Assembly (NCBI GenBank): GCA_937872225.1
Contig: CALMRZ010000034.1
Span: 1 to 64,000 of the forward strand
DNA from: an uncultured Spirochaetota bacterium
GTDB taxonomy: Bacteria; Spirochaetota; UBA4802; UBA5550
DNA: 64,000 bases
Direction: 5' to 3'
A program made the position numbers and the translations under genes. The notes beneath the pieces were generated by a model that did not search any database, was not told the origin of the DNA, and saw nothing but the letters and a program-made list of their open reading frames with translations. The stretch's first letter is position 1; every line of letters starts with the position of its first letter. Shown here one piece after another: positions 1 to 64,000 of the stretch.

Positions 1-40
1 TACTATTTTTTGCCCCGTTGACTCTTTTTTCCTTAAAAAA

Positions 41-68
41 TTGCCTAACTCAAGTTATTATTTATTAT
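41..68 (+). promoter_or_regulatory. candidate sigma-70 promoter for the repeat lipoprotein
   Basis: TTGCCT at 41-46 and TATTAT at 63-68 are separated by 16 bases in an AT-rich stretch that ends about 37 bases before the start codon. The match to consensus is moderate. Confidence 0.4.
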
Positions 69-104
69 CTTTTTAAGTATTAGTATTAAGGAGTGTTCCC
101 GGTC

Positions 105-2939
105 ATGAGAAAAAGAATAATGACAGCCCTGGTTTTTCTTTCGCTGGGGTTCCTTATCAATTGCGGTTCAAAACTGGAAACGGGAAATCTGGAACCAGAA
201 TCGCTGCTGGGAATCAACGGACTCTTTGGTTTTAATCTCCATCTTCCGAAGATGATTAATTCCATAGCCCCGGCCAACAATGCCACCGGTATCACCACAA
301 CACCGGTAATCCGAGTGTTTTTTTCAGTGAACATGAATCCAACCAGCATCAATGACACCACCTTTATCCTTGCTGATCAAAACAACAACTCCATTACCGG
401 AACCATTTCCTATGATGGGGGGACCAGGACAGCTACGTTCCTTCCCCCGGCTCTGGCCAATACGACAACCTACACGATTACCCTGACAACAGGCATTATG
501 GATGATACGGGGAAGCGCCTGCCCTATACGGTTACATCCAAATTCACCACCGTGGACAGCGCTACCGTCCCTGCCCCTGAATTCAGCCTCATGGCCGGAT
601 CATATGAATATTCAATGTCACCCGGTCTGACAATCCAGTGTTCCGACGGATTGGCAACAATAATGTACACCACAGACGGCACAACCCCGACCCAGACCAA
701 CGGCGCCGTATACAGCGCAGGATTTACCATCACCGCAAACACCACTGTCAGGGCCATGGCCTTCAGGGCCGGCATGAACGATTCCACTGTGACTTCTGCG
801 CAGTACAATATCACTGTTGACGCCCCTGTATTCAGCATCGGGGAGGGAACCTACAACGTTGATCAGAATATTGACCTGACCTGTGCGACACCGGGAGCGG
901 TCATACACTACACAACCAATGGCACCACTCCAACCTTATCATCACCGGTTTATTCCGGAATTCCGATCCATGTATGGGGCAACAACACTACCAGAACCAT
1001 CAGGGCCATGGCGGCACTGTCCGGCCTGTCCAACAGCACTGTCGTAAGCAATAGCTATACCATTGATTATCTGCAGGTGGCAACACCCACTATTGACATA
1101 CCCGCTGGCTATTATAATACCGAGCCATTGAATCTGCATATAACCACCGGTACCACCGGAGCGACCATTCATTATTACGTGAATGGAACTGAAGGCTGGG
1201 GGGTCTTCGGCACCTCAGAAGCTTTTGTTAACATCGATGCATCCATGACCCAGCCGGTAACCGTCACCGCCACTGCCATCGCTATCATGATGGAAGACTC
1301 CGGTTCTATTGCAGCCGTCTACACTATTGACACCACGGCCCCGACCTGTTTGGTAACCACTCCTGCAGACATGTCCGAATATGTTTCAATCGTTCCTCCT
1401 GATCCAACCATCACCATCACGTGTGATGAAAATATGAATGTTTCAACGTTCACCAGCGATGCCGCACACCCCAACGCATGCAGCGGAACGGTGCGGGTTC
1501 AAAACGTCAATACGGGACAGTGTGCGGGTCTCGTAAGAGATACCACAGCGAGCAGCAATATCATACGATTCCATCCCTCCGTCAGTCTTGACAGCACCAC
1601 CCCCTATCAGATCATGATAGGCAACACGGTGGCAGACCTTGCGGGCAATGCCACTGGTTTCAATATATTCACCAGTTTTCGTACAGATCTAGAGGGAACC
1701 CTGGATGCCAGTTTTAACGGAACCGGATATAACTCGGTAACAACCGCTTTTTCACAGGAGGGTCGAAGTGTAAAAATACAGAGCGACAATAAAATAATCG
1801 TCGCCGGTTCGACCAATATCTCAGGCAACTACGATGCAGTTCTGTGGCGCTTCGGAAGCGATGGCGTGCTGGATGGAACGGCCTTTGTCCTCCCCGCCTA
1901 TGCAGTGGGAGACAACAGAGGATGCGGAGTGGTTCTGACGCCGATGCGCATAATCATGGGGGGATACACCCTGAATCCATTGAGCAACTACGATTTTGCT
2001 TTAGCAGGGTACGAGTATAATGGAAATCTTGACAGTTCATTCGGCATCAGTGGCACCGGATACATATCTCAGGACTTCCTGTTGACCAATAACGATTACC
2101 TGAACGCTATTACTATTGACGGAATCGGCAGGACCGTTGCCGTGGGTTCCACCATTGATCCATTCAACGGCACAACAACGAATTTCGCAATTGCCCGGTT
2201 CCAGTTCAACGGCTCTGCTGTTGATCCGTCATTCGCTTCCCCTATTGGTATGTTAAGCTTTGATTTCAACAATCTTCACCGGGACGATGTCGCCCAGGCC
2301 ATTGCAATAGACCCCGGCGCCCTTCCCTCAGACACCTCCGATGATCATATAATAATAGCCGGCTGGCACAACAACGGCGTGCGCGACTTTTTTGCCGTAG
2401 CTGTGTTCGATGATGCAGGAAACAACCTCTATCGCATCCTTGATCCGTTCCCCGGCGGCACCTCTGCCACGGCTAATGCGGTGGCAGTTCAATCGGACGG
2501 CCGCATCCTTGTAGCAGGCCGCGTTATTATAGGTGGTACCAACCGCATTGCCGTTGCCCGTTATAACGCGAACCTGGCAATAGACACCACGTTCGGTATC
2601 AACGGTTATGCAACCATCGCCGTACCGGGAAGCACGAATAGTGAAGCGAAATCAATGGCGTTACAGAGCGACGGAAAGATAATAATCGCCGGTACCGCGA
2701 CCATCCCCGGCACTGCTAACGACATTGTGGTGGTTCGGTTGAATCGCAACGGGACCCTCGATACCACCTTCGCCAGATCGGCACTTGACGGAGATACAGA
2801 CGGCATTGCAATCTTCGATCGCTTGAACAATAATCAGTTCGGAAACGATGTGACCATACAACCGATTGACAAGCGAATCGTAATAACAGGAGTCGACAAC
2901 AGCGGTACTGAAGATGTTATCGTTATTCGGTATAAATGA
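105..2939 (+). CDS. large lipoprotein with Ig-like, chitobiase-C-like and delta-60 repeat domains
   Basis: A 944-residue exported lipoprotein. A signal peptide ends in a lipobox (LINC), so the chain should be lipid-anchored. Next comes an SbsA-type Ig-like domain (about residues 45-150), then three domains of the chitobiase/beta-hexosaminidase C-terminal type carrying the phrase YTTDGTTPT or close variants (about 155-410), then a second Ig-like domain. The last 400 residues are delta-60 repeats, recognisable by DGKIIIAG and LDTTFG phrases, which are thought to fold as a beta-propeller. The ATG at 105 is preferred over the GTG at 93 because AAGGAG (88-93) lies 11 bases before it. No catalytic residues are evident. 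A cell-surface or adhesive role is only inferred. A strong terminator follows, so it is probably monocistronic. Confidence 0.85.
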   Translation: MRKRIMTALVFLSLGFLINCGSKLETGNLEPESLLGINGLFGFNLHLPKMINSIAPANNATGITTTPVIRVFFSVNMNPTSINDTTFILADQNNNSITGTISYDGGTRTATFLPPALANTTTYTITLTTGIMDDTGKRLPYTVTSKFTTVDSATVPAPEFSLMAGSYEYSMSPGLTIQCSDGLATIMYTTDGTTPTQTNGAVYSAGFTITANTTVRAMAFRAGMNDSTVTSAQYNITVDAPVFSIGEGTYNVDQNIDLTCATPGAVIHYTTNGTTPTLSSPVYSGIPIHVWGNNTTRTIRAMAALSGLSNSTVVSNSYTIDYLQVATPTIDIPAGYYNTEPLNLHITTGTTGATIHYYVNGTEGWGVFGTSEAFVNIDASMTQPVTVTATAIAIMMEDSGSIAAVYTIDTTAPTCLVTTPADMSEYVSIVPPDPTITITCDENMNVSTFTSDAAHPNACSGTVRVQNVNTGQCAGLVRDTTASSNIIRFHPSVSLDSTTPYQIMIGNTVADLAGNATGFNIFTSFRTDLEGTLDASFNGTGYNSVTTAFSQEGRSVKIQSDNKIIVAGSTNISGNYDAVLWRFGSDGVLDGTAFVLPAYAVGDNRGCGVVLTPMRIIMGGYTLNPLSNYDFALAGYEYNGNLDSSFGISGTGYISQDFLLTNNDYLNAITIDGIGRTVAVGSTIDPFNGTTTNFAIARFQFNGSAVDPSFASPIGMLSFDFNNLHRDDVAQAIAIDPGALPSDTSDDHIIIAGWHNNGVRDFFAVAVFDDAGNNLYRILDPFPGGTSATANAVAVQSDGRILVAGRVIIGGTNRIAVARYNANLAIDTTFGINGYATIAVPGSTNSEAKSMALQSDGKIIIAGTATIPGTANDIVVVRLNRNGTLDTTFARSALDGDTDGIAIFDRLNNNQFGNDVTIQPIDKRIVITGVDNSGTEDVIVIRYK

Positions 2940-2992
2940 CGGGTTCAACGGAACCGTAATGCCTGAACAGCAGGACCTTCATACAATAATAG

Positions 2993-3022
2993 CCGCCATG
3001 AACCCATGGCGGTCTTTTTTTT
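2993..3022 (+). terminator. rho-independent terminator
   Basis: An 8-bp perfect stem CCGCCATG/CATGGCGG with a 4-base loop is followed by a run of T residues (3015-3022), 55 bases after the lipoprotein stop codon. Confidence 0.9.
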
Positions 3023-3193
3023 GTTCCCGATAACAATTCTCATAGATCAATATGGCACCACAGCAGTCCTTGTAAACCTTTGATATACTGCTTGACCGGT
3101 TATTACTGCGTCGATAGGATCATATCGGTATGAATAACTAACCGGGAAGTCGTATTTCTGTCATAATCACCGGTTCCCATAACTGGATTATTT

Positions 3194-4593
3194 ATGAAGC
3201 TTCACAACCCCATCGATCGGTCATTATTCATTGCATCTGTCGTCATGATTCTGGCGCTTCACTCCGGGCCCTTTGCCCAGTCGGTTCCCCGGAGCCTCGA
3301 GAGTGGCTCTATGCGCGGTTCCCTGGCCGATCAACGCCGGACAGGACATTGGCAGACCGCTCACTATTCAATAGCCAATCCTTTCACGGGCAGCATTACG
3401 TCGGTGTGCTACGACGCGGAAGGGAACAGGATCATCGCCGGCTCCGACGGCGGCGACCTTGCCCTGATTGACATCAAGAGCGCAAGGACAGTGTGGAAAA
3501 TCAAGGCGCCGGCCAATGCGGCAGAAGCCTTTGTCTTTGATGTAAGCCCAGACGGCATGTTCTTTGCCGCAGGCCGCAACCCGGCACCCGGTGCTGTCGA
3601 TAAAGGCGACCTTGAATCAAAGCTTGCCCCTCATCTTGAAATCCGGGACATGGTCAACGGCGCCCTTGTCAGGACATTCCGCGGATACTCCCGCTTTCTC
3701 CATTTTCACCGGGGTGAAAACAACGTCATGCAGGATGAAGCGGATTTCCGGAAAAACCGCACCAACTTGGAATGGTATAAAAAATCGTGATATATTCTCT
3801 TTTCCATGACTGCCCGGGAAGCCTGGTTTACCCGCGACAGCAGCTCCATCCTCATCCACTGGGCCAATGCCCGGGAAGATCTGAAACGGTTGGACCGTCA
3901 TTTTCAGGTGGCGGACATTGCCGGAAGCCGCGAGCTCTGGGTCTGGCAGTACGTTAACGACAGGACAGATGCATGTCTGAAGGGGGCACGAAACGCAAAA
4001 ATATGCGAGGCCATTATCCACGCACCATCGGTTTTTGATGATGCACACAACCGCATAGTGTAAGCCGTACCCGGCGGTGAAATCCGCACCATGTCCCTTG
4101 ACGCGATCATGACAAGCATGGCTGTTGAAAAAATTCACCGGAAGCCGCTAGGGGATCTCAACTGCACCCTGGAAATCAAGACAGGCCTTCAACCATCTTC
4201 AATAAGCCTTTCACCGGGTAGTTCAACGGCCCTGATAACGGCTCTGAATGAGAAAAGCGGGTGTGTGTACCTCGTAGGTATTCATAATAAAAAGAATCTC
4301 TTTGTCAGCCAGCCCATCAGCAGGATCGCTGCAGCCATGTTCAGTCCCGACGGGGATTGCATCCTGGCGTCAGGCCCCCGGGGGGGCGTCTGATGATCTG
4401 GAACACGGCCGGAAACATTGTCTACGAACGGCAGGGGACTTCCCCGGGCACCCGGTGGTCCGTTAATTTCAATCCCCTCCGACGAGAGGCGGCCCTGAGG
4501 GCCGGTACTGAAATCATCTTTGTATCAACGCCGACGGAGCAGCCACAGCATGATAAACCGGTCCATGCTGTTCGGAATAATCTTCCCCGATAG
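3194..4593 (+). pseudogene. degraded exported beta-propeller (WD40-like) protein gene
   Basis: One reading frame runs from an ATG with a signal peptide at 3194 but is broken three times. A TGA at 3788-3790 and a TAA at 4061-4063 are both in frame, with sensible protein sequence continuing on each side. A one-base loss in the C5G7 run at 4375-4386 then moves the frame, after which the phrase RLMIWNTAGNIVYE continues the protein to 4593. Phrases such as GSDGGDLALIDIKS, FDVSPDGMFFAAG and MFSPDGDCILASG are typical of WD40/YVTN-type blades. Two different stop codons plus a frameshift argue against recoding or a single sequencing error. I infer a decaying gene; the original substrate or partner cannot be told. 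Confidence 0.8.
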
Positions 4594-4637
4594 AAGAAAG
4601 GGCACAACCGTTAAGGCTCTTCCTCTCCCGATTTTTA

Positions 4638-4666
4638 TTGACATCAGCAACTTATTCCTCTATACT
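4638..4666 (+). promoter_or_regulatory. strong sigma-70 promoter
   Basis: TTGACA (4638-4643), a 17-base spacer and TATACT (4661-4666) form a near-consensus promoter. The expected start near 4673 lies only about 12 bases before the ATG of the P-loop kinase gene, so the AAGGAG ribosome site would sit at the very 5' end of the mRNA. Confidence 0.85.
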
Positions 4667-4684
4667 ACCGACAAGGAGAACGCC

Positions 4685-5188
4685 ATGGACACTTCAAAGA
4701 TGGACCATCTTGACATTATCCTTCTCTGCGGCCTGTACGGCTCGGGAAAGACCGAGTTCGCCATGAAGTATTTCCTGGGAAAGGACCGGAACCGCATCAG
4801 CCGCTCGGATATCCGCAAGAGCATGTATGAAATGACCAACTTCGGCGAGAAGTGGACGCCGGACCGTTTCTCCGAGGACACCGACGCCCTGGTGAAGCAC
4901 ATCGAGCGCAAAATCGTGGAGCACTTCTCCCACCAGAAAAAGAAAATCCTCATCATCAACACCTATATCACGAAAAAATCACGCCAGGCCATCGTGGACC
5001 TGGCGCGGCAGACGAAAAAATCCATCGGCGCCATCTTCCTGAACAGGCCCCTGGAACAGTGCCTTGAGCGTAACGCAAAAAGCGCCATGGCGGTGCCCCA
5101 GGAGATCATCTACAAGCTCCACAGCCGGATCGAGCTGCCGGATAAAAACGAGGGTTTTAACGAGGTGATGATAGTCACCTACAAATAG
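4685..5188 (+). CDS. P-loop kinase-like ATP-binding protein (AAA_33 type)
   Basis: A 167-residue cytosolic protein. A Walker A motif GLYGSGKT lies near residue 15, followed by SRSDIRKSMYEM, which resembles the DD/SRDDIR segment of the AAA_33 group of small kinases related to polynucleotide kinase and zeta-toxin-like proteins. A lid-like stretch ERNAKSAMAVP occurs near the C-terminus. The substrate is unknown. The start at 4685 is chosen because AAGGAG lies 6 bases upstream and a near-perfect promoter lies just before that; an upstream extension of the open frame runs across this promoter and is rejected. It follows a pseudogene and precedes a small secreted protein gene. Confidence 0.75.
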   Translation: MDTSKMDHLDIILLCGLYGSGKTEFAMKYFLGKDRNRISRSDIRKSMYEMTNFGEKWTPDRFSEDTDALVKHIERKIVEHFSHQKKKILIINTYITKKSRQAIVDLARQTKKSIGAIFLNRPLEQCLERNAKSAMAVPQEIIYKLHSRIELPDKNEGFNEVMIVTYK

Positions 5189-5241
5189 CGGACCGCCGTT
5201 GATTATGACCGGCCCCGCGCACCACGTACGGAGACAGTGAC

Positions 5242-5610
5242 ATGAAACATACATGGCTTATCCTCTTTACCTGCGCATGCATCGTGGCCTCCGCGGCAGC
5301 CGGCGCACGGACCGCCGGCTTCACCGGGACCTGGAGCACCAACTGGGGCCCCCTGGAGATGACCCAGAAGGGATCACAGGTCATGGGCCACTATACCGGG
5401 CAGTTCAAGGGGATCATCGACGGCACCGTGTCCGGTAACAGGCTGGACTTCACCTGGTCCCAGCCGAACGGGGAGCACGGCAGGGGTTACTTCGTGATAT
5501 CGGACGACGGGAATTCCATTGACGGCATGTGGGGCATGGATGACTCCGATTCCAACGGCGGAAGCTGGACGGGGACGAGGGTCGGTGCCCCGGCAAAGAC
5601 CGGGAAATAA
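5242..5610 (+). CDS. small secreted beta-rich protein of unknown function
   Basis: A 122-residue protein with an N-terminal signal peptide (hydrophobic stretch ending near ASAAAGA). The mature part is Gly/Trp-rich and predicted beta: GTWSTNWGPLEMTQKG, then VMGHYTG, then GTVSGNRLDFTWSQ and DGNSIDGMWGM. This alternation of GxW and G-x-Y strands resembles small lipocalin-like or avidin-like barrels, but I cannot assign a family with confidence. No catalytic residues are visible. GGAG lies about 8 bases before the ATG. It lies 53 bases after the kinase gene on the same strand and may share its promoter. Confidence 0.7.
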   Translation: MKHTWLILFTCACIVASAAAGARTAGFTGTWSTNWGPLEMTQKGSQVMGHYTGQFKGIIDGTVSGNRLDFTWSQPNGEHGRGYFVISDDGNSIDGMWGMDDSDSNGGSWTGTRVGAPAKTGK

Positions 5611-5666
5611 CGCGCGGTACGACGCATCGCGGCCGCACGCCGCGGTCCGGGCCTTCCCCGGGACAT

Positions 5667-6566
5667 CTACAGGTAGAGAGCCTTACCCTTCACCTTCACC
5701 ATCTTTTCCTTTACCAAGTCGCCAACCGCGGCGCTGACCGTCTCTTCCGGCCGGCCGATGACGATTGATAGGCGCTTCACCGTCACGCCGGGATGCGCCA
5801 GGAGCGCCCGGAGCACCTGGCCCCGGAGCTGCCGGCGCGATCCCTCGAAGGGCTTCTGCTTCTGGTGGTGGGCGCTTTTCCGGGACGGGTTTGGGTGGCG
5901 CCTCTTCAGCATGGCGCCGTAATCCATCAGCGCCGAATACCAGTGGCGGGGCTCCTTCCGGTCTAGGGCGGCCTCGGCCAGGGGGAGGATGTCCCGGTCG
6001 CTCACCTTTTTGTTTTCATGAAAGAAAAAATGGATGAACACGGCCCGGATGTTGGTCTCGATGAACACCACGGGGCGGTTAAAGGCAAAGGCGCAGATGG
6101 AAGCCGCCGTGGCCCTGCCGATGCCGGGAAGCTGTGCCAGCGCTTCCGGGTCATCGGGGACCCTGCCGCCGTGTTCCTTCACCACGGCGGCGGCCAGTTC
6201 GTGCAGATACCGGGCGCGCCGGTTGTACCCCATCCCCTGCCATACCGCGAGGACCCGCGACAGGGGTGCGGCGGCCAGGGCCTCAACCGTGGGGAACGCA
6301 TCGACGAACTCCGCGAACTTCTCCGCCACGCGGGCCACCTGCGTCTGCTGAAGCATGATCTCGGACACCAGTATCCGGTACGGGTCGTCGGTGCGCCGCC
6401 AGGGAAAATCGCGCCGGTGCCGGCGGTAATACCCGTAGATCACGGAGCGGAATTTCCTGATCCGCGCGGCACTTTCACGCGGCGACCGCGCCGTGCGGCC
6501 CGTGCCGTACCGTCCGCGGAACTCGCGCACGATGGCGTCGTCATCATATCGTTCATCGTCATGCAT
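5667..6566 (-). CDS. MutY-like A/G-specific adenine glycosylase lacking the iron-sulfur cluster
   Basis: A 299-residue DNA repair glycosylase of the HhH-GPD superfamily, which removes adenine mispaired with damaged guanine. VSEIMLQQTQV (Glu69 is the catalytic glutamate of MutY) and the helix-hairpin-helix LPGIGRATA (146-154) are clear. Two things differ from standard MutY. The four-cysteine cluster loop is absent and is replaced by a basic stretch LKRRHPNPSRKSAHHQKQ. The position of the catalytic Asp holds Glu170 in FIETNIR. The C-terminal part is short and looks like a winged helix rather than the NUDIX-like 8-oxoG recognition domain. Related cluster-less proteins are known in other bacteria. 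The exact start is uncertain because several Met codons precede the conserved region. Confidence 0.8.
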   Translation of the reverse strand: MHDDERYDDDAIVREFRGRYGTGRTARSPRESAARIRKFRSVIYGYYRRHRRDFPWRRTDDPYRILVSEIMLQQTQVARVAEKFAEFVDAFPTVEALAAAPLSRVLAVWQGMGYNRRARYLHELAAAVVKEHGGRVPDDPEALAQLPGIGRATAASICAFAFNRPVVFIETNIRAVFIHFFFHENKKVSDRDILPLAEAALDRKEPRHWYSALMDYGAMLKRRHPNPSRKSAHHQKQKPFEGSRRQLRGQVLRALLAHPGVTVKRLSIVIGRPEETVSAAVGDLVKEKMVKVKGKALYL

Positions 6567-6625
6567 GGGGGCACCCTACGACAAGGCCGGCGCCGAATCA
6601 ATAGTTTTTCCTCAGGCGGGGCGCG

Positions 6626-7072
6626 TTATATAAAAAACCGTATGAAGCGCGCCACGAAATAGGCGCCGGCGACAAGGAACATCGGTATGGACGCGAAGAA
6701 GAGGGCCACCTCCATCGGCCTGGCCACGGACGAATGGAGCACCTTTTTGCCGAAAAAGTTATAGTGATAATGCTCGGGCAGTTTCGACCGGCGGTATACG
6801 CGCACGAATATCGACGTCTGGAGGACGAGGGTCAGGATCATGAACACGCCCGAGACAAGCCATATGAGGTTCGGGCCCTGTATCTTCCTTATTTCTTCAG
6901 GGTAGAATATCGCTATGACGATGCAGATGCCGGCGGTGACCAGGTTGACCGCCGCGGTATTGATGTATTTGCGCAGGTATGATTCAGTGCGTATCCTGAT
7001 ATACTTGAGCAGGTAGATCACGTGAAGCACAATGGAGAGGCATAAAATGGTTAAAAGAAGGACAACGATCAA
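6626..7072 (-). CDS. four-helix integral membrane protein, unknown function
   Basis: A 148-residue hydrophobic protein with four likely membrane segments, near residues 2-22, 43-59, 70-92 and 120-146, and short basic loops between them (KYIRIRTESYLRKY and VRVYRRSKLPEHYHYNFFGKK). No motif that I recognise. It lies between the MutY-like gene and the esterase gene, all on the minus strand with gaps of 59 and about 96 bases, so co-transcription is possible but not shown. Confidence 0.6.
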   Translation of the reverse strand: MIVVLLLTILCLSIVLHVIYLLKYIRIRTESYLRKYINTAAVNLVTAGICIVIAIFYPEEIRKIQGPNLIWLVSGVFMILTLVLQTSIFVRVYRRSKLPEHYHYNFFGKKVLHSSVARPMEVALFFASIPMFLVAGAYFVARFIRFFI

Positions 7073-7168
7073 CAGGATTCCCCTTTCATTGATGGTGGCG
7101 CGTGCGGCTGCCCGGGTCTGCTTCTTTAATGATGTCCATGGCCCGTCTCGCTCAAGGCACTACCGTTC

Positions 7169-8125
7169 TTACCGTGCCGACTTGAAAAAATTCCATATTG
7201 CATCGCAGGCGTTGAAGTCGCGGGACGTGTATCCTATGAACCGGGACAGCGTGTAATGCCATCCCCCGGGCCAGGTGTGGCCGCCTCCTTCAACCCGGTA
7301 AAGGACCACCCGGGAGCCTCCGCCGCAGGCATTGTATGATATCCTGTGAACCCTGGTGCCGTCGCCGGGATCCTCGTCGGGGAGCGGCACCTCCTCCCCG
7401 CTTCCTCGGCATGTATTGAATCGCACCCAGAAGCGAAGCGTCTCCTCCGTCGACACGACCCGTCCCCGCTTCATCCCCAAAAGCCTGATGTCTCCGCCGT
7501 CATAGGGGATGATGGGATCCTCCGTGCCGTTGATGATCAGCACGCTCACCGGCCGGGAGGGCGCGCACTTTCCCTCCTGGCCCGCGGGGTGCGTGGCGGC
7601 GACCGCCGCTATGCCGCGGACCCCCGGAAGGGAGCACGCCAGCCGGTATGACATGAGGCCGCCGTTTGAGATGCCCGTGACGAAAATTTTTCCCCTGTCT
7701 ACGGGATACTCGGCGGCAATGCGGTCGATAAGGGCGGCGATGAAGCCGACGTCATCGACGCCATGCCTGCCGGCATAGGCCTTAGAATCCTCCCGGAAAT
7801 CGTTCCAGCTTTTTCCCAGTCCCGAGGGATAGGCCACGTAGAAGCCCTCCGCGTCCGACAGCTCGTTGAACCTCTGCTTCGTGAGCTTCACGACACCCTT
7901 CGCGGTGCCGCCGCCGCCGTGAAGAACGATCAGGAGCGGCGAGGGATGGGCCGGCCTGTTCTTCGGAACATGAAGAAGGCACGAACGTTTGATCCCCCCG
8001 TAATCCAACTCCACTGGACGCAGTCCCTCCCCTTCCGTGCCGCGTTGAGAGGCGCACGACAGCATCAGGACCATGGCCGGAGCGATTACAGGTATCCCTT
8101 TCATGAATGTATGGAAACCCTTCAT
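7169..8125 (-). CDS. PHB-depolymerase/feruloyl-esterase family lipoprotein (LpqC-like)
   Basis: A 318-residue alpha/beta-hydrolase with a lipobox (VLMLSC, Cys24), so probably a surface or periplasmic lipoprotein. HGGGG (69-73) forms the oxyanion region. GISNGG holds the nucleophile Ser153, Asp203 sits in NGTEDPIIPYDGG, and His283 in GGGHTWPGG completes the triad. These are the landmarks of the PHB depolymerase / LpqC esterase family, which hydrolyses ester bonds in polyhydroxybutyrate or plant phenolic esters. The true substrate is not evident. A TATAAT-like box on the minus strand (8146-8151) lies just upstream. Either of two Met codons, at 8125 and 8104, could be the start. Confidence 0.85.
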   Translation of the reverse strand: MKGFHTFMKGIPVIAPAMVLMLSCASQRGTEGEGLRPVELDYGGIKRSCLLHVPKNRPAHPSPLLIVLHGGGGTAKGVVKLTKQRFNELSDAEGFYVAYPSGLGKSWNDFREDSKAYAGRHGVDDVGFIAALIDRIAAEYPVDRGKIFVTGISNGGLMSYRLACSLPGVRGIAAVAATHPAGQEGKCAPSRPVSVLIINGTEDPIIPYDGGDIRLLGMKRGRVVSTEETLRFWVRFNTCRGSGEEVPLPDEDPGDGTRVHRISYNACGGGSRVVLYRVEGGGHTWPGGWHYTLSRFIGYTSRDFNACDAIWNFFKSAR

Positions 8126-8327
8126 GAGTTTATCTTATCCCTTTTATTATACAGGAAGCCGCGTCCCGGGGCAGCCCGGTGCCGGGACGCGCATAAAACC
8201 GAGCAGCTTGATGATCCCCCTATGGATATCATGACACTATCTCGCAAAGCATCTATTACAGCATATCGATTATTTACGTCAAACAAAAAAAGGATTATGT
8301 ACAACTTGATAACAATCTATAACACAA

Positions 8328-8363
8328 AAGACTAGCCCGCGGCATTTGCCGCGGGCTAGTCTT
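8328..8363 (-). terminator. terminator hairpin after dnaK
   Basis: A perfect 16-bp stem (8328-8343 with 8348-8363, arm AAGACTAGCCCGCGGC) with a 4-base loop. On the minus strand it lies 23 bases after the dnaK stop codon and is followed by TTTTGTGTT. The U-run is short but the stem is very stable. Confidence 0.75.
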
Positions 8364-8386
8364 AGTCTTTAAAGGTCTCGTATATG

Positions 8387-10339
8387 TTATCCGGCTTTCC
8401 GTTCATCGTCCACGACCTCGTATTCAGCGTCGTAGACTTTTCCGCCGTTGCCGTGTTCACGGCCGGCTGCCGTTCCCCGGTCCTGAGGGGCCTCCCTCTG
8501 TTCAAAGGGCGTCCCCTGCGCCCCGGCCTGGCCTCCGCCGGCGTTCTGATACAGCCTGCTGCCGAACTGGGCCGCGGCCTGTTCGAGCCGCCCCTTCGCG
8601 GCCCGTATGGCGGCAGCGTCGCTTCCTTCCATGGCGCCCTTCACCGACGCGATCTCCGACTCTATCCTGCTCCGCTCGTCCGCCTGGACGCGGTCGCCGT
8701 TCTCCTTCAGCATCTTTTCAGTGGCGTAGACAACCGAATCCGCCTCGTTGCGGGCATCGATGAGCTCCTTCGCCTTCCGGTCTTCCTCGGAATGGGCCTC
8801 GGCGTCCTTCACCATGTTCTTGATCTCGGCGTCGCTCAGGCCGCTGGAGGACTCGATGCGGATCCGCTGTTCCTTGCCGGTCCCCAGGTCCTTGGCGGAG
8901 ACGTGGACGATGCCGTTGGCGTCGATGTCGAACTCGACCTCGATCTTGGGTACGCCCCGCGGCGCCGGCGCTATGCCCACGAGCTCGAACCTGCCCAGGG
9001 TCCTGTTGTGGACCGCGAGCTCGCGCTCGCCCTGAAGCACGTGGACCGAGACCGCCGGCTGGTTGTCCTCGGCCGTGGTGAAGACCTGGCTCTTCCGCGT
9101 CGGTATGGTGGTGTTGCGTTCGATGAGCCTGGTCATGACGCCGCCCAGGGTCTCGATGCCCAGGGAAAGCGGGGTCACGTCGAGGAGAAGGACGTCATGG
9201 ACGTCGCCGGCCAGTACGCCGCCCTGGATGGCCGCGCCCACCGCCACCACCTCGTCCGGGTTCACGCTCCTGTTCGGCTCGCGTCCGAAGATCTTCTTCA
9301 CGAGCTCCTGCACCGCCGGAATGCGGGTCGAGCCGCCCACCAGGAGCACCTCGTCGATGTCTCCGGCCGTGAGTCCCGCGTCTTGAAGGGCCTGCATGCA
9401 GGGCCCCCGGGTGGAATCGATCAGGTCGCCGACAAGCTGCTCGAACTTCGCCCTGGTCAGGGTGAGGAGCAGGTGCCTCGGCCCGTTCTTGTCGGCGGTG
9501 AGGAAGGGCACGTTCACCTCGGTCTGCGATTTGCTCGACAGCTCGATCTTCGCCTTCTCGGCCGCCTCTTTCAGGCGCTGGAGCGCCATCGTGTCCCCGG
9601 AAACGTCAATGCCGGTCTGGTTCTTGAACTCCTGTATCAGCCACTGGATGACGCGCTGGTCGAAATCGTCGCCCCCCAGGTGGGTGTTCCCGTTGGTGGC
9701 CTTGACCTCGAACACGCCGTCCCCCAGTTCCAGGATGGAAATGTCAAAAGTACCGCCACCCAGGTCGTAGACCGCGACCTTCTCGTTCTTCTTTCCCTTC
9801 TTGTCAAGGCCGTAGGCGAGGGCCGCGGCGGTCGGCTCGTTGATGATCCGCTCCACCTCGAGGCCGGCGATGCGCCCCGCGTCCTTGGTGGCCTGCCGCT
9901 GTTCGTCGTTGAAATACGCCGGCACGGTGATGACGGCCCTGGTCACCTTTTCGCCGAGATAGTCCTCGGCGGTCTGTTTCATCTTCTGCAGTATGCGCGC
10001 CGATATCTCCTGGGGAGTGAAATTGCCGGCATCGGTGCTGACCTTCACGGCCCCCCTGTCGTCGACCACCCGGTAGGGGACCATGCCGATTTCGTCCTTT
10101 ACTTCGCTGAAGCGGCGTCCCATGAACCTCTTGATGGACCGCACGGTGTTGGCCGGGTTTGTAATTATCTGGTTCTTGGCAACCTGACCCACCAGACGCT
10201 CGCCCTTTTCGTTGAAGGCGACAATGGACGGCGTGGTGCGCTGACCCTCGCTGTTCTGGATGACCACCGGGTCGCCGCCGGACATGACGGCAACGCACGA
10301 ATTGGTGGTACCTAAATCTATTCCAATAATCTTGCTCAT
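8387..10339 (-). CDS. dnaK: molecular chaperone DnaK (Hsp70)
   Basis: A 650-residue cytosolic Hsp70 chaperone, close to the usual 640 residues and complete. It begins with [18 protein letters not shown] (phosphate 1 motif), has [16 protein letters not shown] (phosphate 2), the inter-lobe region [13 protein letters not shown] and the linker region [17 protein letters not shown], and ends with a Gly/Gln-rich tail and acidic [18 protein letters not shown] lies just before the ATG. It is the second gene of a heat-shock operon: hsp20 is upstream with 172 bases between them, including a 15-bp hairpin. grpE and dnaJ, the usual partners, are not next to it. Regulation by HrcA through the CIRCE element upstream of hsp20 is likely. 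Confidence 0.98.
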
Positions 10340-10363
10340 GTTCTTCCTCCTTTTTCTTCTCCA

Positions 10364-10404
10364 GGAAGAGGCCCGACCTGCAATGTCCCGGTCGGGCCTC
10401 TTCC
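10364..10404 (-). other. 15-bp hairpin in the hsp20-dnaK intergenic region
   Basis: Arms 10364-10378 and 10390-10404 (GGAAGAGGCCCGACC and its complement) pair perfectly with an 11-base loop. It ends about 10 bases before the dnaK ribosome site and lacks a U-run, so it is more likely an mRNA processing or stabilising structure than a terminator. Confidence 0.6.
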
Positions 10405-10511
10405 ATCTTGCTTTTTAATCCTGTAAAATGTCTTGCTTGCGGGCTTTCTTATAAGCCCTATCCTTCACCCCTTCCGGGGGGGCGTCTGCAACACCGCCCC
10501 CGGGCTCCCCG

Positions 10512-10946
10512 TCAATGCACCTCCACATTGATCTTTTTGGGCTGTGCGGCTTCCTCTTTGGGGAGCTCAATATCAAGGATACCATTCTTATAATTCGCCT
10601 TAACTTCATCAGCCTTGATTCCTTCGGGAAGGACTATCGTCCTTGAAAAGGAACCGAACGACCGTTCACAATAATAGTAATTCCGACTTTTATCCTCTTC
10701 CGTCTTTTCTTCCTTCTTCTCGCCTGCAATCGTCAGCATATTTTCTTTCAAAGTGACATTGAGGTCTTTCTCATCAAGACCGGGAATTTCAGCTTTTACA
10801 TGGACGGCCTTGTCGTCCTCATGGACATCAAGTTTCGGAAATACTTCACTACCCAGCAGGTCAGCCGGAACCATCCTGAAAAAATCATCAAAAACTGTTG
10901 AAAGGGCGAAATCAGCCTCATTTAATCTTGCTAAACCCCATTTCAT
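10512..10946 (-). CDS. small heat-shock protein, Hsp20/alpha-crystallin family
   Basis: A 144-residue ATP-independent chaperone that holds unfolding proteins for DnaK. The alpha-crystallin domain is recognisable: VHVKAEIPGLDEKDLNVTL, NYYYCERSFGSFSRTIVLPEGI and the strand ANYKNGILDIELPK. The C-terminal IxI-like anchor is weak (KKINVEVH). The start at 10946 is set by AGGAGG 6 bases upstream; the longer open frame would begin inside the CIRCE element and is rejected. It is the first gene of the operon with dnaK and sits directly behind a sigma-70 promoter and HrcA operator. Confidence 0.95.
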   Translation of the reverse strand: MKWGLARLNEADFALSTVFDDFFRMVPADLLGSEVFPKLDVHEDDKAVHVKAEIPGLDEKDLNVTLKENMLTIAGEKKEEKTEEDKSRNYYYCERSFGSFSRTIVLPEGIKADEVKANYKNGILDIELPKEEAAQPKKINVEVH

Positions 10947-10971
10947 GACACGCCTCCTTTTGGCTTTTTTG

Positions 10972-10998
10972 TTAGCACTCATCTTTATTGAGTGCTAA
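10972..10998 (-). promoter_or_regulatory. CIRCE element (HrcA operator)
   Basis: Perfect TTAGCACTC-N9-GAGTGCTAA: arms at 10972-10980 and 10990-10998. This is the known HrcA repressor site of heat-shock operons. It lies between the promoter (11013-11041) and the hsp20 start, overlapping the early transcribed region, as is usual. hrcA itself is not in this window. Confidence 0.97.
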
Positions 10999-11012
10999 CA
11001 ATTTATGTAATA

Positions 11013-11041
11013 AATATACATAAGTCGGAGCAAATCGTCAA
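11013..11041 (-). promoter_or_regulatory. sigma-70 promoter of the hsp20-dnaK operon
   Basis: On the minus strand, TTGACG (11041-11036), a 17-base spacer and TATATT (11018-11013). Transcription should begin near 11006, 8 bases before the CIRCE element. Confidence 0.85.
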
Positions 11042-11066
11042 TATACAGGTCAATTTTTTTTATTTT

Positions 11067-12107
11067 TTAATGCCAGGTGCCGCCTATTCTCCAGCGGGGT
11101 TTTCTGGTAATCCTGGTATAATGGTCCGGAATAAACTGCTCTGACCCCTGAAGGGGATGATTTACAATATTATCATGGTTTGCTCTGACCCCCCATTCCG
11201 GGACTGTGTCAGCCAGTTCAAGGAGTTTCGTTATCCTTTTCCTGGTATGGGGATGGGTCCGAAGAACGGACGGCCCCGGCACCCTTCTGCCGGGCATAAA
11301 GATGAGGTCCCTGAGCCTCATCGGATAAAGTTCCAGCTTTTGAAGGGCGCCGGCAAGGCCCCGGGGGTCCCCGGTGAGCCTGACCGCGTTGAGATCCGCG
11401 TCATATTCCCTGATCCGAGAGAGGGCCAGCTGGAGAAGAACCGTCAGGTAGGGCGCGAGAAATATCACCAGCACGGCCCAGAGGGGGATCTCAGCGGCCC
11501 CGAAAAGAATGATGGGGAAATACAGGGCCAGGAGCATGAATCCCACGGTGGAAAAAATATTGGTAAAACGGCTGATGGCGTCGGCCAGGCCCATGATCCA
11601 GAGGTCGTTATGCTCGATGTGACTCACCTCGTGGGCCAGTATCCCGGCCATTTCCTCCCGGTCCATGCTTCTCAGAATGCCGTCGGTGAGGACGATGGCC
11701 GCCCGGTCCTTCCGTCCCACGGTGAAGGCGTTCATGACGCTGCTCGGCACGTAGTAAAGCTCCGGCAGCGCCGGCAGGCCGGCCCTCCCCGCGATTTCAC
11801 CGAGGACGCGGTACAGGCCGGGGGCCTCTTCGGCCATGATCCTCTTCGCGCCGTAGGTCCTTAATACCATGGCAGGGGACAGGCGGGGGCTCATGAGAAA
11901 GATCATGGAACCGACCAGGACCGCCACCAAGAGGCCCAGTTTGCCGGCCACCAGGAGGCCGATGACGGCAAAAATCGCCGCCATGGATCCCAGAATAAGC
12001 AGGGACTGGAAGACATTGACCAGTTTCCGTATATACATTCTTCCTTCAGCCATTACTCTTATGCTTCCAATTCCGGTGGCCCTCCGGCGTGTCCGCCATG
12101 GTACCAA
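11067..12107 (-). CDS. htpX: HtpX-like membrane zinc metalloprotease (M48 family)
   Basis: A 346-residue inner-membrane protease that degrades misfolded membrane proteins. Two membrane segments lie near residues 34-75, then HEVSH (the zinc site of family M48) and, further on, SRIREYDADLNAV, which supplies the third zinc ligand and the conserved EYxAD signature. Two more hydrophobic segments lie between these motifs. The TTG at 12107 is 10 bases after the htrA stop codon and has GGGAGG upstream, but the family usually begins at the later MYIRKLVNVF (12035), so the start is uncertain. The last 35 residues are not typical of the family. It is the second gene after htrA, a sensible pair for envelope protein quality control. 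Confidence 0.9.
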   Translation of the reverse strand: MVPWRTRRRATGIGSIRVMAEGRMYIRKLVNVFQSLLILGSMAAIFAVIGLLVAGKLGLLVAVLVGSMIFLMSPRLSPAMVLRTYGAKRIMAEEAPGLYRVLGEIAGRAGLPALPELYYVPSSVMNAFTVGRKDRAAIVLTDGILRSMDREEMAGILAHEVSHIEHNDLWIMGLADAISRFTNIFSTVGFMLLALYFPIILFGAAEIPLWAVLVIFLAPYLTVLLQLALSRIREYDADLNAVRLTGDPRGLAGALQKLELYPMRLRDLIFMPGRRVPGPSVLRTHPHTRKRITKLLELADTVPEWGVRANHDNIVNHPLQGSEQFIPDHYTRITRKPRWRIGGTWH

Positions 12108-12117
12108 TATACCTCCC

Positions 12118-13257
12118 TTATGGCCGTTCGCCCACTGTCACGAAAAGGTTTATCTTCGCCTTCTTGCGCCAGACCGTGACCTGCAGGGTCTTGCCGATGG
12201 GCGTCTTTTCCACGATCCCGACCAGGTCGCCGAAGTCCTTGATGGACGAGCCCCCCACGGAAAGGATCACGTCGCCGACCTTCAGGCCGCCCCTGTCGGC
12301 CGGGCCGCCGTCGACCACCTGCCCCACCAGGGCGCCCTCATTGTTCGGGAGACCAAGCTCCTTCCCGTACTCCTCGGTGAGGGGCACGATCTGTACGCCG
12401 ATGTAGCCGCGCTTGATCTTCTTGTGCGTCTTGAGCTGTTCCAGAACGGCTTTCGCCGTGTTGATGGGGATGGCGAAGCCGATGCCGATGTTGCCCCCGG
12501 TCTGGGAATAGATCATCCGGTTGATGCCGATGACCTCTCCATAGACATTAAGAAGGGGTCCGCCGCTGTTGCCGGGATTGATGGACGCGTCGGTCTGTAT
12601 ATGGCTCTGCGAATCGCCCATCAGGTCAAGGTCGCGCCGGCCCACGGCGCTCACCACGCCCACCGTGAAGGTCCGGTCCAGGCCGAAGGGGTTCCCGATG
12701 GCGATGGACCAGTCACCCACTTTCACCGTGCTGGAGTCGCCCAGGTAGACCGGCTCAAGTTTCTCCTTCGGGCTGATCTTCAGCAGGGCCAGGTCCGTCC
12801 GCTCATCAGAGCCGACAATCGTCGCGTCATACAGAGTCGAATCGATCTTGACCTTGACCCTGTCCACGCCGTTGACCACGTGATAGTTGGTGCAGATATA
12901 GCCATCGGCCGAAAGTATGAAGCCGGTGCCCAGGCCGGTGCGCTTCTGGGTCCGCGGCTGTCCCTGTCCGGGATTTCCGAAAAACTCCCTGAAGAAAGGA
13001 TCGTTGAAGAAGGGATTCTGCTGCATTTTCACCGTCTGCTCGGTGCTGATGTAGACGACCTTGTGCTTGTTGAGTTCGAATATCTTCCTGAAGGCATCCT
13101 GCACCTTTACCGCGTCGGCAACCGCGCCGCCGCTTTTCAGCGGTGAATCGCCTGAAGCGCCGAAGAGCTTCCCGCCGCGGTCCATGCAGAACAGCGAGAG
13201 CAGCAAGACCGCCGAAAGCGCGGGTATCGCCGTAATGAGAAATCTTTTTGTACGCAT
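12118..13257 (-). CDS. HtrA/DegP-like serine protease with one PDZ domain
   Basis: A 379-residue periplasmic protease. An N-terminal hydrophobic segment (residues 6-24) acts as signal or anchor. The trypsin-like domain has the triad His126 (TNYHVV), Asp155 (RTDLALLK) and Ser231 (GNSGGPLL). A single PDZ domain follows (about 285-379: GYIGVQIVPLTEEYGKELGL, then GPADRGGLKVGDVILSVGG). DegP has two PDZ domains, so this resembles DegS or the one-PDZ HtrA group. A cysteine at residue 24 might be a relaxed spirochaete lipobox, but Phe before it makes this doubtful. AAGGAG precedes the ATG. It is first in an operon with htpX. Confidence 0.93.
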   Translation of the reverse strand: MRTKRFLITAIPALSAVLLLSLFCMDRGGKLFGASGDSPLKSGGAVADAVKVQDAFRKIFELNKHKVVYISTEQTVKMQQNPFFNDPFFREFFGNPGQGQPRTQKRTGLGTGFILSADGYICTNYHVVNGVDRVKVKIDSTLYDATIVGSDERTDLALLKISPKEKLEPVYLGDSSTVKVGDWSIAIGNPFGLDRTFTVGVVSAVGRRDLDLMGDSQSHIQTDASINPGNSGGPLLNVYGEVIGINRMIYSQTGGNIGIGFAIPINTAKAVLEQLKTHKKIKRGYIGVQIVPLTEEYGKELGLPNNEGALVGQVVDGGPADRGGLKVGDVILSVGGSSIKDFGDLVGIVEKTPIGKTLQVTVWRKKAKINLFVTVGERP

Positions 13258-13389
13258 AGATATACTCCTTTATAAATATAAATCGTAGTCCGAATCTTTT
13301 TCATTCTTCGACGGGAGAGGGAATTCTTTAAAACTCCAGACCCGGGCAATTAATTGATATTGTCGCCAACCGGAAAAGAATGTTACAGA

Positions 13390-13460
13390 TTGAAAATAAA
13401 TATTGGATTTCCTGTATACTTGAGTATGTAAAACAAAGGGGCCGGGGGGCAAAGCCCCTT
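13390..13460 (+). other. intergenic region with weak promoter and GC hairpin
   Basis: TTGAAA (13390-13395) and TATACT (13415-13420) are 19 bases apart, a long spacer. A 7-bp hairpin AAGGGGC/GCCCCTT (13436-13460) follows. Between htrA and the peptidase-like gene nothing else is evident. Confidence 0.3.
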
Positions 13461-13534
13461 AAAAAGCCTCGCGGGGCCTAATTTTACTTGCATTCCACGG
13501 TAAAACCTGCATAGGATTGCGGCGGAAACAGTCC

Positions 13535-14173
13535 ATGGCACCGGTAAAAAATAATTGCAACATAACCGTCGGTTTCTCCACAACCAGGCTGCTCTCTTCG
13601 CGCGTCATCCGGTGGGTCACCAGGTCCTCCTGCAGCCATGCCTTCATCGCCTTCGACGACCGGTCCCTGAACATGAGGATGGTGATGCAGGCTGAGTCAT
13701 GGGGCTTCGAGCTCCGGCCCTGGGACCGGTGGATACGCCACAACACCCTGGTGGCGGAATTCCGTCCCACCGGTCCCTCCCTTGAGGAAGCCCTCCAGAT
13801 TATAGCCAGGCGCCTCGGCACCAAGTTCGACTACCGGAGCGCCGTCATCATCGGGCTGAAGAGCCTGGTCCAGTCATGGTCCCGGAACCGGTACACCCTG
13901 AACCTTAACCAGAGCCCCTGGAAGCTCACCTGTTCTGAGGCGGTGGTGCGGTTTCTCAAACAGGGCGGCTACGCCGCGGTGAAAAAGAGCGATCCCGAGA
14001 CCACGAGCCCGGGCTCCCTTCTCAAAGCGGTGCTGGCCGATACGGATGAATTCGAAGCGAACTACCTGAAGATACGGTACCTCGCCTTCGACCGCACGCT
14101 GCAGATAGACCCCGGGAAGTTCAAGAAATCCGTCTTTGTATTCAGAAAAAAACGTCCTGTCGGAGCACGGTAA
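13535..14173 (+). CDS. putative permuted papain-like (NlpC/P60, YiiX-type) hydrolase
   Basis: A 212-residue protein. SCSHAFIAFDD supplies a His near the N-terminus and LTCSEAVVRFLKQGG a Cys further on. This His-then-Cys order is the mark of circularly permuted NlpC/P60-like proteins (YiiX/YaeF group), which cleave amide or thioester bonds. No signal peptide is seen, so it may act in the cytosol. The start at 13535 is preferred to 13517, although no strong ribosome site is seen for either. The stop codon overlaps the ATG of the next gene by one base (TAATG), indicating translational coupling. Substrate unknown; the family call is from two motifs only. Confidence 0.6.
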   Translation: MAPVKNNCNITVGFSTTRLLSSRVIRWVTRSSCSHAFIAFDDRSLNMRMVMQAESWGFELRPWDRWIRHNTLVAEFRPTGPSLEEALQIIARRLGTKFDYRSAVIIGLKSLVQSWSRNRYTLNLNQSPWKLTCSEAVVRFLKQGGYAAVKKSDPETTSPGSLLKAVLADTDEFEANYLKIRYLAFDRTLQIDPGKFKKSVFVFRKKRPVGAR

Positions 14174-14496
14174 TGCCACAGATAGATTACATGAAAGTGA
14201 TCGGCGCGCTTGCCAAAACGCTGAGCATGGAGACCATTGACATGAAGTTCCATGACAGGTCGACGGACCGGCTTGACATCATCATGGGCGCCGCCGCCGC
14301 GCAGGAAAAGAAATTCACGCTGTCGCTGACGAACTTTTCGGCGGAACTGGCCTTTTCAAAGCAGTACCTTTCGGAAAAGGATTTTGAGAAGTGGATAACC
14401 GCGTTCGAGTACGAACTGGAGCAGGCTTTCATGAAAAACGTCACCATCCACCGGGATGAAGACGCTTCAAGCCATATTCTCAAGATAGGGATATAG
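14173..14496 (+). CDS. conserved-looking small protein, unknown function
   Basis: A 107-residue soluble protein without signal peptide or recognisable motif. It is rich in charged and aromatic residues (EKKFTLSLTNFSAELAFSKQ, FEKWITAFEYELEQAF), suggesting an alpha/beta fold. Its start overlaps the stop of the preceding permuted-papain-like gene, and 9 bases separate it from the following sixA-like gene, so the three probably form one operon. Confidence 0.6.
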   Translation: MPQIDYMKVIGALAKTLSMETIDMKFHDRSTDRLDIIMGAAAAQEKKFTLSLTNFSAELAFSKQYLSEKDFEKWITAFEYELEQAFMKNVTIHRDEDASSHILKIGI

Positions 14497-14505
14497 GAGG
14501 ATGCC

Positions 14506-14967
14506 ATGGCCCTCTTCCTGGTTCAGCACGGAAAAGCAGCCCCGGCGGAAATCGACCCCGAACGGGGCCTTACCACCGAAGGACGCGCCGAAGTGGATCG
14601 CATCGCCTCGGTGGCAGAGGGATACGGCGTGCGGGTCGGGGCCATAGTGCACAGCGGGAAAAAACGCGCCCGCGAGACCGCTGAAATTTTTTGCGAAAAA
14701 CTGGGGGCGGGAATCAGCATCTGCGCCGCTGCCGGCATGGACCCGAACGATGATGTGGCGGCTTTTGCAGGCAGAGTCAGCGCGGCGGACAACATGATGC
14801 TCGTCGGCCACCTCCCCTTCATGGAAAAACTGGCTTCCTTTCTGATAACTGGTTCGCCGGACCGGCCCGTGTTCAAATTCCAGAATGGCGGCATAGTCTG
14901 CCTCGACATCCACCCTGCCGCCGGGACATGGGTGATCGTCTGGGCCCTGATGCCACGCATCGGCTGA
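14506..14967 (+). CDS. sixA: SixA-like phosphohistidine phosphatase
   Basis: A 153-residue member of the histidine phosphatase superfamily. LVQHGKA holds the catalytic His8 in the QHG form used by SixA-like proteins, LTTEGRAEV is the typical next segment, KRARETAEIF holds the phosphate-binding arginine, and VGHLPF has the second His (102). SixA of E. coli removes phosphate from histidine phosphotransfer domains; here the target is unknown. GGAGG precedes the ATG by 6-7 bases. Third gene of the apparent three-gene operon. Confidence 0.85.
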   Translation: MALFLVQHGKAAPAEIDPERGLTTEGRAEVDRIASVAEGYGVRVGAIVHSGKKRARETAEIFCEKLGAGISICAAAGMDPNDDVAAFAGRVSAADNMMLVGHLPFMEKLASFLITGSPDRPVFKFQNGGIVCLDIHPAAGTWVIVWALMPRIG

Positions 14968-15067
14968 TTTCGGCCGGTTTTGAAATATTATTGACAGAAA
15001 CCGAACAGACGGTTTTAATACATTGAGATTTTGATTCCTCCAAGATTACATGAGATGGAGCTTTTTC

Positions 15068-15658
15068 ATGAATGACACCCATGCCTGCGCCAGGGACAGG
15101 GAATTGCTGGAAAGCCAGGGAGCGGTGCACTGCACCGTATGCAACAAGGAAATCGACTACCTTACGTCCCTGGTGTCGGGCTCTCCCCAGGACGCCATAT
15201 ATATATGCTTCGAATCGATAAAGCAGAAGATCTTCGTGTATGGCAAATATCTCGGCGGAACATACGGGGCGCTGCAGATCAAGAAATATTACACCAGGGA
15301 CGAATGCGGCAGGAAGGTGTGCGAGGACGACATGCGCGCCCTTCTAGCAAAAGACAGCCGCGAGGAATACTCGCGCCTGGTGACCTGCACGAAAGGCAAC
15401 ATGGAATCAATCATCCTGACCAGGGACATCATCGACGCCAGGAAACGGGACCTCACGGAGGGCCGCCTGAGGGAATTATTCAACAATCCCAACAGCGAGA
15501 AAAAATACTACTGCCACGAGCACGCAACTCAAAGCGGGTTGGTGTGCCAGTGCGGGGCGGAACTCATACAGCTCGGATCTGAAAAGCACCGCGACCTGAC
15601 CGGCATGGAAGACCAGAAATTCGTGGAAACATACCTGAGAGAGGTCCTGTCGTTCTGA
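15068..15658 (+). CDS. cysteine-rich, probably metal-binding protein, unknown
   Basis: A 196-residue soluble protein with several Cys pairs typical of zinc ribbons: CTVCNKEI, CGRKVCEDD, YYCHEHA and CQCGAEL. The cysteines fall near both ends with a helical segment between them (RDIIDARKRDLTEGRLRELF). The start at 15068 is preferred to the Met at 15050 because GGAG lies 8 bases before it. It ends 17 bases from the converging lipoprotein gene. I do not recognise the family; zinc binding is inferred from the Cys spacing. Confidence 0.65.
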   Translation: MNDTHACARDRELLESQGAVHCTVCNKEIDYLTSLVSGSPQDAIYICFESIKQKIFVYGKYLGGTYGALQIKKYYTRDECGRKVCEDDMRALLAKDSREEYSRLVTCTKGNMESIILTRDIIDARKRDLTEGRLRELFNNPNSEKKYYCHEHATQSGLVCQCGAELIQLGSEKHRDLTGMEDQKFVETYLREVLSF

Positions 15659-15674
15659 CCAGCCCGGCGGCCTG

Positions 15675-16172
15675 TCACCATTCCTCTTCCTTTTTTTCCT
15701 CCTTTTCAGCGACGCCGCGCGACACGTAATCACGGATGCCGTCCATGAGGACATTCATTTTTTTCCTGACCTTCTCGAACTCGGTTCTGTATTCCATCGG
15801 GCTTGACCTGATCTGCCGCTCATCGTAATACACGATAACATTGTCGAAGGTGACCCGGTAGCGGTTCTCCTTGATTTCGATGGTCAGGTTGTAGCTGAAC
15901 TGACGGTCCACCAGAAAGTCGAAATACTCCGAGTATTTCCCCGTTCCCTTGGCGATGATCTTTCCCTTGTCGCGGTCCTTCACGACAATATCGTCATTGA
16001 CGTTGACAAGCTTCTTCGCGCACCAGTCAAGGGCGCGGTCAAAAATCTCGTTTTTCGGGAGATTCACCGTAAAGACCTGGCGCACCATCCGCTCCTTCTC
16101 AGGGACCTTGACCAGCGTTCCGCAACCGGCAAGGAAAACCAGGCCGATGAAAAAACCCGCACTATATTTCAT
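15675..16172 (-). CDS. lipoprotein with DUF4468-like domain
   Basis: A 165-residue lipoprotein: signal peptide and lipobox VFLAGC. The body, with KNEIFDRALDWCAKKLV, GKIIAKGTGKY and YNLTIEIKENRYRVTFDNV, matches the pattern of the DUF4468 (TBP-like fold) domain found in envelope proteins of unknown role. The C-terminus is a charged Glu/Lys tail (AEKEEKKEEEW). Confidence 0.75.
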   Translation of the reverse strand: MKYSAGFFIGLVFLAGCGTLVKVPEKERMVRQVFTVNLPKNEIFDRALDWCAKKLVNVNDDIVVKDRDKGKIIAKGTGKYSEYFDFLVDRQFSYNLTIEIKENRYRVTFDNVIVYYDERQIRSSPMEYRTEFEKVRKKMNVLMDGIRDYVSRGVAEKEEKKEEEW

Positions 16173-16301
16173 GATGAAACCGCCTTTCGCATGGAGTGCC
16201 CTTCTTGTACTATACGCGCTGTTTTAATCAAGAAAAAAACCGGGTCGCATTTTTTAAAGACGATGCCGAAGTGCCACATGGCGGGGCGTCACTACGGCGC
16301 G

Positions 16302-16517
16302 TCAGGAGATATTCACCAGGAAGGACATGTTGCTGGCAACAATGGAGGAATCCTTTTTTGGCAGGGGCATCTCCAGGGGGCACATGACCACCAGGGGCCT
16401 CCCCTTTTTATCCTGGGCAACGACCCGATTATCAAAGCTGCCGCTGAACTCGCAGATGATCCCGTCCAGCTGCGATTTATAGTGATATTTGCATTTTTTG
16501 CAATCTTCAAGCTTCAT
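16302..16517 (-). CDS. small cysteine-containing protein, unknown
   Basis: A 71-residue protein starting MKLEDCKKCKYH; Cys at CKKC, ICEF and MCPLEMPL suggest a small metal site. The ATG at 16517 has GGAGG 7 bases upstream, which supports translation from here rather than from the TTG at 16523. No family recognised. It lies alone between the DUF4468 lipoprotein and the diverging TPR gene. Confidence 0.55.
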   Translation of the reverse strand: MKLEDCKKCKYHYKSQLDGIICEFSGSFDNRVVAQDKKGRPLVVMCPLEMPLPKKDSSIVASNMSFLVNIS

Positions 16518-16750
16518 CTGCAAACCTCCACACGAGGGCTCCCTGATAGCGTAGAATCCCTCAATGGTAATGAGACATAATACTATAACATACTGTTTTT
16601 GTCCTCATGTTTCAACTTTTTTTTCAAAAAATCCCCCAATTGCCGCCGACATCGACCCGAACTCCGGGAAAAATGCCTGGACAAAAGTGAAAAAGCCCAC
16701 CATATCGAATAACTGTTAGTATGTTCAGATCTGTCATCAGGAGCCAGACC

Positions 16751-18454
16751 ATGGGCCGGTGCGATGGGGAAAAAACCTGCGGAACAGCCTCGAGGCGTGC
16801 CGCCGTGTTCCTTGCCGCGGTCCTGTGCGCATGGCTGGTTGACGGACAGGCCGCCGGCGCCGGATGGGGCCCGGAGGATTCGGCCCTGCTGAAAAGACTG
16901 GCTTCCATGAAAAAACCTGCGGAGCGCGCCAGGGTCGCCGAGGAAAACCGGGCCATCATAACAGAGGCATGGCTCTATTCGGCAGCGGGCAAAGCGTCGG
17001 CCCTCGGGAGCAATTATACCGATGACACGGGCCTGCGCATGACCCGCGTCGTGGAGGAACTGGCACGGGGAAGGAACCTGAAAGGCTGCATGGGGGCGGC
17101 CCTTTATGCCCGGGCCGACATCCTTCTTGATTTCCGGTACCGGTACCGGGATGCGGAGAAAGCCTATACCGGCTCCCTCGCCCTTTTCAGGGAAAAGGGC
17201 GATATCGTCTGGCAGGCCCGGTGCGTTAACCGTCTCGGCGACGCCGCTTTCCGCAGGGGCGACTATACCGCCGCTGACCTGAAGTTCCGGGAGGCGCGTG
17301 ACCTGTACCGCAGGGCGGGCTCTGACTTCGGCGAGGCCAACTGCGCCAAGCGCTTCGGCGACCTCTCCCTCCAGGTCCCGGACAACGCGAAGGCTGAAAC
17401 ACTGTATCGGCAGGCGATGACGCTCTATGCCAGGCTCGGCTCCACCCTGGGCGAGGCAAACTGCCTGAAACGCCTCGGCGATATATCCTTCGGCACCGGG
17501 GCCGCGGTAGAGGCACGGGCCCGGTACGGTCAGGCCCTGGCCCTCTACATGAAAGCCGGTTCCCGCCTCGGCGAGGCAAACTGCCGCAAGATGCTCGGTG
17601 AAATCGCCTTCGCGGAAAAGGACCACACGGCCGCTGAGGAGGAGTTCCGGAAGGCACTCTCCCTGTACCGGGATGTCCATTCGGTTGCGGGGGAAGCCCA
17701 CTGCCTGATGAGGCTGGGTGACCTTTCCCGTGCCCGGGGGGACGTAGCCGCGGCTGAAAAATTCTACCGCCAGGCCCTGGAGCTTGTGCGCGGAGTGGGG
17801 TCCTTCCCTGAAAGGGCCGATTGCCTGCTGCGCCTTGCGGAGCTGGCTTCTGCAAAGAAGGACATCAGGGAATGCGGGCGGCTTTCGGACGAGGCCATCA
17901 GCTCCCTTGACGGGTCCGCGGCCGGTATAAAATCCGCCGGGGCCCTGTACGGCCTTGGCGGCGTCAATTATGACAACGGGGACCTTGGCCGGGCCGAACG
18001 GCTGTACCGGGAAGCGGCCGCTCGGTACCGGTGCGCCGGCTCCGTCATTGGCGAGGCAAATTGCGTCTACCGTACCGGCGAGATCCGGATGGCCAGGAAA
18101 CAGTACCGCGGCGCCGACGGACGCTTCGAGGCCGCCCGCGCCCTGTACCGGAAAGGCGCTTCGCCGCTGGGCGAGGCCAACTGCGTCTTCATGCTGGGGG
18201 AGGTCCTTTTCAGAACATCGTCCTATAACGGGGCGGGGGAGCGCTACCGGCAGGCCCTGGAACAGTACCGGGCCGCAGGCTCCGTGCTGGGCGAGGCGAA
18301 TTGCGTCTACAGCCTGGGCGACGTGAATTTTTACTCCCGGGATCTATCCTCTGCCCGGGAATCGTATGCCAGGGCGAGGCCGTTATATACGAAGGCCGGC
18401 TCAAAGCTGGGCGAAGACAACTGCGACAGGAGGATGAAAGAGCTCGGCGATTGA
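16751..18454 (+). CDS. exported tetratricopeptide-repeat protein with GEANC repeats
   Basis: A 567-residue protein: signal peptide (residues 16-36), then a short domain, then about ten TPR units of 40 residues. Each unit carries the phrase GEANC (or GEAHC) followed by xxLGDIxF, then an A-x-x-Y/F motif and LYR.AGS. TPR arrays of this class build a right-handed superhelix for protein binding. The Cys in every unit is conserved. The start at 16751 is supported by AGGAG 7 bases upstream. The partner is unknown. It converges with the Lys-rich protein gene 16 bases downstream. Confidence 0.85.
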   Translation: MGRCDGEKTCGTASRRAAVFLAAVLCAWLVDGQAAGAGWGPEDSALLKRLASMKKPAERARVAEENRAIITEAWLYSAAGKASALGSNYTDDTGLRMTRVVEELARGRNLKGCMGAALYARADILLDFRYRYRDAEKAYTGSLALFREKGDIVWQARCVNRLGDAAFRRGDYTAADLKFREARDLYRRAGSDFGEANCAKRFGDLSLQVPDNAKAETLYRQAMTLYARLGSTLGEANCLKRLGDISFGTGAAVEARARYGQALALYMKAGSRLGEANCRKMLGEIAFAEKDHTAAEEEFRKALSLYRDVHSVAGEAHCLMRLGDLSRARGDVAAAEKFYRQALELVRGVGSFPERADCLLRLAELASAKKDIRECGRLSDEAISSLDGSAAGIKSAGALYGLGGVNYDNGDLGRAERLYREAAARYRCAGSVIGEANCVYRTGEIRMARKQYRGADGRFEAARALYRKGASPLGEANCVFMLGEVLFRTSSYNGAGERYRQALEQYRAAGSVLGEANCVYSLGDVNFYSRDLSSARESYARARPLYTKAGSKLGEDNCDRRMKELGD

Positions 18455-18469
18455 CCGCCGCGGATGCCG

Positions 18470-19213
18470 TTATTGCGCCGCCGGCTCGCCAACCCTGGGT
18501 TTCGCCAGATATCCCGATGGCCTTTTTGCTTGGCCGGCATCGGGGAGACCTGTATTTTTTCTTATGGCATCGCCTGTTGTGGCGGCATCTTCTCGACTAA
18601 CGGGTTCTTTTTTAACGGGAACTGGTTTTCCTTTATCGGCGGTTATCGCCCGTTCTGTTTTTCCCGGGGCGTTCTTTTTATCGCTTCCTGATAAGCTCTT
18701 CCGTGTTTCCTTTCCATCGGCGCTTTTTCCGTTTTCTGCGGGAATTACAGCATCTGACTTCATATCCTTTTTATTGCCGGCGCCGCCGGGCATGTCTTTG
18801 TTCTTCTTCACCGGAGCAGTCCCCTTTTTCCCAGCAGCATATGAACCCCTTCCCCCGGCCGGTCGGCCTTTCATATCAGTGACGGCCTGTATATCATCAC
18901 CGCTCCTGTCCATGCCCCCGGCCTGCACGCGGCCTTTTCCGCCGGCATCACCGGTCCGGTCGGCGGCTTCGGACACTACCAGGTCTGCCCCGGCGGTAAT
19001 GAATCCAACCGCGTCCCTCACACCGGGCAGGTCCGCGCTGCAGCGCAGACCTGCGGCCGCCGGCAACAGTAGTATCAGGATTGTCATTCTCCTCATCATG
19101 CTCCTCCATGGGCCAGGCGGTCCCTGTCCGAGATCGGGTAGTTCGTGCGGGACGTTCTTCAGGCCTCTTAACTGCTTCTCGACCAGGGCCCTGATGTTCT
19201 TATGCAGTTTCAT
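18470..19213 (-). CDS. low-complexity Lys/Gly/Asp-rich protein, possibly anchored
   Basis: A 247-residue protein, probably expressed with the araC-like gene upstream (30 bases between them). A hydrophobic segment (MTILILLLPAAAG) lies near residue 43, after which the chain is a long polar, repetitive tail of Lys, Gly, Asp and Ala, likely disordered. The true start may be at the MMRRMT segment, since GGAGGA lies just before it; then the segment would be a signal peptide, possibly with Cys as a weak lipobox. A long open frame also exists on the other strand here, so the call is moderate. No function evident. Confidence 0.5.
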   Translation of the reverse strand: MKLHKNIRALVEKQLRGLKNVPHELPDLGQGPPGPWRSMMRRMTILILLLPAAAGLRCSADLPGVRDAVGFITAGADLVVSEAADRTGDAGGKGRVQAGGMDRSGDDIQAVTDMKGRPAGGRGSYAAGKKGTAPVKKNKDMPGGAGNKKDMKSDAVIPAENGKSADGKETRKSLSGSDKKNAPGKTERAITADKGKPVPVKKEPVSREDAATTGDAIRKNTGLPDAGQAKRPSGYLAKPRVGEPAAQ

Positions 19214-19243
19214 GGTCCCGATATCAGACGATCATAGTCATGT

Positions 19244-20848
19244 TTATGGTGCGGGCGTCGTCGCCTGGTTCTTGCGATACTCGGTGGGAGTCATGTCCAT
19301 TATTTTCAGGAAAGCCCTGTTGAATACAATGACGCTTTCAAATCCGACCGAAAAGGCTATTTCGGCGATCCGCAGGTCGGTCTCCCGCAGCTGCCGCGCC
19401 GCATCCTCGATCCTGAGCCTGTTGATGTACTCGCCGAGCCGGTGCCCGGTAAAGGCCCTGAAGACCCTGTTCATCCGGTCCCGGCTCAGGCCCATTGCCA
19501 TGGCCATGCCGTCGGCGGCAATGTCGGACTGGTAATTGGCCTTGAGAAAATCGACCACTTTCTGGAGCCGCTCCTCCATGGGAGGGGTGAGGATCGCCTC
19601 GCCTTCAACGCCGGAGGAGCTTCCCGGTTCCGCTGTCCCCGCGGCCTTCACGTCGCCGATCTCATATTTCAGCCTGCCGTACAGTACCTGGAGCCGGACC
19701 TGCCGCGACATGGTCTCGTTAACCCGCAGGATCATGAAGAGGACCACGATGGCCGGAAGGGCGTATATGTGATACAGGGGGGGATAATGGAACACGAACA
19801 TGGCATTGATGATATCCCACACTATGACGCTGACGGGGACGACCCCGAGGACGAAAAAATAGAACATCATGATATCGGGACGATTGCGCCTCATGATATA
19901 GAAAACAAGGTACCCGTGGGCGGGTATGGATATTCCCACCGCGGACAGTCCCAGTACCCGCCCCAGGTAGTAGGGCGACGTCGTGTCCTGGTTCACCATG
20001 GTCAGGATGGCGCAGATAACGAGGATGGGGATGTAGATCATGTTCCAGAAGGAAAGAAACACGCGGAAATAATATTGAATGTACAAAAAGAAAAATATCG
20101 GTATCAGGGAGGCGCAGCTCCACATGAGGGTGATCCTGAAATCCATGGTGAAGGGATAATAGGGCGAAAAAATGGCCATCAGGTACGATATCCAGATTAT
20201 GAAGGTCATGAGGACAATGAGATATCTGGCCACAGGGCCCCTCCATATAAGCTCCATGACAATAAAAATGATTCCCGCGAGGAAAACAAGCAGGATCCCC
20301 ACCGTGAGCTGGCGGTAGAGGAATTCCATCAGTATCGAGGTTTTCAGGAAGAGGTCCCGCGACAGGAGCTTCACGCTGCCGGCCAGGCCGCCGTACTCGA
20401 CGCCGTAAATACCCAGGCAGACATGGACGGTGTTCATGCCGGGCGCCAGCACGCCGGGGGGGATTTCATAGTTGCGCGGATAATGCAGGTCCTGGACGTC
20501 GTCGGGGAGGTGCTTCCCCACCAGGGTGCCATTGACAAAGACCCGGTCCACGAGGTAGACCCTGCCGAGGGATATACCCGCGAAATCATCCGGCCTTTCG
20601 AGTGTGATTTCGCCTTTCAGCCACAGGTACTGGATGGCGCGCTTCGGCGGATACGGCAGGCGGGCCATGAACGGCAGGGTGACATGTTTCCATCCTTCCA
20701 TTCCTGAAACGCGGTCCAGGGACTGTTCCTGGCTGTAGAGCACCTGCCAGCGGTCGATTTCCGCCGCGCGGTCACCGGCCGCCGCGCAGCCCGCCAGCAG
20801 GGACGCCGCGGCGAAGGGGAGGGCCAGTAAATAGCAATATCGTTTCAT
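19244..20848 (-). CDS. membrane-anchored AraC-family regulator with 7TM sensor
   Basis: A 534-residue one-component sensor-regulator. It starts with a signal peptide and lipobox (SLLAGC, Cys21). A beta-rich extracytoplasmic domain follows (about 30-165) with FAGISLGRVYLVDRVFVNG, resembling the sugar-binding jelly-roll of 7TMR-DISM receptors. Seven or eight membrane helices come next (about 175-395). A cytosolic AraC-type double helix-turn-helix forms the C-terminus (about 430-530): ADGMAMAMGLSRDRMNRVFR and IAEIAFSVGFESVIVFNRAF. So an outside signal could act directly on DNA binding. Target genes are unknown; tolC lies upstream on the same strand. Confidence 0.85.
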   Translation of the reverse strand: MKRYCYLLALPFAAASLLAGCAAAGDRAAEIDRWQVLYSQEQSLDRVSGMEGWKHVTLPFMARLPYPPKRAIQYLWLKGEITLERPDDFAGISLGRVYLVDRVFVNGTLVGKHLPDDVQDLHYPRNYEIPPGVLAPGMNTVHVCLGIYGVEYGGLAGSVKLLSRDLFLKTSILMEFLYRQLTVGILLVFLAGIIFIVMELIWRGPVARYLIVLMTFIIWISYLMAIFSPYYPFTMDFRITLMWSCASLIPIFFFLYIQYYFRVFLSFWNMIYIPILVICAILTMVNQDTTSPYYLGRVLGLSAVGISIPAHGYLVFYIMRRNRPDIMMFYFFVLGVVPVSVIVWDIINAMFVFHYPPLYHIYALPAIVVLFMILRVNETMSRQVRLQVLYGRLKYEIGDVKAAGTAEPGSSSGVEGEAILTPPMEERLQKVVDFLKANYQSDIAADGMAMAMGLSRDRMNRVFRAFTGHRLGEYINRLRIEDAARQLRETDLRIAEIAFSVGFESVIVFNRAFLKIMDMTPTEYRKNQATTPAP

Positions 20849-20911
20849 TGGCGTAGTGTAACACCACAGCAGGCATTAATACCAGCAGGGAAGCGCTCCC
20901 GTCAAATTAAT

Positions 20912-20938
20912 TTTCCTCTCCGCCGCGCGAAGAGGAAA
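20912..20938 (-). terminator. possible terminator after tolC
   Basis: An 8-bp stem TTTCCTCT/AGAGGAAA with an 11-base GC loop, followed on the minus strand by ATTAATTT, 41 bases after the tolC stop. The U-run is poor. Confidence 0.4.
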
Positions 20939-20978
20939 TAGCGACCCCACCCGATCCGATCACGGGGCCGGACAGTTG

Positions 20979-22634
20979 CTACTTTTTAACGTCTTTCGGT
21001 ATGTACTGGTCGACATCTATTCCGTATTTCTCGAACAGGATGTTCCGGGCCACGTCAAACTGCAGCAGCGAGACATTGTATTTGACCAGGGCCTGCAGTT
21101 CCATCTCGCGGCTCTGCACCATGGCGTCCAGTCCATTCTTTGCGATGGCGGAATTGAGCCGCCCCAGGCCGAGGTCACGGAGCATGCCCCGGTAAAAGAT
21201 CTCGGACTGCTTCCTCGCCTCGACCGCTTTCTGGTAGAGGCGGTAGCTGGCGTCAATGTTATCGCTCGAATTCAGTATTTCGTCCTTGACGGTCCGCCTG
21301 TATTTATCCAGCTGCAGCTGGGCCTGCTTGATCCTGAAGCGCGCATTGCGCTCCTTGATATACAGATACTCCTGCCCGATGGGATATGTCATGGCGAGTT
21401 TACCCTGTATCTGGGGATATTTCACCTGTCCCAGGTCCTTGGTGAAAGCGTCGGAAAAACTGTTGTTCTCGGAGGTCAGCCTTCCGCTGATCGAAGCGAC
21501 CAGCGACGGCAGGGAATTGTTCTCAGCGATCTTGAGCCCTAATTGCGCGGTTTCCAGGTCCCTCACGGCATTGATATAATCGACCCGTTTCTGATAGGCG
21601 GTCTTCAGGGCCTCCTCCACGTTGACGGGGGGATACTTGGTGGTAAATACCGCCGTGCCGGTCACGTCCATGTTCTCATCCACGTTGATCGTGGTCAGGA
21701 AGGCCCTGAGGGACTCCCGGTACTTCTGCCGCGCCATCACCAGTTTCGCCTCGGCGCCGGCGAGCATGGAATTGTACATGCCCAGGGTATAATCATCGGC
21801 AAGCCCATAGGCCGCGTTCCGGGCAACGGTGTCCCGCACTTTTTTCGTCTCCCGCACCTGCAGTTCGGCGTTTTCCAGCGATATCTTGTCCATCACCGTG
21901 TTCCAGTATTCCCCGATTACCTGCACGACGACGAGCGACAGCAAAAAAACGATCTTATCCTTCTGTTTCTTTGACTCATTGTTGAGTATCTCCCTGGTCC
22001 TCTGGTCGTTGATGCCGAAGGCGTTCTTGAGGAGCTCCTGCTGGACCTGGATAAACACGCCGGGCTTATGCGGGTGCGACGGGCCATACATGCTTGAAAA
22101 AAGCGAGCTTGACAGGTCGCTCTTGCGGTTAAAGGCGTCATATTCATATTCAACCCCTCCCACGACCGTGGTGCCGGACATGAATTTTTTGGCCACCCCC
22201 GCCGAGACCTTTGCCTGGGTCACGTCAATGCCGGCAAAGGTCTTCTGGGAAGGCACGTTTCTCGAATAGGCCGCCCCGGCTTCGGCCACCAGGTAGGGAG
22301 AAAATTTGGTTAAAAAACGGTTGTATTGCGTATCGAGCATGGCCACTTCATAGCTGACGGCAAGGGCGTCATAATTCTGTTTCACCGCCCACACGATGGC
22401 CTGGCTCAGGGTTATCTTCATGGAACCCAGGACCAGGGCGGGCTCCTCGGCGATGTCGATCTTGATGGGCCTGCTTTCCCTGGCAAGCCGTGCCTTATCA
22501 TCGACGACAGCGCGCGGCATATCGGTGTTCACGGCCGCGGCGCCCCTGTTATCTTTTACCTGTTGGGCGCCCGCCCCGTACGACACGCCCAGCACCACGC
22601 AGGCCAGCACTGCATGCTTCAACAATTTTTTCAT
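20979..22634 (-). CDS. TolC-like outer-membrane efflux protein
   Basis: A 551-residue outer-membrane channel protein. Signal peptide (KKLLKHAVLACVVLGVSYGAGA), then helical repeats of the OEP (TolC) family: QAIVWAVKQNYDALAVSYEVAMLDTQYNRF, later EEALKTAYQKRVDYINAVRDLETAQLGLKIAENNSLPSL. The start at 22634 is supported by AGGAG 6 bases upstream; the longer frame lacks this. It lies 28 bases after a tetR gene, so the two form an operon, presumably autorepressed. No inner-membrane pump or periplasmic adaptor gene is nearby, so its partner must be elsewhere. Confidence 0.88.
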   Translation of the reverse strand: MKKLLKHAVLACVVLGVSYGAGAQQVKDNRGAAAVNTDMPRAVVDDKARLARESRPIKIDIAEEPALVLGSMKITLSQAIVWAVKQNYDALAVSYEVAMLDTQYNRFLTKFSPYLVAEAGAAYSRNVPSQKTFAGIDVTQAKVSAGVAKKFMSGTTVVGGVEYEYDAFNRKSDLSSSLFSSMYGPSHPHKPGVFIQVQQELLKNAFGINDQRTREILNNESKKQKDKIVFLLSLVVVQVIGEYWNTVMDKISLENAELQVRETKKVRDTVARNAAYGLADDYTLGMYNSMLAGAEAKLVMARQKYRESLRAFLTTINVDENMDVTGTAVFTTKYPPVNVEEALKTAYQKRVDYINAVRDLETAQLGLKIAENNSLPSLVASISGRLTSENNSFSDAFTKDLGQVKYPQIQGKLAMTYPIGQEYLYIKERNARFRIKQAQLQLDKYRRTVKDEILNSSDNIDASYRLYQKAVEARKQSEIFYRGMLRDLGLGRLNSAIAKNGLDAMVQSREMELQALVKYNVSLLQFDVARNILFEKYGIDVDQYIPKDVKK

Positions 22635-22662
22635 GACTTTCTCCTGATACTTTTGCATCATA

Positions 22663-23433
22663 CTAGCGATGCAGAATCGATTCTATTCTCCGGAAGACCT
22701 CTTCATTGGTACTTTCGTTCTTTCTTTCTACGAGGATCCTGAGCACATCTTCCATGATATTTTTCAGATCTTCGGGCAACGTCGGAATCGCCAGTTCGCG
22801 CCCCTTCGGAGCAAGCGACTTAAACACGTACTCAAGGATGTATCCCAGCACATCTTTCTCGTCGCTGTCTCCGTACAGTTCACGGAACAGGGGCTTGCCC
22901 TTGTAAAATTCCCTGTTTATGACATAAAAAGAAATAAATGTCGTTATGTTCATAGGCACCAGCGTCGGATAGTCCGACTCGAACTCGCCCAGCTTGAATC
23001 CCTCTTCAAGGACGGTGGCAAGAATCGACTTGCGGGGAATATCGTACTCCATAATCAGGGACTCGAGGTAGCGTTTCCCCTCGGCAAGTTCCCAGAATAT
23101 GATGCGCATCGCCTCGGGATCCATCGCCCGCAGGTAGATGTTAACGATAAAATAAATGATGAGATAGAGTTTCTGCGACGGCGTGAGATCCCACTTTCCG
23201 AAATACTCGGGCAGGGATGACGATTGATCGTCCCCGCGGAATATCTGCGTGAGCACCTCGAGGTACAGGGTCTCCTTGTCCTTGAAGTAGTAATGGATAA
23301 GGGCCTTGTTCACCGAGGCGCGCTTCGCTATGGCGGACATGCGGGCACCGCTGAATCCCTGCTCGGAGAATTCCTTTTTTGCCGCTTTCAGTATGCGCTG
23401 TTTCGGCTCAATCGTTTCCTTTTTTTTTGCCAT
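22663..23433 (-). CDS. TetR-family transcriptional repressor
   Basis: A 256-residue repressor. The N-terminal helix-turn-helix is clear: RILKAAKKEFSEQGFSGARM, then IAKRASVNKALIHYYFKDKETLY. The C-terminal ligand domain is alpha-helical and not assignable. The start at 23433 is chosen from GGGAG upstream; the longer open frame would run over the operator sites. It is first in an operon with tolC. Two inverted-repeat operators (23460-23497) and a promoter lie directly upstream, so autoregulation and control of efflux are likely. Confidence 0.9.
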   Translation of the reverse strand: MAKKKETIEPKQRILKAAKKEFSEQGFSGARMSAIAKRASVNKALIHYYFKDKETLYLEVLTQIFRGDDQSSSLPEYFGKWDLTPSQKLYLIIYFIVNIYLRAMDPEAMRIIFWELAEGKRYLESLIMEYDIPRKSILATVLEEGFKLGEFESDYPTLVPMNITTFISFYVINREFYKGKPLFRELYGDSDEKDVLGYILEYVFKSLAPKGRELAIPTLPEDLKNIMEDVLRILVERKNESTNEEVFRRIESILHR

Positions 23434-23459
23434 TATTCTCCCGCGTTTCGACAGGGATA

Positions 23460-23497
23460 TTAACCGAATGATTAAACTATTTAACCGTATGGTTAAA
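23460..23497 (-). promoter_or_regulatory. two TetR-type operator copies
   Basis: TTAACCGAATGATTAA (23460-23475, imperfect) and TTTAACCGTATGGTTAAA (23480-23497, near-perfect palindrome with TTTAACC/GGTTAAA arms). The TTAACCGnATGrTTAA cores are spaced exactly 21 bp apart, two helical turns, suggesting two repressor dimers on one face. The second copy overlaps the -10 box. Confidence 0.8.
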
Positions 23498-23522
23498 TCC
23501 ACCATGGCCCCGATAATGTCAA
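23494..23522 (-). promoter_or_regulatory. promoter of tetR-tolC
   Basis: Minus strand TTGACA (23522-23517), 17-base spacer, GATTTA (23499-23494). The -35 is perfect, the -10 weak, and it overlaps the second operator. Confidence 0.6.
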
Positions 23523-23652
23523 GAAATTAATACAATATTGCGGCTTTGACACAAGAATCGTGCCGACCCTTTTCGATGCGGGATCATGAGTACCGGAGAA
23601 AAACTTCTCCATTTTTCCGGGCCTCTGTTCGATGTAACAATGGGGTGATCCA

Positions 23653-24048
23653 ATGAAAAGCATCGGTCTGATAATCACAGCAATAGCCGCGGCCTTCGCT
23701 ATTGTATCCTGTGCCGGGGAGGGGGAGCTGTGCCGCCGCTACCGGACGGAAACATCGATCAACCAGTCCGGCGTGCCCGAAGGGTTGCGCGGCCTCATCC
23801 CCCTGGCCCTGAAATGGGGCGCCGGGGACCCGGCCCTGCGGGACGCCCTGGAACGGTCCATGACCTCCGATGAATGGAGGGAGCTCCGCGAATCCATTCA
23901 CGGCAAAACGGCCGAGATCGAGGAATGGCTTGATGCAGCGCGGAAGTCCGGAAGGTGGACCGCCGAAGCATGCGCCTTCAGGTTTTTACTGGAATTCTAC
24001 GACGACATGAAGGACCTGCAGCTGATGAAGGCGCTGAAGAAACAGTAG
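23653..24048 (+). CDS. small lipoprotein, unknown function
   Basis: A 131-residue lipoprotein: signal peptide with lipobox FAIVSC. The mature part is helical and charged (GVPEGLRGLIPLALKWGAG, MTSDEWRELRESIHGKTAEI, FLLEFYDDMKDLQLMKALKK). No known domain. It diverges from the tetR-tolC operon and is followed 63 bases later by the converging DUF362 gene. Confidence 0.65.
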   Translation: MKSIGLIITAIAAAFAIVSCAGEGELCRRYRTETSINQSGVPEGLRGLIPLALKWGAGDPALRDALERSMTSDEWRELRESIHGKTAEIEEWLDAARKSGRWTAEACAFRFLLEFYDDMKDLQLMKALKKQ

Positions 24049-24111
24049 AAGGAGCGGCCCCGGGACCGCGCCTTCACCCTTTCAGCAGCCCCGCTATTTC
24101 CCCTCAAGGAT

Positions 24112-25179
24112 TCAATCAACCGTCATGAGTTCATAATCGGGATTGCCGAAGCCGATCTCCCGGGCATAATCGATCTGGAACCGGTAGGGTATTTCATAAG
24201 CGACATCCGAAAGCTTCTTGCCCGCCCTCTGTTCAACCAGGTCAAGGGACGCGGCGTCGGCGGCGACGGGGTCGCGCGATACGACAATGCCGATGTCCGG
24301 AACGATCTGCTCGAACACATCCATGCAGTCGCAGTCCTTCGAAATCCGCGTGAGGAAGTTCACGCAGACCATCTTGTTCTCCTTGCCCCGGGCGACGCCC
24401 CAGGCGTGCTCCACGACCTTCTTCTGGAGGTCCTCGTAGGTGGCACCCCAGTTGTAGGCCACGGCGTCAAAGCGGCAGACCGCCAGGCACTGGCCGCAGC
24501 CGATGCATTTCGCGCTGTTGATGACGGCGCTCTTCTCCTCCATGGTTATGGCCCCGGCCGGGCACCACCTGACGCAGAGGCCGCACTTCGTGCAGGCCTT
24601 TGCCTTGATCCTCGGCTTGGCCGTCGAATGCTGTATCATCTTGCCCCGCCGGCTCGAGCATCCCATCCCCATGTTCTTCAGGGCGCAGCCGAAACCGGTG
24701 GCCAGGTGGCCGGTGAAGTGGGACACCATGACCAGGGAGGACGCCTTGACGATGCCGGAGGCCAGCTTCACTGAGGAATATATTTTTCCGGGAACCGGCA
24801 CCTCGACCTCCTCGTCGCCGTAGAGACCGTCCGCCATGATGATGGGCATGCCGGTCCGCTCGTACCCGTAGCCCTGCGCCTGTGCGTGGTTCAGGTGCGA
24901 CACCGCGTCGGTCCGGTTTCCCTTGTACAGGGTCTGGGTCTCGGTGAGGAACGGGGAGCCCTTCATTTCCCTGACGAGTTCGCCCAGCATTTTCAGGTAG
25001 AGCGGCGGCACATGGCCGGTCTTTTTTCCCTCGCCGAAATGCGTTTTCACCGCCACCATGTCCTTCTCGGCTATGAAGCCCAGGAGGCTCTCGGCTGCGA
25101 TGAGCTTCCGGAGGGCCCCGCAGGCCGCCGCGTCATCGGCCTTGCCGGCCGAGGGGATAAAGAAGACCTTTGCTTTCAT
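24112..25179 (-). CDS. DUF362 protein with two 4Fe-4S clusters
   Basis: A 355-residue iron-sulfur protein. DUF362 signatures occur in the N-terminal part (VAVKTHFGEGKKTGHVPP and MVSHFTGHLATGFGCALKNMGMGCSSRRGK). Two ferredoxin motifs follow: CTKCGLCVRWCP and CIGCGQCLAVCRFDA. A C-terminal DUF362 part resumes after them. Such proteins are common in anaerobes; their reaction is not established. Its ATG overlaps the plsC stop codon by four bases (ATGA), so the two are co-translated. Confidence 0.85.
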   Translation of the reverse strand: MKAKVFFIPSAGKADDAAACGALRKLIAAESLLGFIAEKDMVAVKTHFGEGKKTGHVPPLYLKMLGELVREMKGSPFLTETQTLYKGNRTDAVSHLNHAQAQGYGYERTGMPIIMADGLYGDEEVEVPVPGKIYSSVKLASGIVKASSLVMVSHFTGHLATGFGCALKNMGMGCSSRRGKMIQHSTAKPRIKAKACTKCGLCVRWCPAGAITMEEKSAVINSAKCIGCGQCLAVCRFDAVAYNWGATYEDLQKKVVEHAWGVARGKENKMVCVNFLTRISKDCDCMDVFEQIVPDIGIVVSRDPVAADAASLDLVEQRAGKKLSDVAYEIPYRFQIDYAREIGFGNPDYELMTVD

Positions 25180-25940
25180 GCCTTTTCCCCCCTGGTGTAG
25201 CGCTCCAGGACCTCCAGGTTCTTGATCATGAACTCCCGGACCATGTCGGCCGTCTCTTCGGGGGTCTGGTCCTTGAACTTCTCGTAGGGTATCTCGTCAT
25301 AAATCTTCATGATTATCTTCTGCGTGCCGTGGAAGTTCATGCTGTACTTGGGCAGGGCCTCGTTGGTGCCGCTGACCACGATGGGAAGTATGGGCAGCTT
25401 CATCTTGTGGGCCAGCTGGAAGGCGCCCAGCTTGAAGGTCTTTATTCTGCCGTCGGGAGACCGGGTCCCCTCCGGGAAAAAGAATACGGAACTGCCCTCG
25501 GAAAGGCGCGCCTCGCAGTCCCTCATCATCTGCTCGATGCTTTCCTTGTCGCCCCGCTTGAGCTTGATATACTGGTTGAGCACCATGTTCCAGCCGATGA
25601 GGGGCACCTTGAATATCTCGATTTTTGAGACCCACTTGTAATGGAAAAAGAGCCTGAAGGCGACCAGGATGTCCAGCTGGGACTGGTGGTTCGAAACGAT
25701 CAGGTAGGTGGCGTTCTTCCGCACCTTCTCTCTCCCCTCGATCCTGATGCGCCAGGACGGCATGATCCAGGTGTAGAGCGACGCCCAGAAGCATGTCCAG
25801 AGATGGAGAAGCCTGAGCCGCCGGTCAAAGGGATAGGTCGTGATCCTGATCGCAAGGGCGATGAGATAGAACGGGATAGAGGTGATTCCCACAAAGGTCA
25901 GAAAGGCTGCGGAGACAATACGGTTAAACATATGCGACAT
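25176..25940 (-). CDS. plsC: 1-acyl-sn-glycerol-3-phosphate acyltransferase
   Basis: A 254-residue inner-membrane enzyme that acylates lysophosphatidic acid to phosphatidic acid. An N-terminal hydrophobic helix (10-32) is followed by the acyltransferase motif SNHQSQLD (His85, Asp90, the HX4D pair) and by FPEGTRSPDG, the glycerol-3-phosphate binding motif. The start at 25940 is preferred because GGAGGAG lies just upstream; the longer frame to 26009 lacks this. It overlaps the DUF362 gene by four bases. Confidence 0.9.
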   Translation of the reverse strand: MSHMFNRIVSAAFLTFVGITSIPFYLIALAIRITTYPFDRRLRLLHLWTCFWASLYTWIMPSWRIRIEGREKVRKNATYLIVSNHQSQLDILVAFRLFFHYKWVSKIEIFKVPLIGWNMVLNQYIKLKRGDKESIEQMMRDCEARLSEGSSVFFFPEGTRSPDGRIKTFKLGAFQLAHKMKLPILPIVVSGTNEALPKYSMNFHGTQKIIMKIYDEIPYEKFKDQTPEETADMVREFMIKNLEVLERYTRGEKA

Positions 25941-26163
25941 TCTCCTCCATGGTTTCAATAGTCTGCTGATGCCGGACGGCCCCCGGGACCTGTTCCCAGG
26001 CATCGGCACTCTGTATGTCGTTTTGTATCTTTGAACAGCATCCGGACTATTTAGTCAATGGAATTTTTATTGACCGTGTCCGGTCCAAAATTATTTTACC
26101 ATTCCTGCCCGCGGCCGGTCGGGCCGTGAAAAACGGAAAATCGGTCCATTTTAACGATACCGC

Positions 26164-26205
26164 TTGACGTACATCAAGGAGGTGCCGGGAAGGCTCTGGT
26201 ATATT
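26164..26205 (+). promoter_or_regulatory. FNR/CRP-type site plus -10 box (class II promoter)
   Basis: TTGAC-GTAC-ATCAA at 26164-26177 matches the FNR consensus TTGAT-N4-ATCAA in 9 of 10 positions. TATATT at 26200-26205 predicts a start at 26212, so the centre of the site is at -41.5, the usual spacing of an activator-dependent class II promoter. It drives the siroheme-reductase-like gene. Confidence 0.65.
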
Positions 26206-26270
26206 CGGTACGGCAGGCACGGTGCGCCATGGCCGGCCCTGCCGTGATATCGGAAACGGAAAGGTCCGCA

Positions 26271-26903
26271 ATGCGTCAGAAAACAGTTATCACAACCCGC
26301 GGCAGCATCGTAATTGAAATGTGCGGAGGCATGGAATGTCCCGGCATCGGGGCTTCCGGAGGCATCCTGTTCAAGGGCCTGTCGTCCCTCGCGGACGGGC
26401 TCACCGGCGGCACTCCGGCGGCCGGCGGCACGGGGCACCGCCGGCCTTTCAGGATATCCCTGTCCTTGTGCGCCAACGGCTGCTCGCGGCCGCAGATAGC
26501 CGACATCGGCGTCATCGGCGCCGTGCAGGTGAGGATTGACGAAGCCTGCTGCACCGGGTGCGGCGCCTGCGTCGCCTTATGCCGTGAACGGGCCATGGCC
26601 CTGGAAGGACTGGAAGGACGTGTTATTCCCGCCATCAACGGCCGGTGCGTGTTCTGCGGGGAGTGCATTGCCGCATGTCCCTTTGACGCGGTCCTCCCCG
26701 CCCGGACCGGATTCCGCATCCTCCTGGGGGGCAGGCTGGGAAGGCGGCCGCGCCTCGGCACGGAACTGCCGGGGTTCCGCACCGAGGGGGAGATAACGGA
26801 TATCGTGAAGAAGGCCTACCTGCTGTACCAATCGACCCCGCCCGGCGCCCGGCTCGGCGACATCATTGAAGAGCGCGGCGCCGGCTGGCTCGACCGCCTC
26901 TAA
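26271..26903 (+). CDS. small siroheme sulfite/nitrite reductase-like protein with two 4Fe-4S clusters
   Basis: A 210-residue protein resembling the minimal (group I) dissimilatory-sulfite-reductase-like proteins. The first half carries the siroheme-cluster motifs in shortened form: CGGMECPGIG and LCANGCSRPQIADIGVIGAV (CX3C). The second half has two ferredoxin motifs, CTGCGACVALCRERA and CVFCGECIAACPFDA, followed by a reductase-like tail (GFRILLGGRLGRRPRLGTELPG). The first Cys pair is CX4C where CX5C is usual, so siroheme binding is not certain. The start at 26271 is preferred for AAAGG upstream; 26229 is possible. The FNR-type promoter suggests anaerobic expression. The true substrate is unknown. 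Confidence 0.75.
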   Translation: MRQKTVITTRGSIVIEMCGGMECPGIGASGGILFKGLSSLADGLTGGTPAAGGTGHRRPFRISLSLCANGCSRPQIADIGVIGAVQVRIDEACCTGCGACVALCRERAMALEGLEGRVIPAINGRCVFCGECIAACPFDAVLPARTGFRILLGGRLGRRPRLGTELPGFRTEGEITDIVKKAYLLYQSTPPGARLGDIIEERGAGWLDRL

Positions 26904-26914
26904 CGGAAACAGGT

Positions 26915-27340
26915 CTACATGGTTTCCCAGAAAAAATTGACCCACACCGACGGGTCCACGCAGCGGCCGTAGAGCACCGGGGCGTCCCGGTCCTTCGACA
27001 CCAGGCACACGGTGTCGAAGGAGACGCGGGGATACAGGGAGTGGATCATCCGTATCGTGCGCCCGCTGTCATAGATGTCGTCGCACAGGAGAAAGAGGTC
27101 CCTCCCGATGTCGGACCGGATGCCGACGTTAAAATCCTTCTGCTCCATCCTGTCATAGGAGGATATCTGGATATACTCCATGGGCAGTCCCAGGTGCCTG
27201 CCCATGAAATAGGAGAGGTAGAATCCGCCCCGAAGGGGGCAGAGTATGGCGCGGTAGTTCTTTCCGTTCCCGCGGATCTTCTCGAGAAGCCCATAGGCCA
27301 GATCCCGGAAGAGGTCATAATCGATGACGAGGCTTTTCAC
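26915..27340 (-). CDS. phosphoribosyltransferase family protein
   Basis: A 141-residue protein with the PRPP-binding loop LFLLCDDIYDSGRTIRMI and an upstream PLRGG segment, typical of type I phosphoribosyltransferases of the purine salvage (xanthine/hypoxanthine) group. Shorter than most hypoxanthine enzymes, so substrate cannot be fixed. GTG start at 27340, three bases after the permease stop codon; it closes a three-gene operon with the ABC transporter genes. Confidence 0.8.
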   Translation of the reverse strand: MKSLVIDYDLFRDLAYGLLEKIRGNGKNYRAILCPLRGGFYLSYFMGRHLGLPMEYIQISSYDRMEQKDFNVGIRSDIGRDLFLLCDDIYDSGRTIRMIHSLYPRVSFDTVCLVSKDRDAPVLYGRCVDPSVWVNFFWETM

Positions 27341-27343
27341 CGG

Positions 27344-28603
27344 TCAATCCCCGCTCAGTCCCTTGGCATAGAGCCTCGCCAGAGCCGGCACCGCGGACAG
27401 TACCGGGATGGCCATGCCGGCCAGGAGAAAGGCGCGGAAAACGTCCCCGGGCAGGGACACTGATATCATGAAGCCCGTCAGGTGGAAATACTCCGTCACC
27501 CTGGCTGATGCGTACCGGAGAAGGCTGGCCCCTCCCCAGGCGCCGGCAAAGCCGATGACCAGGTACTTGGCGAGGATCGTCAGGGTGAGGAAGGCCCGCG
27601 ACGCTCCCACCAGGCGCAGGGTACGGTAATACTCGATGCGGTTGAACACGGCTATCATCGTGGCGAAGGAAATGGCGATGACGGCGATGATGACAATGAT
27701 CGACTGGAGCAGCCGGATTATCAGGGTGACGGTCTCCGTGAGCTTCATGATCTGCTGCGACACCCCCTTTTCCGCCTCCACCACGAGGTTCAGCCCCTTC
27801 AGCCGTGCGGTAACGCCGATCATGGAGGAGTGGTCTTTCACCCTGATATAGGCGTACTGGTACTCGTTCCGGTATCCGTCGATGAATTTCCTGTTGTACT
27901 CCGACACCATGCCGAGGGGAAGGATGAGGGCGAAGGAATCCACCCGGTCCGTGAAGCCGGCGACGACCGCGTCCATGTCCTCGTAGCCGTCCAGGGTCCT
28001 GAGACTCGACCGGCCCATGGAGAGCTTGAAGCCGAAGCCGACGGCGCCCCGCTCGGAAATGCGTGGAAGATTGTTGGAGGCCGCCATGCCGTCGTTGTAC
28101 GACTGGAGGATAGCCCGGGGAATAAGCACCGGAATCACCCGTTCCCGCGCCGGGTCGTTCCAGAGCCTCCGGTAACGCTCCCCGGCGAGCTCGCCGGCCA
28201 CCAGGCGCCGCGGCACGCCGAAGGCGAGGATGTCGCTCCGGTAGCTGAACCCCAGGTACGAGACCCGCGCCTGGATCGGGATCCTGAGGGCCGACACCGG
28301 CAGCACCTCCGTCACCCCCTCCATGCCCCGGATCTTCCGGACAACCCGGTCGCTTATCACCGGGCCCCCGGGCCGCGACGTTTCGAAGAGGAAGAGCGTG
28401 CGCGGCTGCCGTGTCGAGACCCTGATGGTGTTGGGGGGGATCGAGGAGGCGAAGCGGTTATGGATGTAGTTCGAAAGGCTGTCGCCGGCGATGCGGAACA
28501 GGCCCACCGCGAACACCGACAGCACCACCGACAGGAGCACGATACAGCTGACGAACCTGCTTCCCGCGATTTCCTTCATTATCAGGTACAGACGCTGCAT
28601 CAT
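27344..28603 (-). CDS. ABC transporter permease, FtsX/MacB type
   Basis: A 419-residue inner-membrane protein. One membrane helix near the N-terminus (16-38), a large periplasmic domain (40-290), then three helices at the C-terminus (about 295-320, 340-365, 385-405), which is the FtsX/MacB/LolCE topology. Such permeases move lipoproteins, lipids or peptides, or transmit force, rather than pass small solutes. It overlaps the ATPase gene by four bases. Substrate unknown. Confidence 0.82.
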   Translation of the reverse strand: MMQRLYLIMKEIAGSRFVSCIVLLSVVLSVFAVGLFRIAGDSLSNYIHNRFASSIPPNTIRVSTRQPRTLFLFETSRPGGPVISDRVVRKIRGMEGVTEVLPVSALRIPIQARVSYLGFSYRSDILAFGVPRRLVAGELAGERYRRLWNDPARERVIPVLIPRAILQSYNDGMAASNNLPRISERGAVGFGFKLSMGRSSLRTLDGYEDMDAVVAGFTDRVDSFALILPLGMVSEYNRKFIDGYRNEYQYAYIRVKDHSSMIGVTARLKGLNLVVEAEKGVSQQIMKLTETVTLIIRLLQSIIVIIAVIAISFATMIAVFNRIEYYRTLRLVGASRAFLTLTILAKYLVIGFAGAWGGASLLRYASARVTEYFHLTGFMISVSLPGDVFRAFLLAGMAIPVLSAVPALARLYAKGLSGD

Positions 28604-29271
28604 GGCGCCGCCCTCAGGCCGCCGTCCGCCATGGTGTAGACCAGGTCGGACTGCCGGTGCATGTAGTCGTCATGGGTGACGATGAGCACCGCCTTTCCCG
28701 CGCTCTTTAAATCGAGGAGGATGTCGAAGATCTCCTGGGCCGTTTTCCGGTCCAGGTTGGCCGTCGGCTCATCGGCAAGGATGAGATTCGGACGGTTCAC
28801 CAGCGCCCGGGCTATGGCGACCCGCTGTTTCTGGCCGCCGGACAGGATCGCCGCTTTCGTCTTTTTGAATTTATAGATCCTGAGCCGCTCCAGAATCTCA
28901 TCGGCATATTCCCGGGTCTCCCTTCCGACGCGCCCCCTGATCCGGGCCGGCAGGAGCACGTTCGACAGCACGGTTTCGTCGTTCAGGAGGCGGAAGGTCT
29001 GGAAAATGAAGCCGATCTCCCGGTTGCGCCGCCGGGAGGCGACGATATCCAGGGCGTAGACCATCTTCCTGCCGTTGATATGCACGGTTCCCCCGCAGGG
29101 TTTCGTTATGCCGGCAATGACATTGAGAAGCGTGGTCTTGCCGCAGCCGGACATCCCGGTGATGGAGCACAGCTGGCCGCCATCCAGTGAGAGGTCCACG
29201 CCGTTGAGGACCTGCCGGGGAACGCCGGCTATGCGGTACCGCTTGCGGACATTTTCAACATTAAGGATCAT
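28600..29271 (-). CDS. ABC transporter ATP-binding protein, LolD/MacB type
   Basis: A 223-residue ATPase: Walker [10 protein letters not shown] (39-47), Q-loop FQTFRLL, signature LSGGQKQR (143-150), Walker B LILADEPT (163-170) and H-loop THDD. Length and motifs fit the LolD/FtsE/MacB group, in agreement with the neighbouring permease. First gene of the ATPase-permease-phosphoribosyltransferase operon. Confidence 0.92.
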
Positions 29272-29356
29272 AGGGTTGCTCCCCCGGGCTTCGGCCCGGG
29301 GACATCATACAAAAGAAAGCGCCATATTCAAGAAAAAATTGGGGCGGTAACCGCCA

Positions 29357-31408
29357 TTACCCGTCAGCCAGCGGGATCGAGAGGGAAACGTTCACCTTTA
29401 CCTGCGATTCGCGCCGGGTGTCTGAATGGTCGACGATATTCCGGGCCGACACCTCTCCGCCGTGCTTGTTGACGATCTTTTCGACCAGGGTAAGGCCCAG
29501 GCCGAACTCGAGGGTGTTGTACTGTTCGTGGACGAACTTGGTGAGACGGTAAAAGGGCTCGAATACGACCTTTTCATATTCGACCGGTATACCGACGGTG
29601 CCCTCCTCGCTCTTCTCCGGGTCGTTGATCACTGATATCACGGCGTCCTTGCCGGAAACGTTCACGAACACGGTGATGAAGGAGCCCCGTCTCGAGAACT
29701 TCATCGCGTTGATGAGGACCTCGTAGAGGGCCTTTGAAAAATAATCCTTGTTCAGGTTTACGAAAAGGTCCTTGTAGCGGTAATTAAAGTCGTTGATAAT
29801 GATCCGGTTGTTGTTGAACTTGCTGTATTCGTCGACCTTGCTGATGACCACCTTCACGTTCTCGTACAGCTCCATGAGGGAAACTTTCTGCAGGTCGAAA
29901 TCGTTGGAGATGATCCAGTCGATGCTGGTAAAGGTCTTGAAGGCGTCCTTGATCAGGTTGACGTTATTCTGGATCAGCTCTATGATCTGGCCGTCCACCA
30001 GGAATCCTTCCTCGCTTTTTTTCGCGCCGGAGGTCATCATATCGATCAGGGTGACCAGGGTCCCGAACCCCGCGCCCTGGGTGAAGCTGTTATGGATGTT
30101 CTTGAACAGCGACTTGTCGGTGCGGGAGACGTTCCGCTCCAGCATCTTTTCCTTCCATTCCTTCCAGTCCATCTCGCGGTTCATGAATTCCTGGCTGGCG
30201 CTGTCCAGTATCTGCTTCGCCTGGTCCAGGGCTATCTTCTGGCGCTTCGCCTCGGTGATGTCTTCCGCGGTGATGATGAAATGGGACGTTTCGCCGTCCT
30301 CCCCGGTTATGGGTGACACGCTCGCCTTGACATAATAGAGCTCGCCGTCCTTTTTGAGGCTGTAGAGCTCGCCCTTCCATGTTTTGCTGTTGACCATCCT
30401 TTTCCAGACTTCGGGCTCCTGCACGATGGGATTGCCCGGTTTGCCCACGTTCGTGGCAACGACCTCGTTTCTGCCGTATCCGGACAGTTCGGCAAAGGCC
30501 GAGTTGACATACTCCACGTTGCCGTCCCTGTCAAGGATGACCACGAGGTTCGGGTTCTGCTCGATGGCATGGCCGAAGATCTTCAGGCTCTGCTCTATCT
30601 TCTTGCGGAGGCCCACCTCCCGCTCCATGCTCCGGTTGGCTTCGGTGAGTTCGCGGGTGCGGTCCGCCACCTGGGCCTCCAGTTCCTTCTGGTGGGAGGC
30701 ATGTTTCTCCTTCACGATCTTTCTTGACGTCACGTCCCGCACGATCACGAGGGCCTGGCTGGCCGACGTGGGGATGATGCGCGCCTCGTAGTACACGGCT
30801 TTACCCTGGCGCACCAGGGCATAATCAAAGATGGCCGTCTTGCGCTCCATGAGGGCCGTCGCGACCAGGGTCTGCGCCTTGGCCGCCACCTTTTCTGTCC
30901 ACAGGTGGGCGGCCGCTTGCCGCTCCACGTCATTAAGGAACCCCCCCTCTTTCGTCACGTAAAAGACGGTATCGGGGAGCGACGACAGGATCGTGTGGTT
31001 CCGCTCCTCGGCTTCCCGGAGCCGCCGCTCCATGTCGTGCTTGTACAGGGCCATCTCAACGGTGGCGTATATCATGTTTTTTTCGTAGGGCTTGAGGATA
31101 TACCCGTAGGGCATTGACTCGCGGGCCCTCATGATGGTCCGGTCATCGGTGCTGACCGTGGTGTAAATGAAGGGGATGCCGCACTTTTCGTGGATCCTCT
31201 GGGCCGCGGTGATGCCGTCAATATCGCCCTTCAGGGTGATATCCATGAGGATCAGGTCGGGATTAAGCTCGCAGGACACCTGGATCGCCTTTTCTCCCGA
31301 ATCTATGGGATCAAATACGACATACCCGAATTTTTTCAGGATCTGGGAAAGGAGCAGCGCCGAGGGGGCGTCATCTTCAACAATAAGGAGTCGTTTGGGT
31401 TCTGTCAT
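29357..31408 (-). CDS. receiver-PAS-PAS histidine kinase
   Basis: A 683-residue cytosolic signalling protein. A response-regulator receiver comes first (1-120; acidic Asp12/13, phospho-acceptor Asp56 in LILMDIT, Lys106), then a PAS-like region (130-230), a coiled coil (235-275), a second PAS domain (280-390) and a histidine kinase core. The H-box is unusual: His439 lies in FKNIHNSFTQGAGFG, not in a standard HisKA. The ATPase domain has YEVLINAMKFS (N-box, Asn567) and FGLGLTLVEKIV (G-box), but NDPE stands where DxG is usual. The start at 31408 is supported by AAAGGA. No cognate regulator is adjacent. Confidence 0.85.
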   Translation of the reverse strand: MTEPKRLLIVEDDAPSALLLSQILKKFGYVVFDPIDSGEKAIQVSCELNPDLILMDITLKGDIDGITAAQRIHEKCGIPFIYTTVSTDDRTIMRARESMPYGYILKPYEKNMIYATVEMALYKHDMERRLREAEERNHTILSSLPDTVFYVTKEGGFLNDVERQAAAHLWTEKVAAKAQTLVATALMERKTAIFDYALVRQGKAVYYEARIIPTSASQALVIVRDVTSRKIVKEKHASHQKELEAQVADRTRELTEANRSMEREVGLRKKIEQSLKIFGHAIEQNPNLVVILDRDGNVEYVNSAFAELSGYGRNEVVATNVGKPGNPIVQEPEVWKRMVNSKTWKGELYSLKKDGELYYVKASVSPITGEDGETSHFIITAEDITEAKRQKIALDQAKQILDSASQEFMNREMDWKEWKEKMLERNVSRTDKSLFKNIHNSFTQGAGFGTLVTLIDMMTSGAKKSEEGFLVDGQIIELIQNNVNLIKDAFKTFTSIDWIISNDFDLQKVSLMELYENVKVVISKVDEYSKFNNNRIIINDFNYRYKDLFVNLNKDYFSKALYEVLINAMKFSRRGSFITVFVNVSGKDAVISVINDPEKSEEGTVGIPVEYEKVVFEPFYRLTKFVHEQYNTLEFGLGLTLVEKIVNKHGGEVSARNIVDHSDTRRESQVKVNVSLSIPLADG

Positions 31409-31619
31409 AATCCTTTTTCCGGGTCCGGGAGAAATCTGCAAACCTGAAGAAGAATGGTCGCTTTTCATTTCACAAGCGCCGGCAACGGCCCTTTGGAAAA
31501 ACCCGGCAATTAAAATGCTTGTCCCAACGGAGGAGGCAACCATGAATAATCACGGGTGGTTTTCAGCAACTCTAGTATTAAAATAGCAAAAGTCAATAAC
31601 AAATTGCGACATTTTTTTG

Positions 31620-31648
31620 TTTACATGAAGCATTAATCCCTGTACAAT
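31620..31648 (+). promoter_or_regulatory. sigma-70 promoter of the helical protein gene
   Basis: TTTACA (31620-31625), 17-base spacer, TACAAT (31643-31648). A further TATAAT lies at 31657-31662 without a good -35. Confidence 0.6.
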
Positions 31649-31675
31649 GATGCCGGTATAATGGGGAGCTATACA

Positions 31676-33022
31676 ATGGCTGTTGAAAAAAAACGGGAAG
31701 ATATATCTGAAGGCGTCGCCGGCGGCCTGCTGACCGAGATAACCGATTTTATCGATTTCAACACCCTCAACAAGATAATCAACAAACTTACCGATTACGC
31801 CGAGATAATCAGCGAAGGAAAAATCTACGGCATCATCAACTACAACTTCCGCCTCAACAGCAACCAGACCAACAAGGTCGTGAAGCTCCTGGAAGGCATA
31901 CAGGCCATCACCCGGATCTACAACCTGGCCCTCAAAGGATCCAAGGACCTCGAAGTGGAATACATATCCCTCATTTTTTCCGACTTCGAGAACCCGGAGG
32001 CCATCTCTTCATACATCAACCTCAAGAACGTGATCGAAAACCGCCTCACCCACCAGGTACAGCAGTACAACGTCAACATGGGTAAAAACAACACCACCAT
32101 GGCCATCCCGCTGAACGAGCTGCGGGGCCACGTCAAGACCTATCAGGACCTGAGCGAGATGGAGATGGCCATTTCCACCAAGGCCCAGCACGGCATCATA
32201 GCCGCTTCACTCCATGACGCCTACTCCACCATCCTCAACAAGCCGGAATTCTGGAACGACAAGACTTACATGAAGTTCTTTTTCAACGAGGACGACATCT
32301 CCAGGAGAAAGGTCCTGCTCCTCAAGAAGGAGAGGCGCCTGGCGATCCGGGAAATCGGCAGCAGGGTCAGGGAGACCCTTGACCAGCTCCATGCCATCAT
32401 GTACAGCCGCATGCAGACTGCCCGCGAGGCCGCCCTGACCGAGTCCGCCCAGGAACCGGACTTCCTGCCACGGGTGACCCGGGCGGAAGCGTTCACCGAC
32501 CGGATGCTTATGACCCCCTTCGGCCGGCAGTACGGCGCACTTATCGATAAAATCATATCGGGCATCTTCGATCCGGCAAAACGCGCGAACCTTAACGCCA
32601 TACCGGAAGAGACCATCAAGGAAAAAATCGCTCTCCTTTACCAGGCGTACAAGCTGAGGTCCGACATGACCAAGCTCACCGGAGAGGTTCAGAACACGGT
32701 GGACTATCTTCTCCTTCAAGATTACGGCATCAAGACCTTCGCGGAGAAATTCCTCTATTTTGACCGCAAGGAGGCCTTTTCGAAATTCTATTCCGGGCAG
32801 AACCAGGAGCAGATCGAGCAGTTTCTCAACCAGGTTTTCATCATATACTTCGAGGACAACTTCAGCACGCTGTTCAAGATCATCAAAAGCATGGACATGA
32901 AAAAATTCGCCTGCGCCTTCATCATCAAGCGGGTATACCTGAAGGAGGGAGAGGCTCTCACCAATTTCGGGTTTTTCTTCATCCGCGTCATAGCCAAAGT
33001 CGGCGGCATAAAATCCCAGTGA
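31676..33022 (+). CDS. large alpha-helical cytosolic protein, unknown function
   Basis: A 448-residue protein without signal peptide or membrane segment. It is rich in helices with many charged residues (FIDFNTLNKIINKLTDYAEI, KVVKLLEGIQAITRIYNLAL, RRKVLLLKKERRLAIREIGS). I recognise no domain; it may be limited to spirochaetes. The start at 31676 is set by GGGGAG 7 bases upstream. It diverges from the receiver-PAS kinase gene. The partly similar helical style of the 34376-35047 protein is noted, without clear homology. Confidence 0.7.
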   Translation: MAVEKKREDISEGVAGGLLTEITDFIDFNTLNKIINKLTDYAEIISEGKIYGIINYNFRLNSNQTNKVVKLLEGIQAITRIYNLALKGSKDLEVEYISLIFSDFENPEAISSYINLKNVIENRLTHQVQQYNVNMGKNNTTMAIPLNELRGHVKTYQDLSEMEMAISTKAQHGIIAASLHDAYSTILNKPEFWNDKTYMKFFFNEDDISRRKVLLLKKERRLAIREIGSRVRETLDQLHAIMYSRMQTAREAALTESAQEPDFLPRVTRAEAFTDRMLMTPFGRQYGALIDKIISGIFDPAKRANLNAIPEETIKEKIALLYQAYKLRSDMTKLTGEVQNTVDYLLLQDYGIKTFAEKFLYFDRKEAFSKFYSGQNQEQIEQFLNQVFIIYFEDNFSTLFKIIKSMDMKKFACAFIIKRVYLKEGEALTNFGFFFIRVIAKVGGIKSQ

Positions 33023-33118
33023 CCGGCCCCTGCCGGCGCTCCGCGGCCGGATGCGGCGCGGCAGACCTTCCCCGTGCCACGACGTAACGCGGCGGCGGGA
33101 CGCGGGCCTATATACCTG

Positions 33119-33147
33119 TTGACAAATCGGGCCTTTTTTTTTATACT
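33119..33147 (+). promoter_or_regulatory. strong sigma-70 promoter
   Basis: Perfect TTGACA (33119-33124), 17-base spacer, TATACT (33142-33147). Expected transcription start is near 33154, inside the left arm of the hairpin that follows. Confidence 0.85.
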
Positions 33148-33150
33148 GCA

Positions 33151-33190
33151 GCCGTATGCCGGGACGCCCGGCAACGTCCCGGCATACGGC
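33151..33190 (+). other. 16-bp perfect inverted repeat at the transcription start
   Basis: Arms 33151-33166 and 33175-33190 (GCCGTATGCCGGGACG and complement) with an 8-base loop. It could be a 5'-end mRNA hairpin, a short RNA, or an operator. No T-run follows, so termination is unlikely. Confidence 0.75.
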
Positions 33191-33324
33191 TCAGCGCATA
33201 ACCCGGCATGAAATGCCGCGCGGCGTCATCGGCGCCGGGCCGGGCGATGCGGGGCACCGGGGCATAACGGCGGTGACCGGCGGATTTAAGCGAAGGCCGA
33301 ACGTCAGCATATCATACCAGCGCC

Positions 33325-33924
33325 ATGGAACAGAACACCTTAAAAACCTTTTTTCTGAAACGGAAAATAATTTTCCCGTACTGCACGCTGACCATATTTA
33401 TCAGGCCGTCAGCGGAATCCAGGGAGATTAAAAAAGGCGACCGGATTCTTGCCGTAACCATCCGCACCGCCCTTGACCTGCTGCGCCTTACAAACAGGCT
33501 GGCGACCCTGGCGGAAGTCCAGGAAACGGAATCAGGCAGCGAAGGGATAAAGGTGGTGCTGAAAGGGCTGGCCCGGGTAACCGTGACCGGGACCGTCGGA
33601 TACAAATTCGCCGGGTACGAGCCGATCGAACCCGGTGCGCCGGACCCGCATGACACGGCGCTCGAATCGCTCAGGAAAAAGGCCCAGGAGCTGATATTCC
33701 TCATTAACGTCGAGGAATCAGACAAGCTGATCAGGCTGATGAATTACATTGTGGACTTGAACCAGATGACCGATTTCATCGCCAATTATTTCGTCATGGA
33801 CTTCCCGGCCCGGTACCGTCTCTACCGTGAGACCGGCGTCGGCAATCGGAGCCAGAAACTGATAATTGAATTGACGAACCTGATAGAAAGGTTAACCAAG
33901 AAGAGGAACAAGACAAACCCATGA
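33325..33924 (+). CDS. stand-alone Lon N-terminal (substrate-binding) domain protein
   Basis: A 199-residue protein made of the Lon N-terminal domain only: IIFPYCTLTIFI, KKGDRILAVTIR, LATLAEVQETES, IKVVLKGLARVTVTGTVGY, then a helical part (ESLRKKAQELIFLIN). In Lon protease this domain binds substrates; free-standing versions exist in many bacteria without known role. No ATPase or protease domain follows. No ribosome site is visible before the ATG. Its stop codon overlaps the next gene by four bases. Confidence 0.8.
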   Translation: MEQNTLKTFFLKRKIIFPYCTLTIFIRPSAESREIKKGDRILAVTIRTALDLLRLTNRLATLAEVQETESGSEGIKVVLKGLARVTVTGTVGYKFAGYEPIEPGAPDPHDTALESLRKKAQELIFLINVEESDKLIRLMNYIVDLNQMTDFIANYFVMDFPARYRLYRETGVGNRSQKLIIELTNLIERLTKKRNKTNP

Positions 33925-34391
33925 AAAAGACAGTGATCGGAAAGGAAGTATACTACACCCTGGCATGGTCGCCCCTATACCCCTACGACCGCTTTGAGGC
34001 AATGAGAAAAATGCCCGAACTCGGCGGCATTATCAGCCTTCTCTACCAGAACCAGTCTCGGAACGAATACCTCATCTTCTACAGCTGCCACAGGGACGGC
34101 TGTCGGGTTGGATTCAAGAAATTCATGGACCCCTATGCGACCCGTCACCCGGAAATACTACGGGAGCTCGACCTGACCAGGCTCCTCTACAAGTTCACCG
34201 TCATCGACGAGGGGAACATGCTGGACATGCAGGACATCATGTACTGGCTTATACGCACCTACAACCCGCGCTACAACGAATCGACGTTCAAGGATTCCCA
34301 ACGCTTTGCAAACATCTACATCAACGAGGTGCAGCGTTCCGAGGAAGACGTCGTGGAAAAGATCCACGGTCATCGTCACCGGGAAGGCTGA
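33921..34391 (+). CDS. unknown protein coupled to the Lon-domain gene
   Basis: A 156-residue soluble protein starting within the stop codon of the Lon-domain gene (ATGA overlap). It is aromatic-rich (YYTLAWSPLYPYDRFEAMRK, YLIFYSCHRDGCRVGFKKFM, MYWLIRTYNPRYNESTF). No family recognised. The overlap suggests a functional link with the Lon-domain protein. Its 3' end overlaps the opposing gene by 16 bases. Confidence 0.65.
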   Translation: MKKTVIGKEVYYTLAWSPLYPYDRFEAMRKMPELGGIISLLYQNQSRNEYLIFYSCHRDGCRVGFKKFMDPYATRHPEILRELDLTRLLYKFTVIDEGNMLDMQDIMYWLIRTYNPRYNESTFKDSQRFANIYINEVQRSEEDVVEKIHGHRHREG

Positions 34392-35047
34392 TCGGCGCCG
34401 TCCTCTTCCTCTTCGGCGCTCCGTGCCATGAGCAGGTCTTCCCGGCTGTAGACGCGGATCCCCGGATACTTGACAAGGAAAAATTCAAGGATATACTTCA
34501 GCCGCGCCGCCGCGTCCAGCGGGGAGGACATCCGGTTGTCCGAGCGGGGCGAATACTGCTGCATCCTCTTTACATTGAGGGTTCTCCTGTCCCGATCAAT
34601 GTCAAAAATATCCTTCTTGAAGAGCCGGTAGGTGTCATAGATCGACTTGATGATGTCCTCTGAATAGACCAGGTTGGCTATATAGAGGTTCGTGTCCGCG
34701 TCATGAAGGTTACGCGTGAAGAACTTGAGGAGCCTGAAGATGATCTCCGGGTACAGGTGCTCGTTGATCAGCTCGATGACCTTTTTTTCAAGGACACCGT
34801 CAAGCATGCGCTTAGTGGGATAGGCCATGCTGGGGATGTCGACGTTACCGGTCTGGACCTTGAAAAAAACGAAATCCAGGAACCGGTCGATGATGTCTTT
34901 CCTCATGAAATCGGCCATGTCGAGGGCGCCTTCAGTAAGGCGCTCGGCCACTTCCGCGAGATTGTCGTTTTTCAGGATACTATCGAAATTGACGATCTGG
35001 CTCTTATTGAGATCCTCGGCCCTGCCGCCGTCCAGGAAATCATCCAT
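34376..35047 (-). CDS. alpha-helical cytosolic protein, unknown
   Basis: A 223-residue protein, helical and charged (LAEVAERLTEGALDMADFM, IDRFLDFVFFKVQTGNVD, EHLYPEIIFRLLKFFTRNLH) with an acidic C-terminus (SAEEEEDGADQ). No motif recognised. It converges on, and overlaps by 16 bases, the gene coupled to the Lon-domain protein. Confidence 0.65.
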   Translation of the reverse strand: MDDFLDGGRAEDLNKSQIVNFDSILKNDNLAEVAERLTEGALDMADFMRKDIIDRFLDFVFFKVQTGNVDIPSMAYPTKRMLDGVLEKKVIELINEHLYPEIIFRLLKFFTRNLHDADTNLYIANLVYSEDIIKSIYDTYRLFKKDIFDIDRDRRTLNVKRMQQYSPRSDNRMSSPLDAAARLKYILEFFLVKYPGIRVYSREDLLMARSAEEEEDGADQPSR

Positions 35048-35107
35048 GCATGAACCTCCGGGGAAAGCATATCACGGGCGGCCCGACAAGGCAATAAAAA
35101 TATTCCC

Positions 35108-35965
35108 TTAAAAAGAAGCGGTTATCCCCAACTGCACGCGCCTGAAGAGGTCACGGTCCCGTTTCCCGTTATATTCGTTCACCGCCCGGGCGGCGCTCAA
35201 GAGGTTATACCCGTACAGGATCCCCTCGGCGATTCCGAAAAAAGCCATCTGGTACGTGTCGTGGAGGCGGTACCCGTTATAGATCATGAAAATGCACAGC
35301 GCGTTCGTGAACAGGGTGAGGAACCCTGTCGCGTAATTCCCCGTGTACAAGTGCCCGAAGCCGGGAAACAAAGCGGATCCCATGACCGAAAGCCACAGGT
35401 GCCGCCGCGGCGCCACGGAGTCCTCGAGGAGAGCCTTTTCCAGGCGGTCCACGTCGCCGCTGAATTTTCCCCCGGGATGCCGTTCCCGGTACATCCCGGC
35501 ACACTTCAGGGCCCCCGCCCTGTCTCCGGCAAAGACGGCGGCGACGCAGGCGTCACGGTCGAGCTCCTCCAGGAAAGCGCCCTTCCGGTACGTGGCGCGG
35601 TACAGGTCATGGAGACTTAACGCCTCCGGCGGCGATCCCTTCATGAGCTGGACAAACCCGGCGAGGTAGAGTGCCTCCTCTCCCTCTGCCGTGCCCTGAA
35701 AGCTCCGGTGACAGCCGGCGAACGTCTCCAGGGCCGCCCGGTAGTTGTTACCGCGGTAATAGGCCTTTCCCATGAGGAGCGCGCTGTTCCCCAGCCAGGG
35801 GCCGGAGGGATACAGGCATTGATACCGCATCGCCTCGGTTATCGCGGCATGGTAGTCGCCGCGGGAATAGAACCAGAGGGCCATGTCCCTGACCTCCTTC
35901 TCCCCTGCCATGGCGCCGTCCCAGGCCGCCAGGGCCAGCAATGCCGCAATCACGGTTTTTTTCAC
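35108..35965 (-). CDS. exported TPR-like protein with C-terminal hydrophobic hairpin (B)
   Basis: A 285-residue protein. Signal peptide (KKTVIAALLALAAWDGAMA), TPR-like helical repeats (about 30-190: MALWFYSRGDYHAAITEAMR, LLMGKAYYRGNNYRAALETF), then a TM2/DUF5683-like hydrophobic part opened by GSALFPGFGHLYTGNYATGF. The GTG start at 35965 gives the best signal peptide; ATG 35995 is also possible. It is the third gene after yidD and a similar paralogue, and all three are exported or membrane-bound. Function unknown. Confidence 0.75.
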   Translation of the reverse strand: MKKTVIAALLALAAWDGAMAGEKEVRDMALWFYSRGDYHAAITEAMRYQCLYPSGPWLGNSALLMGKAYYRGNNYRAALETFAGCHRSFQGTAEGEEALYLAGFVQLMKGSPPEALSLHDLYRATYRKGAFLEELDRDACVAAVFAGDRAGALKCAGMYRERHPGGKFSGDVDRLEKALLEDSVAPRRHLWLSVMGSALFPGFGHLYTGNYATGFLTLFTNALCIFMIYNGYRLHDTYQMAFFGIAEGILYGYNLLSAARAVNEYNGKRDRDLFRRVQLGITASF

Positions 35966-36012
35966 TCTTTCTTTCCCGTCCTCGATCTGTTGCATGGCGG
36001 TGCATGCCGTTT

Positions 36013-36912
36013 TTATCGAAAAACCCCGGTATCACGGACCTCACCGGCCGGGTCATAGGCCGGGATACATTTTTTCTTGATACCGTCGCGGAACGTCCGG
36101 TGAAGGTCCTCGTTGGTCGTTTGCGCCGCGTTGTAGGCGCCGTAGATGGTCCCGAGATAAAATACCGAGGTAAAGGCCATGAAGGCGTATGACAGATGCC
36201 TGTTTCCCTGCCGGTGGAGCAGGCAGGCCCCCCCCGCCAGCGACGCGACGCCGATAAAGCTCACGACCCCGTGGACCCATTTGCCCGCGTACATCTGCCC
36301 AGCTCCCGGGAAAAAAACCGACAGGGCCACCGCAAGGGGGACCGATTTAAGGGGAACGTGCCTGAACCGTTCGACCTCCTCTCTAAGAAGGGCGACCCGC
36401 GCCCTGTCCGGAACGTAGCGCCCGGCGGCCCGTATCTCATCAAGAAGCTCCCGGTACCGGCCGCATTCCAGGTACGCCTCCGCCCTGCGCGCCAGCAACG
36501 GATACCTGCCCGGGCCTTCCACGGCGTCATACCGGACGCGCAGGGCCGCCTCGAGGCTTCGGCCGTTCATCCCGAGCATCAGGTACGACTGCGACAGCAA
36601 TATGCCGGTCCGGCAATCCGGCGGTCCCGGCCGTGACGTTATGTTCGTAACCACCGTCCGGTACTGGCGTCCCAGAAAATAGTTCACATCAATGAAGAAA
36701 GAATAATCCTTCCGGTCATCGCCGGCCGGGTCAAGGGCCATGAGCCTTCTCGTTTCGCTGATAACATCGAAATACCGCTTCTGGCTGAAGAGGTCCCTGA
36801 TGAAACGCTTCTGCCTTACGGCGAGGCCCCCGGTCTCCGCTGAAGCCAAGGAAGAAAACGGCGCGGCGAAGAGAAAAAAAGCCAGGACGCACCATGTCAG
36901 TCCGGCGCGCAT
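36013..36912 (-). CDS. exported TPR-like protein with C-terminal hydrophobic hairpin (A)
   Basis: A 299-residue paralogue of the next gene: signal peptide (LTWCVLAFFLFAAPFSSLASA), helical repeat region (RFIRDLFSQKRYFDVISETR, LLARRAEAYLECGRYRELLD) and a hydrophobic end with VFFPGAGQMYAGKWVHGVVS and SYAFMAFTSVFYLGTIYGAY. The FPGxGxxYxGxxxxG phrase is shared by both proteins and is typical of TM2/DUF5683 proteins. It lies 69 bases after yidD. Partners are probably the two neighbours. Confidence 0.75.
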   Translation of the reverse strand: MRAGLTWCVLAFFLFAAPFSSLASAETGGLAVRQKRFIRDLFSQKRYFDVISETRRLMALDPAGDDRKDYSFFIDVNYFLGRQYRTVVTNITSRPGPPDCRTGILLSQSYLMLGMNGRSLEAALRVRYDAVEGPGRYPLLARRAEAYLECGRYRELLDEIRAAGRYVPDRARVALLREEVERFRHVPLKSVPLAVALSVFFPGAGQMYAGKWVHGVVSFIGVASLAGGACLLHRQGNRHLSYAFMAFTSVFYLGTIYGAYNAAQTTNEDLHRTFRDGIKKKCIPAYDPAGEVRDTGVFR

Positions 36913-36981
36913 TACCCGGTCCCCACCAGGCCACGGCACGCGGCACCGGTCATGTGTTGCACGGACGGTCCCCTCATGGAG

Positions 36982-37440
36982 CTAGTTCCCCGGGAAAAGG
37001 TCCGGAACCGGGTCTTTGCCGGACTTTGAAAAAACATTGCAGCGGAGGATCCTGTCGCCCGCCAGGATGCCGCCGAGGAGTGCGCCGTATTTCTGCACCG
37101 CAATTTTGCCGTAGGCGCTGCAGACCGGCCGGTACCGGCAACTGGGGCCGTCCAGGGGTGATATCCATATCTGGAACACCCGTATCAGGAGGACGGAACC
37201 GCCGGTGAAGGCGTCATAGACGCCCCGGTCGACACCCGCCGCGCCGGAGCAGATGCCGCAGTTGTAATGGCCTTCAGCGTACAGGTCCTGCACGGCGTCA
37301 TCCCCCACGGCAACATCGGCCGCCCAGGGCCCGAAGGAATCCTGGGCAGCGGCGTTTATTGACGCAACCATGCAGGCCGCAACGGCCGCGATAATGCTCA
37401 CTATGACGCGGTACCGGATTTCACCATTCATATGATTCAT
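36982..37440 (-). CDS. yidD: YidD-domain protein with N-terminal export signal
   Basis: A 152-residue protein. The C-terminal 75 residues are YidD: LIRVFQIWISPLDGPSCRYRPVCSAYGKIA and ILAGDRILRCNVFSKSG.DPVP, with the conserved Cys residues. YidD normally is a 70-90 residue protein at the inner membrane that helps insertion of membrane proteins. Here a signal-peptide-like N-terminus (VIVSIIAAVAACMVASINAAAQ) and a 50-residue linker with CGICSG are added, which would place the domain in the periplasm. First gene of an operon with two exported TPR/TM2-like proteins. A 27-bp palindrome covers its start codon. Confidence 0.8.
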   Translation of the reverse strand: MNHMNGEIRYRVIVSIIAAVAACMVASINAAAQDSFGPWAADVAVGDDAVQDLYAEGHYNCGICSGAAGVDRGVYDAFTGGSVLLIRVFQIWISPLDGPSCRYRPVCSAYGKIAVQKYGALLGGILAGDRILRCNVFSKSGKDPVPDLFPGN

Positions 37441-37456
37441 ATTATATGAATCATAT
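37430..37456 (-). promoter_or_regulatory. 27-bp perfect palindrome over the yidD start codon
   Basis: Arms ATATGATTCATAT (37430-37442) and ATATGAATCATAT (37444-37456) with a single central T. It may be an operator or an mRNA hairpin that hides the start codon. Confidence 0.6.
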
Positions 37457-37602
37457 CTTTTCGAACAGTTGAACGAATGTCAAGATATATATAACCCCGT
37501 CGTTCCGTCCATGATCGGCACATTTTAATACTTGACACGATCCCATGGTCCGGATACCCACAGGTAAGCACCGTGGAAATCCGGACACAAAAAGGAAGAG
37601 CC

Positions 37603-38454
37603 ATGAGCATCGGAAAAAGCCTAACCCTATTCATCTTCAGGATACTTCCGAAAAGCCTTCTGTCGCGCGCCTTCGGGTATATCGCCCGGATACCCCTGCC
37701 CGGTCCATTCATGAGCTCCTTCATCCGCTGGTACAGCGCGAAATACGGCGTGAAGGATGAATACATCGTGCCCGGGCGCGGTTTTAAAACCATAGACCGC
37801 TTTTTCACCCGCAAGATGAGAGACGGCGTTCATGTCATCGACCGGGCGGGCAACTGGGCCGTGTCGCCGGTGGACGCCCGCATCGACCAGTTCGGCGAGA
37901 TACGGGACACTACCGTCATGCAGGCAAAGGGCATCGGGTACTCGCTCCAGCATCTCATCCCCTCGGACACCTACCGGAAATTCCTCTGGGGCTCCTTCAT
38001 GACCCTGTATCTTTCTCCGGGCGATTACCACCGGATCCACGCTCCAGTCAACGGGACCGTCATCGGTTATTATAATATACCGGGCACCCTCTTCACGGTC
38101 CAGGACTGGATGGTGAACCGCCTTCCCGACCTGTTCGTTAAAAATGAGCGGATCATCACCTATATTCAATCATCGGCGGGAACCGTGGGCGTATGCAAGA
38201 TCGGGGCCATGAACGTGGGGCGCATAACCCTTTCCTACTGCAAAATACAAACCAACCGGACGTTCCGAAAACGCAGAGAAATCTTCTTTTCTCCGGAAGA
38301 CCAGGTTCCGGTCCGCGCCGGTGACGAGCTTGGCGTATTTCATCTGGGTTCAACCATCATCCTCCTCTTTCAAAAAGGGGCCATCACCTTTGATGACTTC
38401 TCCCCCGGCGACAGGATCAGAATGGGCAACAGGATAGGGACTCTGCATTTCTAA
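37603..38454 (+). CDS. psd: phosphatidylserine decarboxylase proenzyme
   Basis: A 283-residue inner-membrane enzyme that makes phosphatidylethanolamine. It self-cleaves at LGST (Gly249/Ser250), leaving a pyruvoyl group on the new alpha subunit. Asp91 (SPVDARID) and His143 (GDYHRIHAP) are the likely partners in self-cleavage. The length fits the bacterial proteobacterial-type enzyme. The start at 37603 is preferred because AAGGA lies 6 bases upstream. A weak promoter with a perfect TTGACA (37532-37537) lies before it. It is divergent from yidD. Confidence 0.92.
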   Translation: MSIGKSLTLFIFRILPKSLLSRAFGYIARIPLPGPFMSSFIRWYSAKYGVKDEYIVPGRGFKTIDRFFTRKMRDGVHVIDRAGNWAVSPVDARIDQFGEIRDTTVMQAKGIGYSLQHLIPSDTYRKFLWGSFMTLYLSPGDYHRIHAPVNGTVIGYYNIPGTLFTVQDWMVNRLPDLFVKNERIITYIQSSAGTVGVCKIGAMNVGRITLSYCKIQTNRTFRKRREIFFSPEDQVPVRAGDELGVFHLGSTIILLFQKGAITFDDFSPGDRIRMGNRIGTLHF

Positions 38455-38572
38455 AAAAGCATCCTGTTTTGTCTAAAAACCCCTGAAAAGTTCTTGATAT
38501 TTTACCCCCCCATATAAATTTCATACATAGCATGGGTGTATAAATTTTAATAGGGTAAAAACAGCTCGTAAT

Positions 38573-38601
38573 TTGAAACAGTAATAACGTAACGATATAT
38601 T
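38573..38601 (+). promoter_or_regulatory. sigma-70 promoter of the cytidylate-kinase-like gene
   Basis: TTGAAA (38573-38578), 17-base spacer, TATATT (38596-38601), within a 285-base AT-rich intergenic region. It predicts a 5' leader of about 130 bases; no clear structure is seen in it. Confidence 0.65.
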
Positions 38602-38739
38602 TTTAATAGACTCCGGTGCCTGCCTGATGGGCGCGGGGAAATAACCTGTACAGGAGAGTGTATCGCTGAACACCGTTGCAGAGATATTCTAGAAAAAAGT
38701 AACCAATTTATTTATTCACCGCGATAAGGAGATTGCTAC

Positions 38740-39453
38740 ATGAAAACACCGGCCCTCGATAAATATATAAGCGCCCAGTTAAAATACTGGCAGCAGCAGA
38801 AGCATTCGCTGACGACTCCTCCGGAAAAGAAGAGCCTGCGCCAGTTCATCACCATATCCCGCGAATACGGATGCTCCGGCTACGGCATCGCCCAGGAAAT
38901 CGTATCGATTATGAACGGCGGCGCTACTGCTCCCGAGCCGCTCTGGGCCGCCTACGAGCGCCAGGTGCTGGACCGCGTCATGGAGGAAATGGAACTCTCT
39001 TCGCACCTGGTGAAGACCCTCACCGATGACGCCCTGAGGGACCTGACCGACATACTGAAAAGCGCCTTCAGCGACCTCCCGCCCCAGGTTGCGGTGTACC
39101 AGAAGCTCGCCCAGACCATACGGATCCTCGCCGCCCATGGCAACGTGGTCCTCGTCGGAAGGGCCTCCAACGTCATCACCCGGGGAATGGCCGGCGGCTT
39201 CCACGTCATGATGGTCGCACCCATGGACTACAAGGTCCAAAACATCATGAAATTCAAAAACCTGTCGAAAAAAGACGCGGAGAAGCTGGTTATTGAGAAC
39301 ACCGAGCGCCGCGAGAACTACATCAGGGAATACGTGAAGTTCAACGTTACCGATCCACACAATTACGACCTGGTCATAAACCTGGCGGACACAAACGAAA
39401 AAGGGGTTGCCAAACTTATCATTGAAGGAATGAATCTTAAAAATCCCCGCTGA
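38740..39453 (+). CDS. cytidylate-kinase-like family protein
   Basis: A 237-residue protein matching the cytidylate-kinase-like family (Cytidylate_kin2): FITISREYGCSGYGIAQEI near residue 35 stands at the place of the P-loop but is not a classical Walker A; later VVLVGRASNVITRGM and MVAPMDYKVQNIM, and a C-terminal DPHNYDLVINL segment are typical. The family's substrate is not established. AAGGAG lies 9 bases before the ATG. Two small genes follow closely on the same strand and may share its transcript. Confidence 0.82.
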   Translation: MKTPALDKYISAQLKYWQQQKHSLTTPPEKKSLRQFITISREYGCSGYGIAQEIVSIMNGGATAPEPLWAAYERQVLDRVMEEMELSSHLVKTLTDDALRDLTDILKSAFSDLPPQVAVYQKLAQTIRILAAHGNVVLVGRASNVITRGMAGGFHVMMVAPMDYKVQNIMKFKNLSKKDAEKLVIENTERRENYIREYVKFNVTDPHNYDLVINLADTNEKGVAKLIIEGMNLKNPR

Positions 39454-39462
39454 AGGGAATAA

Positions 39463-39951
39463 ATGGAACAGGCCTGTTCGCAAAATTTCAAGCTGGGATC
39501 CCGCACCCTTCATTACGATTGCGGAAAGGCCATGTTGCTCTGCAGGGATTCGAACAGCGGGAAAAACATCTGGATAAAGAAAATATCCGACATCAGCCAG
39601 ATAGATACCGTGATTGAGGATTCATCACGGTATTATATTGCCTGCGAAACCGACGACATCAAGGGCTACTACCTTGCGATTGACAAGGAGACCGGGTCGA
39701 CGAACTGGTTTATCCCGGGGAAAGCGTATTTTCATATCGTCTACAACAAAGACCTCTACATTATTTTCACCGATGAAAAGAGCGACTTTTATCTCCTGAA
39801 GGTTGACTGTTCCGACGGCAAAAAGATCTGGCACCGCCGGGTCGACAACGACCTCTGCGAATACAGCTTCTCCCCAGAGGGGATCACGCTGAAATTCGTC
39901 TCGGGGAAACAGGAAAAGATATCAGCCCTGACGGGGATCGCCATACAGTAA
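39463..39951 (+). CDS. PQQ-like beta-propeller fragment protein
   Basis: A 162-residue protein composed of PQQ-like blades: DSNSGKNIWIKKI, AIDKETGSTNWFIPG and VDCSDGKKIWHRR. It is too short for a full eight-blade propeller, carries no signal peptide and no cofactor site is evident. It starts 9 bases after the cytidylate-kinase-like gene and ends 18 bases before the LeuA-domain gene, so the three are likely one operon. Function unknown. Confidence 0.7.
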   Translation: MEQACSQNFKLGSRTLHYDCGKAMLLCRDSNSGKNIWIKKISDISQIDTVIEDSSRYYIACETDDIKGYYLAIDKETGSTNWFIPGKAYFHIVYNKDLYIIFTDEKSDFYLLKVDCSDGKKIWHRRVDNDLCEYSFSPEGITLKFVSGKQEKISALTGIAIQ

Positions 39952-39969
39952 CGGGGGGAGGTGCGGCAC

Positions 39970-40431
39970 ATGCTCAATTATGAAATAGAAGACGCGTCAA
40001 AGGTCCTGGCCATCATCAGGTCACTGAAAAAATATGCCCCGCCCTTCAGGATCGTCGGCGGATACCGCCTGATCGACAACGGCATCGAGCCCGAGGCGAC
40101 CGTACAGATCGAGGCGCGGGGCCGCGTCATCCACGAGGCCTCCAACGGGGCCGGGCCCGTGGACGCCCTTGCCAACGTGCTCAAGAAGGGACTCACGCCC
40201 CTCTTCCCCGACATCGCCAGGGTCAAGCTGATAGATTTTCACGCCGACATCCTCGACGCGAAGCGCGGGACCAGCACCGACGTCCAGGTCACGATCATAT
40301 TCACCGACGGTACGGAGCTCTGGAAGGTCCATTCCCTTTCGGAAAACATCAACGCCGCGTCCTTCAACGTGCTTATTGACGGGTTCGAGTACGCCCTGCT
40401 GAAAAAGACCTCGAAGAAAAAGAAGAAGTGA
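39970..40431 (+). CDS. free-standing LeuA allosteric (dimerisation) domain protein
   Basis: A 153-residue protein that resembles only the C-terminal regulatory domain of alpha-isopropylmalate synthase: ASNGAGPVDALANVLKKGL, IDFHADILDAKRGTSTDVQV, and VHSLSENINAASFNVLIDGFEYALL. In LeuA this domain binds leucine and gives feedback inhibition. Here no catalytic TIM-barrel is present. The C-terminus is poly-Lys. The start at 39970 is set by GGAGG 8 bases upstream. It could bind an amino acid or a different effector; not known. Confidence 0.75.
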   Translation: MLNYEIEDASKVLAIIRSLKKYAPPFRIVGGYRLIDNGIEPEATVQIEARGRVIHEASNGAGPVDALANVLKKGLTPLFPDIARVKLIDFHADILDAKRGTSTDVQVTIIFTDGTELWKVHSLSENINAASFNVLIDGFEYALLKKTSKKKKK

Positions 40432-40438
40432 GGGATTG

Positions 40439-43400
40439 TCACTTGCGAAGGTCCTCGCGGTAGTATTCTATGCTGTAGGGGATAGATTCGTCCAGGATCG
40501 CCTCGCCCGCCTCGACGCCTTTCTTGAATGACCGGGCGAGGTTCACCCGGGCGAACTCGTTGTCCGAATTTATGTGCTGGGCGTAATCGATCGACTTCCA
40601 GTAGCTTATTTCGCTTTTGGCCTCGTTGTTCTGGGCCTGGTACACGGCGCCGAGGTTGTTATAGGCCGATGAGAGATACTGCACGAGCTTCACTTGTCCG
40701 GGCAGGTCCCGCCGCGCGATCTTGAATTTGTCCATTTCGTATTCATAGGCTGAAATAAGCTTCAGGTATTCCCCCTTGGCCGCGTCATAGCTTCCCATGT
40801 GGTAAAAGGCATTGCCCAGGGCGAACATGATCTCCGGGTTATCGACAAAATCGTCATACAGATTGAGCCACTGGTCCAGGGCCTTCTGGTAGAGCCTGTT
40901 CAGGTAATAGACGCGGCCCAGGTTGTAATGCACTTCGGACGATTCGAAACCCTCCTCGATCGCCTTTTCATATTTATCGCGGGCGATCTGATAGTTGCCC
41001 ATGCGCTCGGCATCCTGGTCAATGACCTCGTCCTCAAGGTCGCCGTAGCGCATCCTCACCTTGTCGAAATAGTAATAAAAGATGTTGCCGAGCACTGCGT
41101 AGGTCTTGCCCGGGCTCTCGGTCTCCTTGTAAAAATCCTCCTGCGTGAACTCCGGCGGACTTCCCGCCGCCTTGATGGCGCGGTTCAGCGTCTCGTAGGC
41201 CTTCACGGGCTCTTTTGCCAGGTAGTAGTATTCTCCCAGGAGGTGAAGGGCCCCGAAATAGTCCGCATTGTAATTCGAACGCGAAAGATCAACGGCTTTA
41301 TCGAGATGGATCTTCATCAGTTTCAGGTTGTTCTGGGCCCGGTTGAGCCGGGCGTACTGCAGGTGCAGCGGCGGGTAGTCCTTGTCGCGCTTGTTCAGGG
41401 CCTCCAGCACGCCGTAGACCGCGGGAAAGATATTGTCGTCAATATCCTTGAAGCGCGGCGACTGGACCCCGTAATCGATCCTGACGTTCGATTTCTGCGC
41501 GACCTGCTTGTCCAGGTAATATGACGCCAGCTTGGCCAGGAGCGGCGAGGGCACCCTGGTCAACATCTTCTTCTCATTGAGCTGCGCGTGGACGTCGATG
41601 ACCCGCTCGAACACGTCCCGCTCGATGTACAGGTTCAGCAGACCCGAGTAGCCGATCTCGGAGTCCGGCTCCATGTTCACGATGTCTTCATAGTATTTCT
41701 TGGCCTTGAAATACTGTCCCTGATAGAAATAGGCGTTGCCGATGCCGTAAAGCGCGGTGACGTTGCCCTTGTCTCTCAGGAGTACCCGGCGGTACATCTC
41801 GATGGCAACGTCAAGCTGCGACCACTCTTCCCGCTTCTTTTTGCTGCCGGGGTAATACCACCGGTTGATGTTGAGCCGCATGGTGTTGTAGTATTCCCTG
41901 GGCACTTTCGAGTAGAAATAGCCGAGCTTGTTCAACAGGTCGAGATCATAGGCCTGGCCCTTTTTGCCCTGTATGTCATACAGCCTGTTCAGTTTCTGAA
42001 TGGAAAAGTCGTATTCTTTTTTATCAAAATAGGCCTGGGCGTACTCGGTGTAGCCGAAGGCGTAGTCCTTGATGTAGTTCTCGTCAACGTCGCGGAAAAT
42101 CCTCTCAGCCTTCGCAAAGTCCTTCGGCTTCTTGAGATAGTCGCCGCTTTCGCGGATGAGTGCCGCGCCCTCCCTGATCATGCGCTTGGCGGCGATGGGC
42201 TTGTAGATGAACTGGTAGCCGACAACCGCCAGGACGCAGGTGACCGCGGCTGCGGCCCCGGCGATCTTCGTTATCGTCATGAGGCGTTTCTGACGCTCGC
42301 GCCCGGCCGCGGCGTATTCCGGCCGCGCCGCTATGACCCTGCGGGCCGGCCCGATCTTCTCCTCGGTGAGGGCTATCTTCTTCTGGAGCTTATCCTCGAG
42401 ATATTTATGGATGGTCCCTTCCGGCCTGCCGGCCAGGATCATGTTTATGAGCTGGCGGGTGTCCCGCGTCGGCAGCAGGTCATTGACGACTACGTCCTTG
42501 ACCGCTTCGCGGATGGCCGGGTTGAAAAGGAGCAGGGCCTTTTTCAGCCGCATGATGTCGTGGTCCGACAGGTCAATGGCGCCGGCCGGTGCGGACGGTT
42601 CCTCCGCCGAAGGGGCCCGGGAGGGTTTCTCCTTTCTGGACGGCTTCGGCTCATCTTCGAGCATCTCGACCGCGAAATGGTCCTCATCAACGGCGGGCAG
42701 ATCGGGAATTGGGGGGCCCAGGTCCTCCGCCGGTCCGCGGACCGGTTCCTTTTTCTTGACCTTGCTTATGATGTCCTTCGATGACCTGACTTCGGGAACT
42801 TCGCCCAATTCTTCTACGCTCTTGATGGATGCCAGGTCTTCGTCGGAAATCTCCTCCATGGCCGGTTCCGGCGTCTCCGGTTCCGCGGCGGGAATAAACT
42901 CCTTCTCGGGGGCGGCCCCGGGAATATCCAGTTCAGGGATATCAATGTCCCGGGCTTCAGGCATTTCCGCTTCCCCTTCATCAAAGGAAATCTCGGACAG
43001 ATCGGGTATCTCACGGGACAGATCTTTCTTAAGGGTCACGCTTTTCTCCGGCTGTGCGGCGGCCTTCCCCATCTCCTCCGGGACCCCGATATCCTTCATT
43101 TCCAGGTCCGCGTGCTCCCCGAGGTCCAGGTCCTCGAAAACGGGCGTCTCTTCGAACTGGACAGGTTTCGCTTCGGCGCGCCGCGGCGCCTCCCTCTCTT
43201 CGGCATAGGCGTCAACGGGGGCCCGGTCACGATAATCCAGCGATTCCGGCTCACCGGCCGTGAGGAACTCCAGCTCATCGGCCGGGCTCATGCCCTTGGG
43301 CCTTTCAGCGCGCTCACCGGAAACAGCGGCAAGCTCTTCCTCCGCGGGCGCACGGGGTGCGATCTTCCGTTCAGGGACTCCTTCCTCCACTTCATGGATA

Positions 43401-43708
43401 AGGCCGGTAATGTCTTCTATGGGCGCTTCTTCAGCATAGGGTTCTTCAGCGGGCTTCTTTTCCCCGGTAAGCCGTTCCAGGTCGCCCGCCGGAAGGGCAA
43501 GGTCCTCCGGCTCCTCGAATCTCTCCGGAGCGGCATGATATTCCTCCTCAACGGGGGGCGCTTCCTCGGCCTCGGCAACGGCCGTTGAGGTCGCAACTGG
43601 TTCCCTCGCGGAAAGGGGCCGGCGGCCGCTCCGTTCGATCAGGTCCAGTATGCGCTCTATTTCGCCGAGCTCTTCCGGGGTGTATGATATTTCTTCTGTT
43701 TCAGACAT
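40439..43708 (-). CDS. large membrane TPR protein, probable periplasmic flagellar collar protein (FlcA-like)
   Basis: A 1089-residue protein. The first 480 residues are acidic, Pro/Glu-rich and probably disordered in the cytosol. A single membrane helix follows (about 482-506, IAGAAAAVTCVLAVVGYQFI). The remaining 580 residues, in the periplasm, are TPR units (VTALYGIGNAYFYQGQYFKA, SEVHYNLGRVYYLNRLYQKA, PEIMFALGNAFYHMGSYDAA). This layout agrees with the spirochaete collar protein FlcA (BB0236 of Borrelia), though the N-terminal part is much longer. No other flagellar gene is nearby. The start at 43708 (MSETEE) is preferred but lacks a clear ribosome site; TTG 43741 is an alternative. Confidence 0.7.
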   Translation of the reverse strand: MSETEEISYTPEELGEIERILDLIERSGRRPLSAREPVATSTAVAEAEEAPPVEEEYHAAPERFEEPEDLALPAGDLERLTGEKKPAEEPYAEEAPIEDITGLIHEVEEGVPERKIAPRAPAEEELAAVSGERAERPKGMSPADELEFLTAGEPESLDYRDRAPVDAYAEEREAPRRAEAKPVQFEETPVFEDLDLGEHADLEMKDIGVPEEMGKAAAQPEKSVTLKKDLSREIPDLSEISFDEGEAEMPEARDIDIPELDIPGAAPEKEFIPAAEPETPEPAMEEISDEDLASIKSVEELGEVPEVRSSKDIISKVKKKEPVRGPAEDLGPPIPDLPAVDEDHFAVEMLEDEPKPSRKEKPSRAPSAEEPSAPAGAIDLSDHDIMRLKKALLLFNPAIREAVKDVVVNDLLPTRDTRQLINMILAGRPEGTIHKYLEDKLQKKIALTEEKIGPARRVIAARPEYAAAGRERQKRLMTITKIAGAAAAVTCVLAVVGYQFIYKPIAAKRMIREGAALIRESGDYLKKPKDFAKAERIFRDVDENYIKDYAFGYTEYAQAYFDKKEYDFSIQKLNRLYDIQGKKGQAYDLDLLNKLGYFYSKVPREYYNTMRLNINRWYYPGSKKKREEWSQLDVAIEMYRRVLLRDKGNVTALYGIGNAYFYQGQYFKAKKYYEDIVNMEPDSEIGYSGLLNLYIERDVFERVIDVHAQLNEKKMLTRVPSPLLAKLASYYLDKQVAQKSNVRIDYGVQSPRFKDIDDNIFPAVYGVLEALNKRDKDYPPLHLQYARLNRAQNNLKLMKIHLDKAVDLSRSNYNADYFGALHLLGEYYYLAKEPVKAYETLNRAIKAAGSPPEFTQEDFYKETESPGKTYAVLGNIFYYYFDKVRMRYGDLEDEVIDQDAERMGNYQIARDKYEKAIEEGFESSEVHYNLGRVYYLNRLYQKALDQWLNLYDDFVDNPEIMFALGNAFYHMGSYDAAKGEYLKLISAYEYEMDKFKIARRDLPGQVKLVQYLSSAYNNLGAVYQAQNNEAKSEISYWKSIDYAQHINSDNEFARVNLARSFKKGVEAGEAILDESIPYSIEYYREDLRK

Positions 43709-43754
43709 TGTCAGTCGGTTTTGCGTCACCGGGACTTTCAAGAGACATAATCAG

Positions 43755-43782
43755 ATACTACGGCTTGCTGAATAAAAATCAA
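43755..43782 (-). promoter_or_regulatory. candidate promoter of the collar-like gene
   Basis: Minus strand TTGATT (43782-43777), 16-base spacer, TAGTAT (43760-43755), about 45 bases before the start codon. Confidence 0.45.
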
Positions 43783-43881
43783 TCAATTTTTATCTTCCGC
43801 CGCCCCTGCCCGAGACGCGGAGAAGAATCGCGCTCTTGGCAATTATTAATATAAATATTTTCTATTAGATTATCGACATAT

Positions 43882-43933
43882 TTAACATAAGAATGAACCA
43901 GATAATATATAATCGCGCCCCGTGCCGGGCGCG
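43882..43933 (+). promoter_or_regulatory. candidate promoter and hairpin upstream of the CBM48 gene
   Basis: TTAACA (43882-43887) with TATATA 18 bases on, or TATAAT at 43908-43913 (20 bases on). A 7-bp GC stem CGCGCCC/GGGCGCG (43914-43933) starts right after it. The rest of the 333-base gap between the collar-like gene and the CBM48 gene is AT-rich without other features. Confidence 0.4.
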
Positions 43934-44041
43934 TGATGAGGGAATTGCAATTATTTTTAATGTATTGGGAGCAATCCGTCGATTTCCTGAATAGACACGC
44001 CTTCACACGGCGTTGCGTCAAGTAATCAAAGGACCGCGTGT

Positions 44042-44773
44042 ATGAAATATAAAGCCCTGGCCATCCTGGCATCCATCATGTTCCTGGCTTTTAACAGCGA
44101 CGAGGGAGCCGGCAAACCCCTGTATTACAGCTCGCTTAAATTCCTTAAAAGCGCGGACGGCCCACAGCAGGTGAACATGATACTGTCAGGCAGGCGCAAG
44201 GGGCAGAGCACCGTGGATTCATTCGGGACCCTGTTTACCTACAAGAACAGGGGCGCCCGTTCCGTGCAGATATCGGGCAGCTTCAGCCGGTGGAAGCCTG
44301 AGCGGATGGAGCGGAGCGATAACGGCGTGTGGTATTACTTCCTCCCCGCCCGCGATAGAGCCCGGGAGATCACCTACAAGTTTGTCGTTGACGGCATCCT
44401 GATACGGGACCCCCTCAACCCGGACCGCGTCGATGACCGTATGGGCTCCTATATGTCCGTTGCGCAACCGGCGGTCAAGCCCGAAGGAAGGCATGTCAGC
44501 TGGCGCATGGCCGGCGCCACCATGGTGGAATTCAGGCTCTATCGGCCGGAGGCGAGCTTCGTTTCCCTCGTGGGAGACTTCAACCACTGGAACCCCGAGG
44601 ACGATCTTCTCGCGAAGGGACCCAACGGCATCTGGCGCCTCAAAAAAAAGCTGTTCCCGGGGGTATATCGGTACAAGTTCATCATCGACGGCGAATGGAC
44701 GCCCGATATCTACAACCAGCGTTCCGCCTCGGATGACACGGGAGAAGTCTGTTCCCTCATTGAGATTAAATAA
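44042..44773 (+). CDS. exported protein with two CBM48-type glycogen-binding domains
   Basis: A 243-residue protein with a signal peptide, then two AMPK-type carbohydrate-binding modules. The first has VQISGSFSRWKPERMERSDNG and YKFVVDGILIRDP; the second has VSLVGDFNHWNPEDDLLAKG and YRYKFIIDGEWTPDI. The Trp and the GxFxxW phrase are those that stack on alpha-glucan in known modules. No catalytic domain is present. It could bind glycan in the periplasm; this is inferred. AAAGGA lies 8 bases before the ATG. Confidence 0.85.
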   Translation: MKYKALAILASIMFLAFNSDEGAGKPLYYSSLKFLKSADGPQQVNMILSGRRKGQSTVDSFGTLFTYKNRGARSVQISGSFSRWKPERMERSDNGVWYYFLPARDRAREITYKFVVDGILIRDPLNPDRVDDRMGSYMSVAQPAVKPEGRHVSWRMAGATMVEFRLYRPEASFVSLVGDFNHWNPEDDLLAKGPNGIWRLKKKLFPGVYRYKFIIDGEWTPDIYNQRSASDDTGEVCSLIEIK

Positions 44774-44860
44774 CGCCTTGCAGCACGGGATCCCCATCGA
44801 AGGCGATAACCGGCACCCTGCGGGCGCAAGACGCAGTACCGCATTGCACCAAATATTTGT

Positions 44861-44889
44861 TTGACAATTTATTAATATATGCGTATTGT
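44861..44889 (+). promoter_or_regulatory. sigma-70 promoter of the STAS gene (leaderless)
   Basis: TTGACA (44861-44866), 17-base spacer, TATTGT (44884-44889). The predicted first transcribed base, 44896, is the A of the ATG. Confidence 0.7.
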
Positions 44890-44895
44890 TAAAAC

Positions 44896-45234
44896 ATGGA
44901 AAATATCAGCTTCGAAGAAAAGGGCAACAAAATAGTCGTTACCGCCTCCGGCGAATGGAACCTCGGCAACATAAAGGACATGGAAGTTGTTTTTACTGAA
45001 ATTCTTGCAAAAAAGCCGGGCATGATTGCCATTAACTGCAAAAACCTGAACGGCGTGGATTCCACGGCAATAGCATCCCTGGTCAAAATATTGAGAAAAA
45101 CGAAGGAAATGAACATCAAGCTGATATTCTTTGACCTGAGCCCGAACATCTATCACACCTTCGAACTCATGACCCTGAACAAGTTCTTCACCATCATGAC
45201 AAGACAGAGATTTGACGAGGAGTTCGGCGGCTAG
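44896..45234 (+). CDS. STAS-domain anti-sigma factor antagonist
   Basis: A 112-residue anti-anti-sigma factor. MIAINCKNLNGVDSTAIASLVKIL holds the conserved Ser (in DST) that partner kinases phosphorylate and PP2C phosphatases dephosphorylate. In known systems the unphosphorylated form frees a sigma factor or other target. The ATG has no ribosome site, and the promoter position suggests a leaderless mRNA. No kinase is adjacent; the SpoIIE-type phosphatase at 54223-56187 is a possible partner, which is only an inference. Confidence 0.88.
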   Translation: MENISFEEKGNKIVVTASGEWNLGNIKDMEVVFTEILAKKPGMIAINCKNLNGVDSTAIASLVKILRKTKEMNIKLIFFDLSPNIYHTFELMTLNKFFTIMTRQRFDEEFGG

Positions 45235-45256
45235 GCCATGGGAATCATTCCTGGCG

Positions 45257-45290
45257 AAAAAAAGCGGCAATCCTGGTTGCCGCTTTTTTT
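45257..45290. terminator. bidirectional terminator
   Basis: Seven A, stem GCGGCAA/TTGCCGC (45264-45270 and 45277-45283) and seven T. It serves the STAS gene on the plus strand and the thioredoxin gene on the minus strand. Confidence 0.95.
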
Positions 45291-45308
45291 ATCTGTTTCC
45301 TGTTTATT

Positions 45309-45662
45309 TCAGTTAACCTTCAGAACGTCCCTGATAATGTCCTGGAGGGCCTTTTTCGGCAGGGCGCCGGCGGCCATGCTCGGCTTCTCATCCTTTGGAA
45401 TAAAGAGGATGCTGGGAATGCTCTGGATCCCGAAGGCCCCCGAAAGCTCAGGCTCCTGGTCGGTGTTCACCTTGTAGATAGCGACCCTACCTTCGTATTC
45501 TGCCGAAAGCTCAGCCAGGACCGGCGCCACCATCTTGCACGGCCCGCACCAGTCGGCGTAAAAATCGATTATGGCAGGAAGGGTCCCTTTGTAATTCCAT
45601 TCCGTGTTCTTTTCATAATCGAAGATCTTTTCTTTGAATGTTTCTCTTGTTAAATGTTCCAT
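45309..45662 (-). CDS. trxA: thioredoxin
   Basis: A 117-residue cytosolic disulfide reductase: FYADWCGPCKM has the active-site Cys39 and Cys42, and the cis-Pro loop is QSIPSILFI. An N-terminal extension of about 10 residues is modest. AGAGGT lies before the ATG. It ends at the shared bidirectional terminator. Confidence 0.93.
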   Translation of the reverse strand: MEHLTRETFKEKIFDYEKNTEWNYKGTLPAIIDFYADWCGPCKMVAPVLAELSAEYEGRVAIYKVNTDQEPELSGAFGIQSIPSILFIPKDEKPSMAAGALPKKALQDIIRDVLKVN

Positions 45663-45968
45663 GGTATAACCTCTGTTTTATTGTATCTTTTTACTTTACC
45701 CGGGGGCTGCAGGTAAAAAGATAATTAATGTATTTAATATGCCAGCAGTAGTTTTTGATATTTAAGAATTTTACATAAAGCTAAAATAGTTAGTATTTGT
45801 CGATTCGTCAAGATGCGGAGAAAAATTTTTTGTAGACAGAGGGCCATAAGTGCTCTATTTCGTGTAAATTCAGGGGGTTTTTTGATACAATCGCCCTCCG
45901 CAAAACTTTTTTTTGTAGAATCCGTCGATAACTCTCTACTTTATATTATATTGGAGCGCCGGGACCGG
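45663..45968 (+). other. 306-base AT-rich intergenic region
   Basis: No gene. It holds two copies of TTTTTTGTAGA (45826-45836 and 45909-45919), 83 bases apart. I see no convincing -35/-10 pair; a sequence read by an alternative sigma factor is possible but not shown. Confidence 0.5.
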
Positions 45969-46502
45969 ATGCTGCTCTCGAAAAAAGAAAGGGAATTCAG
46001 GAAATCATACAGCGATTATTACCCGCTAATCCTGAACAGCATCTATTACCGGGTGAAGAACCGGGAGGACGCTGAAGATATCTGCCACGAGGTCTTCGTG
46101 AACTATTACCGAAAATTCGATGAGGTCCGCGACCCGAGGAGTTGGCTCATCGGCGCCGTAAAATTCTGCATATCCAACTATTACCGGAAGCGTGAAGGCT
46201 CGGGCGCGGCCAGCGTCGACATCGCCGACATGGAAGACGATGTCCATCTCGCCTTCGAGAACGGCCTCAGGGACATCCGCATCATCATCCACGACGCCAT
46301 CGAGGACCCCGGGAACTACCATGACGAAAAGGAGCGGATCCTTTTCGATCTCATAGCGATCAATCATTACACCTATGACCAGGCCGCGGAGCACCTGGGC
46401 ATGACCAGGCGGCAGGCGGCATACCGGTATCAGCAGGTATCCCGGAGGATCCTGGACCACCTGAAAGAACGCGGCATAACCAAGCTAGAGGACCTGCTAT
46501 GA
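45969..46502 (+). CDS. ECF-type RNA polymerase sigma factor
   Basis: A 177-residue sigma factor. Region 2: EDAEDICHEVFVNYYRKFDEV and RSWLIGAVKFCISNYYRKR. Region 4: DLIAINHYTYDQAAEHLGMTRRQAAYRYQQVSRRIL. The start at 45969 is chosen because the upstream in-frame sequence is AT-rich and looks non-coding. The stop overlaps the next gene by four bases, as is usual for a sigma factor and its regulator. Confidence 0.85.
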   Translation: MLLSKKEREFRKSYSDYYPLILNSIYYRVKNREDAEDICHEVFVNYYRKFDEVRDPRSWLIGAVKFCISNYYRKREGSGAASVDIADMEDDVHLAFENGLRDIRIIIHDAIEDPGNYHDEKERILFDLIAINHYTYDQAAEHLGMTRRQAAYRYQQVSRRILDHLKERGITKLEDLL

Positions 46503-47044
46503 ACAAGACAGATAACGACACCCGGCTCCTCGAACAGCTCCTGGACAGGTACCGGTTCGCCAGACCCGTACCTGACGATGTCCGGGAGGAAATCCTTTCC
46601 TCGAAAAAGAAGAACCTGGTGCGGGTCCTGAGGACCGTCGGCGCTTTCAGCGCCCTGTACGGCGTGTATATTACAGCATATTTTTTCCTGAAGAAGCTGG
46701 TCGCCGGGATCTCCTTCATTAACATCCTCGTATCGGCCGTGACGGTGACCGCCGTCACCTATGGCGGTTATTACGCCATAACGCAACGCAGCGCCGGGGA
46801 TGTCCGGAAAGCATCCCCCGTAAAGAAGGAAGAACGCCGACAGCCGGAAGAAACCCAGAAGTGGGTGGACCGGATAACACTTTACAACGGCAGGATTATC
46901 GAGGGGGCGATCATCTCCCGGGGCGACCAGTACCGGGTGCGTACCGCCTCCGGCATCGTCCAGATCCCGCGGAGCAAGATAAAGATGGTCCAACCGCTGA
47001 AGACCGGACCGGAACCCGGGGCCGTTGTTCCGGTAACGCAGTAA
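46499..47044 (+). CDS. membrane protein, possible cognate anti-sigma factor
   Basis: A 181-residue protein translated from the stop codon of the ECF gene (ATGA). About 45 cytosolic residues precede two membrane helices (46-63 and 66-92), followed by an outside domain VDRITLYNGRIIEGAIISRG and YRVRTASGIVQIPRSKIKMV, a compact beta fold. The coupling and topology fit an anti-sigma factor, but the zinc-binding HxxxCxxC motif is absent and the sequence does not match a family I know. Confidence 0.6.
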   Translation: MNKTDNDTRLLEQLLDRYRFARPVPDDVREEILSSKKKNLVRVLRTVGAFSALYGVYITAYFFLKKLVAGISFINILVSAVTVTAVTYGGYYAITQRSAGDVRKASPVKKEERRQPEETQKWVDRITLYNGRIIEGAIISRGDQYRVRTASGIVQIPRSKIKMVQPLKTGPEPGAVVPVTQ

Positions 47045-47065
47045 CAACCTGCGCCGGGTCCCTTG

Positions 47066-47494
47066 TCAGAGAAAATAAAGCTCGTTGTCCCAGAGGAGCG
47101 AAAAGCCCGCTTCCTGGAGGACCTTCTCGGTCTTCTTGATATCCTTGACCTGGAATACGAAAACCGCCTCGTGGCTCCCGCGGATCGTGAAGCCGTAGGC
47201 GTCATCGACATTGATGTCGTTTTTTGACAGCACCGATGCGGCCCTGTGCAGTCCCCCGGGACTGTCGTCGATCCGCACCGCCACGATTTCCTTCAGGGTC
47301 GCGGCGATCCCCTCGTCTTTCAGGGCCTTGCAGCCGTCCACGGGACGGTCCACCAGGATCTTGATGATGCCGTAGTCGCCGGAATCGGCGATGGTGATGG
47401 CCCGCATATTGATGTTGTTTCTGCCCAGGATGCCGGAAATGCGTTCGATCTTCCCCGGCTTGTTTTCCGCAAAAATGGATATCTGCTGCGGCAT
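47066..47494 (-). CDS. tandem ACT-domain protein
   Basis: A 142-residue protein with two ACT domains: ISIFAENKPGKIERISGILGRNNINMRAI and VRIDDSPGGLHRAASVLSKNDINVDDAYG. ACT domains bind amino acids to regulate enzymes. It follows paaK by 15 bases; this pairing of paaK with an ACT protein is common in anaerobes that ferment aromatic amino acids. It probably senses an aromatic amino acid; that is inferred. Confidence 0.88.
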   Translation of the reverse strand: MPQQISIFAENKPGKIERISGILGRNNINMRAITIADSGDYGIIKILVDRPVDGCKALKDEGIAATLKEIVAVRIDDSPGGLHRAASVLSKNDINVDDAYGFTIRGSHEAVFVFQVKDIKKTEKVLQEAGFSLLWDNELYFL

Positions 47495-47509
47495 GATGAC
47501 CCCCTTATG

Positions 47510-48805
47510 CTATATTTTCCTGTTATCGATGACGCGTACCGCCTTGCCGGTGCTGGGCGGCAGGGAACCCGGCTCCAGGAGCTCGATGCGCGGGTTAACG
47601 GTTATGAGCGCCTTGAGCTCCTCCACGAGCTTTTTCTTGAGCCTGTTCAGACCCTCCATGTCGCCCTGGAACATCTTGGAATAGAGCTCCACCCGTATAT
47701 GGAGCCGGTCCAGGTTCTCGTGGCGGTCGAGGACGATCTGGTAGTTGTTTCCCACTTCCGGTATTTTCATAAGGACCGACTCGATCTGCGACGGGAACAC
47801 GTTGACGCCGCCCACGATGAGCATATCGTCGGTGCGGCCCTTGATCCGCTCGATGCGGCGGTGCGTCCTTCCGCAGGGGCACTGCTCGGGGATGATCCGG
47901 GTCAGGTCGCGGGTCCGGTAGCGGATGATGGGCATCGCCTCCCGGTTTATGTGCGTGATGACCAGCTCCCCCGCCTCGCCGTCGGGCAGCCTCTCGCCGG
48001 TATCGGGATTGATGATCTCCATGATGTAGAAGTCCTCCCAGAGGTGCATGCCGTTCTTCAGCTCGCATTCGAAGGCGACGCCGGGCCCGTTCATCTCCGA
48101 CAGCCCGTAGGAATTGTACGCCTGCAGGCCCCACTGCTCCTGTATCTTGTTGCGCGTCTCCTCGGAGTACGGCTCCGCACCCAGGTACGCCTTCTTCACC
48201 CCCAGGTCCGGCGTGTACAGGCCCTGTTCCGCCACCACGTCGCCCAGATGGAGGGCGTAGCTGGGGGTGATATGGATCACCGTGGTGCGGAAGTCCTGCA
48301 TCAGCTGTATCTGCTTCAGGCTGTTCCCGGACGACGCGGGGATCACCATGCAGCCGAGGCGCTCCGCGCCGTAGTGGAGGCCCAGACCGCCGGTGAAGAG
48401 GCCATACCCCATCATGTTCTGGAACACGTCGTCCCTGGTGGTGCCCGTGGCCATCATGGAGCGGGCGAGGAGGTCCGCCCAGTCGGCTATGTCCTTCGCG
48501 GTGTAGAATATGACCGTGGACTTCCCCGTGGTGCCCGACGATGCGTGGAGGCGTACAATATCGCTCCGGGGGACCGCCACCATGCCGTCCGGGTAGCTCA
48601 GGCGAAGGTCCGCCTTGCTGGTAAAGGGAAGGTCCTTCAGGTGGTCCAGGGACGTGACCTTCTCCACGCTGACATTGTTGTCTTTGAATACTTTTTTATA
48701 AAAGGGAGTGGATGCGGCGCTCCGCAGTGCCGCGGAAAGCTTTTTGAATTGCAGTTGCTCCAGCGCTTTCCGGTCAATCGTTTCAACTTCTTTGTTCCAG
48801 AACAT
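47510..48805 (-). CDS. paaK: phenylacetate-CoA ligase
   Basis: A 431-residue AMP-forming ligase that activates phenylacetate (or other aryl acids) with CoA. LHASSGTTGKSTVIFYT is the ATP-binding motif, SYGLSEMNGPGVAFEC the A5-like motif, and RTDDMLIVGGVNVFPSQIE the hinge motif with GGVNVFP. GKAVRVIDNRK is the conserved end. The start at 48805 is supported by GAGG 6 bases upstream. It forms an operon with the ACT protein gene. A second paaK-like gene ends the window. Confidence 0.93.
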   Translation of the reverse strand: MFWNKEVETIDRKALEQLQFKKLSAALRSAASTPFYKKVFKDNNVSVEKVTSLDHLKDLPFTSKADLRLSYPDGMVAVPRSDIVRLHASSGTTGKSTVIFYTAKDIADWADLLARSMMATGTTRDDVFQNMMGYGLFTGGLGLHYGAERLGCMVIPASSGNSLKQIQLMQDFRTTVIHITPSYALHLGDVVAEQGLYTPDLGVKKAYLGAEPYSEETRNKIQEQWGLQAYNSYGLSEMNGPGVAFECELKNGMHLWEDFYIMEIINPDTGERLPDGEAGELVITHINREAMPIIRYRTRDLTRIIPEQCPCGRTHRRIERIKGRTDDMLIVGGVNVFPSQIESVLMKIPEVGNNYQIVLDRHENLDRLHIRVELYSKMFQGDMEGLNRLKKKLVEELKALITVNPRIELLEPGSLPPSTGKAVRVIDNRKI

Positions 48806-48951
48806 ATGATACCTCAACTGTCGCGGGTGCTGTTACATCCCATCCTTTCCCCGTACCGGCTTCTGTCAATGAAATATTTCGGGAAACTTCCGCGTGGAGC
48901 AGGCATGGCTGCATACGCCGCGGCATCATTCAGCCATTGCATGATGGCCCT

Positions 48952-49308
48952 TCACCGCTTCCCCTTCTCCAGCTCGGCGAGGTTTTTCCGCAGCCAGTCC
49001 GAGGATTTGACAAGGGTGCCGTCGCGGAGTCTGATGTAATAGGGTGTGCCGGTCCAGGACGAACCCGATGCGATATGGGTGATAAACTGTTCCGCTGTCG
49101 TTATGGCGGAACCCGCCTTTGACAATTTAAGCTCCAGGTGTTTGCGCGCTTCCGTGGGGGAGTACGCGGAACCGTTCCGGACAAATATCAGTCCGGACTG
49201 TTCAATCCGTCCCAGCAGGGCCTGTATCTTCTCCTGCTCGCTCATTGCCGATGCCCGGGCAACGGAGAGAAGCACCGCCATAACAAGATAGACCGCCCGT
49301 TTGTTCAA
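48952..49308 (-). CDS. DUF5329-family exported protein
   Basis: A 118-residue protein with a signal peptide (VYLVMAVLLSVARASA). The mature part KIQALLGRIEQSGLIFVRNG, YSPTEARKHLELKLSKAG, TTAEQFITHIASGSSWTG, PYYIRLRDGTLV is typical of DUF5329, a small periplasmic family of unknown role. Third gene of an operon with the C_GCAxxG and phosphodiesterase genes. Confidence 0.8.
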   Translation of the reverse strand: MNKRAVYLVMAVLLSVARASAMSEQEKIQALLGRIEQSGLIFVRNGSAYSPTEARKHLELKLSKAGSAITTAEQFITHIASGSSWTGTPYYIRLRDGTLVKSSDWLRKNLAELEKGKR

Positions 49309-49319
49309 GCCCGCCTCCT

Positions 49320-50189
49320 TCAGCGAAGATCGTATTCCGCCATTACCTTTTTCAGCAGATCAATATGGTCCGTGACGATGCCGTCGATGCCCCACTCGAT
49401 GAGGCGCCGCATGTTGTCGGGACGGTTGATGGTCCACGCCAGCACCGGCACGCCGCACCGGTGCGCGTCATTGATGAGGCCCCGGGTGATGATCCTGGCC
49501 CCCCGGGTGGCTCCTCTGCCCATGTACTCGTACTGCCCGCCGCCGATGAATTCCGGCATGAGCATGGCCGCGCCGCCCCGCGCCGGGGCCCTTCTCCGGA
49601 ACTTCCTCGTTGCCATAAAGCCCAGGATGTCGTTCCGGGAAAAACTGGTCATGATTCCCCTGAAGTTCTTCCGCACGAAGCGCATGGTCCGGTCATGGAA
49701 GGAGCCGATGATAACGCGGTGCGCCGCCCCCTTTTCCATGACCAGGGAAACTACCCGCTCCGCCGCGCCGAGGTCCCGGTCCTTGATGTCGATTGAAAAC
49801 CTGGCCCCGGGAAAGGTATCCAGCGCCTCCGAAAGGAGGGGGATCCGGTATCCCTTCCCGCGGAATGGATGGCTCAGGCCGCCGTCGAAGGTCGCGGTGT
49901 AGCCGGCGTCCAGGGACCTGATTTCGCCGAGACCCGCCTTCCCCACCGGGCCGGACCCGTTGGTCTTCATCTCGAGCAGTTCGTCATGGATTATGACAAT
50001 GGCGCCGTCCCCGGTCAGGCGCACGTCGGTTTCCAGCATGCACCCGGGAAGGATCTCCTGGGCGCGCCGGAAGGCTTCGATGGTGTTTTCCGGGAACTGG
50101 CCCGAGGCGCCGCGGTGCGCCGCCGCCGTGAAACCGGAAAAAAACGGCGTCCCTTCGCCGGGATAGCGTCTCTCCGCCAGCGGACCCAT
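49320..50189 (-). CDS. glycerophosphodiester phosphodiesterase
   Basis: A 289-residue GDPD enzyme that splits glycerophosphodiesters to glycerol-3-phosphate and alcohol. AAHRGASGQFPENTIEAF has the His-Arg and Glu-Asn pair, ETDVRLTGDG and IIHDELLEMKTNG the acid residues and the second His, and AWTINRPDN plus DGIVTDH the end of the TIM barrel. No signal peptide is seen, so cytosolic like UgpQ. Second gene in its operon; three bases after the C_GCAxxG gene. Confidence 0.9.
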   Translation of the reverse strand: MGPLAERRYPGEGTPFFSGFTAAAHRGASGQFPENTIEAFRRAQEILPGCMLETDVRLTGDGAIVIIHDELLEMKTNGSGPVGKAGLGEIRSLDAGYTATFDGGLSHPFRGKGYRIPLLSEALDTFPGARFSIDIKDRDLGAAERVVSLVMEKGAAHRVIIGSFHDRTMRFVRKNFRGIMTSFSRNDILGFMATRKFRRRAPARGGAAMLMPEFIGGGQYEYMGRGATRGARIITRGLINDAHRCGVPVLAWTINRPDNMRRLIEWGIDGIVTDHIDLLKKVMAEYDLR

Positions 50190-50192
50190 GCC

Positions 50193-50621
50193 TTACAGCA
50201 TCTTCTCCAGGAGTTCACCGGCGAGGCGCACGTAGTCGGCGCAGACGTTGAAGGCGCCCTGCTCCCGCGCCTTCACCAGTCCTTCCTTCGTGGTGATGTC
50301 GCACCCCAGGAGCTCCCGGCACAGCAGTGAACCTTTCCGCTTCTTGAATTCCCCGAGAAACTCCTGGGCAAGCTCGATGATGCGTTCCCTCCGGTCACGC
50401 TGATCGGTCCCTTCGCCGTGCTTCAGGCCGATGGCCATGACGGCGCCGCTCAACGCGCCGCAGACCTCCTGGACATGGCCGACGCCGCCGCCGAAGGGGG
50501 ACGCTATCTTGATGCAGGTTTTCTCGTCAAGTCCCAGGGCCGGGCCGTACGTGGCCAGGACGGATTGCGAGCAGTTCAGGCCGTTCCTGAATCTTTCTGC
50601 CGCCTGTTCAGCTTTACTCAT
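50193..50621 (-). CDS. C_GCAxxG_C_C family protein
   Basis: A 142-residue protein with the family Cys pattern: LNCSQSVL, VCGALSGAVMAIG, LLCRELLGCD, NVCADYV. The family is named for these residues; a redox or metal role is supposed but not established. AAGGA precedes the ATG. First gene of the three-gene operon with GDPD and DUF5329. Confidence 0.85.
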   Translation of the reverse strand: MSKAEQAAERFRNGLNCSQSVLATYGPALGLDEKTCIKIASPFGGGVGHVQEVCGALSGAVMAIGLKHGEGTDQRDRRERIIELAQEFLGEFKKRKGSLLCRELLGCDITTKEGLVKAREQGAFNVCADYVRLAGELLEKML

Positions 50622-50728
50622 ATCGGATCATCCTTCACTTTTTTATAGACATCCCAATCCTCAGGGAAAAAGTCAAGCCATATACGCCAGGCGACCGGCG
50701 CATCACCCAGCGCCAGGCCGGAAGTGTC

Positions 50729-50756
50729 TTGACATTAATCCGCACCATGGTAGCAT
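50729..50756 (+). promoter_or_regulatory. sigma-70 promoter of the P83/100 gene
   Basis: Perfect TTGACA (50729-50734), 16-base spacer, TAGCAT (50751-50756). The leader would be about 73 bases. Confidence 0.6.
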
Positions 50757-50835
50757 CTCCATTCTCAGCTTGAAATCGGGAGTCGAAATAATCCAAGGCG
50801 CGATCACGACCCATCATCCAATAGGGAGGAATGCC

Positions 50836-52491
50836 ATGAAACGAACCATCCTGCTCATCGCCATAACGTCAACCTGCCTTCAGGCCCTGTTTTTTGCCGG
50901 GAGGGCTGCCGCCCTTGAAGTGGACGTGGACGAAATCCGGACCAAGCGGGTCGAGTTCATCAACTACCGGGGCGACGCGAAAAGGGCCGATCCCGCCAGC
51001 GAGGTGGAGGAGATCGGGAAAAAGCTTTCCCGGGGCGGCGGCGGGAAGGTGCGGTTCCACATGAAATACTCCCTGCTGCGCGCGGCGTCGAAGGAAGAGC
51101 CGCAGAAATATTCGGCGGACATCTTCTACATAGACCGGGACGCAAAGGTGGGACATATAGACAGGGTACGGCGCATTACCACCGCCTATTTCATGGAGAA
51201 GTACGGCTACACCCGCGCCCAGGCCCGGGCGATATCGCTTTTCGTGTCATACTACAACGCGGTGCACCGCGGGGACCTCGGCTATTTCGGGAACAAGTAC
51301 AAGTCCGTGGTCATGAAAAACATCAACGGGCGGAACGCCGGCATATCGACAAAATACTGGGAATGGCCCGGCGCAACGGCCATGCTCATCCCCCTGACCG
51401 AGCAGTCGAAGAAGGGAACGCTCGATACCGTGGAGCCGGACCTCCTTTCAGACAGGAAAACCATCGAGGAGATCCGCAAGGAGCGGAAGGCCCTGCCGGA
51501 GAGAAAGGAAATGACGGAGCTGCGGGAGAAGAAGCTTGAGAAGGACAGGAAGGAATTACAAGAGGAAAGGAAGCAGCAGGAACAGGAAAAAAAGACCATA
51601 GAAAAAAAGAAGGAAGAGGTCAGGAAAAAAGAGGAAGACCTCAAAAAGGAGAAGGAGGAGACAAAGAAAATTGTCGAGCCTGAAAAGCGGAAGGAAAAAG
51701 AGAAAGAGATAGAGAAGAAGGAAAAGAAGATAGAGGAAGAGAAAAAGGATATCCAGAAGAAAGAAGAGAAATCAAAGGAAAAAGAAAAGGAAATACAGAA
51801 AGAAGAAAAAACAATCCAGAAGCGCGAGGAAAACATCAAGGAGGAGAAAAAGCAGATAGAGAAGGACGAGCTGAAGCGCGACATCGAGAAGGAGCCGGAA
51901 AAGGCGAAGAAAAAGCTCGAGGAGAAGGAGAAAGAGCTGGACAAGCGCGAGGACAAGCTCAGGGACAAGGAGCTCGACAAGAACATCTACGCGGGCAAGC
52001 TCTACTACCTGAAGCTGAAGGAATACCTTGACGGCGGCCACTACAACAACGACCTCTACATGATAAACGCCTCGACGCGGAAGATCATGTTCAAGTCTCC
52101 GGTGGAGAACATATGCGGAAGCCGCTACGACGTTTACTCCGGGGGCATCGTCATCATCACCCACAAGGGGAGCCACACCTCCGGTCACCGCCTCACCCTG
52201 GTGGACAAGGACACCCTCCAGGCAAAGATCTACGGGGAGGACAACGTGTTCTGGCGCAGCTTCATCGAAATACGGGACGGTTTCATCTACGCCATTACCT
52301 ACGATAACGGGAAGCACCACCTGGGCCGCTTCGACGGCAGTCTCAAGCTCGTGGCCAAATCGAAGGAGGAGCTGAGCGAGAACACCTTCATCAGCTTCTG
52401 GGACAACTACATCTACATCAACCGCCAGGACGGCAGGATCATCGTACTCAACAAGGAGGACCTGGCCTTCATCGATGAGGTGAAGCCGTGA
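50836..52491 (+). CDS. P83/100-family protein
   Basis: A 551-residue exported protein of the spirochaete P83/100 family, named after the Borrelia antigen. Signal peptide, an N-terminal domain (25-195), a very long Lys/Glu coiled coil (about 198-385), and a C-terminal beta-propeller-like domain with YMINASTRKIMFKSPVENIC and HRLTLVDKDTLQAKIYGED. The start at 50836 is set by GGGAGGA about 6 bases upstream; the longer open frame is not coding. Its function is unknown. It is a good taxon marker for spirochaetes. Confidence 0.88.
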   Translation: MKRTILLIAITSTCLQALFFAGRAAALEVDVDEIRTKRVEFINYRGDAKRADPASEVEEIGKKLSRGGGGKVRFHMKYSLLRAASKEEPQKYSADIFYIDRDAKVGHIDRVRRITTAYFMEKYGYTRAQARAISLFVSYYNAVHRGDLGYFGNKYKSVVMKNINGRNAGISTKYWEWPGATAMLIPLTEQSKKGTLDTVEPDLLSDRKTIEEIRKERKALPERKEMTELREKKLEKDRKELQEERKQQEQEKKTIEKKKEEVRKKEEDLKKEKEETKKIVEPEKRKEKEKEIEKKEKKIEEEKKDIQKKEEKSKEKEKEIQKEEKTIQKREENIKEEKKQIEKDELKRDIEKEPEKAKKKLEEKEKELDKREDKLRDKELDKNIYAGKLYYLKLKEYLDGGHYNNDLYMINASTRKIMFKSPVENICGSRYDVYSGGIVIITHKGSHTSGHRLTLVDKDTLQAKIYGEDNVFWRSFIEIRDGFIYAITYDNGKHHLGRFDGSLKLVAKSKEELSENTFISFWDNYIYINRQDGRIIVLNKEDLAFIDEVKP

Positions 52492-52596
52492 CGGCAGCAA
52501 CGCGGAGGCGCGTTGTTGCGCGTCTCCGCCATGAATCATGGCATTGTATTTCCCGACTTCCTCAACCATGAGGGCAGAAAGTCGGAGAATTGAGCA

Positions 52597-53253
52597 ATGT
52601 ACTTCAACGGCACCCAGGCAAGCCGCATCAATGATCTCATCGAAAAAATTGAAGAGCGCACCGGCATCGAGCTGGTGGCCGCCGTGGTGGGCAAATGCGA
52701 CAGCTACCCCGAGATCCCCTGGAAGGCCTTTGCCCTTGCCGCGTCCGCAAGCTCCCTGGCCGTGCTGGTCCAGGCCTTCATAGGACACGGCTGCGCCCTC
52801 CTCCGGAACCCGCAGTTCGCCGCCGCCTTTATCCTCGGCGCGGGGGCCATATCCGCGCTCCTCGCTGTTTTCATGCCGGCCTTCGGCCGCCTCTTCCTGG
52901 ACCGCGTTCGCGCCGAAACTGAAACAGAGCAGTACGCCCGCGCCTTTTTCCTGGAGCGGGAGCTCTTCCGCACCGCGGGCCGCACCGGCATCCTGGTCAT
53001 GGTCGGCCTTTTCGAACGCACGGTGGTCATCCTTCCCGACAGCGGAGTTCACGGCCGCCTTGAACAGGGGAAGCTGCACGGCGTCATAGCCGCGATGACG
53101 CCGCACCTGAGACGGAAAGACCGCTGCGAGGCCTTCATGCAGGGCCTCGCGGCGCTGGAAGAGGAGCTCCTCCAGGCCGGATTCCGGAACACCAAGAAAA
53201 CCGATAACGAGATAGCGGATGGCCTCATCCAGGAGAAGGGGGAAGACCGATGA
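52597..53253 (+). CDS. TPM-domain membrane protein (cytosolic type)
   Basis: A 218-residue protein with a TPM-domain start (INDLIEKIEERTGIELVAAV), two membrane helices (43-66 and 76-98), and a second part of the TPM fold (FERTVVILPDSGVHGRLEQG). No signal peptide. The stop codon overlaps the next TPM gene by four bases. The two TPM proteins probably act together. A GC hairpin (about 52503-52531) separates it from the P83/100 gene. Function unknown. Confidence 0.8.
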   Translation: MYFNGTQASRINDLIEKIEERTGIELVAAVVGKCDSYPEIPWKAFALAASASSLAVLVQAFIGHGCALLRNPQFAAAFILGAGAISALLAVFMPAFGRLFLDRVRAETETEQYARAFFLERELFRTAGRTGILVMVGLFERTVVILPDSGVHGRLEQGKLHGVIAAMTPHLRRKDRCEAFMQGLAALEEELLQAGFRNTKKTDNEIADGLIQEKGEDR

Positions 53254-54050
53254 AACATCGACACGCCCGTCAATTGTTACCGGCCCTGTTCCTTGCCCTG
53301 CTGTTTTCCGCGCCGTCCCTGTCCCTCATACCGGTGCCCGCTCTCCGGGGGCGCGTCACGGACGATGCCGGCATCCTGGGCACGGCGACCCGGGAGCACA
53401 TCGGCGGCCTCCTCAAGGCGCACGAGGACCGCACCACGAACCAGGTGGCGGTGCTGACCGTCGAGACCCTTGAAGGAGAATCCATCGAGGAATTCGCCAC
53501 CCGCGTTTTCGACAGGTGGCGCCTCGGCCGGGAGAAGAAAGACAACGGCGTGCTCATCATCGTCGCCTCGAAGGACCGGCGCATGCGCATCGAGGTCGGC
53601 TACGGCCTGGAGGAAGTCCTCACGGACGCGAAGGCCGGCCGCATCATAGACGCGGTCATGGCGCCGCGCTTCAAGGCCGGCGATTTTGACGGCGGCGTGA
53701 CCGCCGGCGTCCTGGCGGTCATCGCCCTGCTGGAAGACGCGGGCGCCGCGCCATCCGAACAGGGCGGCGGTTCCGGCGAAAGTTCCGATGGATTTTTCAA
53801 AGGCCCAGACCTCCCCATCATGCAGCGCATTCTCATCGGATGTTTCATTTTCGGCATCATAGGCCTCTTCACCGTCATCGGCGTGTTCACGCCCCAGGGT
53901 GTCGGATGGTTCCTCTATCTTTTCCTGATTCCCTTTTGGGCCATGTTCCCCATCGTCGTGGTGGGAACAACCGGCGCCTTTATCATGCTCTGCATCTACC
54001 TGGTTGCCTACCCGGTGGCGCGTATACTGATCAGCCGCAGCGCGTGGTAG
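53250..54050 (+). CDS. TPM-domain protein, tail removed by an in-frame amber codon
   Basis: A 266-residue exported protein: signal peptide (PALFLALLFSAPSLS), TPM domain (about 35-170: VTDDAGILGTATREHIGGLL, TNQVAVLTVETLEGESIEEF, DNGVLIIVASKDRRMRIEVG), two or three membrane helices (190-260). The frame stops at TAG 54048-54050, after SAW. However, the same frame goes on for 54 codons with the Gly/Ser-rich tail usual in this family. So the annotated product is shorter than normal. It overlaps the upstream TPM gene by four bases. Confidence 0.85.
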   Translation: MKHRHARQLLPALFLALLFSAPSLSLIPVPALRGRVTDDAGILGTATREHIGGLLKAHEDRTTNQVAVLTVETLEGESIEEFATRVFDRWRLGREKKDNGVLIIVASKDRRMRIEVGYGLEEVLTDAKAGRIIDAVMAPRFKAGDFDGGVTAGVLAVIALLEDAGAAPSEQGGGSGESSDGFFKGPDLPIMQRILIGCFIFGIIGLFTVIGVFTPQGVGWFLYLFLIPFWAMFPIVVVGTTGAFIMLCIYLVAYPVARILISRSAW

Positions 54051-54215
54051 AAAAAGGCGCGGAAAGACCTCAAGACGAAGGGTTCGGCCAGCATCGGCGG
54101 GTTCGTCTTTTCCGGCGGTTCATCCTCCGGCGGCTGGAGCTCTTCGGGCAGTTCAGGGGGCTTTTCCGGCGGCGGCGGAAGCTCCGGCGGGGGCGGCGCC
54201 TCCGGGGGATGGTAG
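54051..54215 (+). other. in-frame Gly/Ser tail of the TPM protein beyond the amber codon
   Basis: The frame continues with KKARKDLKTKGSASIGGFVF then Gly, Ser and Trp residues to a TAG at 54213-54215, ending GGGGASGGW. This is the normal C-terminus of the family, hence a nonsense mutation, sequencing error or readthrough at 54048. Confidence 0.8.
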
Positions 54216-54222
54216 GCCCCGG

Positions 54223-56187
54223 TCAATTGACATCAACGATGATGAGGGTAAAATCATCCTGGAACTCGCCCGGCGAGCTCCATTCCTTCAGGGCGTTGAA
54301 AATGAACTCCACGGCTTCAACCGGCGGCAGGTGCTTCGACTCCATGACCAGGTCTTTCAGGCGCGCATCCCCGAACAGTTCCCGTTCGTCGTTGAAAGAC
54401 TCGGTGAGACAGTCCGTGTAAAGCACGACTCTATCCCCCCGTCCGATGGCGAATTCATGGAGTTCCAGGTCGATGCGGGGGATGAATCCGATGGCCATCC
54501 CCTTCGGGCAGTATTCATTCAGCACGGCCTCGCCGCTCCCGTATGCTATGTGGAGAAGGGGCTCATGGCCCGCCCTGACGAAATAGCCCTTTTTATCCGG
54601 CCTGTTAATGTAGCAATAGCCCGCGGTTAAATAATTTTTTTCCATTTTATCGAAGATGTACGCGTTGAGCCCTTCCATGAAATCCCCGGGCCGTGAGCAG
54701 ACCGGGGCCAGGGTGCTGAAGAGGACCTTTATCATGGACGCGATCAGCGAGGCCGGCACCCCGTGGCCCGATACGTCGGCGATGAGGACGCCGATTTTTT
54801 CCTCCTCCATGCAGTGGAAATTATAAAAATCCCCGCTTATGTTCGCGGCCGGTATGTATTTCACCCCGATGGTGAAGGCGGTCGATTCGGGAAGCTCATG
54901 GGGGAGCGCCGCCAGCTGGATCGTCCTTGCGATTGAAATCTCATTTTCAAGAAAGGCCAGCCGCTTCCCTTCGTCCATCTTCTCCCGCAACAGGACGTTC
55001 AGTTCCTCCGCCGTATTGAGGTTATACACGAACCTGTTGATGAGGTCCAGACCCAGGAGGACAAGCATGAAGGGCACCCCGAGCGGATAGAGCGGAACGC
55101 TCCCCTCGAAAAGATGGAGGCTGAACACCAGTATGTCATAGATCCCGAAGGCGAAAATCGGCAGGAGGACGATAAAGAGCATGAGCCCCTTCCGGTTTCC
55201 GGCCATGATCTGCCGTATCGACATAATGACGATATCGGCGATATACAGGGGGATCAGCAGAAGGAAGATGTTTCTCCAGTATATGATGTAGTGGCGATCC
55301 TGGGAAACAACCATGAGAAGAGTAAGCGCGACGGGCAGGACAAGATACACCGCGATCCTTGTGCCGGTTATTTTCAGCTCCAGGTAACTTCTGAAAAAAA
55401 GCGTAAGAAAGGGTGGAAAAAAAATCAGGCCGACGCCGCAGATCTTGAACACGGTATTGGAACTGACGGGCATGTAGGGAAAGGTGTTTTCAAAAAACTG
55501 CAGCAGCATCATGTCCGCGAGAAAAAAGGTGGCGCAGGCATAATTAAAATAAATCATTTCTTTTTTTCTTTTCAGGTAAATTGCCAGAAACAAAAGGGAA
55601 AAGCTCAGCAGAAGAATGAAAAAGGCCTGTATGAACTCGATCTGGAGGAAATTCCTCACCATGTAATGGCGGTTGCCGCGTCTTTCATCGATGATCCGCA
55701 TCGGGGAGAGGATCCACAGCTCCGCGTCGAAGTAATTGACGATATCGATGGTGTTCCCGCCCTTCTTCAGCAACCCCGGGGGGATCGGGTAATTGCGGAA
55801 CTTGGACCAGCCCGATTTGAAGTCAGGGGGAAACATGCCCGTTTTACCTATTTTTTCGCCGTTGATATAGACGATATCGGCATTCATTATCTCGCCGGCC
55901 TGAAAGACAAGGGGCCGGGAAACGTCCTCCTCCAGTGGCACCGTCTTCCGGTAAAGGATATAGCCCCTGGTTATTCTCTTTTTGGCGGCAATTGTCTCGA
56001 AGAGATATCTATCGGGGATGGTGATGGATTCCCACGGCGTCCCCTCCCTCGGAGGATAGTCTTTTTCGCTGTCTATGAAACAATAGTTCCAGACGCCGGA
56101 CAGGTTTATTTCCGTGCCGGCATCCGCGCTGGCCGCAGCGGAAGACAGCAGGATGCATAGAAAGATATATGTTAGCGTTCTCATCAT
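54223..56187 (-). CDS. 7TM sensor with SpoIIE-type serine phosphatase
   Basis: A 654-residue membrane sensor. Signal peptide, an outside jelly-roll domain (25-165: FQAGEIMNADIVYINGEKIG), seven to eight helices (about 180-385), a short coiled coil and a PP2C phosphatase (about 425-652) with GDFYNFHCMEEEKIGVLIAD, VSGHGVPASLIASM and GRGDRVVLYTDCLTES. The Asp residues in GDFYN, ADVSGHG and YTDCLTE are the metal ligands. It resembles RsbU-type regulators, which dephosphorylate STAS proteins. The outside and membrane part is like that of the AraC-type protein 19244-20848. Confidence 0.9.
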   Translation of the reverse strand: MMRTLTYIFLCILLSSAAASADAGTEINLSGVWNYCFIDSEKDYPPREGTPWESITIPDRYLFETIAAKKRITRGYILYRKTVPLEEDVSRPLVFQAGEIMNADIVYINGEKIGKTGMFPPDFKSGWSKFRNYPIPPGLLKKGGNTIDIVNYFDAELWILSPMRIIDERRGNRHYMVRNFLQIEFIQAFFILLLSFSLLFLAIYLKRKKEMIYFNYACATFFLADMMLLQFFENTFPYMPVSSNTVFKICGVGLIFFPPFLTLFFRSYLELKITGTRIAVYLVLPVALTLLMVVSQDRHYIIYWRNIFLLLIPLYIADIVIMSIRQIMAGNRKGLMLFIVLLPIFAFGIYDILVFSLHLFEGSVPLYPLGVPFMLVLLGLDLINRFVYNLNTAEELNVLLREKMDEGKRLAFLENEISIARTIQLAALPHELPESTAFTIGVKYIPAANISGDFYNFHCMEEEKIGVLIADVSGHGVPASLIASMIKVLFSTLAPVCSRPGDFMEGLNAYIFDKMEKNYLTAGYCYINRPDKKGYFVRAGHEPLLHIAYGSGEAVLNEYCPKGMAIGFIPRIDLELHEFAIGRGDRVVLYTDCLTESFNDERELFGDARLKDLVMESKHLPPVEAVEFIFNALKEWSSPGEFQDDFTLIIVDVN

Positions 56188-56329
56188 CCTTCAAACAATG
56201 CCAGCGGGCCTTACCGGGAAAAGCGTCAAAAAGGAAAGGCGAACCCCATCCCTTCCTTTTATAGCTGAACAGAGATCGGTCTAAATTTCAAGAATAAAAT
56301 CCGTTGAACAAGGGAAGTCTTACGATGAA

Positions 56330-57511
56330 CTACTGCAGTTTGATGATAATTTCCACCCGCCGGTTCTTCCGGCGTTCTTCCTTTGTATCGTTCCCGGCTA
56401 TGGGCCGGTCGGCGCCGAAACCGCGGTACGACAGCTTGTCAGCCCCTGCCCGCCCCTTCAGGTATTCCGCCACGGACCTGGCCCGGTCCACGGAAAGGCG
56501 GCGGTTATAGTCCCGCCCCCCGATAGAGTCGGTGTGGCCCTCCACGATGAGCTCGCGGTCGGGGTATTTCCTTTTCAACAGATCGGCGACCCTGTCCAGC
56601 TTTTCCCTGCTGTCGCCGCGGAGCCCGGCCGAATCGAAATCGAAGAGCACGTCCCCGATCCTGATCACCAGGCCCCGCCGGTCGGTGTCAACGTCCACGC
56701 CGTCGGGGATTTCCTTCTTCAGCTCCTTCCGCGCCAGTTCCCGCTCCTCTTTCGTGACCGGCTTGTACATTTTCATAACCGTATCAATGAGCATCTGGAA
56801 CTCGTTCACCCGCACCTGCTTGCCCGCATCGCCGAACAGGAAGGCCATCCGGTATTTCTCCTTCATGGTCATGGGGCAATTTTCGCTTATGTTCCAGTTA
56901 ATAACTCCTTCGTCCTTACCGATGATCTTCCGGGGAAAATCCGCAGGATAGCCGCCGCCGGCAAGGTCCATATCCACGACAAAGCGGTACTGGATCACAG
57001 CGACATCGGCCGTGTCCTTTTTGCCGATTTCTTTAAGCGTGTACTCAACGGGAAAGGTGAGCTTGAAGGGTATGGAAAAAGCATAAAGAACGAGGTCCGC
57101 TTTCTCGGTCCATGATTCGCCGGCGGCCACGTCCTTTTTCGGGAAGGCCGGCAGGTTCCGCAGGTTCGGCATGAGATACTTCTTCGGAACGATGAAACGC
57201 CCCTGCCTGTCTATTTCAAACTCCGACGGATACTGCTCGCGCAGGTTGAAGACCTCGTTGACCGAGCCGCGCTCATACACGGAAAACCGCCCCCTTACGC
57301 TGCTCGCCTCCGCCTTTTTTTCATAGCAGGTGAGATCGATGATGTTGCGCTCCTGGTAAATCTTCTGCATCCGGTTATTGACCAGGAATTTCACGGCAGC
57401 CGTGCGCGTTATTTCAACCCGTTCATCCTTCGGGATCTCCCAGGCAAGGGATACGGCATAAGATGAAACATGGGTAAGCAACAGCAGCATGGTCAGGATC
57501 AGCTTGTTCAT
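56330..57511 (-). CDS. OmpA-family outer-membrane protein
   Basis: A 393-residue exported protein with a signal peptide (ILTMLLLLTHVSSYAVSLA), a large N-terminal domain of unknown type (25-265) and a C-terminal OmpA peptidoglycan-binding domain (285-393): VLFDFDSAGLRGDSREKLDR, VEGHTDSIGGRDYNRRLSVD, YRGFGADRPIAGNDT, RRKNRRVEIII. The HTDxxG and NRRVE residues bind diaminopimelate. It probably tethers envelope and wall. Confidence 0.9.
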   Translation of the reverse strand: MNKLILTMLLLLTHVSSYAVSLAWEIPKDERVEITRTAAVKFLVNNRMQKIYQERNIIDLTCYEKKAEASSVRGRFSVYERGSVNEVFNLREQYPSEFEIDRQGRFIVPKKYLMPNLRNLPAFPKKDVAAGESWTEKADLVLYAFSIPFKLTFPVEYTLKEIGKKDTADVAVIQYRFVVDMDLAGGGYPADFPRKIIGKDEGVINWNISENCPMTMKEKYRMAFLFGDAGKQVRVNEFQMLIDTVMKMYKPVTKEERELARKELKKEIPDGVDVDTDRRGLVIRIGDVLFDFDSAGLRGDSREKLDRVADLLKRKYPDRELIVEGHTDSIGGRDYNRRLSVDRARSVAEYLKGRAGADKLSYRGFGADRPIAGNDTKEERRKNRRVEIIIKLQ

Positions 57512-57594
57512 GGCACCACCCTATCGGTAATACATGCAGGGATCACCCCTTCATGTATTATCGTCCTGGGGCTGAATTTTAATGAGGATATTTT

Positions 57595-57969
57595 TTATTG
57601 TACCGGGACAAAGAAGGCCTTTCCCGTGTCGCCGCCCGTTCCCTCGTCGACATGGATCAGCCTGTATTTTTTGCCGCCGACTTCGAAGATGTCCCCTTCG
57701 AAAACCACGGCTTCCTTCGCTTTCATGTCGGACCCGCTGCCGGGGCGCCAGACAAAAATCTGCATGCTCCTTCTCCTGACACCGCCGGCGTCGGCGCGCC
57801 GGTAATAATTGCCGCTCCCGACGCCGTAACCATCCACGGTGGCGACCGTTGTTTCACCGAGAATACCGGCGTCCCGGGTAATATCCGCCGGACCCTTCCC
57901 GTCGGAGGAAACGACCGTGCACGCCAGGCATAACGCCCGGGCGCCGGTACATGAAGCGTAGTTATTCAT
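57595..57969 (-). CDS. small protein, unknown function
   Basis: A 124-residue protein. The start at 57969 has AGGAG 8 bases upstream, supporting translation. It is Cys/Gly-rich at the start (SCTGARALCLACTVV) and beta-like at the end (AVVFEGDIFEVGGKKYRLIH). It lies 15 bases after the MFS transporter gene and so is the likely third gene of the padR-MFS operon. No family known; an open frame on the other strand exists but lacks a ribosome site. Confidence 0.6.
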   Translation of the reverse strand: MNNYASCTGARALCLACTVVSSDGKGPADITRDAGILGETTVATVDGYGVGSGNYYRRADAGGVRRRSMQIFVWRPGSGSDMKAKEAVVFEGDIFEVGGKKYRLIHVDEGTGGDTGKAFFVPVQ

Positions 57970-57984
57970 GTTCGTTTCTCCTGA

Positions 57985-59238
57985 TCACGCCTTTTCCCTC
58001 ACGCCGATGCCCAGGACCAGGACCGTCAGGACGGCGAGGGACCCGCCGAAAATAAAGGGAAGCCCCGGATGGGCCTTGAAGAGAAGACCGGCAACCACGC
58101 TGGCCGGGAGAAGGCCGATGCCGATGATGGTGTGATAAAAGCCGAGGGCCGTTGCCCGGGAGTTCTCCGGGGCGATATCGGCGACGAAGGCCTTTTCCAC
58201 CCCTTCCGTCATCGCATAGTAGAGTCCGTAGAGGGGCCAGAAAATCCAGAGAAGATAGCTCGAAGACGGGGAAATGAAGCCGAAGGCGATATATACCGCC
58301 GCGTACAGGAGATAGCCGGCCATGAGAAGTTTTTTCCTCCCGATCCGGTCGGAGAGGGAACCGAAAGCCGAGGACAGGGCCGTGGTGGTAAAGTTGAAGA
58401 TGATATACATGAGAATGACCGTCGACAGCAGATGCCCCAGGTCCATGCTCCGGAGCAGGAGAAACTGGTTCGACGAATTCCCCAGGGTGAAGATGAGCTG
58501 GGCGATGAAAAAGATCCGCAGGTTTTTATCGTATTTCCGTATGTCAAGGTTCGGCCTGGGCTTGCCGTTTCCGGCCGGAGCCGTCTTCGCCGTTTCCCTG
58601 GTGAAAAAGAGGAACACGACGCCGATGAAGGCCGGCACAATGGAGATAAGGAAAAGCAGGTAAAAGGTGTCAAGATCCCTGATGGACTGCGTCATCGGGT
58701 CCATGAAGTGAACCACAACGAAGTAGCACACCACGGTGCCCAGGAAGGCGCCGGCGAAGTCCATGGCCCGCTGGAACCCGAAGGCCTTTCCCTGGAGCTC
58801 CTTCGGCATTGATTCGGAGATAAGGGCGTCCCGCGGCGCCGTGCGTATCCCCTTCCCCACCCGGTCGAAGAACCGGGAGAGAAGCACGAAGGCCCAGCCG
58901 GCGGAAGCGGCAAAGAGCAGGGCCTTGGAAACCGCGGAGAGGGAATATCCGGCGATGGCCGGAGCCTTCCGTTTCTCTATCCTGTCGGAATAGTACCCGG
59001 CAAACACCTTGATGAGGCTGGCCGTCGATTCGGCAATGCCCTCGATGACGCCCAGGACGGGCCCCAGGAGCGCCTTCTGCGCGGCCATGATCATGGCCAC
59101 AAAGGCCTGGATCAGGGGATAAATCATTTCCGACGAGACATCGGTGAAAAAAGACGTGAACCCGGTGAGGATCACGTTCCGGTCATACCTGATTTTTTCC
59201 GGCTGGGCCGGTTCATTTTTCCTGTTCATATAATTCAT
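57985..59238 (-). CDS. MFS transporter
   Basis: A 417-residue transporter with about 12 membrane helices. GYYSDRIEKRKAPAIAGYSL and GSLSDRIGRKKLLMAGYLL are the MFS loop 2-3 and 8-9 signatures; RFFDRVGKGIRTAPRDALIS is typical of a drug or metabolite group. Substrate unknown. The start at 59238 has AAGGAG 7 bases upstream and lies within padR, so the two genes overlap by 26 bases and are coupled. padR probably controls it. Confidence 0.9.
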   Translation of the reverse strand: MNYMNRKNEPAQPEKIRYDRNVILTGFTSFFTDVSSEMIYPLIQAFVAMIMAAQKALLGPVLGVIEGIAESTASLIKVFAGYYSDRIEKRKAPAIAGYSLSAVSKALLFAASAGWAFVLLSRFFDRVGKGIRTAPRDALISESMPKELQGKAFGFQRAMDFAGAFLGTVVCYFVVVHFMDPMTQSIRDLDTFYLLFLISIVPAFIGVVFLFFTRETAKTAPAGNGKPRPNLDIRKYDKNLRIFFIAQLIFTLGNSSNQFLLLRSMDLGHLLSTVILMYIIFNFTTTALSSAFGSLSDRIGRKKLLMAGYLLYAAVYIAFGFISPSSSYLLWIFWPLYGLYYAMTEGVEKAFVADIAPENSRATALGFYHTIIGIGLLPASVVAGLLFKAHPGLPFIFGGSLAVLTVLVLGIGVREKA

Positions 59239-59533
59239 CAAACAACTCCTTGGCTTTTTTCCTTGATTCGGCGAGAACCGCCGCACCCTTTCTGGTGATC
59301 CGGTAATACTTCCTCACCTTTCCCCGGACTGTTTCCCGCTGAGAGGCGAGGAAGCCGCTTTGTTCCATCCTGTGGAATATCGGGTACAGCGTCCCGAACG
59401 ATATTGAATATCCGTGGCGCGCCAGTTCCTCCCTGAATTCCTTCCCGTATATGCGCTCCGTGCTGGCATGGTGCAGTATATGGATTTTGATGAATCCCAG
59501 GAGAAAATCCCGTACGATATCGCTCTTTGGCAT
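59213..59533 (-). CDS. PadR-family transcriptional regulator
   Basis: A 106-residue winged-helix repressor: LLGFIKIHILHHASTERIYG, GYSISFGTLYPIFHRMEQSG and GKVRKYYRITRKGAAVLAES are the classic PadR motifs. First gene of the operon with the MFS transporter; PadR proteins often sense the compound their transporter exports. The promoter and an inverted repeat lie just upstream. Confidence 0.92.
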   Translation of the reverse strand: MPKSDIVRDFLLGFIKIHILHHASTERIYGKEFREELARHGYSISFGTLYPIFHRMEQSGFLASQRETVRGKVRKYYRITRKGAAVLAESRKKAKELFDELYEQEK

Positions 59534-59576
59534 GGCCCTCCCCGATGTGCGCCGGCTTCATAATATCGAATACCAA

Positions 59577-59613
59577 TATCGGATAACGATACCAGAAGCA
59601 TCCGTGCTGTCAA
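59577..59613 (-). promoter_or_regulatory. padR promoter with overlapping inverted repeat
   Basis: Minus strand TTGACA (59613-59608), 16-base spacer, TATCGT (59591-59586). The repeat TATCG-N5-CGATA (59577-59591) covers the -10. A partial copy, ATATCGAATACC, lies just downstream on the transcript side. Autorepression by PadR is likely. Confidence 0.6.
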
Positions 59614-59769
59614 TTTTTTTATTCGGTAACCGCCGGTTTTATGGCCCAAACAGGGACAAAAACATGCGTTTTCATAAATAATTATGGAAAAAAATGGAAC
59701 CGGTGATACGATATCCCGGTCTTATAGCAGGATTCGGACAGACCAACTACAGCACCAAAGGTAAGGCGT

Positions 59770-61053
59770 ATGAAATCGATACGAGAGCGTATTTACAAAC
59801 CCATTTCACTCATCATGTTTGCCCTTTTAATTCCCCTGTACCTCGGAAACGGCACGGGATCGTCGGGCACGGCCTTCGCCCAGGAAGAACCGGCCTATGA
59901 CACCGAGGCGGATGAAATGCTGAAAGAAATGCCGGAGAGCATGCCGAAGGATTACACCGACGACGAAATCAACCGCATGCTGGAGGATGTCCAGCAGGTG
60001 GACGATTCAAAGGATGTGGAAGGCAGGGAGAAAACGGAGGCGCCGCCCGTCACCGATGAGGACCGTGCCCTGATCGAGGACATCCGGGAAAATCCGGAAA
60101 AATACGCCGGGTACATCAAGGATCGGGAATGGCTTGACACCCACCCGGTCGTGATCTGGTCCCTCTGCTCCGATTTCGAGTGGATCAACGCGCACCCGCA
60201 GTTCGCCGCCAGGATTTATCTCAATTATGATTTCTGGAGCAATTATCCCTATGTCGCCTACGTCATTGTCAGCAACCGGCCCTTTCTGGTCAGGTATCCC
60301 CGGATAACCCTGGTCGTCTACGGCTATGACGGATGGTTCATCGGGCACCCCTTTATCGCCAGAGAGGTGTACCGCAACTATGTCATCTTCAACAGGTATC
60401 CGGACCTGTATCATCGCTACTACCGCCACCGCGAATGGCTCCACCGCCATCCCGGCGTGATGAAGATCGCCTGCGGCAACCGCGAATTGATCAAAGCCCA
60501 TCCCGGATATCTCGGGGAGATATACAAATACCGGCGGGAAGCCATAAAAAATCATCATATACCGCCCCGGCACATGAAAAAAATGTATACCAGCTGGAAG
60601 AGCGATCCCCGCCATGACAGGAACTACCGGCCCGCTCGTCCCAACAAGGAATGGAAACTCCGGCCCGATCAGCCGCGCGGGAAGAAACCGGACCGGAGCG
60701 ACGACCGTGACCGCGGCAGCAGGTCAGGCAAGCAGGGCGGCGGCACATCGGACAAACTGATAAACCGCGGCGAGAAGTACAGGCCCGACAAAGAGTTCAA
60801 ACGCGGAGCAGCCCCGGCGCGCGACAAAAAGAATCTCGGCGGCAAAGAAGGCGGCCGCGGCTCCGGCACGTCAAACCAACTGATCAGGCGCGGCATGGAC
60901 AATAACCCCGACAGGGGATACCGGCGTGGCATCGTTCCCTCGCCCGACAAAAAGGTCATCAATCCCGGAGGCATGAAGGGGTCCGGCAGGCAGGACGGCC
61001 CCCGTGAGGGGGGCGCAAGAGGCAAAGGAGGCGGCGAGGGGCAACGCAAGTAG
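59770..61053 (+). CDS. exported protein with 17-residue HP repeats and basic tail
   Basis: A 427-residue protein with a signal peptide (PISLIMFALLIPLYL...AFA). An acidic region (38-110) is followed by eight units of 17-18 residues, each with an aromatic or aliphatic pair, x-x, then HP or YP, and a Tyr/Asn end (for example EWLDTHPVVIW, EWINAHPQFAARIYLNY, EWLHRHPGVMKIACGN, ELIKAHPGYLGEIYKY). The C-terminal 150 residues are basic, Gly/Arg/Lys-rich and disordered, with two 45-residue copies of a GTSxxLIxRG motif. I know no such family. No catalytic residues are evident. Confidence 0.75.
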   Translation: MKSIRERIYKPISLIMFALLIPLYLGNGTGSSGTAFAQEEPAYDTEADEMLKEMPESMPKDYTDDEINRMLEDVQQVDDSKDVEGREKTEAPPVTDEDRALIEDIRENPEKYAGYIKDREWLDTHPVVIWSLCSDFEWINAHPQFAARIYLNYDFWSNYPYVAYVIVSNRPFLVRYPRITLVVYGYDGWFIGHPFIAREVYRNYVIFNRYPDLYHRYYRHREWLHRHPGVMKIACGNRELIKAHPGYLGEIYKYRREAIKNHHIPPRHMKKMYTSWKSDPRHDRNYRPARPNKEWKLRPDQPRGKKPDRSDDRDRGSRSGKQGGGTSDKLINRGEKYRPDKEFKRGAAPARDKKNLGGKEGGRGSGTSNQLIRRGMDNNPDRGYRRGIVPSPDKKVINPGGMKGSGRQDGPREGGARGKGGGEGQRK

Positions 61054-61085
61054 CCAGCGCGGCACGAACAGGGCAGACATGCACA

Positions 61086-61127
61086 AGGGGGCGTCCCCAA
61101 TGCCCCCTAAATCCCCCGGAGGGGGGA
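61086..61127 (+). repeat. double GC hairpin, possible REP-like element or terminator
   Basis: Stem AGGGGGC/GCCCCCT (61086-61108) followed by TCCCCC/GGGGGA (61112-61127). No U-run. CCCCCTAAATCCCCCGGAGG is a phrase often dispersed in bacterial genomes. Confidence 0.4.
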
Positions 61128-61202
61128 CGTGATTAATCAGAACTTACCTTATAAAAGCCGCCCGAGGTGTTTTTAGACAATTCCTTTTATTTATGTGCCC
61201 TG

Positions 61203-62132
61203 TCACACGTAAATCAGCTTCACCGGGGGCCCGATTTCCGCAACGAGCTTTTTTTCAGCCTCATACATGTCGCCGTCAACGGTATAGAGCATTTTTTTCT
61301 CGCTGGTGATGACCGCCTTCCTGGCGATCGAGTCGAAAAGATAGGGATGGTGGATCGGCTTTCCCCTCTTGATCTTCACGAGGTTCCTGACTATGTCCGA
61401 CGGTTCGCACCCCACCGACAGGATGTGGAACGTTCCGTCCTTCTCGTAGGCCCGGTACATCGGCCTGAACCCGATCCCGATGTCATCGACGGTGGTGGCG
61501 ATTACCGCGATGAAGTCATGGTGGGGGACGATGGTCCCGTCCACGGTCACGGTGCAGTTCAGGCGGTCAAAGAGGGTGCCCACGTCGCCCCCCACCGTGA
61601 CGCCCTTAATGGCCTTCCAGATGGTCTTCACCGCCTTCTTCGGCCCGGTCCCCTCCCCCCGGTAGTATTCGTGGAGGAAATTGGCGGTCATGCCCACGCC
61701 GAAGATAAAACCGTACTTGTCGTCGATCCTGATGGTGTCGCGGGTGAAGGTCCTCGGGGAGCCGTTGTTTTTCAGTATGGCCACCATTCTTCCGAGCAAT
61801 TCCCCGGGCTTCCCCTTCAGGTTGATGGTCCGCGGCTGGGTGTTCATGGTCCCCGCCCTGAGGTGAAGGAGCGGCGGGACAGGGTCTTTTTTATATATAC
61901 TGATCATGCGGGAAAGCACGTGATGGCTGGTGCCGTCGCCGCCGCACACGGCCACGTAGGGCAGGCCCATTTTTTTAAAGTCCCTGATGACCGAATCCAC
62001 CTCGGCGAGGCTGTTGGTCAGCCTGATATCAGCGTAACCCCCGGAGATCCCGGTGAAATATTCGAGGGGATCGATGTTCATTTTCCTGACTCCCCGGGCA
62101 TGGGGATTGATAATGAGACCGACTTTGTTCAT
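61203..62132 (-). CDS. diacylglycerol kinase family lipid kinase
   Basis: A 309-residue protein of the DAGK-catalytic family, which phosphorylates lipids such as diacylglycerol or sphingosine-like lipids. NKVGLIINPHARG at the start, VAVCGGDGTSHHVL (GGDGT 64-68) and the late YTVDGDMYEA (acidic metal-related motif) are diagnostic. The start at 62132 is preferred for AAAGGA at a proper distance. Substrate unknown. Downstream of corA on the minus strand, 80 bases away. Confidence 0.88.
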   Translation of the reverse strand: MNKVGLIINPHARGVRKMNIDPLEYFTGISGGYADIRLTNSLAEVDSVIRDFKKMGLPYVAVCGGDGTSHHVLSRMISIYKKDPVPPLLHLRAGTMNTQPRTINLKGKPGELLGRMVAILKNNGSPRTFTRDTIRIDDKYGFIFGVGMTANFLHEYYRGEGTGPKKAVKTIWKAIKGVTVGGDVGTLFDRLNCTVTVDGTIVPHHDFIAVIATTVDDIGIGFRPMYRAYEKDGTFHILSVGCEPSDIVRNLVKIKRGKPIHHPYLFDSIARKAVITSEKKMLYTVDGDMYEAEKKLVAEIGPPVKLIYV

Positions 62133-62212
62133 TGGCACCATCCTTTCCGCACGCTATAATATGCGCTGCTGAATTGCCCGCCTGCCCTGCCGCGCCGGCT
62201 CACGGCGCCGCC

Positions 62213-63247
62213 CTACTCAGGTTCTTTCCTGTCCCCGGATTCGAGCCTCTTCAGGACGAAATAGCTCACCGCCCCGACCCCCATCATCATGACCAGGAAG
62301 AGCGGATAGGCGACCTTCCAGTTCTCCGGACCGGTCATCATACTCCATTCGGACATGCCGCCGATGCCTGACAGAAGGGTCATGGGCATGAAAATAGTCG
62401 TGATCATGGTGAGGCGCCGCATCACCCGGTTGGTCCTGTTGGCCAACATCGACATCCGGTTGTTCATCATCGACAGGTACATCTCCATGAAGCTTGATAT
62501 CATTTCCCGGTAGATGTCCGTTTCCTCGAAAAACTTCGACAGGTGGTCGTAGATATCGCGGAACTCGTATATGGATTTTTCGGTTATGAAGCGCGAGTCC
62601 TTCCGGCAGATCTTCACCATGATCTCCCGCTCGTAGGTGATGCTCTTGCGTATTTTCAAAAGATTGCGGCGCAGGCGCATCAGCTCCCCGGGACTGAAGC
62701 CGGCGATATCGCTGATGATCTGCTCCTCGATGCCGTCAAGCTCGTCCCTGATGGCCCCGATGGTGGCGAATTTCTGGTCCACCAGGTAGTCCATGATCAC
62801 GTGGAGGAGATAATCCGGGCCCTGGAGCACGTTCTCCCGATCAAGTCCCGCCATCTGCTCCAGGCGGTCCAGGAAGCTGGGGTCGCCGTGCATATCGTGG
62901 CTCACCAGGATGACGAAATTTTTGCCGAGGAAGAGGTCCACCTCGTCCACGTACAGTTCCCCGGTCTCGTAATGGAACTTGTTGAAGAGGATGAAATTGT
63001 TGGTGGGATAGTCCTCGATCTTGGGGATCTGCTCGTCGTCCAGGCAGTCCTCTATGGCAAGGGGATGGAGCCCGAAGGGCTGCGCCAGGGCCTCCAGGTC
63101 TTCCCGGGCAGGGTCAAGGAGATTGAGCCAGAGATAGCCTCCTCCCCCGAGGGCGTCCAGGGCCGATTGAAGGTCCGGCACCTGCACGGGATTCCCGTCC
63201 GGGGGGACATGAAAAAAAGATTTTGTTGACGCCGATGACGCGCTCAT
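62213..63247 (-). CDS. corA: CorA-family divalent cation transporter with GMS in place of GMN
   Basis: A 344-residue transporter. The N-terminal cytosolic domain contains LWLNLLDPAREDLEALAQPF and HPLAIEDCLDDEQIPKIEDY, both typical of CorA. Two membrane helices close the chain (about 281-297 and 310-330). The loop between them, GGMSEWSMMTGPENW, has Gly-Met-Ser (297-299) where nearly all CorA have Gly-Met-Asn; this residue normally binds the hydrated ion at the pore mouth. Magnesium, cobalt or zinc are possible ions. No ribosome site precedes the ATG. Confidence 0.88.
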   Translation of the reverse strand: MSASSASTKSFFHVPPDGNPVQVPDLQSALDALGGGGYLWLNLLDPAREDLEALAQPFGLHPLAIEDCLDDEQIPKIEDYPTNNFILFNKFHYETGELYVDEVDLFLGKNFVILVSHDMHGDPSFLDRLEQMAGLDRENVLQGPDYLLHVIMDYLVDQKFATIGAIRDELDGIEEQIISDIAGFSPGELMRLRRNLLKIRKSITYEREIMVKICRKDSRFITEKSIYEFRDIYDHLSKFFEETDIYREMISSFMEMYLSMMNNRMSMLANRTNRVMRRLTMITTIFMPMTLLSGIGGMSEWSMMTGPENWKVAYPLFLVMMMGVGAVSYFVLKRLESGDRKEPE

Positions 63248-63252
63248 GACAC

Positions 63253-63282
63253 TATATATCAGAAATATTGAAAATAAATCAA
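63253..63282 (-). promoter_or_regulatory. promoter of corA (possibly leaderless)
   Basis: Minus strand TTGATT (63282-63277), 18-base spacer, TATATA (63258-63253). The expected start falls within one base of the corA ATG. Confidence 0.5.
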
Positions 63283-63390
63283 GAATTTAAGAGGATCGGC
63301 CGTATAATTATTCCCGGCTTTACACCCTCGGAGGTGCCGGCGGGGACGATTCCGGCCGGACAATCCGTCGATCATTAAGACCGGCTCGCC

Positions 63391-63759
63391 ATGGCATACA
63401 CATTCCTGAACCTCACCACCCTGCGATCCTTCACCTGTCCCGAAGAGGAGTGGCAGCGGCTTCTCGAAGCGGCGCGCGCCGGCGGATGGGAGGCGGAGGG
63501 GACGGCGTTCGATTTCGCCTGTGAAGTGGATGACGTATACGATCCCGGCGTCGACTACCTGTACAACCTGCTGATGATGTTCTACGTTTCGAAGGAAATG
63601 TTTGAATGGGACGGCAACTACATCGAAAAGAAAAACCAGGTGGTGTCCGAGAGCGACGCCTATTACCTGATGCTGGCCCTTGAGAAAGAGTGGACGTCCC
63701 CGGACCGGGGCCTTCTCGATTTCCTGAACAGCGGGACCTTCCGCATCCTGCGGGATTGA
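63391..63759 (+). CDS. small soluble protein, unknown function
   Basis: A 122-residue acidic, aromatic-rich protein (TFLNLTTLRSFTCPEEEWQR, YDPGVDYLYNLLMMFYVSKE, YYLMLALEKEWTSPDRGLLD). No signal peptide or known domain, and no clear ribosome site. A TATAAT at 63303-63308 lies upstream. It converges with the paaK fragment. Confidence 0.55.
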   Translation: MAYTFLNLTTLRSFTCPEEEWQRLLEAARAGGWEAEGTAFDFACEVDDVYDPGVDYLYNLLMMFYVSKEMFEWDGNYIEKKNQVVSESDAYYLMLALEKEWTSPDRGLLDFLNSGTFRILRD

Positions 63760-63778
63760 GCTGCGGCCGACTCTTGTC

Positions 63779-64000
63779 CTACCGGCGGTCAATGACCCGC
63801 CGGACCCTCCCCTCGGAATACATCTGGAGCGTGTTCTGTTCGACAAAGGTTATTCTCGCGGCAACGCCCATTTCCCGCTCGACCGCGACGGCGATGGCGT
63901 TCTTCAGCGACAGGAGTTTCTTGACCTCGTCGTCGAACATTTTCTCCAGGACTTCCACCTGGATCTCCATCACGTCCTCGCCGTCGGCATCGTCAATGAT
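63779..64000 (-). CDS. paaK: phenylacetate-CoA ligase, C-terminal part (cut by the window edge)
   Basis: The last 73 residues of a protein that continues beyond the right edge. MEIQVEVLEKMFDDEVKKLL and GRVRRVIDRR match the C-terminal domain of PaaK-type ligases, and the end aligns with the complete paaK at 47510-48805. A second aryl-CoA ligase is therefore likely next to this window. No start is present. Confidence 0.8.
   Translation of the reverse strand: MIDDADGEDVMEIQVEVLEKMFDDEVKKLLSLKNAIAVAVEREMGVAARITFVEQNTLQMYSEGRVRRVIDRR

Follow-up and report, generated by a model that had tools for sequence, protein, structure and literature searches.

A probable HcpR/DNR-type class II promoter in front of a small siroheme-reductase-like gene in an uncultured spirochaete

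Gene content and promoter architecture of the locus

The window, which is the whole stretch of 64,000 nucleotides that was analysed, carries a gene for a siroheme-reductase-like protein of 210 aa (mini-SiR) at 26271–26903 of the plus strand. The region in front of this gene carries a CRP/FNR-family operator of the HcpR1/DNR type, TTGACGTACATCAA, at 26164–26177 of the plus strand. The operator was identified from its sequence, from pattern counts in the genome and the genus, from the boxes of homologous genes, and from the motif reported for HcpR1 (PMC1274295). This box has one mismatch to the FNR consensus TTGATNNNNATCAA and is a TTGAC/ATCAA hybrid. Read with its flanking bases c and g (cTTGACGTACATCAAg), it matches the HcpR1 motif wyTTGACnnnnGTCAArw except for one A. 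An extended -10 element, TGG-TATATT (TGGTATATT), was assigned at 26197–26205 of the plus strand from the sequence and the spacing statistics, and its hexamer TATATT (26200–26205) lies exactly 22 nt from the box. The transcription start that is predicted from this hexamer is 26212 (plus strand), relative to which the centre of the box (26170.5) is at -41.5.

The divergent gene on the other side codes for an acyltransferase (PF01553; 25176–26009, minus strand), as identified from its sequence and Pfam match. That the box serves this acyltransferase was ruled out. No TANNNT hexamer exists at N21-23 on that side, and therefore the box faces the mini-SiR gene. That the promoter in front of the mini-SiR gene is real and belongs to class II is well supported.

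The translation start of mini-SiR is more likely ATG 26271 than ATG 26229, because a probable ribosome-binding site, GGAAAGG (26258–26264, plus strand), is located 6 nt before the former and the homologues begin at about the same position. ATG 26229 is in frame and has no ribosome-binding site. The Pfam matches of the protein are NIR_SIR (1.7e-14) and Fer4 with two 4Fe-4S motifs. The original prediction read this region as an FNR-type class II promoter before a half-size iron-sulfur protein that resembles sulfite/nitrite reductases. The one-base deviation from the FNR consensus that it gave agrees with the mismatch count, its centre at -41.5 from the start set by TATATT is arithmetically correct, its gene end at 26903 is correct, and its description of the protein is borne out by the NIR_SIR and Fer4 matches.

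Structure of the mini-SiR protein

The protein consists of a NIR_SIR half with Cys18, Cys23, Cys67, and Cys71 and a ferredoxin insert for two [4Fe-4S] clusters with Cys94, Cys97, Cys100, Cys104, Cys126, Cys129, Cys132, and Cys136. The four siroheme-cluster cysteines and the eight ferredoxin cysteines are invariant in 39/39 homologues, and the same is true for Q75, D78, G153-G154, and R158. The candidate substrate-binding residues are R61 (arginine in 30/39 homologues) and R158 (39/39); the N-terminal lobe with the others is absent. The window copy exhibits CX4C at Cys18/Cys23 (26322–26339) whereas the close homologues aligned with it exhibit CX5C, which is either a true loss of one residue or an assembly error.

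The AlphaFold2 model of mini-SiR has a mean pLDDT of 90.6. Its best structural match is the F420-dependent sulfite reductase (Fsr), with about 200 residues, TM 0.75, and E 4e-15, followed by DsrB/DsrA. The sequence profile search agrees that Fsr is the best solved relative. Because both fold and sequence profile match Fsr and DsrB, mini-SiR is assigned, from model and sequence, as the putative siroheme half of a Dsr-like protein that has both extra clusters and no first lobe. The layout with two extra clusters is that of group III Dsr-like proteins and AsrC (PMC3448663).

Occurrence of the box and its spacing

The bare motif on its own is weak evidence and close to chance level. In the 64-kb window, three FNR-type sites deviate from the consensus by no more than one base, and allowing up to two mismatches gives 32 sites where 23 are expected. 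The pattern TTGAYN4RTCAA was found at 22 places in the genome versus 6 for the reversed control.

The box followed by N21-23 and TANNNT occurs 37 times across the six genus members, and 25 of the 37 have exactly N22, which is also the spacing of the window promoter. The nine spacings from N12 to N20 gave 39 occurrences in the same genomes (mean 4.3 per spacing). The excess at N22 (25 versus a mean of 4.3) has a Poisson probability of 8e-12, which becomes 9e-6 when the commonest of the other spacings serves as the reference. The average -10 score of the 21 sites for which it was computed does not peak at N22 because many of these sites fall inside genes; the TANNNT count did peak there.

Perfect TTGAYN4RTCAA boxes were identified upstream of 17/47 homologous genes in named genomes, mostly of Desulfobacterota, a count that includes L079 and L116 where the boxes are within over-extended ORFs yet before the probable start. 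Several of the homologue boxes also have a -10-like hexamer 21–22 nt downstream. The box of a Nitrospiraceae MAG (L102), TTGACGTACGTCAA, is one base away from the window box. Across 51 homologous loci (498 kb), 39 boxes were found, where mononucleotide shuffles expect 1.8 and the reversed pattern gave 1.

The box might be a chance palindrome beside an ordinary sigma-70 promoter, with the gene not regulated through it, and the statistics for a single site are weak enough to allow this. However, the spacing is exactly the N22 that is strongly preferred in the genus, the genes behind such boxes form a regulon of related functions, and distant homologues also have upstream boxes, all of which make a chance palindrome very unlikely. 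The context of spacing, genome counts, and homologue boxes lifts the window box far above chance.

Candidate regulators

The genome that was searched has 4.69 Mb and is 97.7% complete. The HTH_Crp_2 profile matched four proteins in this genome and the PF00325 profile matched none. One of the four is a GntR-like protein and another has no recognition motif. The other two, RegA (C31) and RegB (G000:C4:37614-38273), exhibit the E-x-x-S-R recognition helix of FNR type (TPESFSR in RegA, IPETFSR in RegB) and zero cysteines, and both have Pro180-Glu181 as in HcpR1-type proteins. Since RegA and RegB have no cysteine, neither can carry the oxygen-labile FNR cluster. The FNR cysteine set is absent from all Crp-family matches in the genome.

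The original prediction read the expression as oxygen-regulated and made it depend on an FNR-type regulator in the genome. On this point the outcome is divided: CRP/FNR-family proteins are indeed present, and a cysteine-bearing FNR was not found among them. Regulation by oxygen through FNR is not supported, given that the candidate regulators have no cysteine and that the box and the co-regulated genes match HcpR1/DNR. A classical oxygen-sensing [4Fe-4S] FNR that activates the gene without oxygen would fit the single mismatch to the FNR consensus and the -41.5 spacing, and ndh and heme genes, which are behind other boxes in this genome, are typical FNR targets as well. This reading is nevertheless very unlikely because no protein with FNR cysteines exists among the Crp-family matches of a genome of this completeness, because the 25 N22 boxes of the genus are TTGAC...GTCAA in 14 cases and TTGAT...ATCAA in only three, and because the linked genes are nitrogen-oxide genes.

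The best PDB match of RegB is DNR (3dkw, E 2e-17), which is a heme-based NO sensor. RegB orthologues were identified in six of the six genus members (68–89% identity) and in four further genomes (42–49%). The box with N21-23 and TANNNT occurs on the contig of the RegB orthologue in 10/10 genomes, within 5 kb in nine of them and at 8 kb in G003. The box is located 29–33 bases before the gene of the RegB orthologue itself in G013 and G019. Eleven mini-SiR loci from Desulfobacterota and allies have a RegB-like regulator nearby, whose helix is GTIPETLSR or a close variant of it and which contains 0–1 cysteine; the identity of RegB to the Desulfobacterota regulators is only about 30%. For HcpR1 of delta-proteobacteria, whose motif is given above, Rodionov et al. 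(2005, PMC1274295) reported that residue 180 is Ser or Pro and that the FNR cysteines are missing. Heme-based sensing of NO is likewise a property of HcpR from Porphyromonas (PMC12750200). Judged by these protein sequences, the regulator is most likely of the HcpR/DNR kind and not FNR, with RegB as the favoured candidate.

The gene might instead be controlled by RegA as a FixK/FtrB-like CRP/FNR protein that acts on TTGAT/TTGAC hybrid sites. RegA has the same Pro-Glu..Ser-Arg helix, its top-scoring models are FtrB and FixK although the scores are far below their cut-offs, it adjoins a perfect TTGAT-type site (TTGATTGTAATCAA-N22-TACACT), and the window box is itself such a hybrid. RegB, in contrast, is conserved together with TTGAC boxes in ten genomes, in a survey that covered RegB orthologues, and control by RegA is considered unlikely. 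RegA may run its own regulon. A perfect FNR consensus, TTGATTACAATCAA, is located between RegA and an FmdE-family gene (L038 13759, G000:C31).

Predicted regulon in the genome

Intergenic boxes were also identified in front of other genes in the genome. The box at C4:47439 lies between a gene for an FrdX-like ferredoxin and nrfHA. The box at C4:38471 precedes a DUF438-hemerythrin-PAS gene (L054 2548-3780) and a cupin gene, which are divergent from RegB. Further intergenic boxes belong to a hemerythrin gene (C75), an NDH-2 gene (C95), and the FmdE gene beside RegA (C31). Towards hemB, the box on C46 (L063 2269) is followed by N22 and TACTAT, and its opposite side faces hemC and cobA/hemD; these are genes of heme and siroheme supply. 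A promoter whose spacer is near-identical (AAATA.TTTCTTGCCAAATATAC) was also found in G001, G002, and G004.

The box TTGACCCAGGTCAA is upstream of a two-gene operon on C28 (L060 2426-4795) that encodes the genome's sole COX1-family protein. This protein does not have the HPEVY motif of oxygen reductases (WFWWGLDLIADGL) and is preceded by a small subunit without a Pfam match. From its sequence, it may be an alternative NO reductase (gNOR-like); the classes of such enzymes have been described (PMC8756737).

These findings are consistent with the extended HcpR targets that have been reported, which are nrfHA, ndh, ferredoxins, and hemerythrins (PMC1274295), as nrfHA, ndh, an frdX-like ferredoxin gene, and a hemerythrin gene are all behind boxes here. 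The core target hcp was not found in the genome, where the only PF03063 protein is CODH-like by sequence and has no box. Because of this, we claim that the regulator works like HcpR/DNR and not that it is the HcpR orthologue.

Gene neighbourhood of mini-SiR in relatives

The nearest relative with a mini-SiR gene (G001) is collinear with the window on both sides, and its mini-SiR has 51% identity to the window copy. The syntenic intergenic region of G001 contains TTGACTTAGGTCAA-N22-TACCAT, which is followed by the operon norZ, mini-SiR, and a NapH-like membrane polyferredoxin of 432 aa (L031 6739-11081). The corresponding interval in the window contains only mini-SiR and a phosphoribosyltransferase gene (26915–27340). 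The intergenic DNA around the two syntenic boxes (G000 versus G001) is not alignable, and so the case for these boxes rests on synteny and spacing.

The norZ gene is near mini-SiR also in G032, G019, and G013, and the polyferredoxin gene is near it in G011, so that norZ and/or the membrane polyferredoxin neighbour mini-SiR in five spirochaete genomes. The NO clusters of G019 and G013 also have genes for a flavodiiron protein, hemerythrin, and cupin. The neighbourhood argument is thus drawn from relatives: norZ was not found in the window genome, and a search of that whole genome for the full membrane polyferredoxin gave partial ferredoxin matches only. These absences suggest that parts of the norZ operon were lost in the window lineage and that mini-SiR was left directly behind the promoter, with gain in the other lineage as the alternative. 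The mini-SiR gene of the window genome stands alone under what appears to be the promoter of a norZ operon.

Proposed mechanism and function

The locus is likely to hold a promoter of class II that belongs to a nitrosative-stress regulon of the HcpR/DNR type and controls a probable siroheme nitrogen-oxide reductase. The parts of this reading that were computed are the box, the spacing, the regulon, the regulator type, the fold, and the link of the relatives to norZ and HcpR-like genes. In the proposed mechanism, a cysteine-less CRP/FNR protein that resembles HcpR1 and DNR (RegB most likely, RegA possibly) would bind TTGACGTACATCAA at -41.5 as a dimer, contact RNA polymerase at the extended -10 element (TGGTATATT), and activate transcription with a start near 26212. 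The most likely signal would be NO itself, or nitrite by way of NO, with heme as the sensor as in HcpR and DNR. By analogy, NO/nitrite is a more likely signal than oxygen because the box and the co-regulated genes are HcpR1/DNR-like and the relatives of mini-SiR adjoin NO reductase. The gene would then encode a half-protein of the siroheme-[4Fe-4S] reductase type that includes a ferredoxin domain with two clusters. This protein would act on a nitrogen oxide, be it nitrite, hydroxylamine, or NO, and would serve in defence against nitrosative stress. We infer the binding of RegB, the heme/NO sensing, the siroheme content, the substrate, and the enzyme activity.

It is plausible, by analogy with its relatives, that mini-SiR is a siroheme-type reductase of a nitrogen oxide. 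FsrII of ANME archaea has been reported to reduce nitrite and hydroxylamine but, with F420H2, not sulfite (PMC9295563). Alternatively, mini-SiR could be a sulfite reductase of sulfur metabolism for which the nitrogen-oxide link is secondary, considering that its fold and sequence are closest to Fsr and DsrB and that methanogen Fsr reduces sulfite. We regard this as rather doubtful given the HcpR-type box, the norZ and hemerythrin neighbours, and the activity of ANME FsrII, which is a close structural relative. Within the nitrogen-oxide reading, a more specific and tentative proposal is that mini-SiR, fed by the NapH-like polyferredoxin and expressed with the quinol NO reductase norZ, might be a dedicated nitrosative-stress reductase in both Spirochaetota and Desulfobacterota. 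If this is true, part of the orphan Dsr-like protein family would acquire a physiological job.

With a regulator, box, spacing, and target list that were all computed, this work extends the known range of the HcpR/DNR-type nitrogen-oxide regulon to a genus of uncultured spirochaetes. It also gives a family of small siroheme-type proteins, so far of unknown function, a link across phyla to NO reductase and nitrosative stress. The nitrogen oxides named above are a concrete hypothesis for the substrate of Dsr-like proteins, which have lacked an assigned role ever since their first description.

Comparison with known systems

The window promoter and gene are a Spirochaetota addition to the already known HcpR/DNR kind of regulation. 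Both the system described here and the HcpR1 regulon of delta-proteobacteria (PMC1274295, PMC545781) exhibit the TTGACnnnnGTCAA box, a cysteine-less regulator with Pro180-Glu181, and the targets nrfHA, ndh, hemerythrin, and FrdX-like ferredoxin, and an operon of sulfite/nitrite reductase and polyferredoxin has been predicted to be under HcpR in Desulfovibrio. The system here differs in that it belongs to Spirochaetota, has no hcp, has a hybrid TTGAC/ATCAA box in the window, has no polyferredoxin partner, and has norZ at the head of the operon in the nearest relative (G001).

The DNR of Pseudomonas (TTGATnnnnATCAA) is similar as the best solved match of RegB, in having no FNR cysteines, and in its near-identical DNA site. 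However, the identity is low, and the regulon here resembles ammonification/detoxification and not denitrification. FNR of E. coli shares the ExxSR recognition helix, a near-identical box (TTGATnnnnATCAA), and the class II position, whereas the candidate regulators here have no [4Fe-4S] cysteines.

For two Desulfovibrio species, Rodionov et al. (2004, PMC545781) list an operon annotated as 'putative sulfite/nitrite reductase, polyferredoxin' (206515-206516 and 394469-394470). Its HcpR sites are at -52 and -81, and activation was predicted. Strong induction of this operon by nitrite is given there as a personal communication. The Desulfovibrionaceae locus in our set (L079) has mini-SiR followed by polyferredoxin and, by analogy, is very probably the same operon. 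The Desulfovibrio HcpR differs from the system here in its CRP-like TGTGA site. Upstream of the Desulfovibrionaceae homologue, a CRP-like TGTGA box with fewer than two mismatches was not found and a TTGAC box was found.

Both mini-SiR and the C-terminal siroheme half of Fsr, AsrC, and group III Dsr-like proteins have the siroheme-[4Fe-4S] cysteine quartet and two ferredoxin clusters. In contrast to these proteins, mini-SiR has only about 210 aa, has neither the N-terminal sulfite-reductase lobe nor the F420 domain, has CX4C in place of CX5C in the window copy, and has an added PCP_red domain in many Desulfobacterota versions. This domain (protochlorophyllide reductase tail) is fused to the N-terminus of mini-SiR in many homologues from Desulfobacterota and Bacillota (L074-L119).
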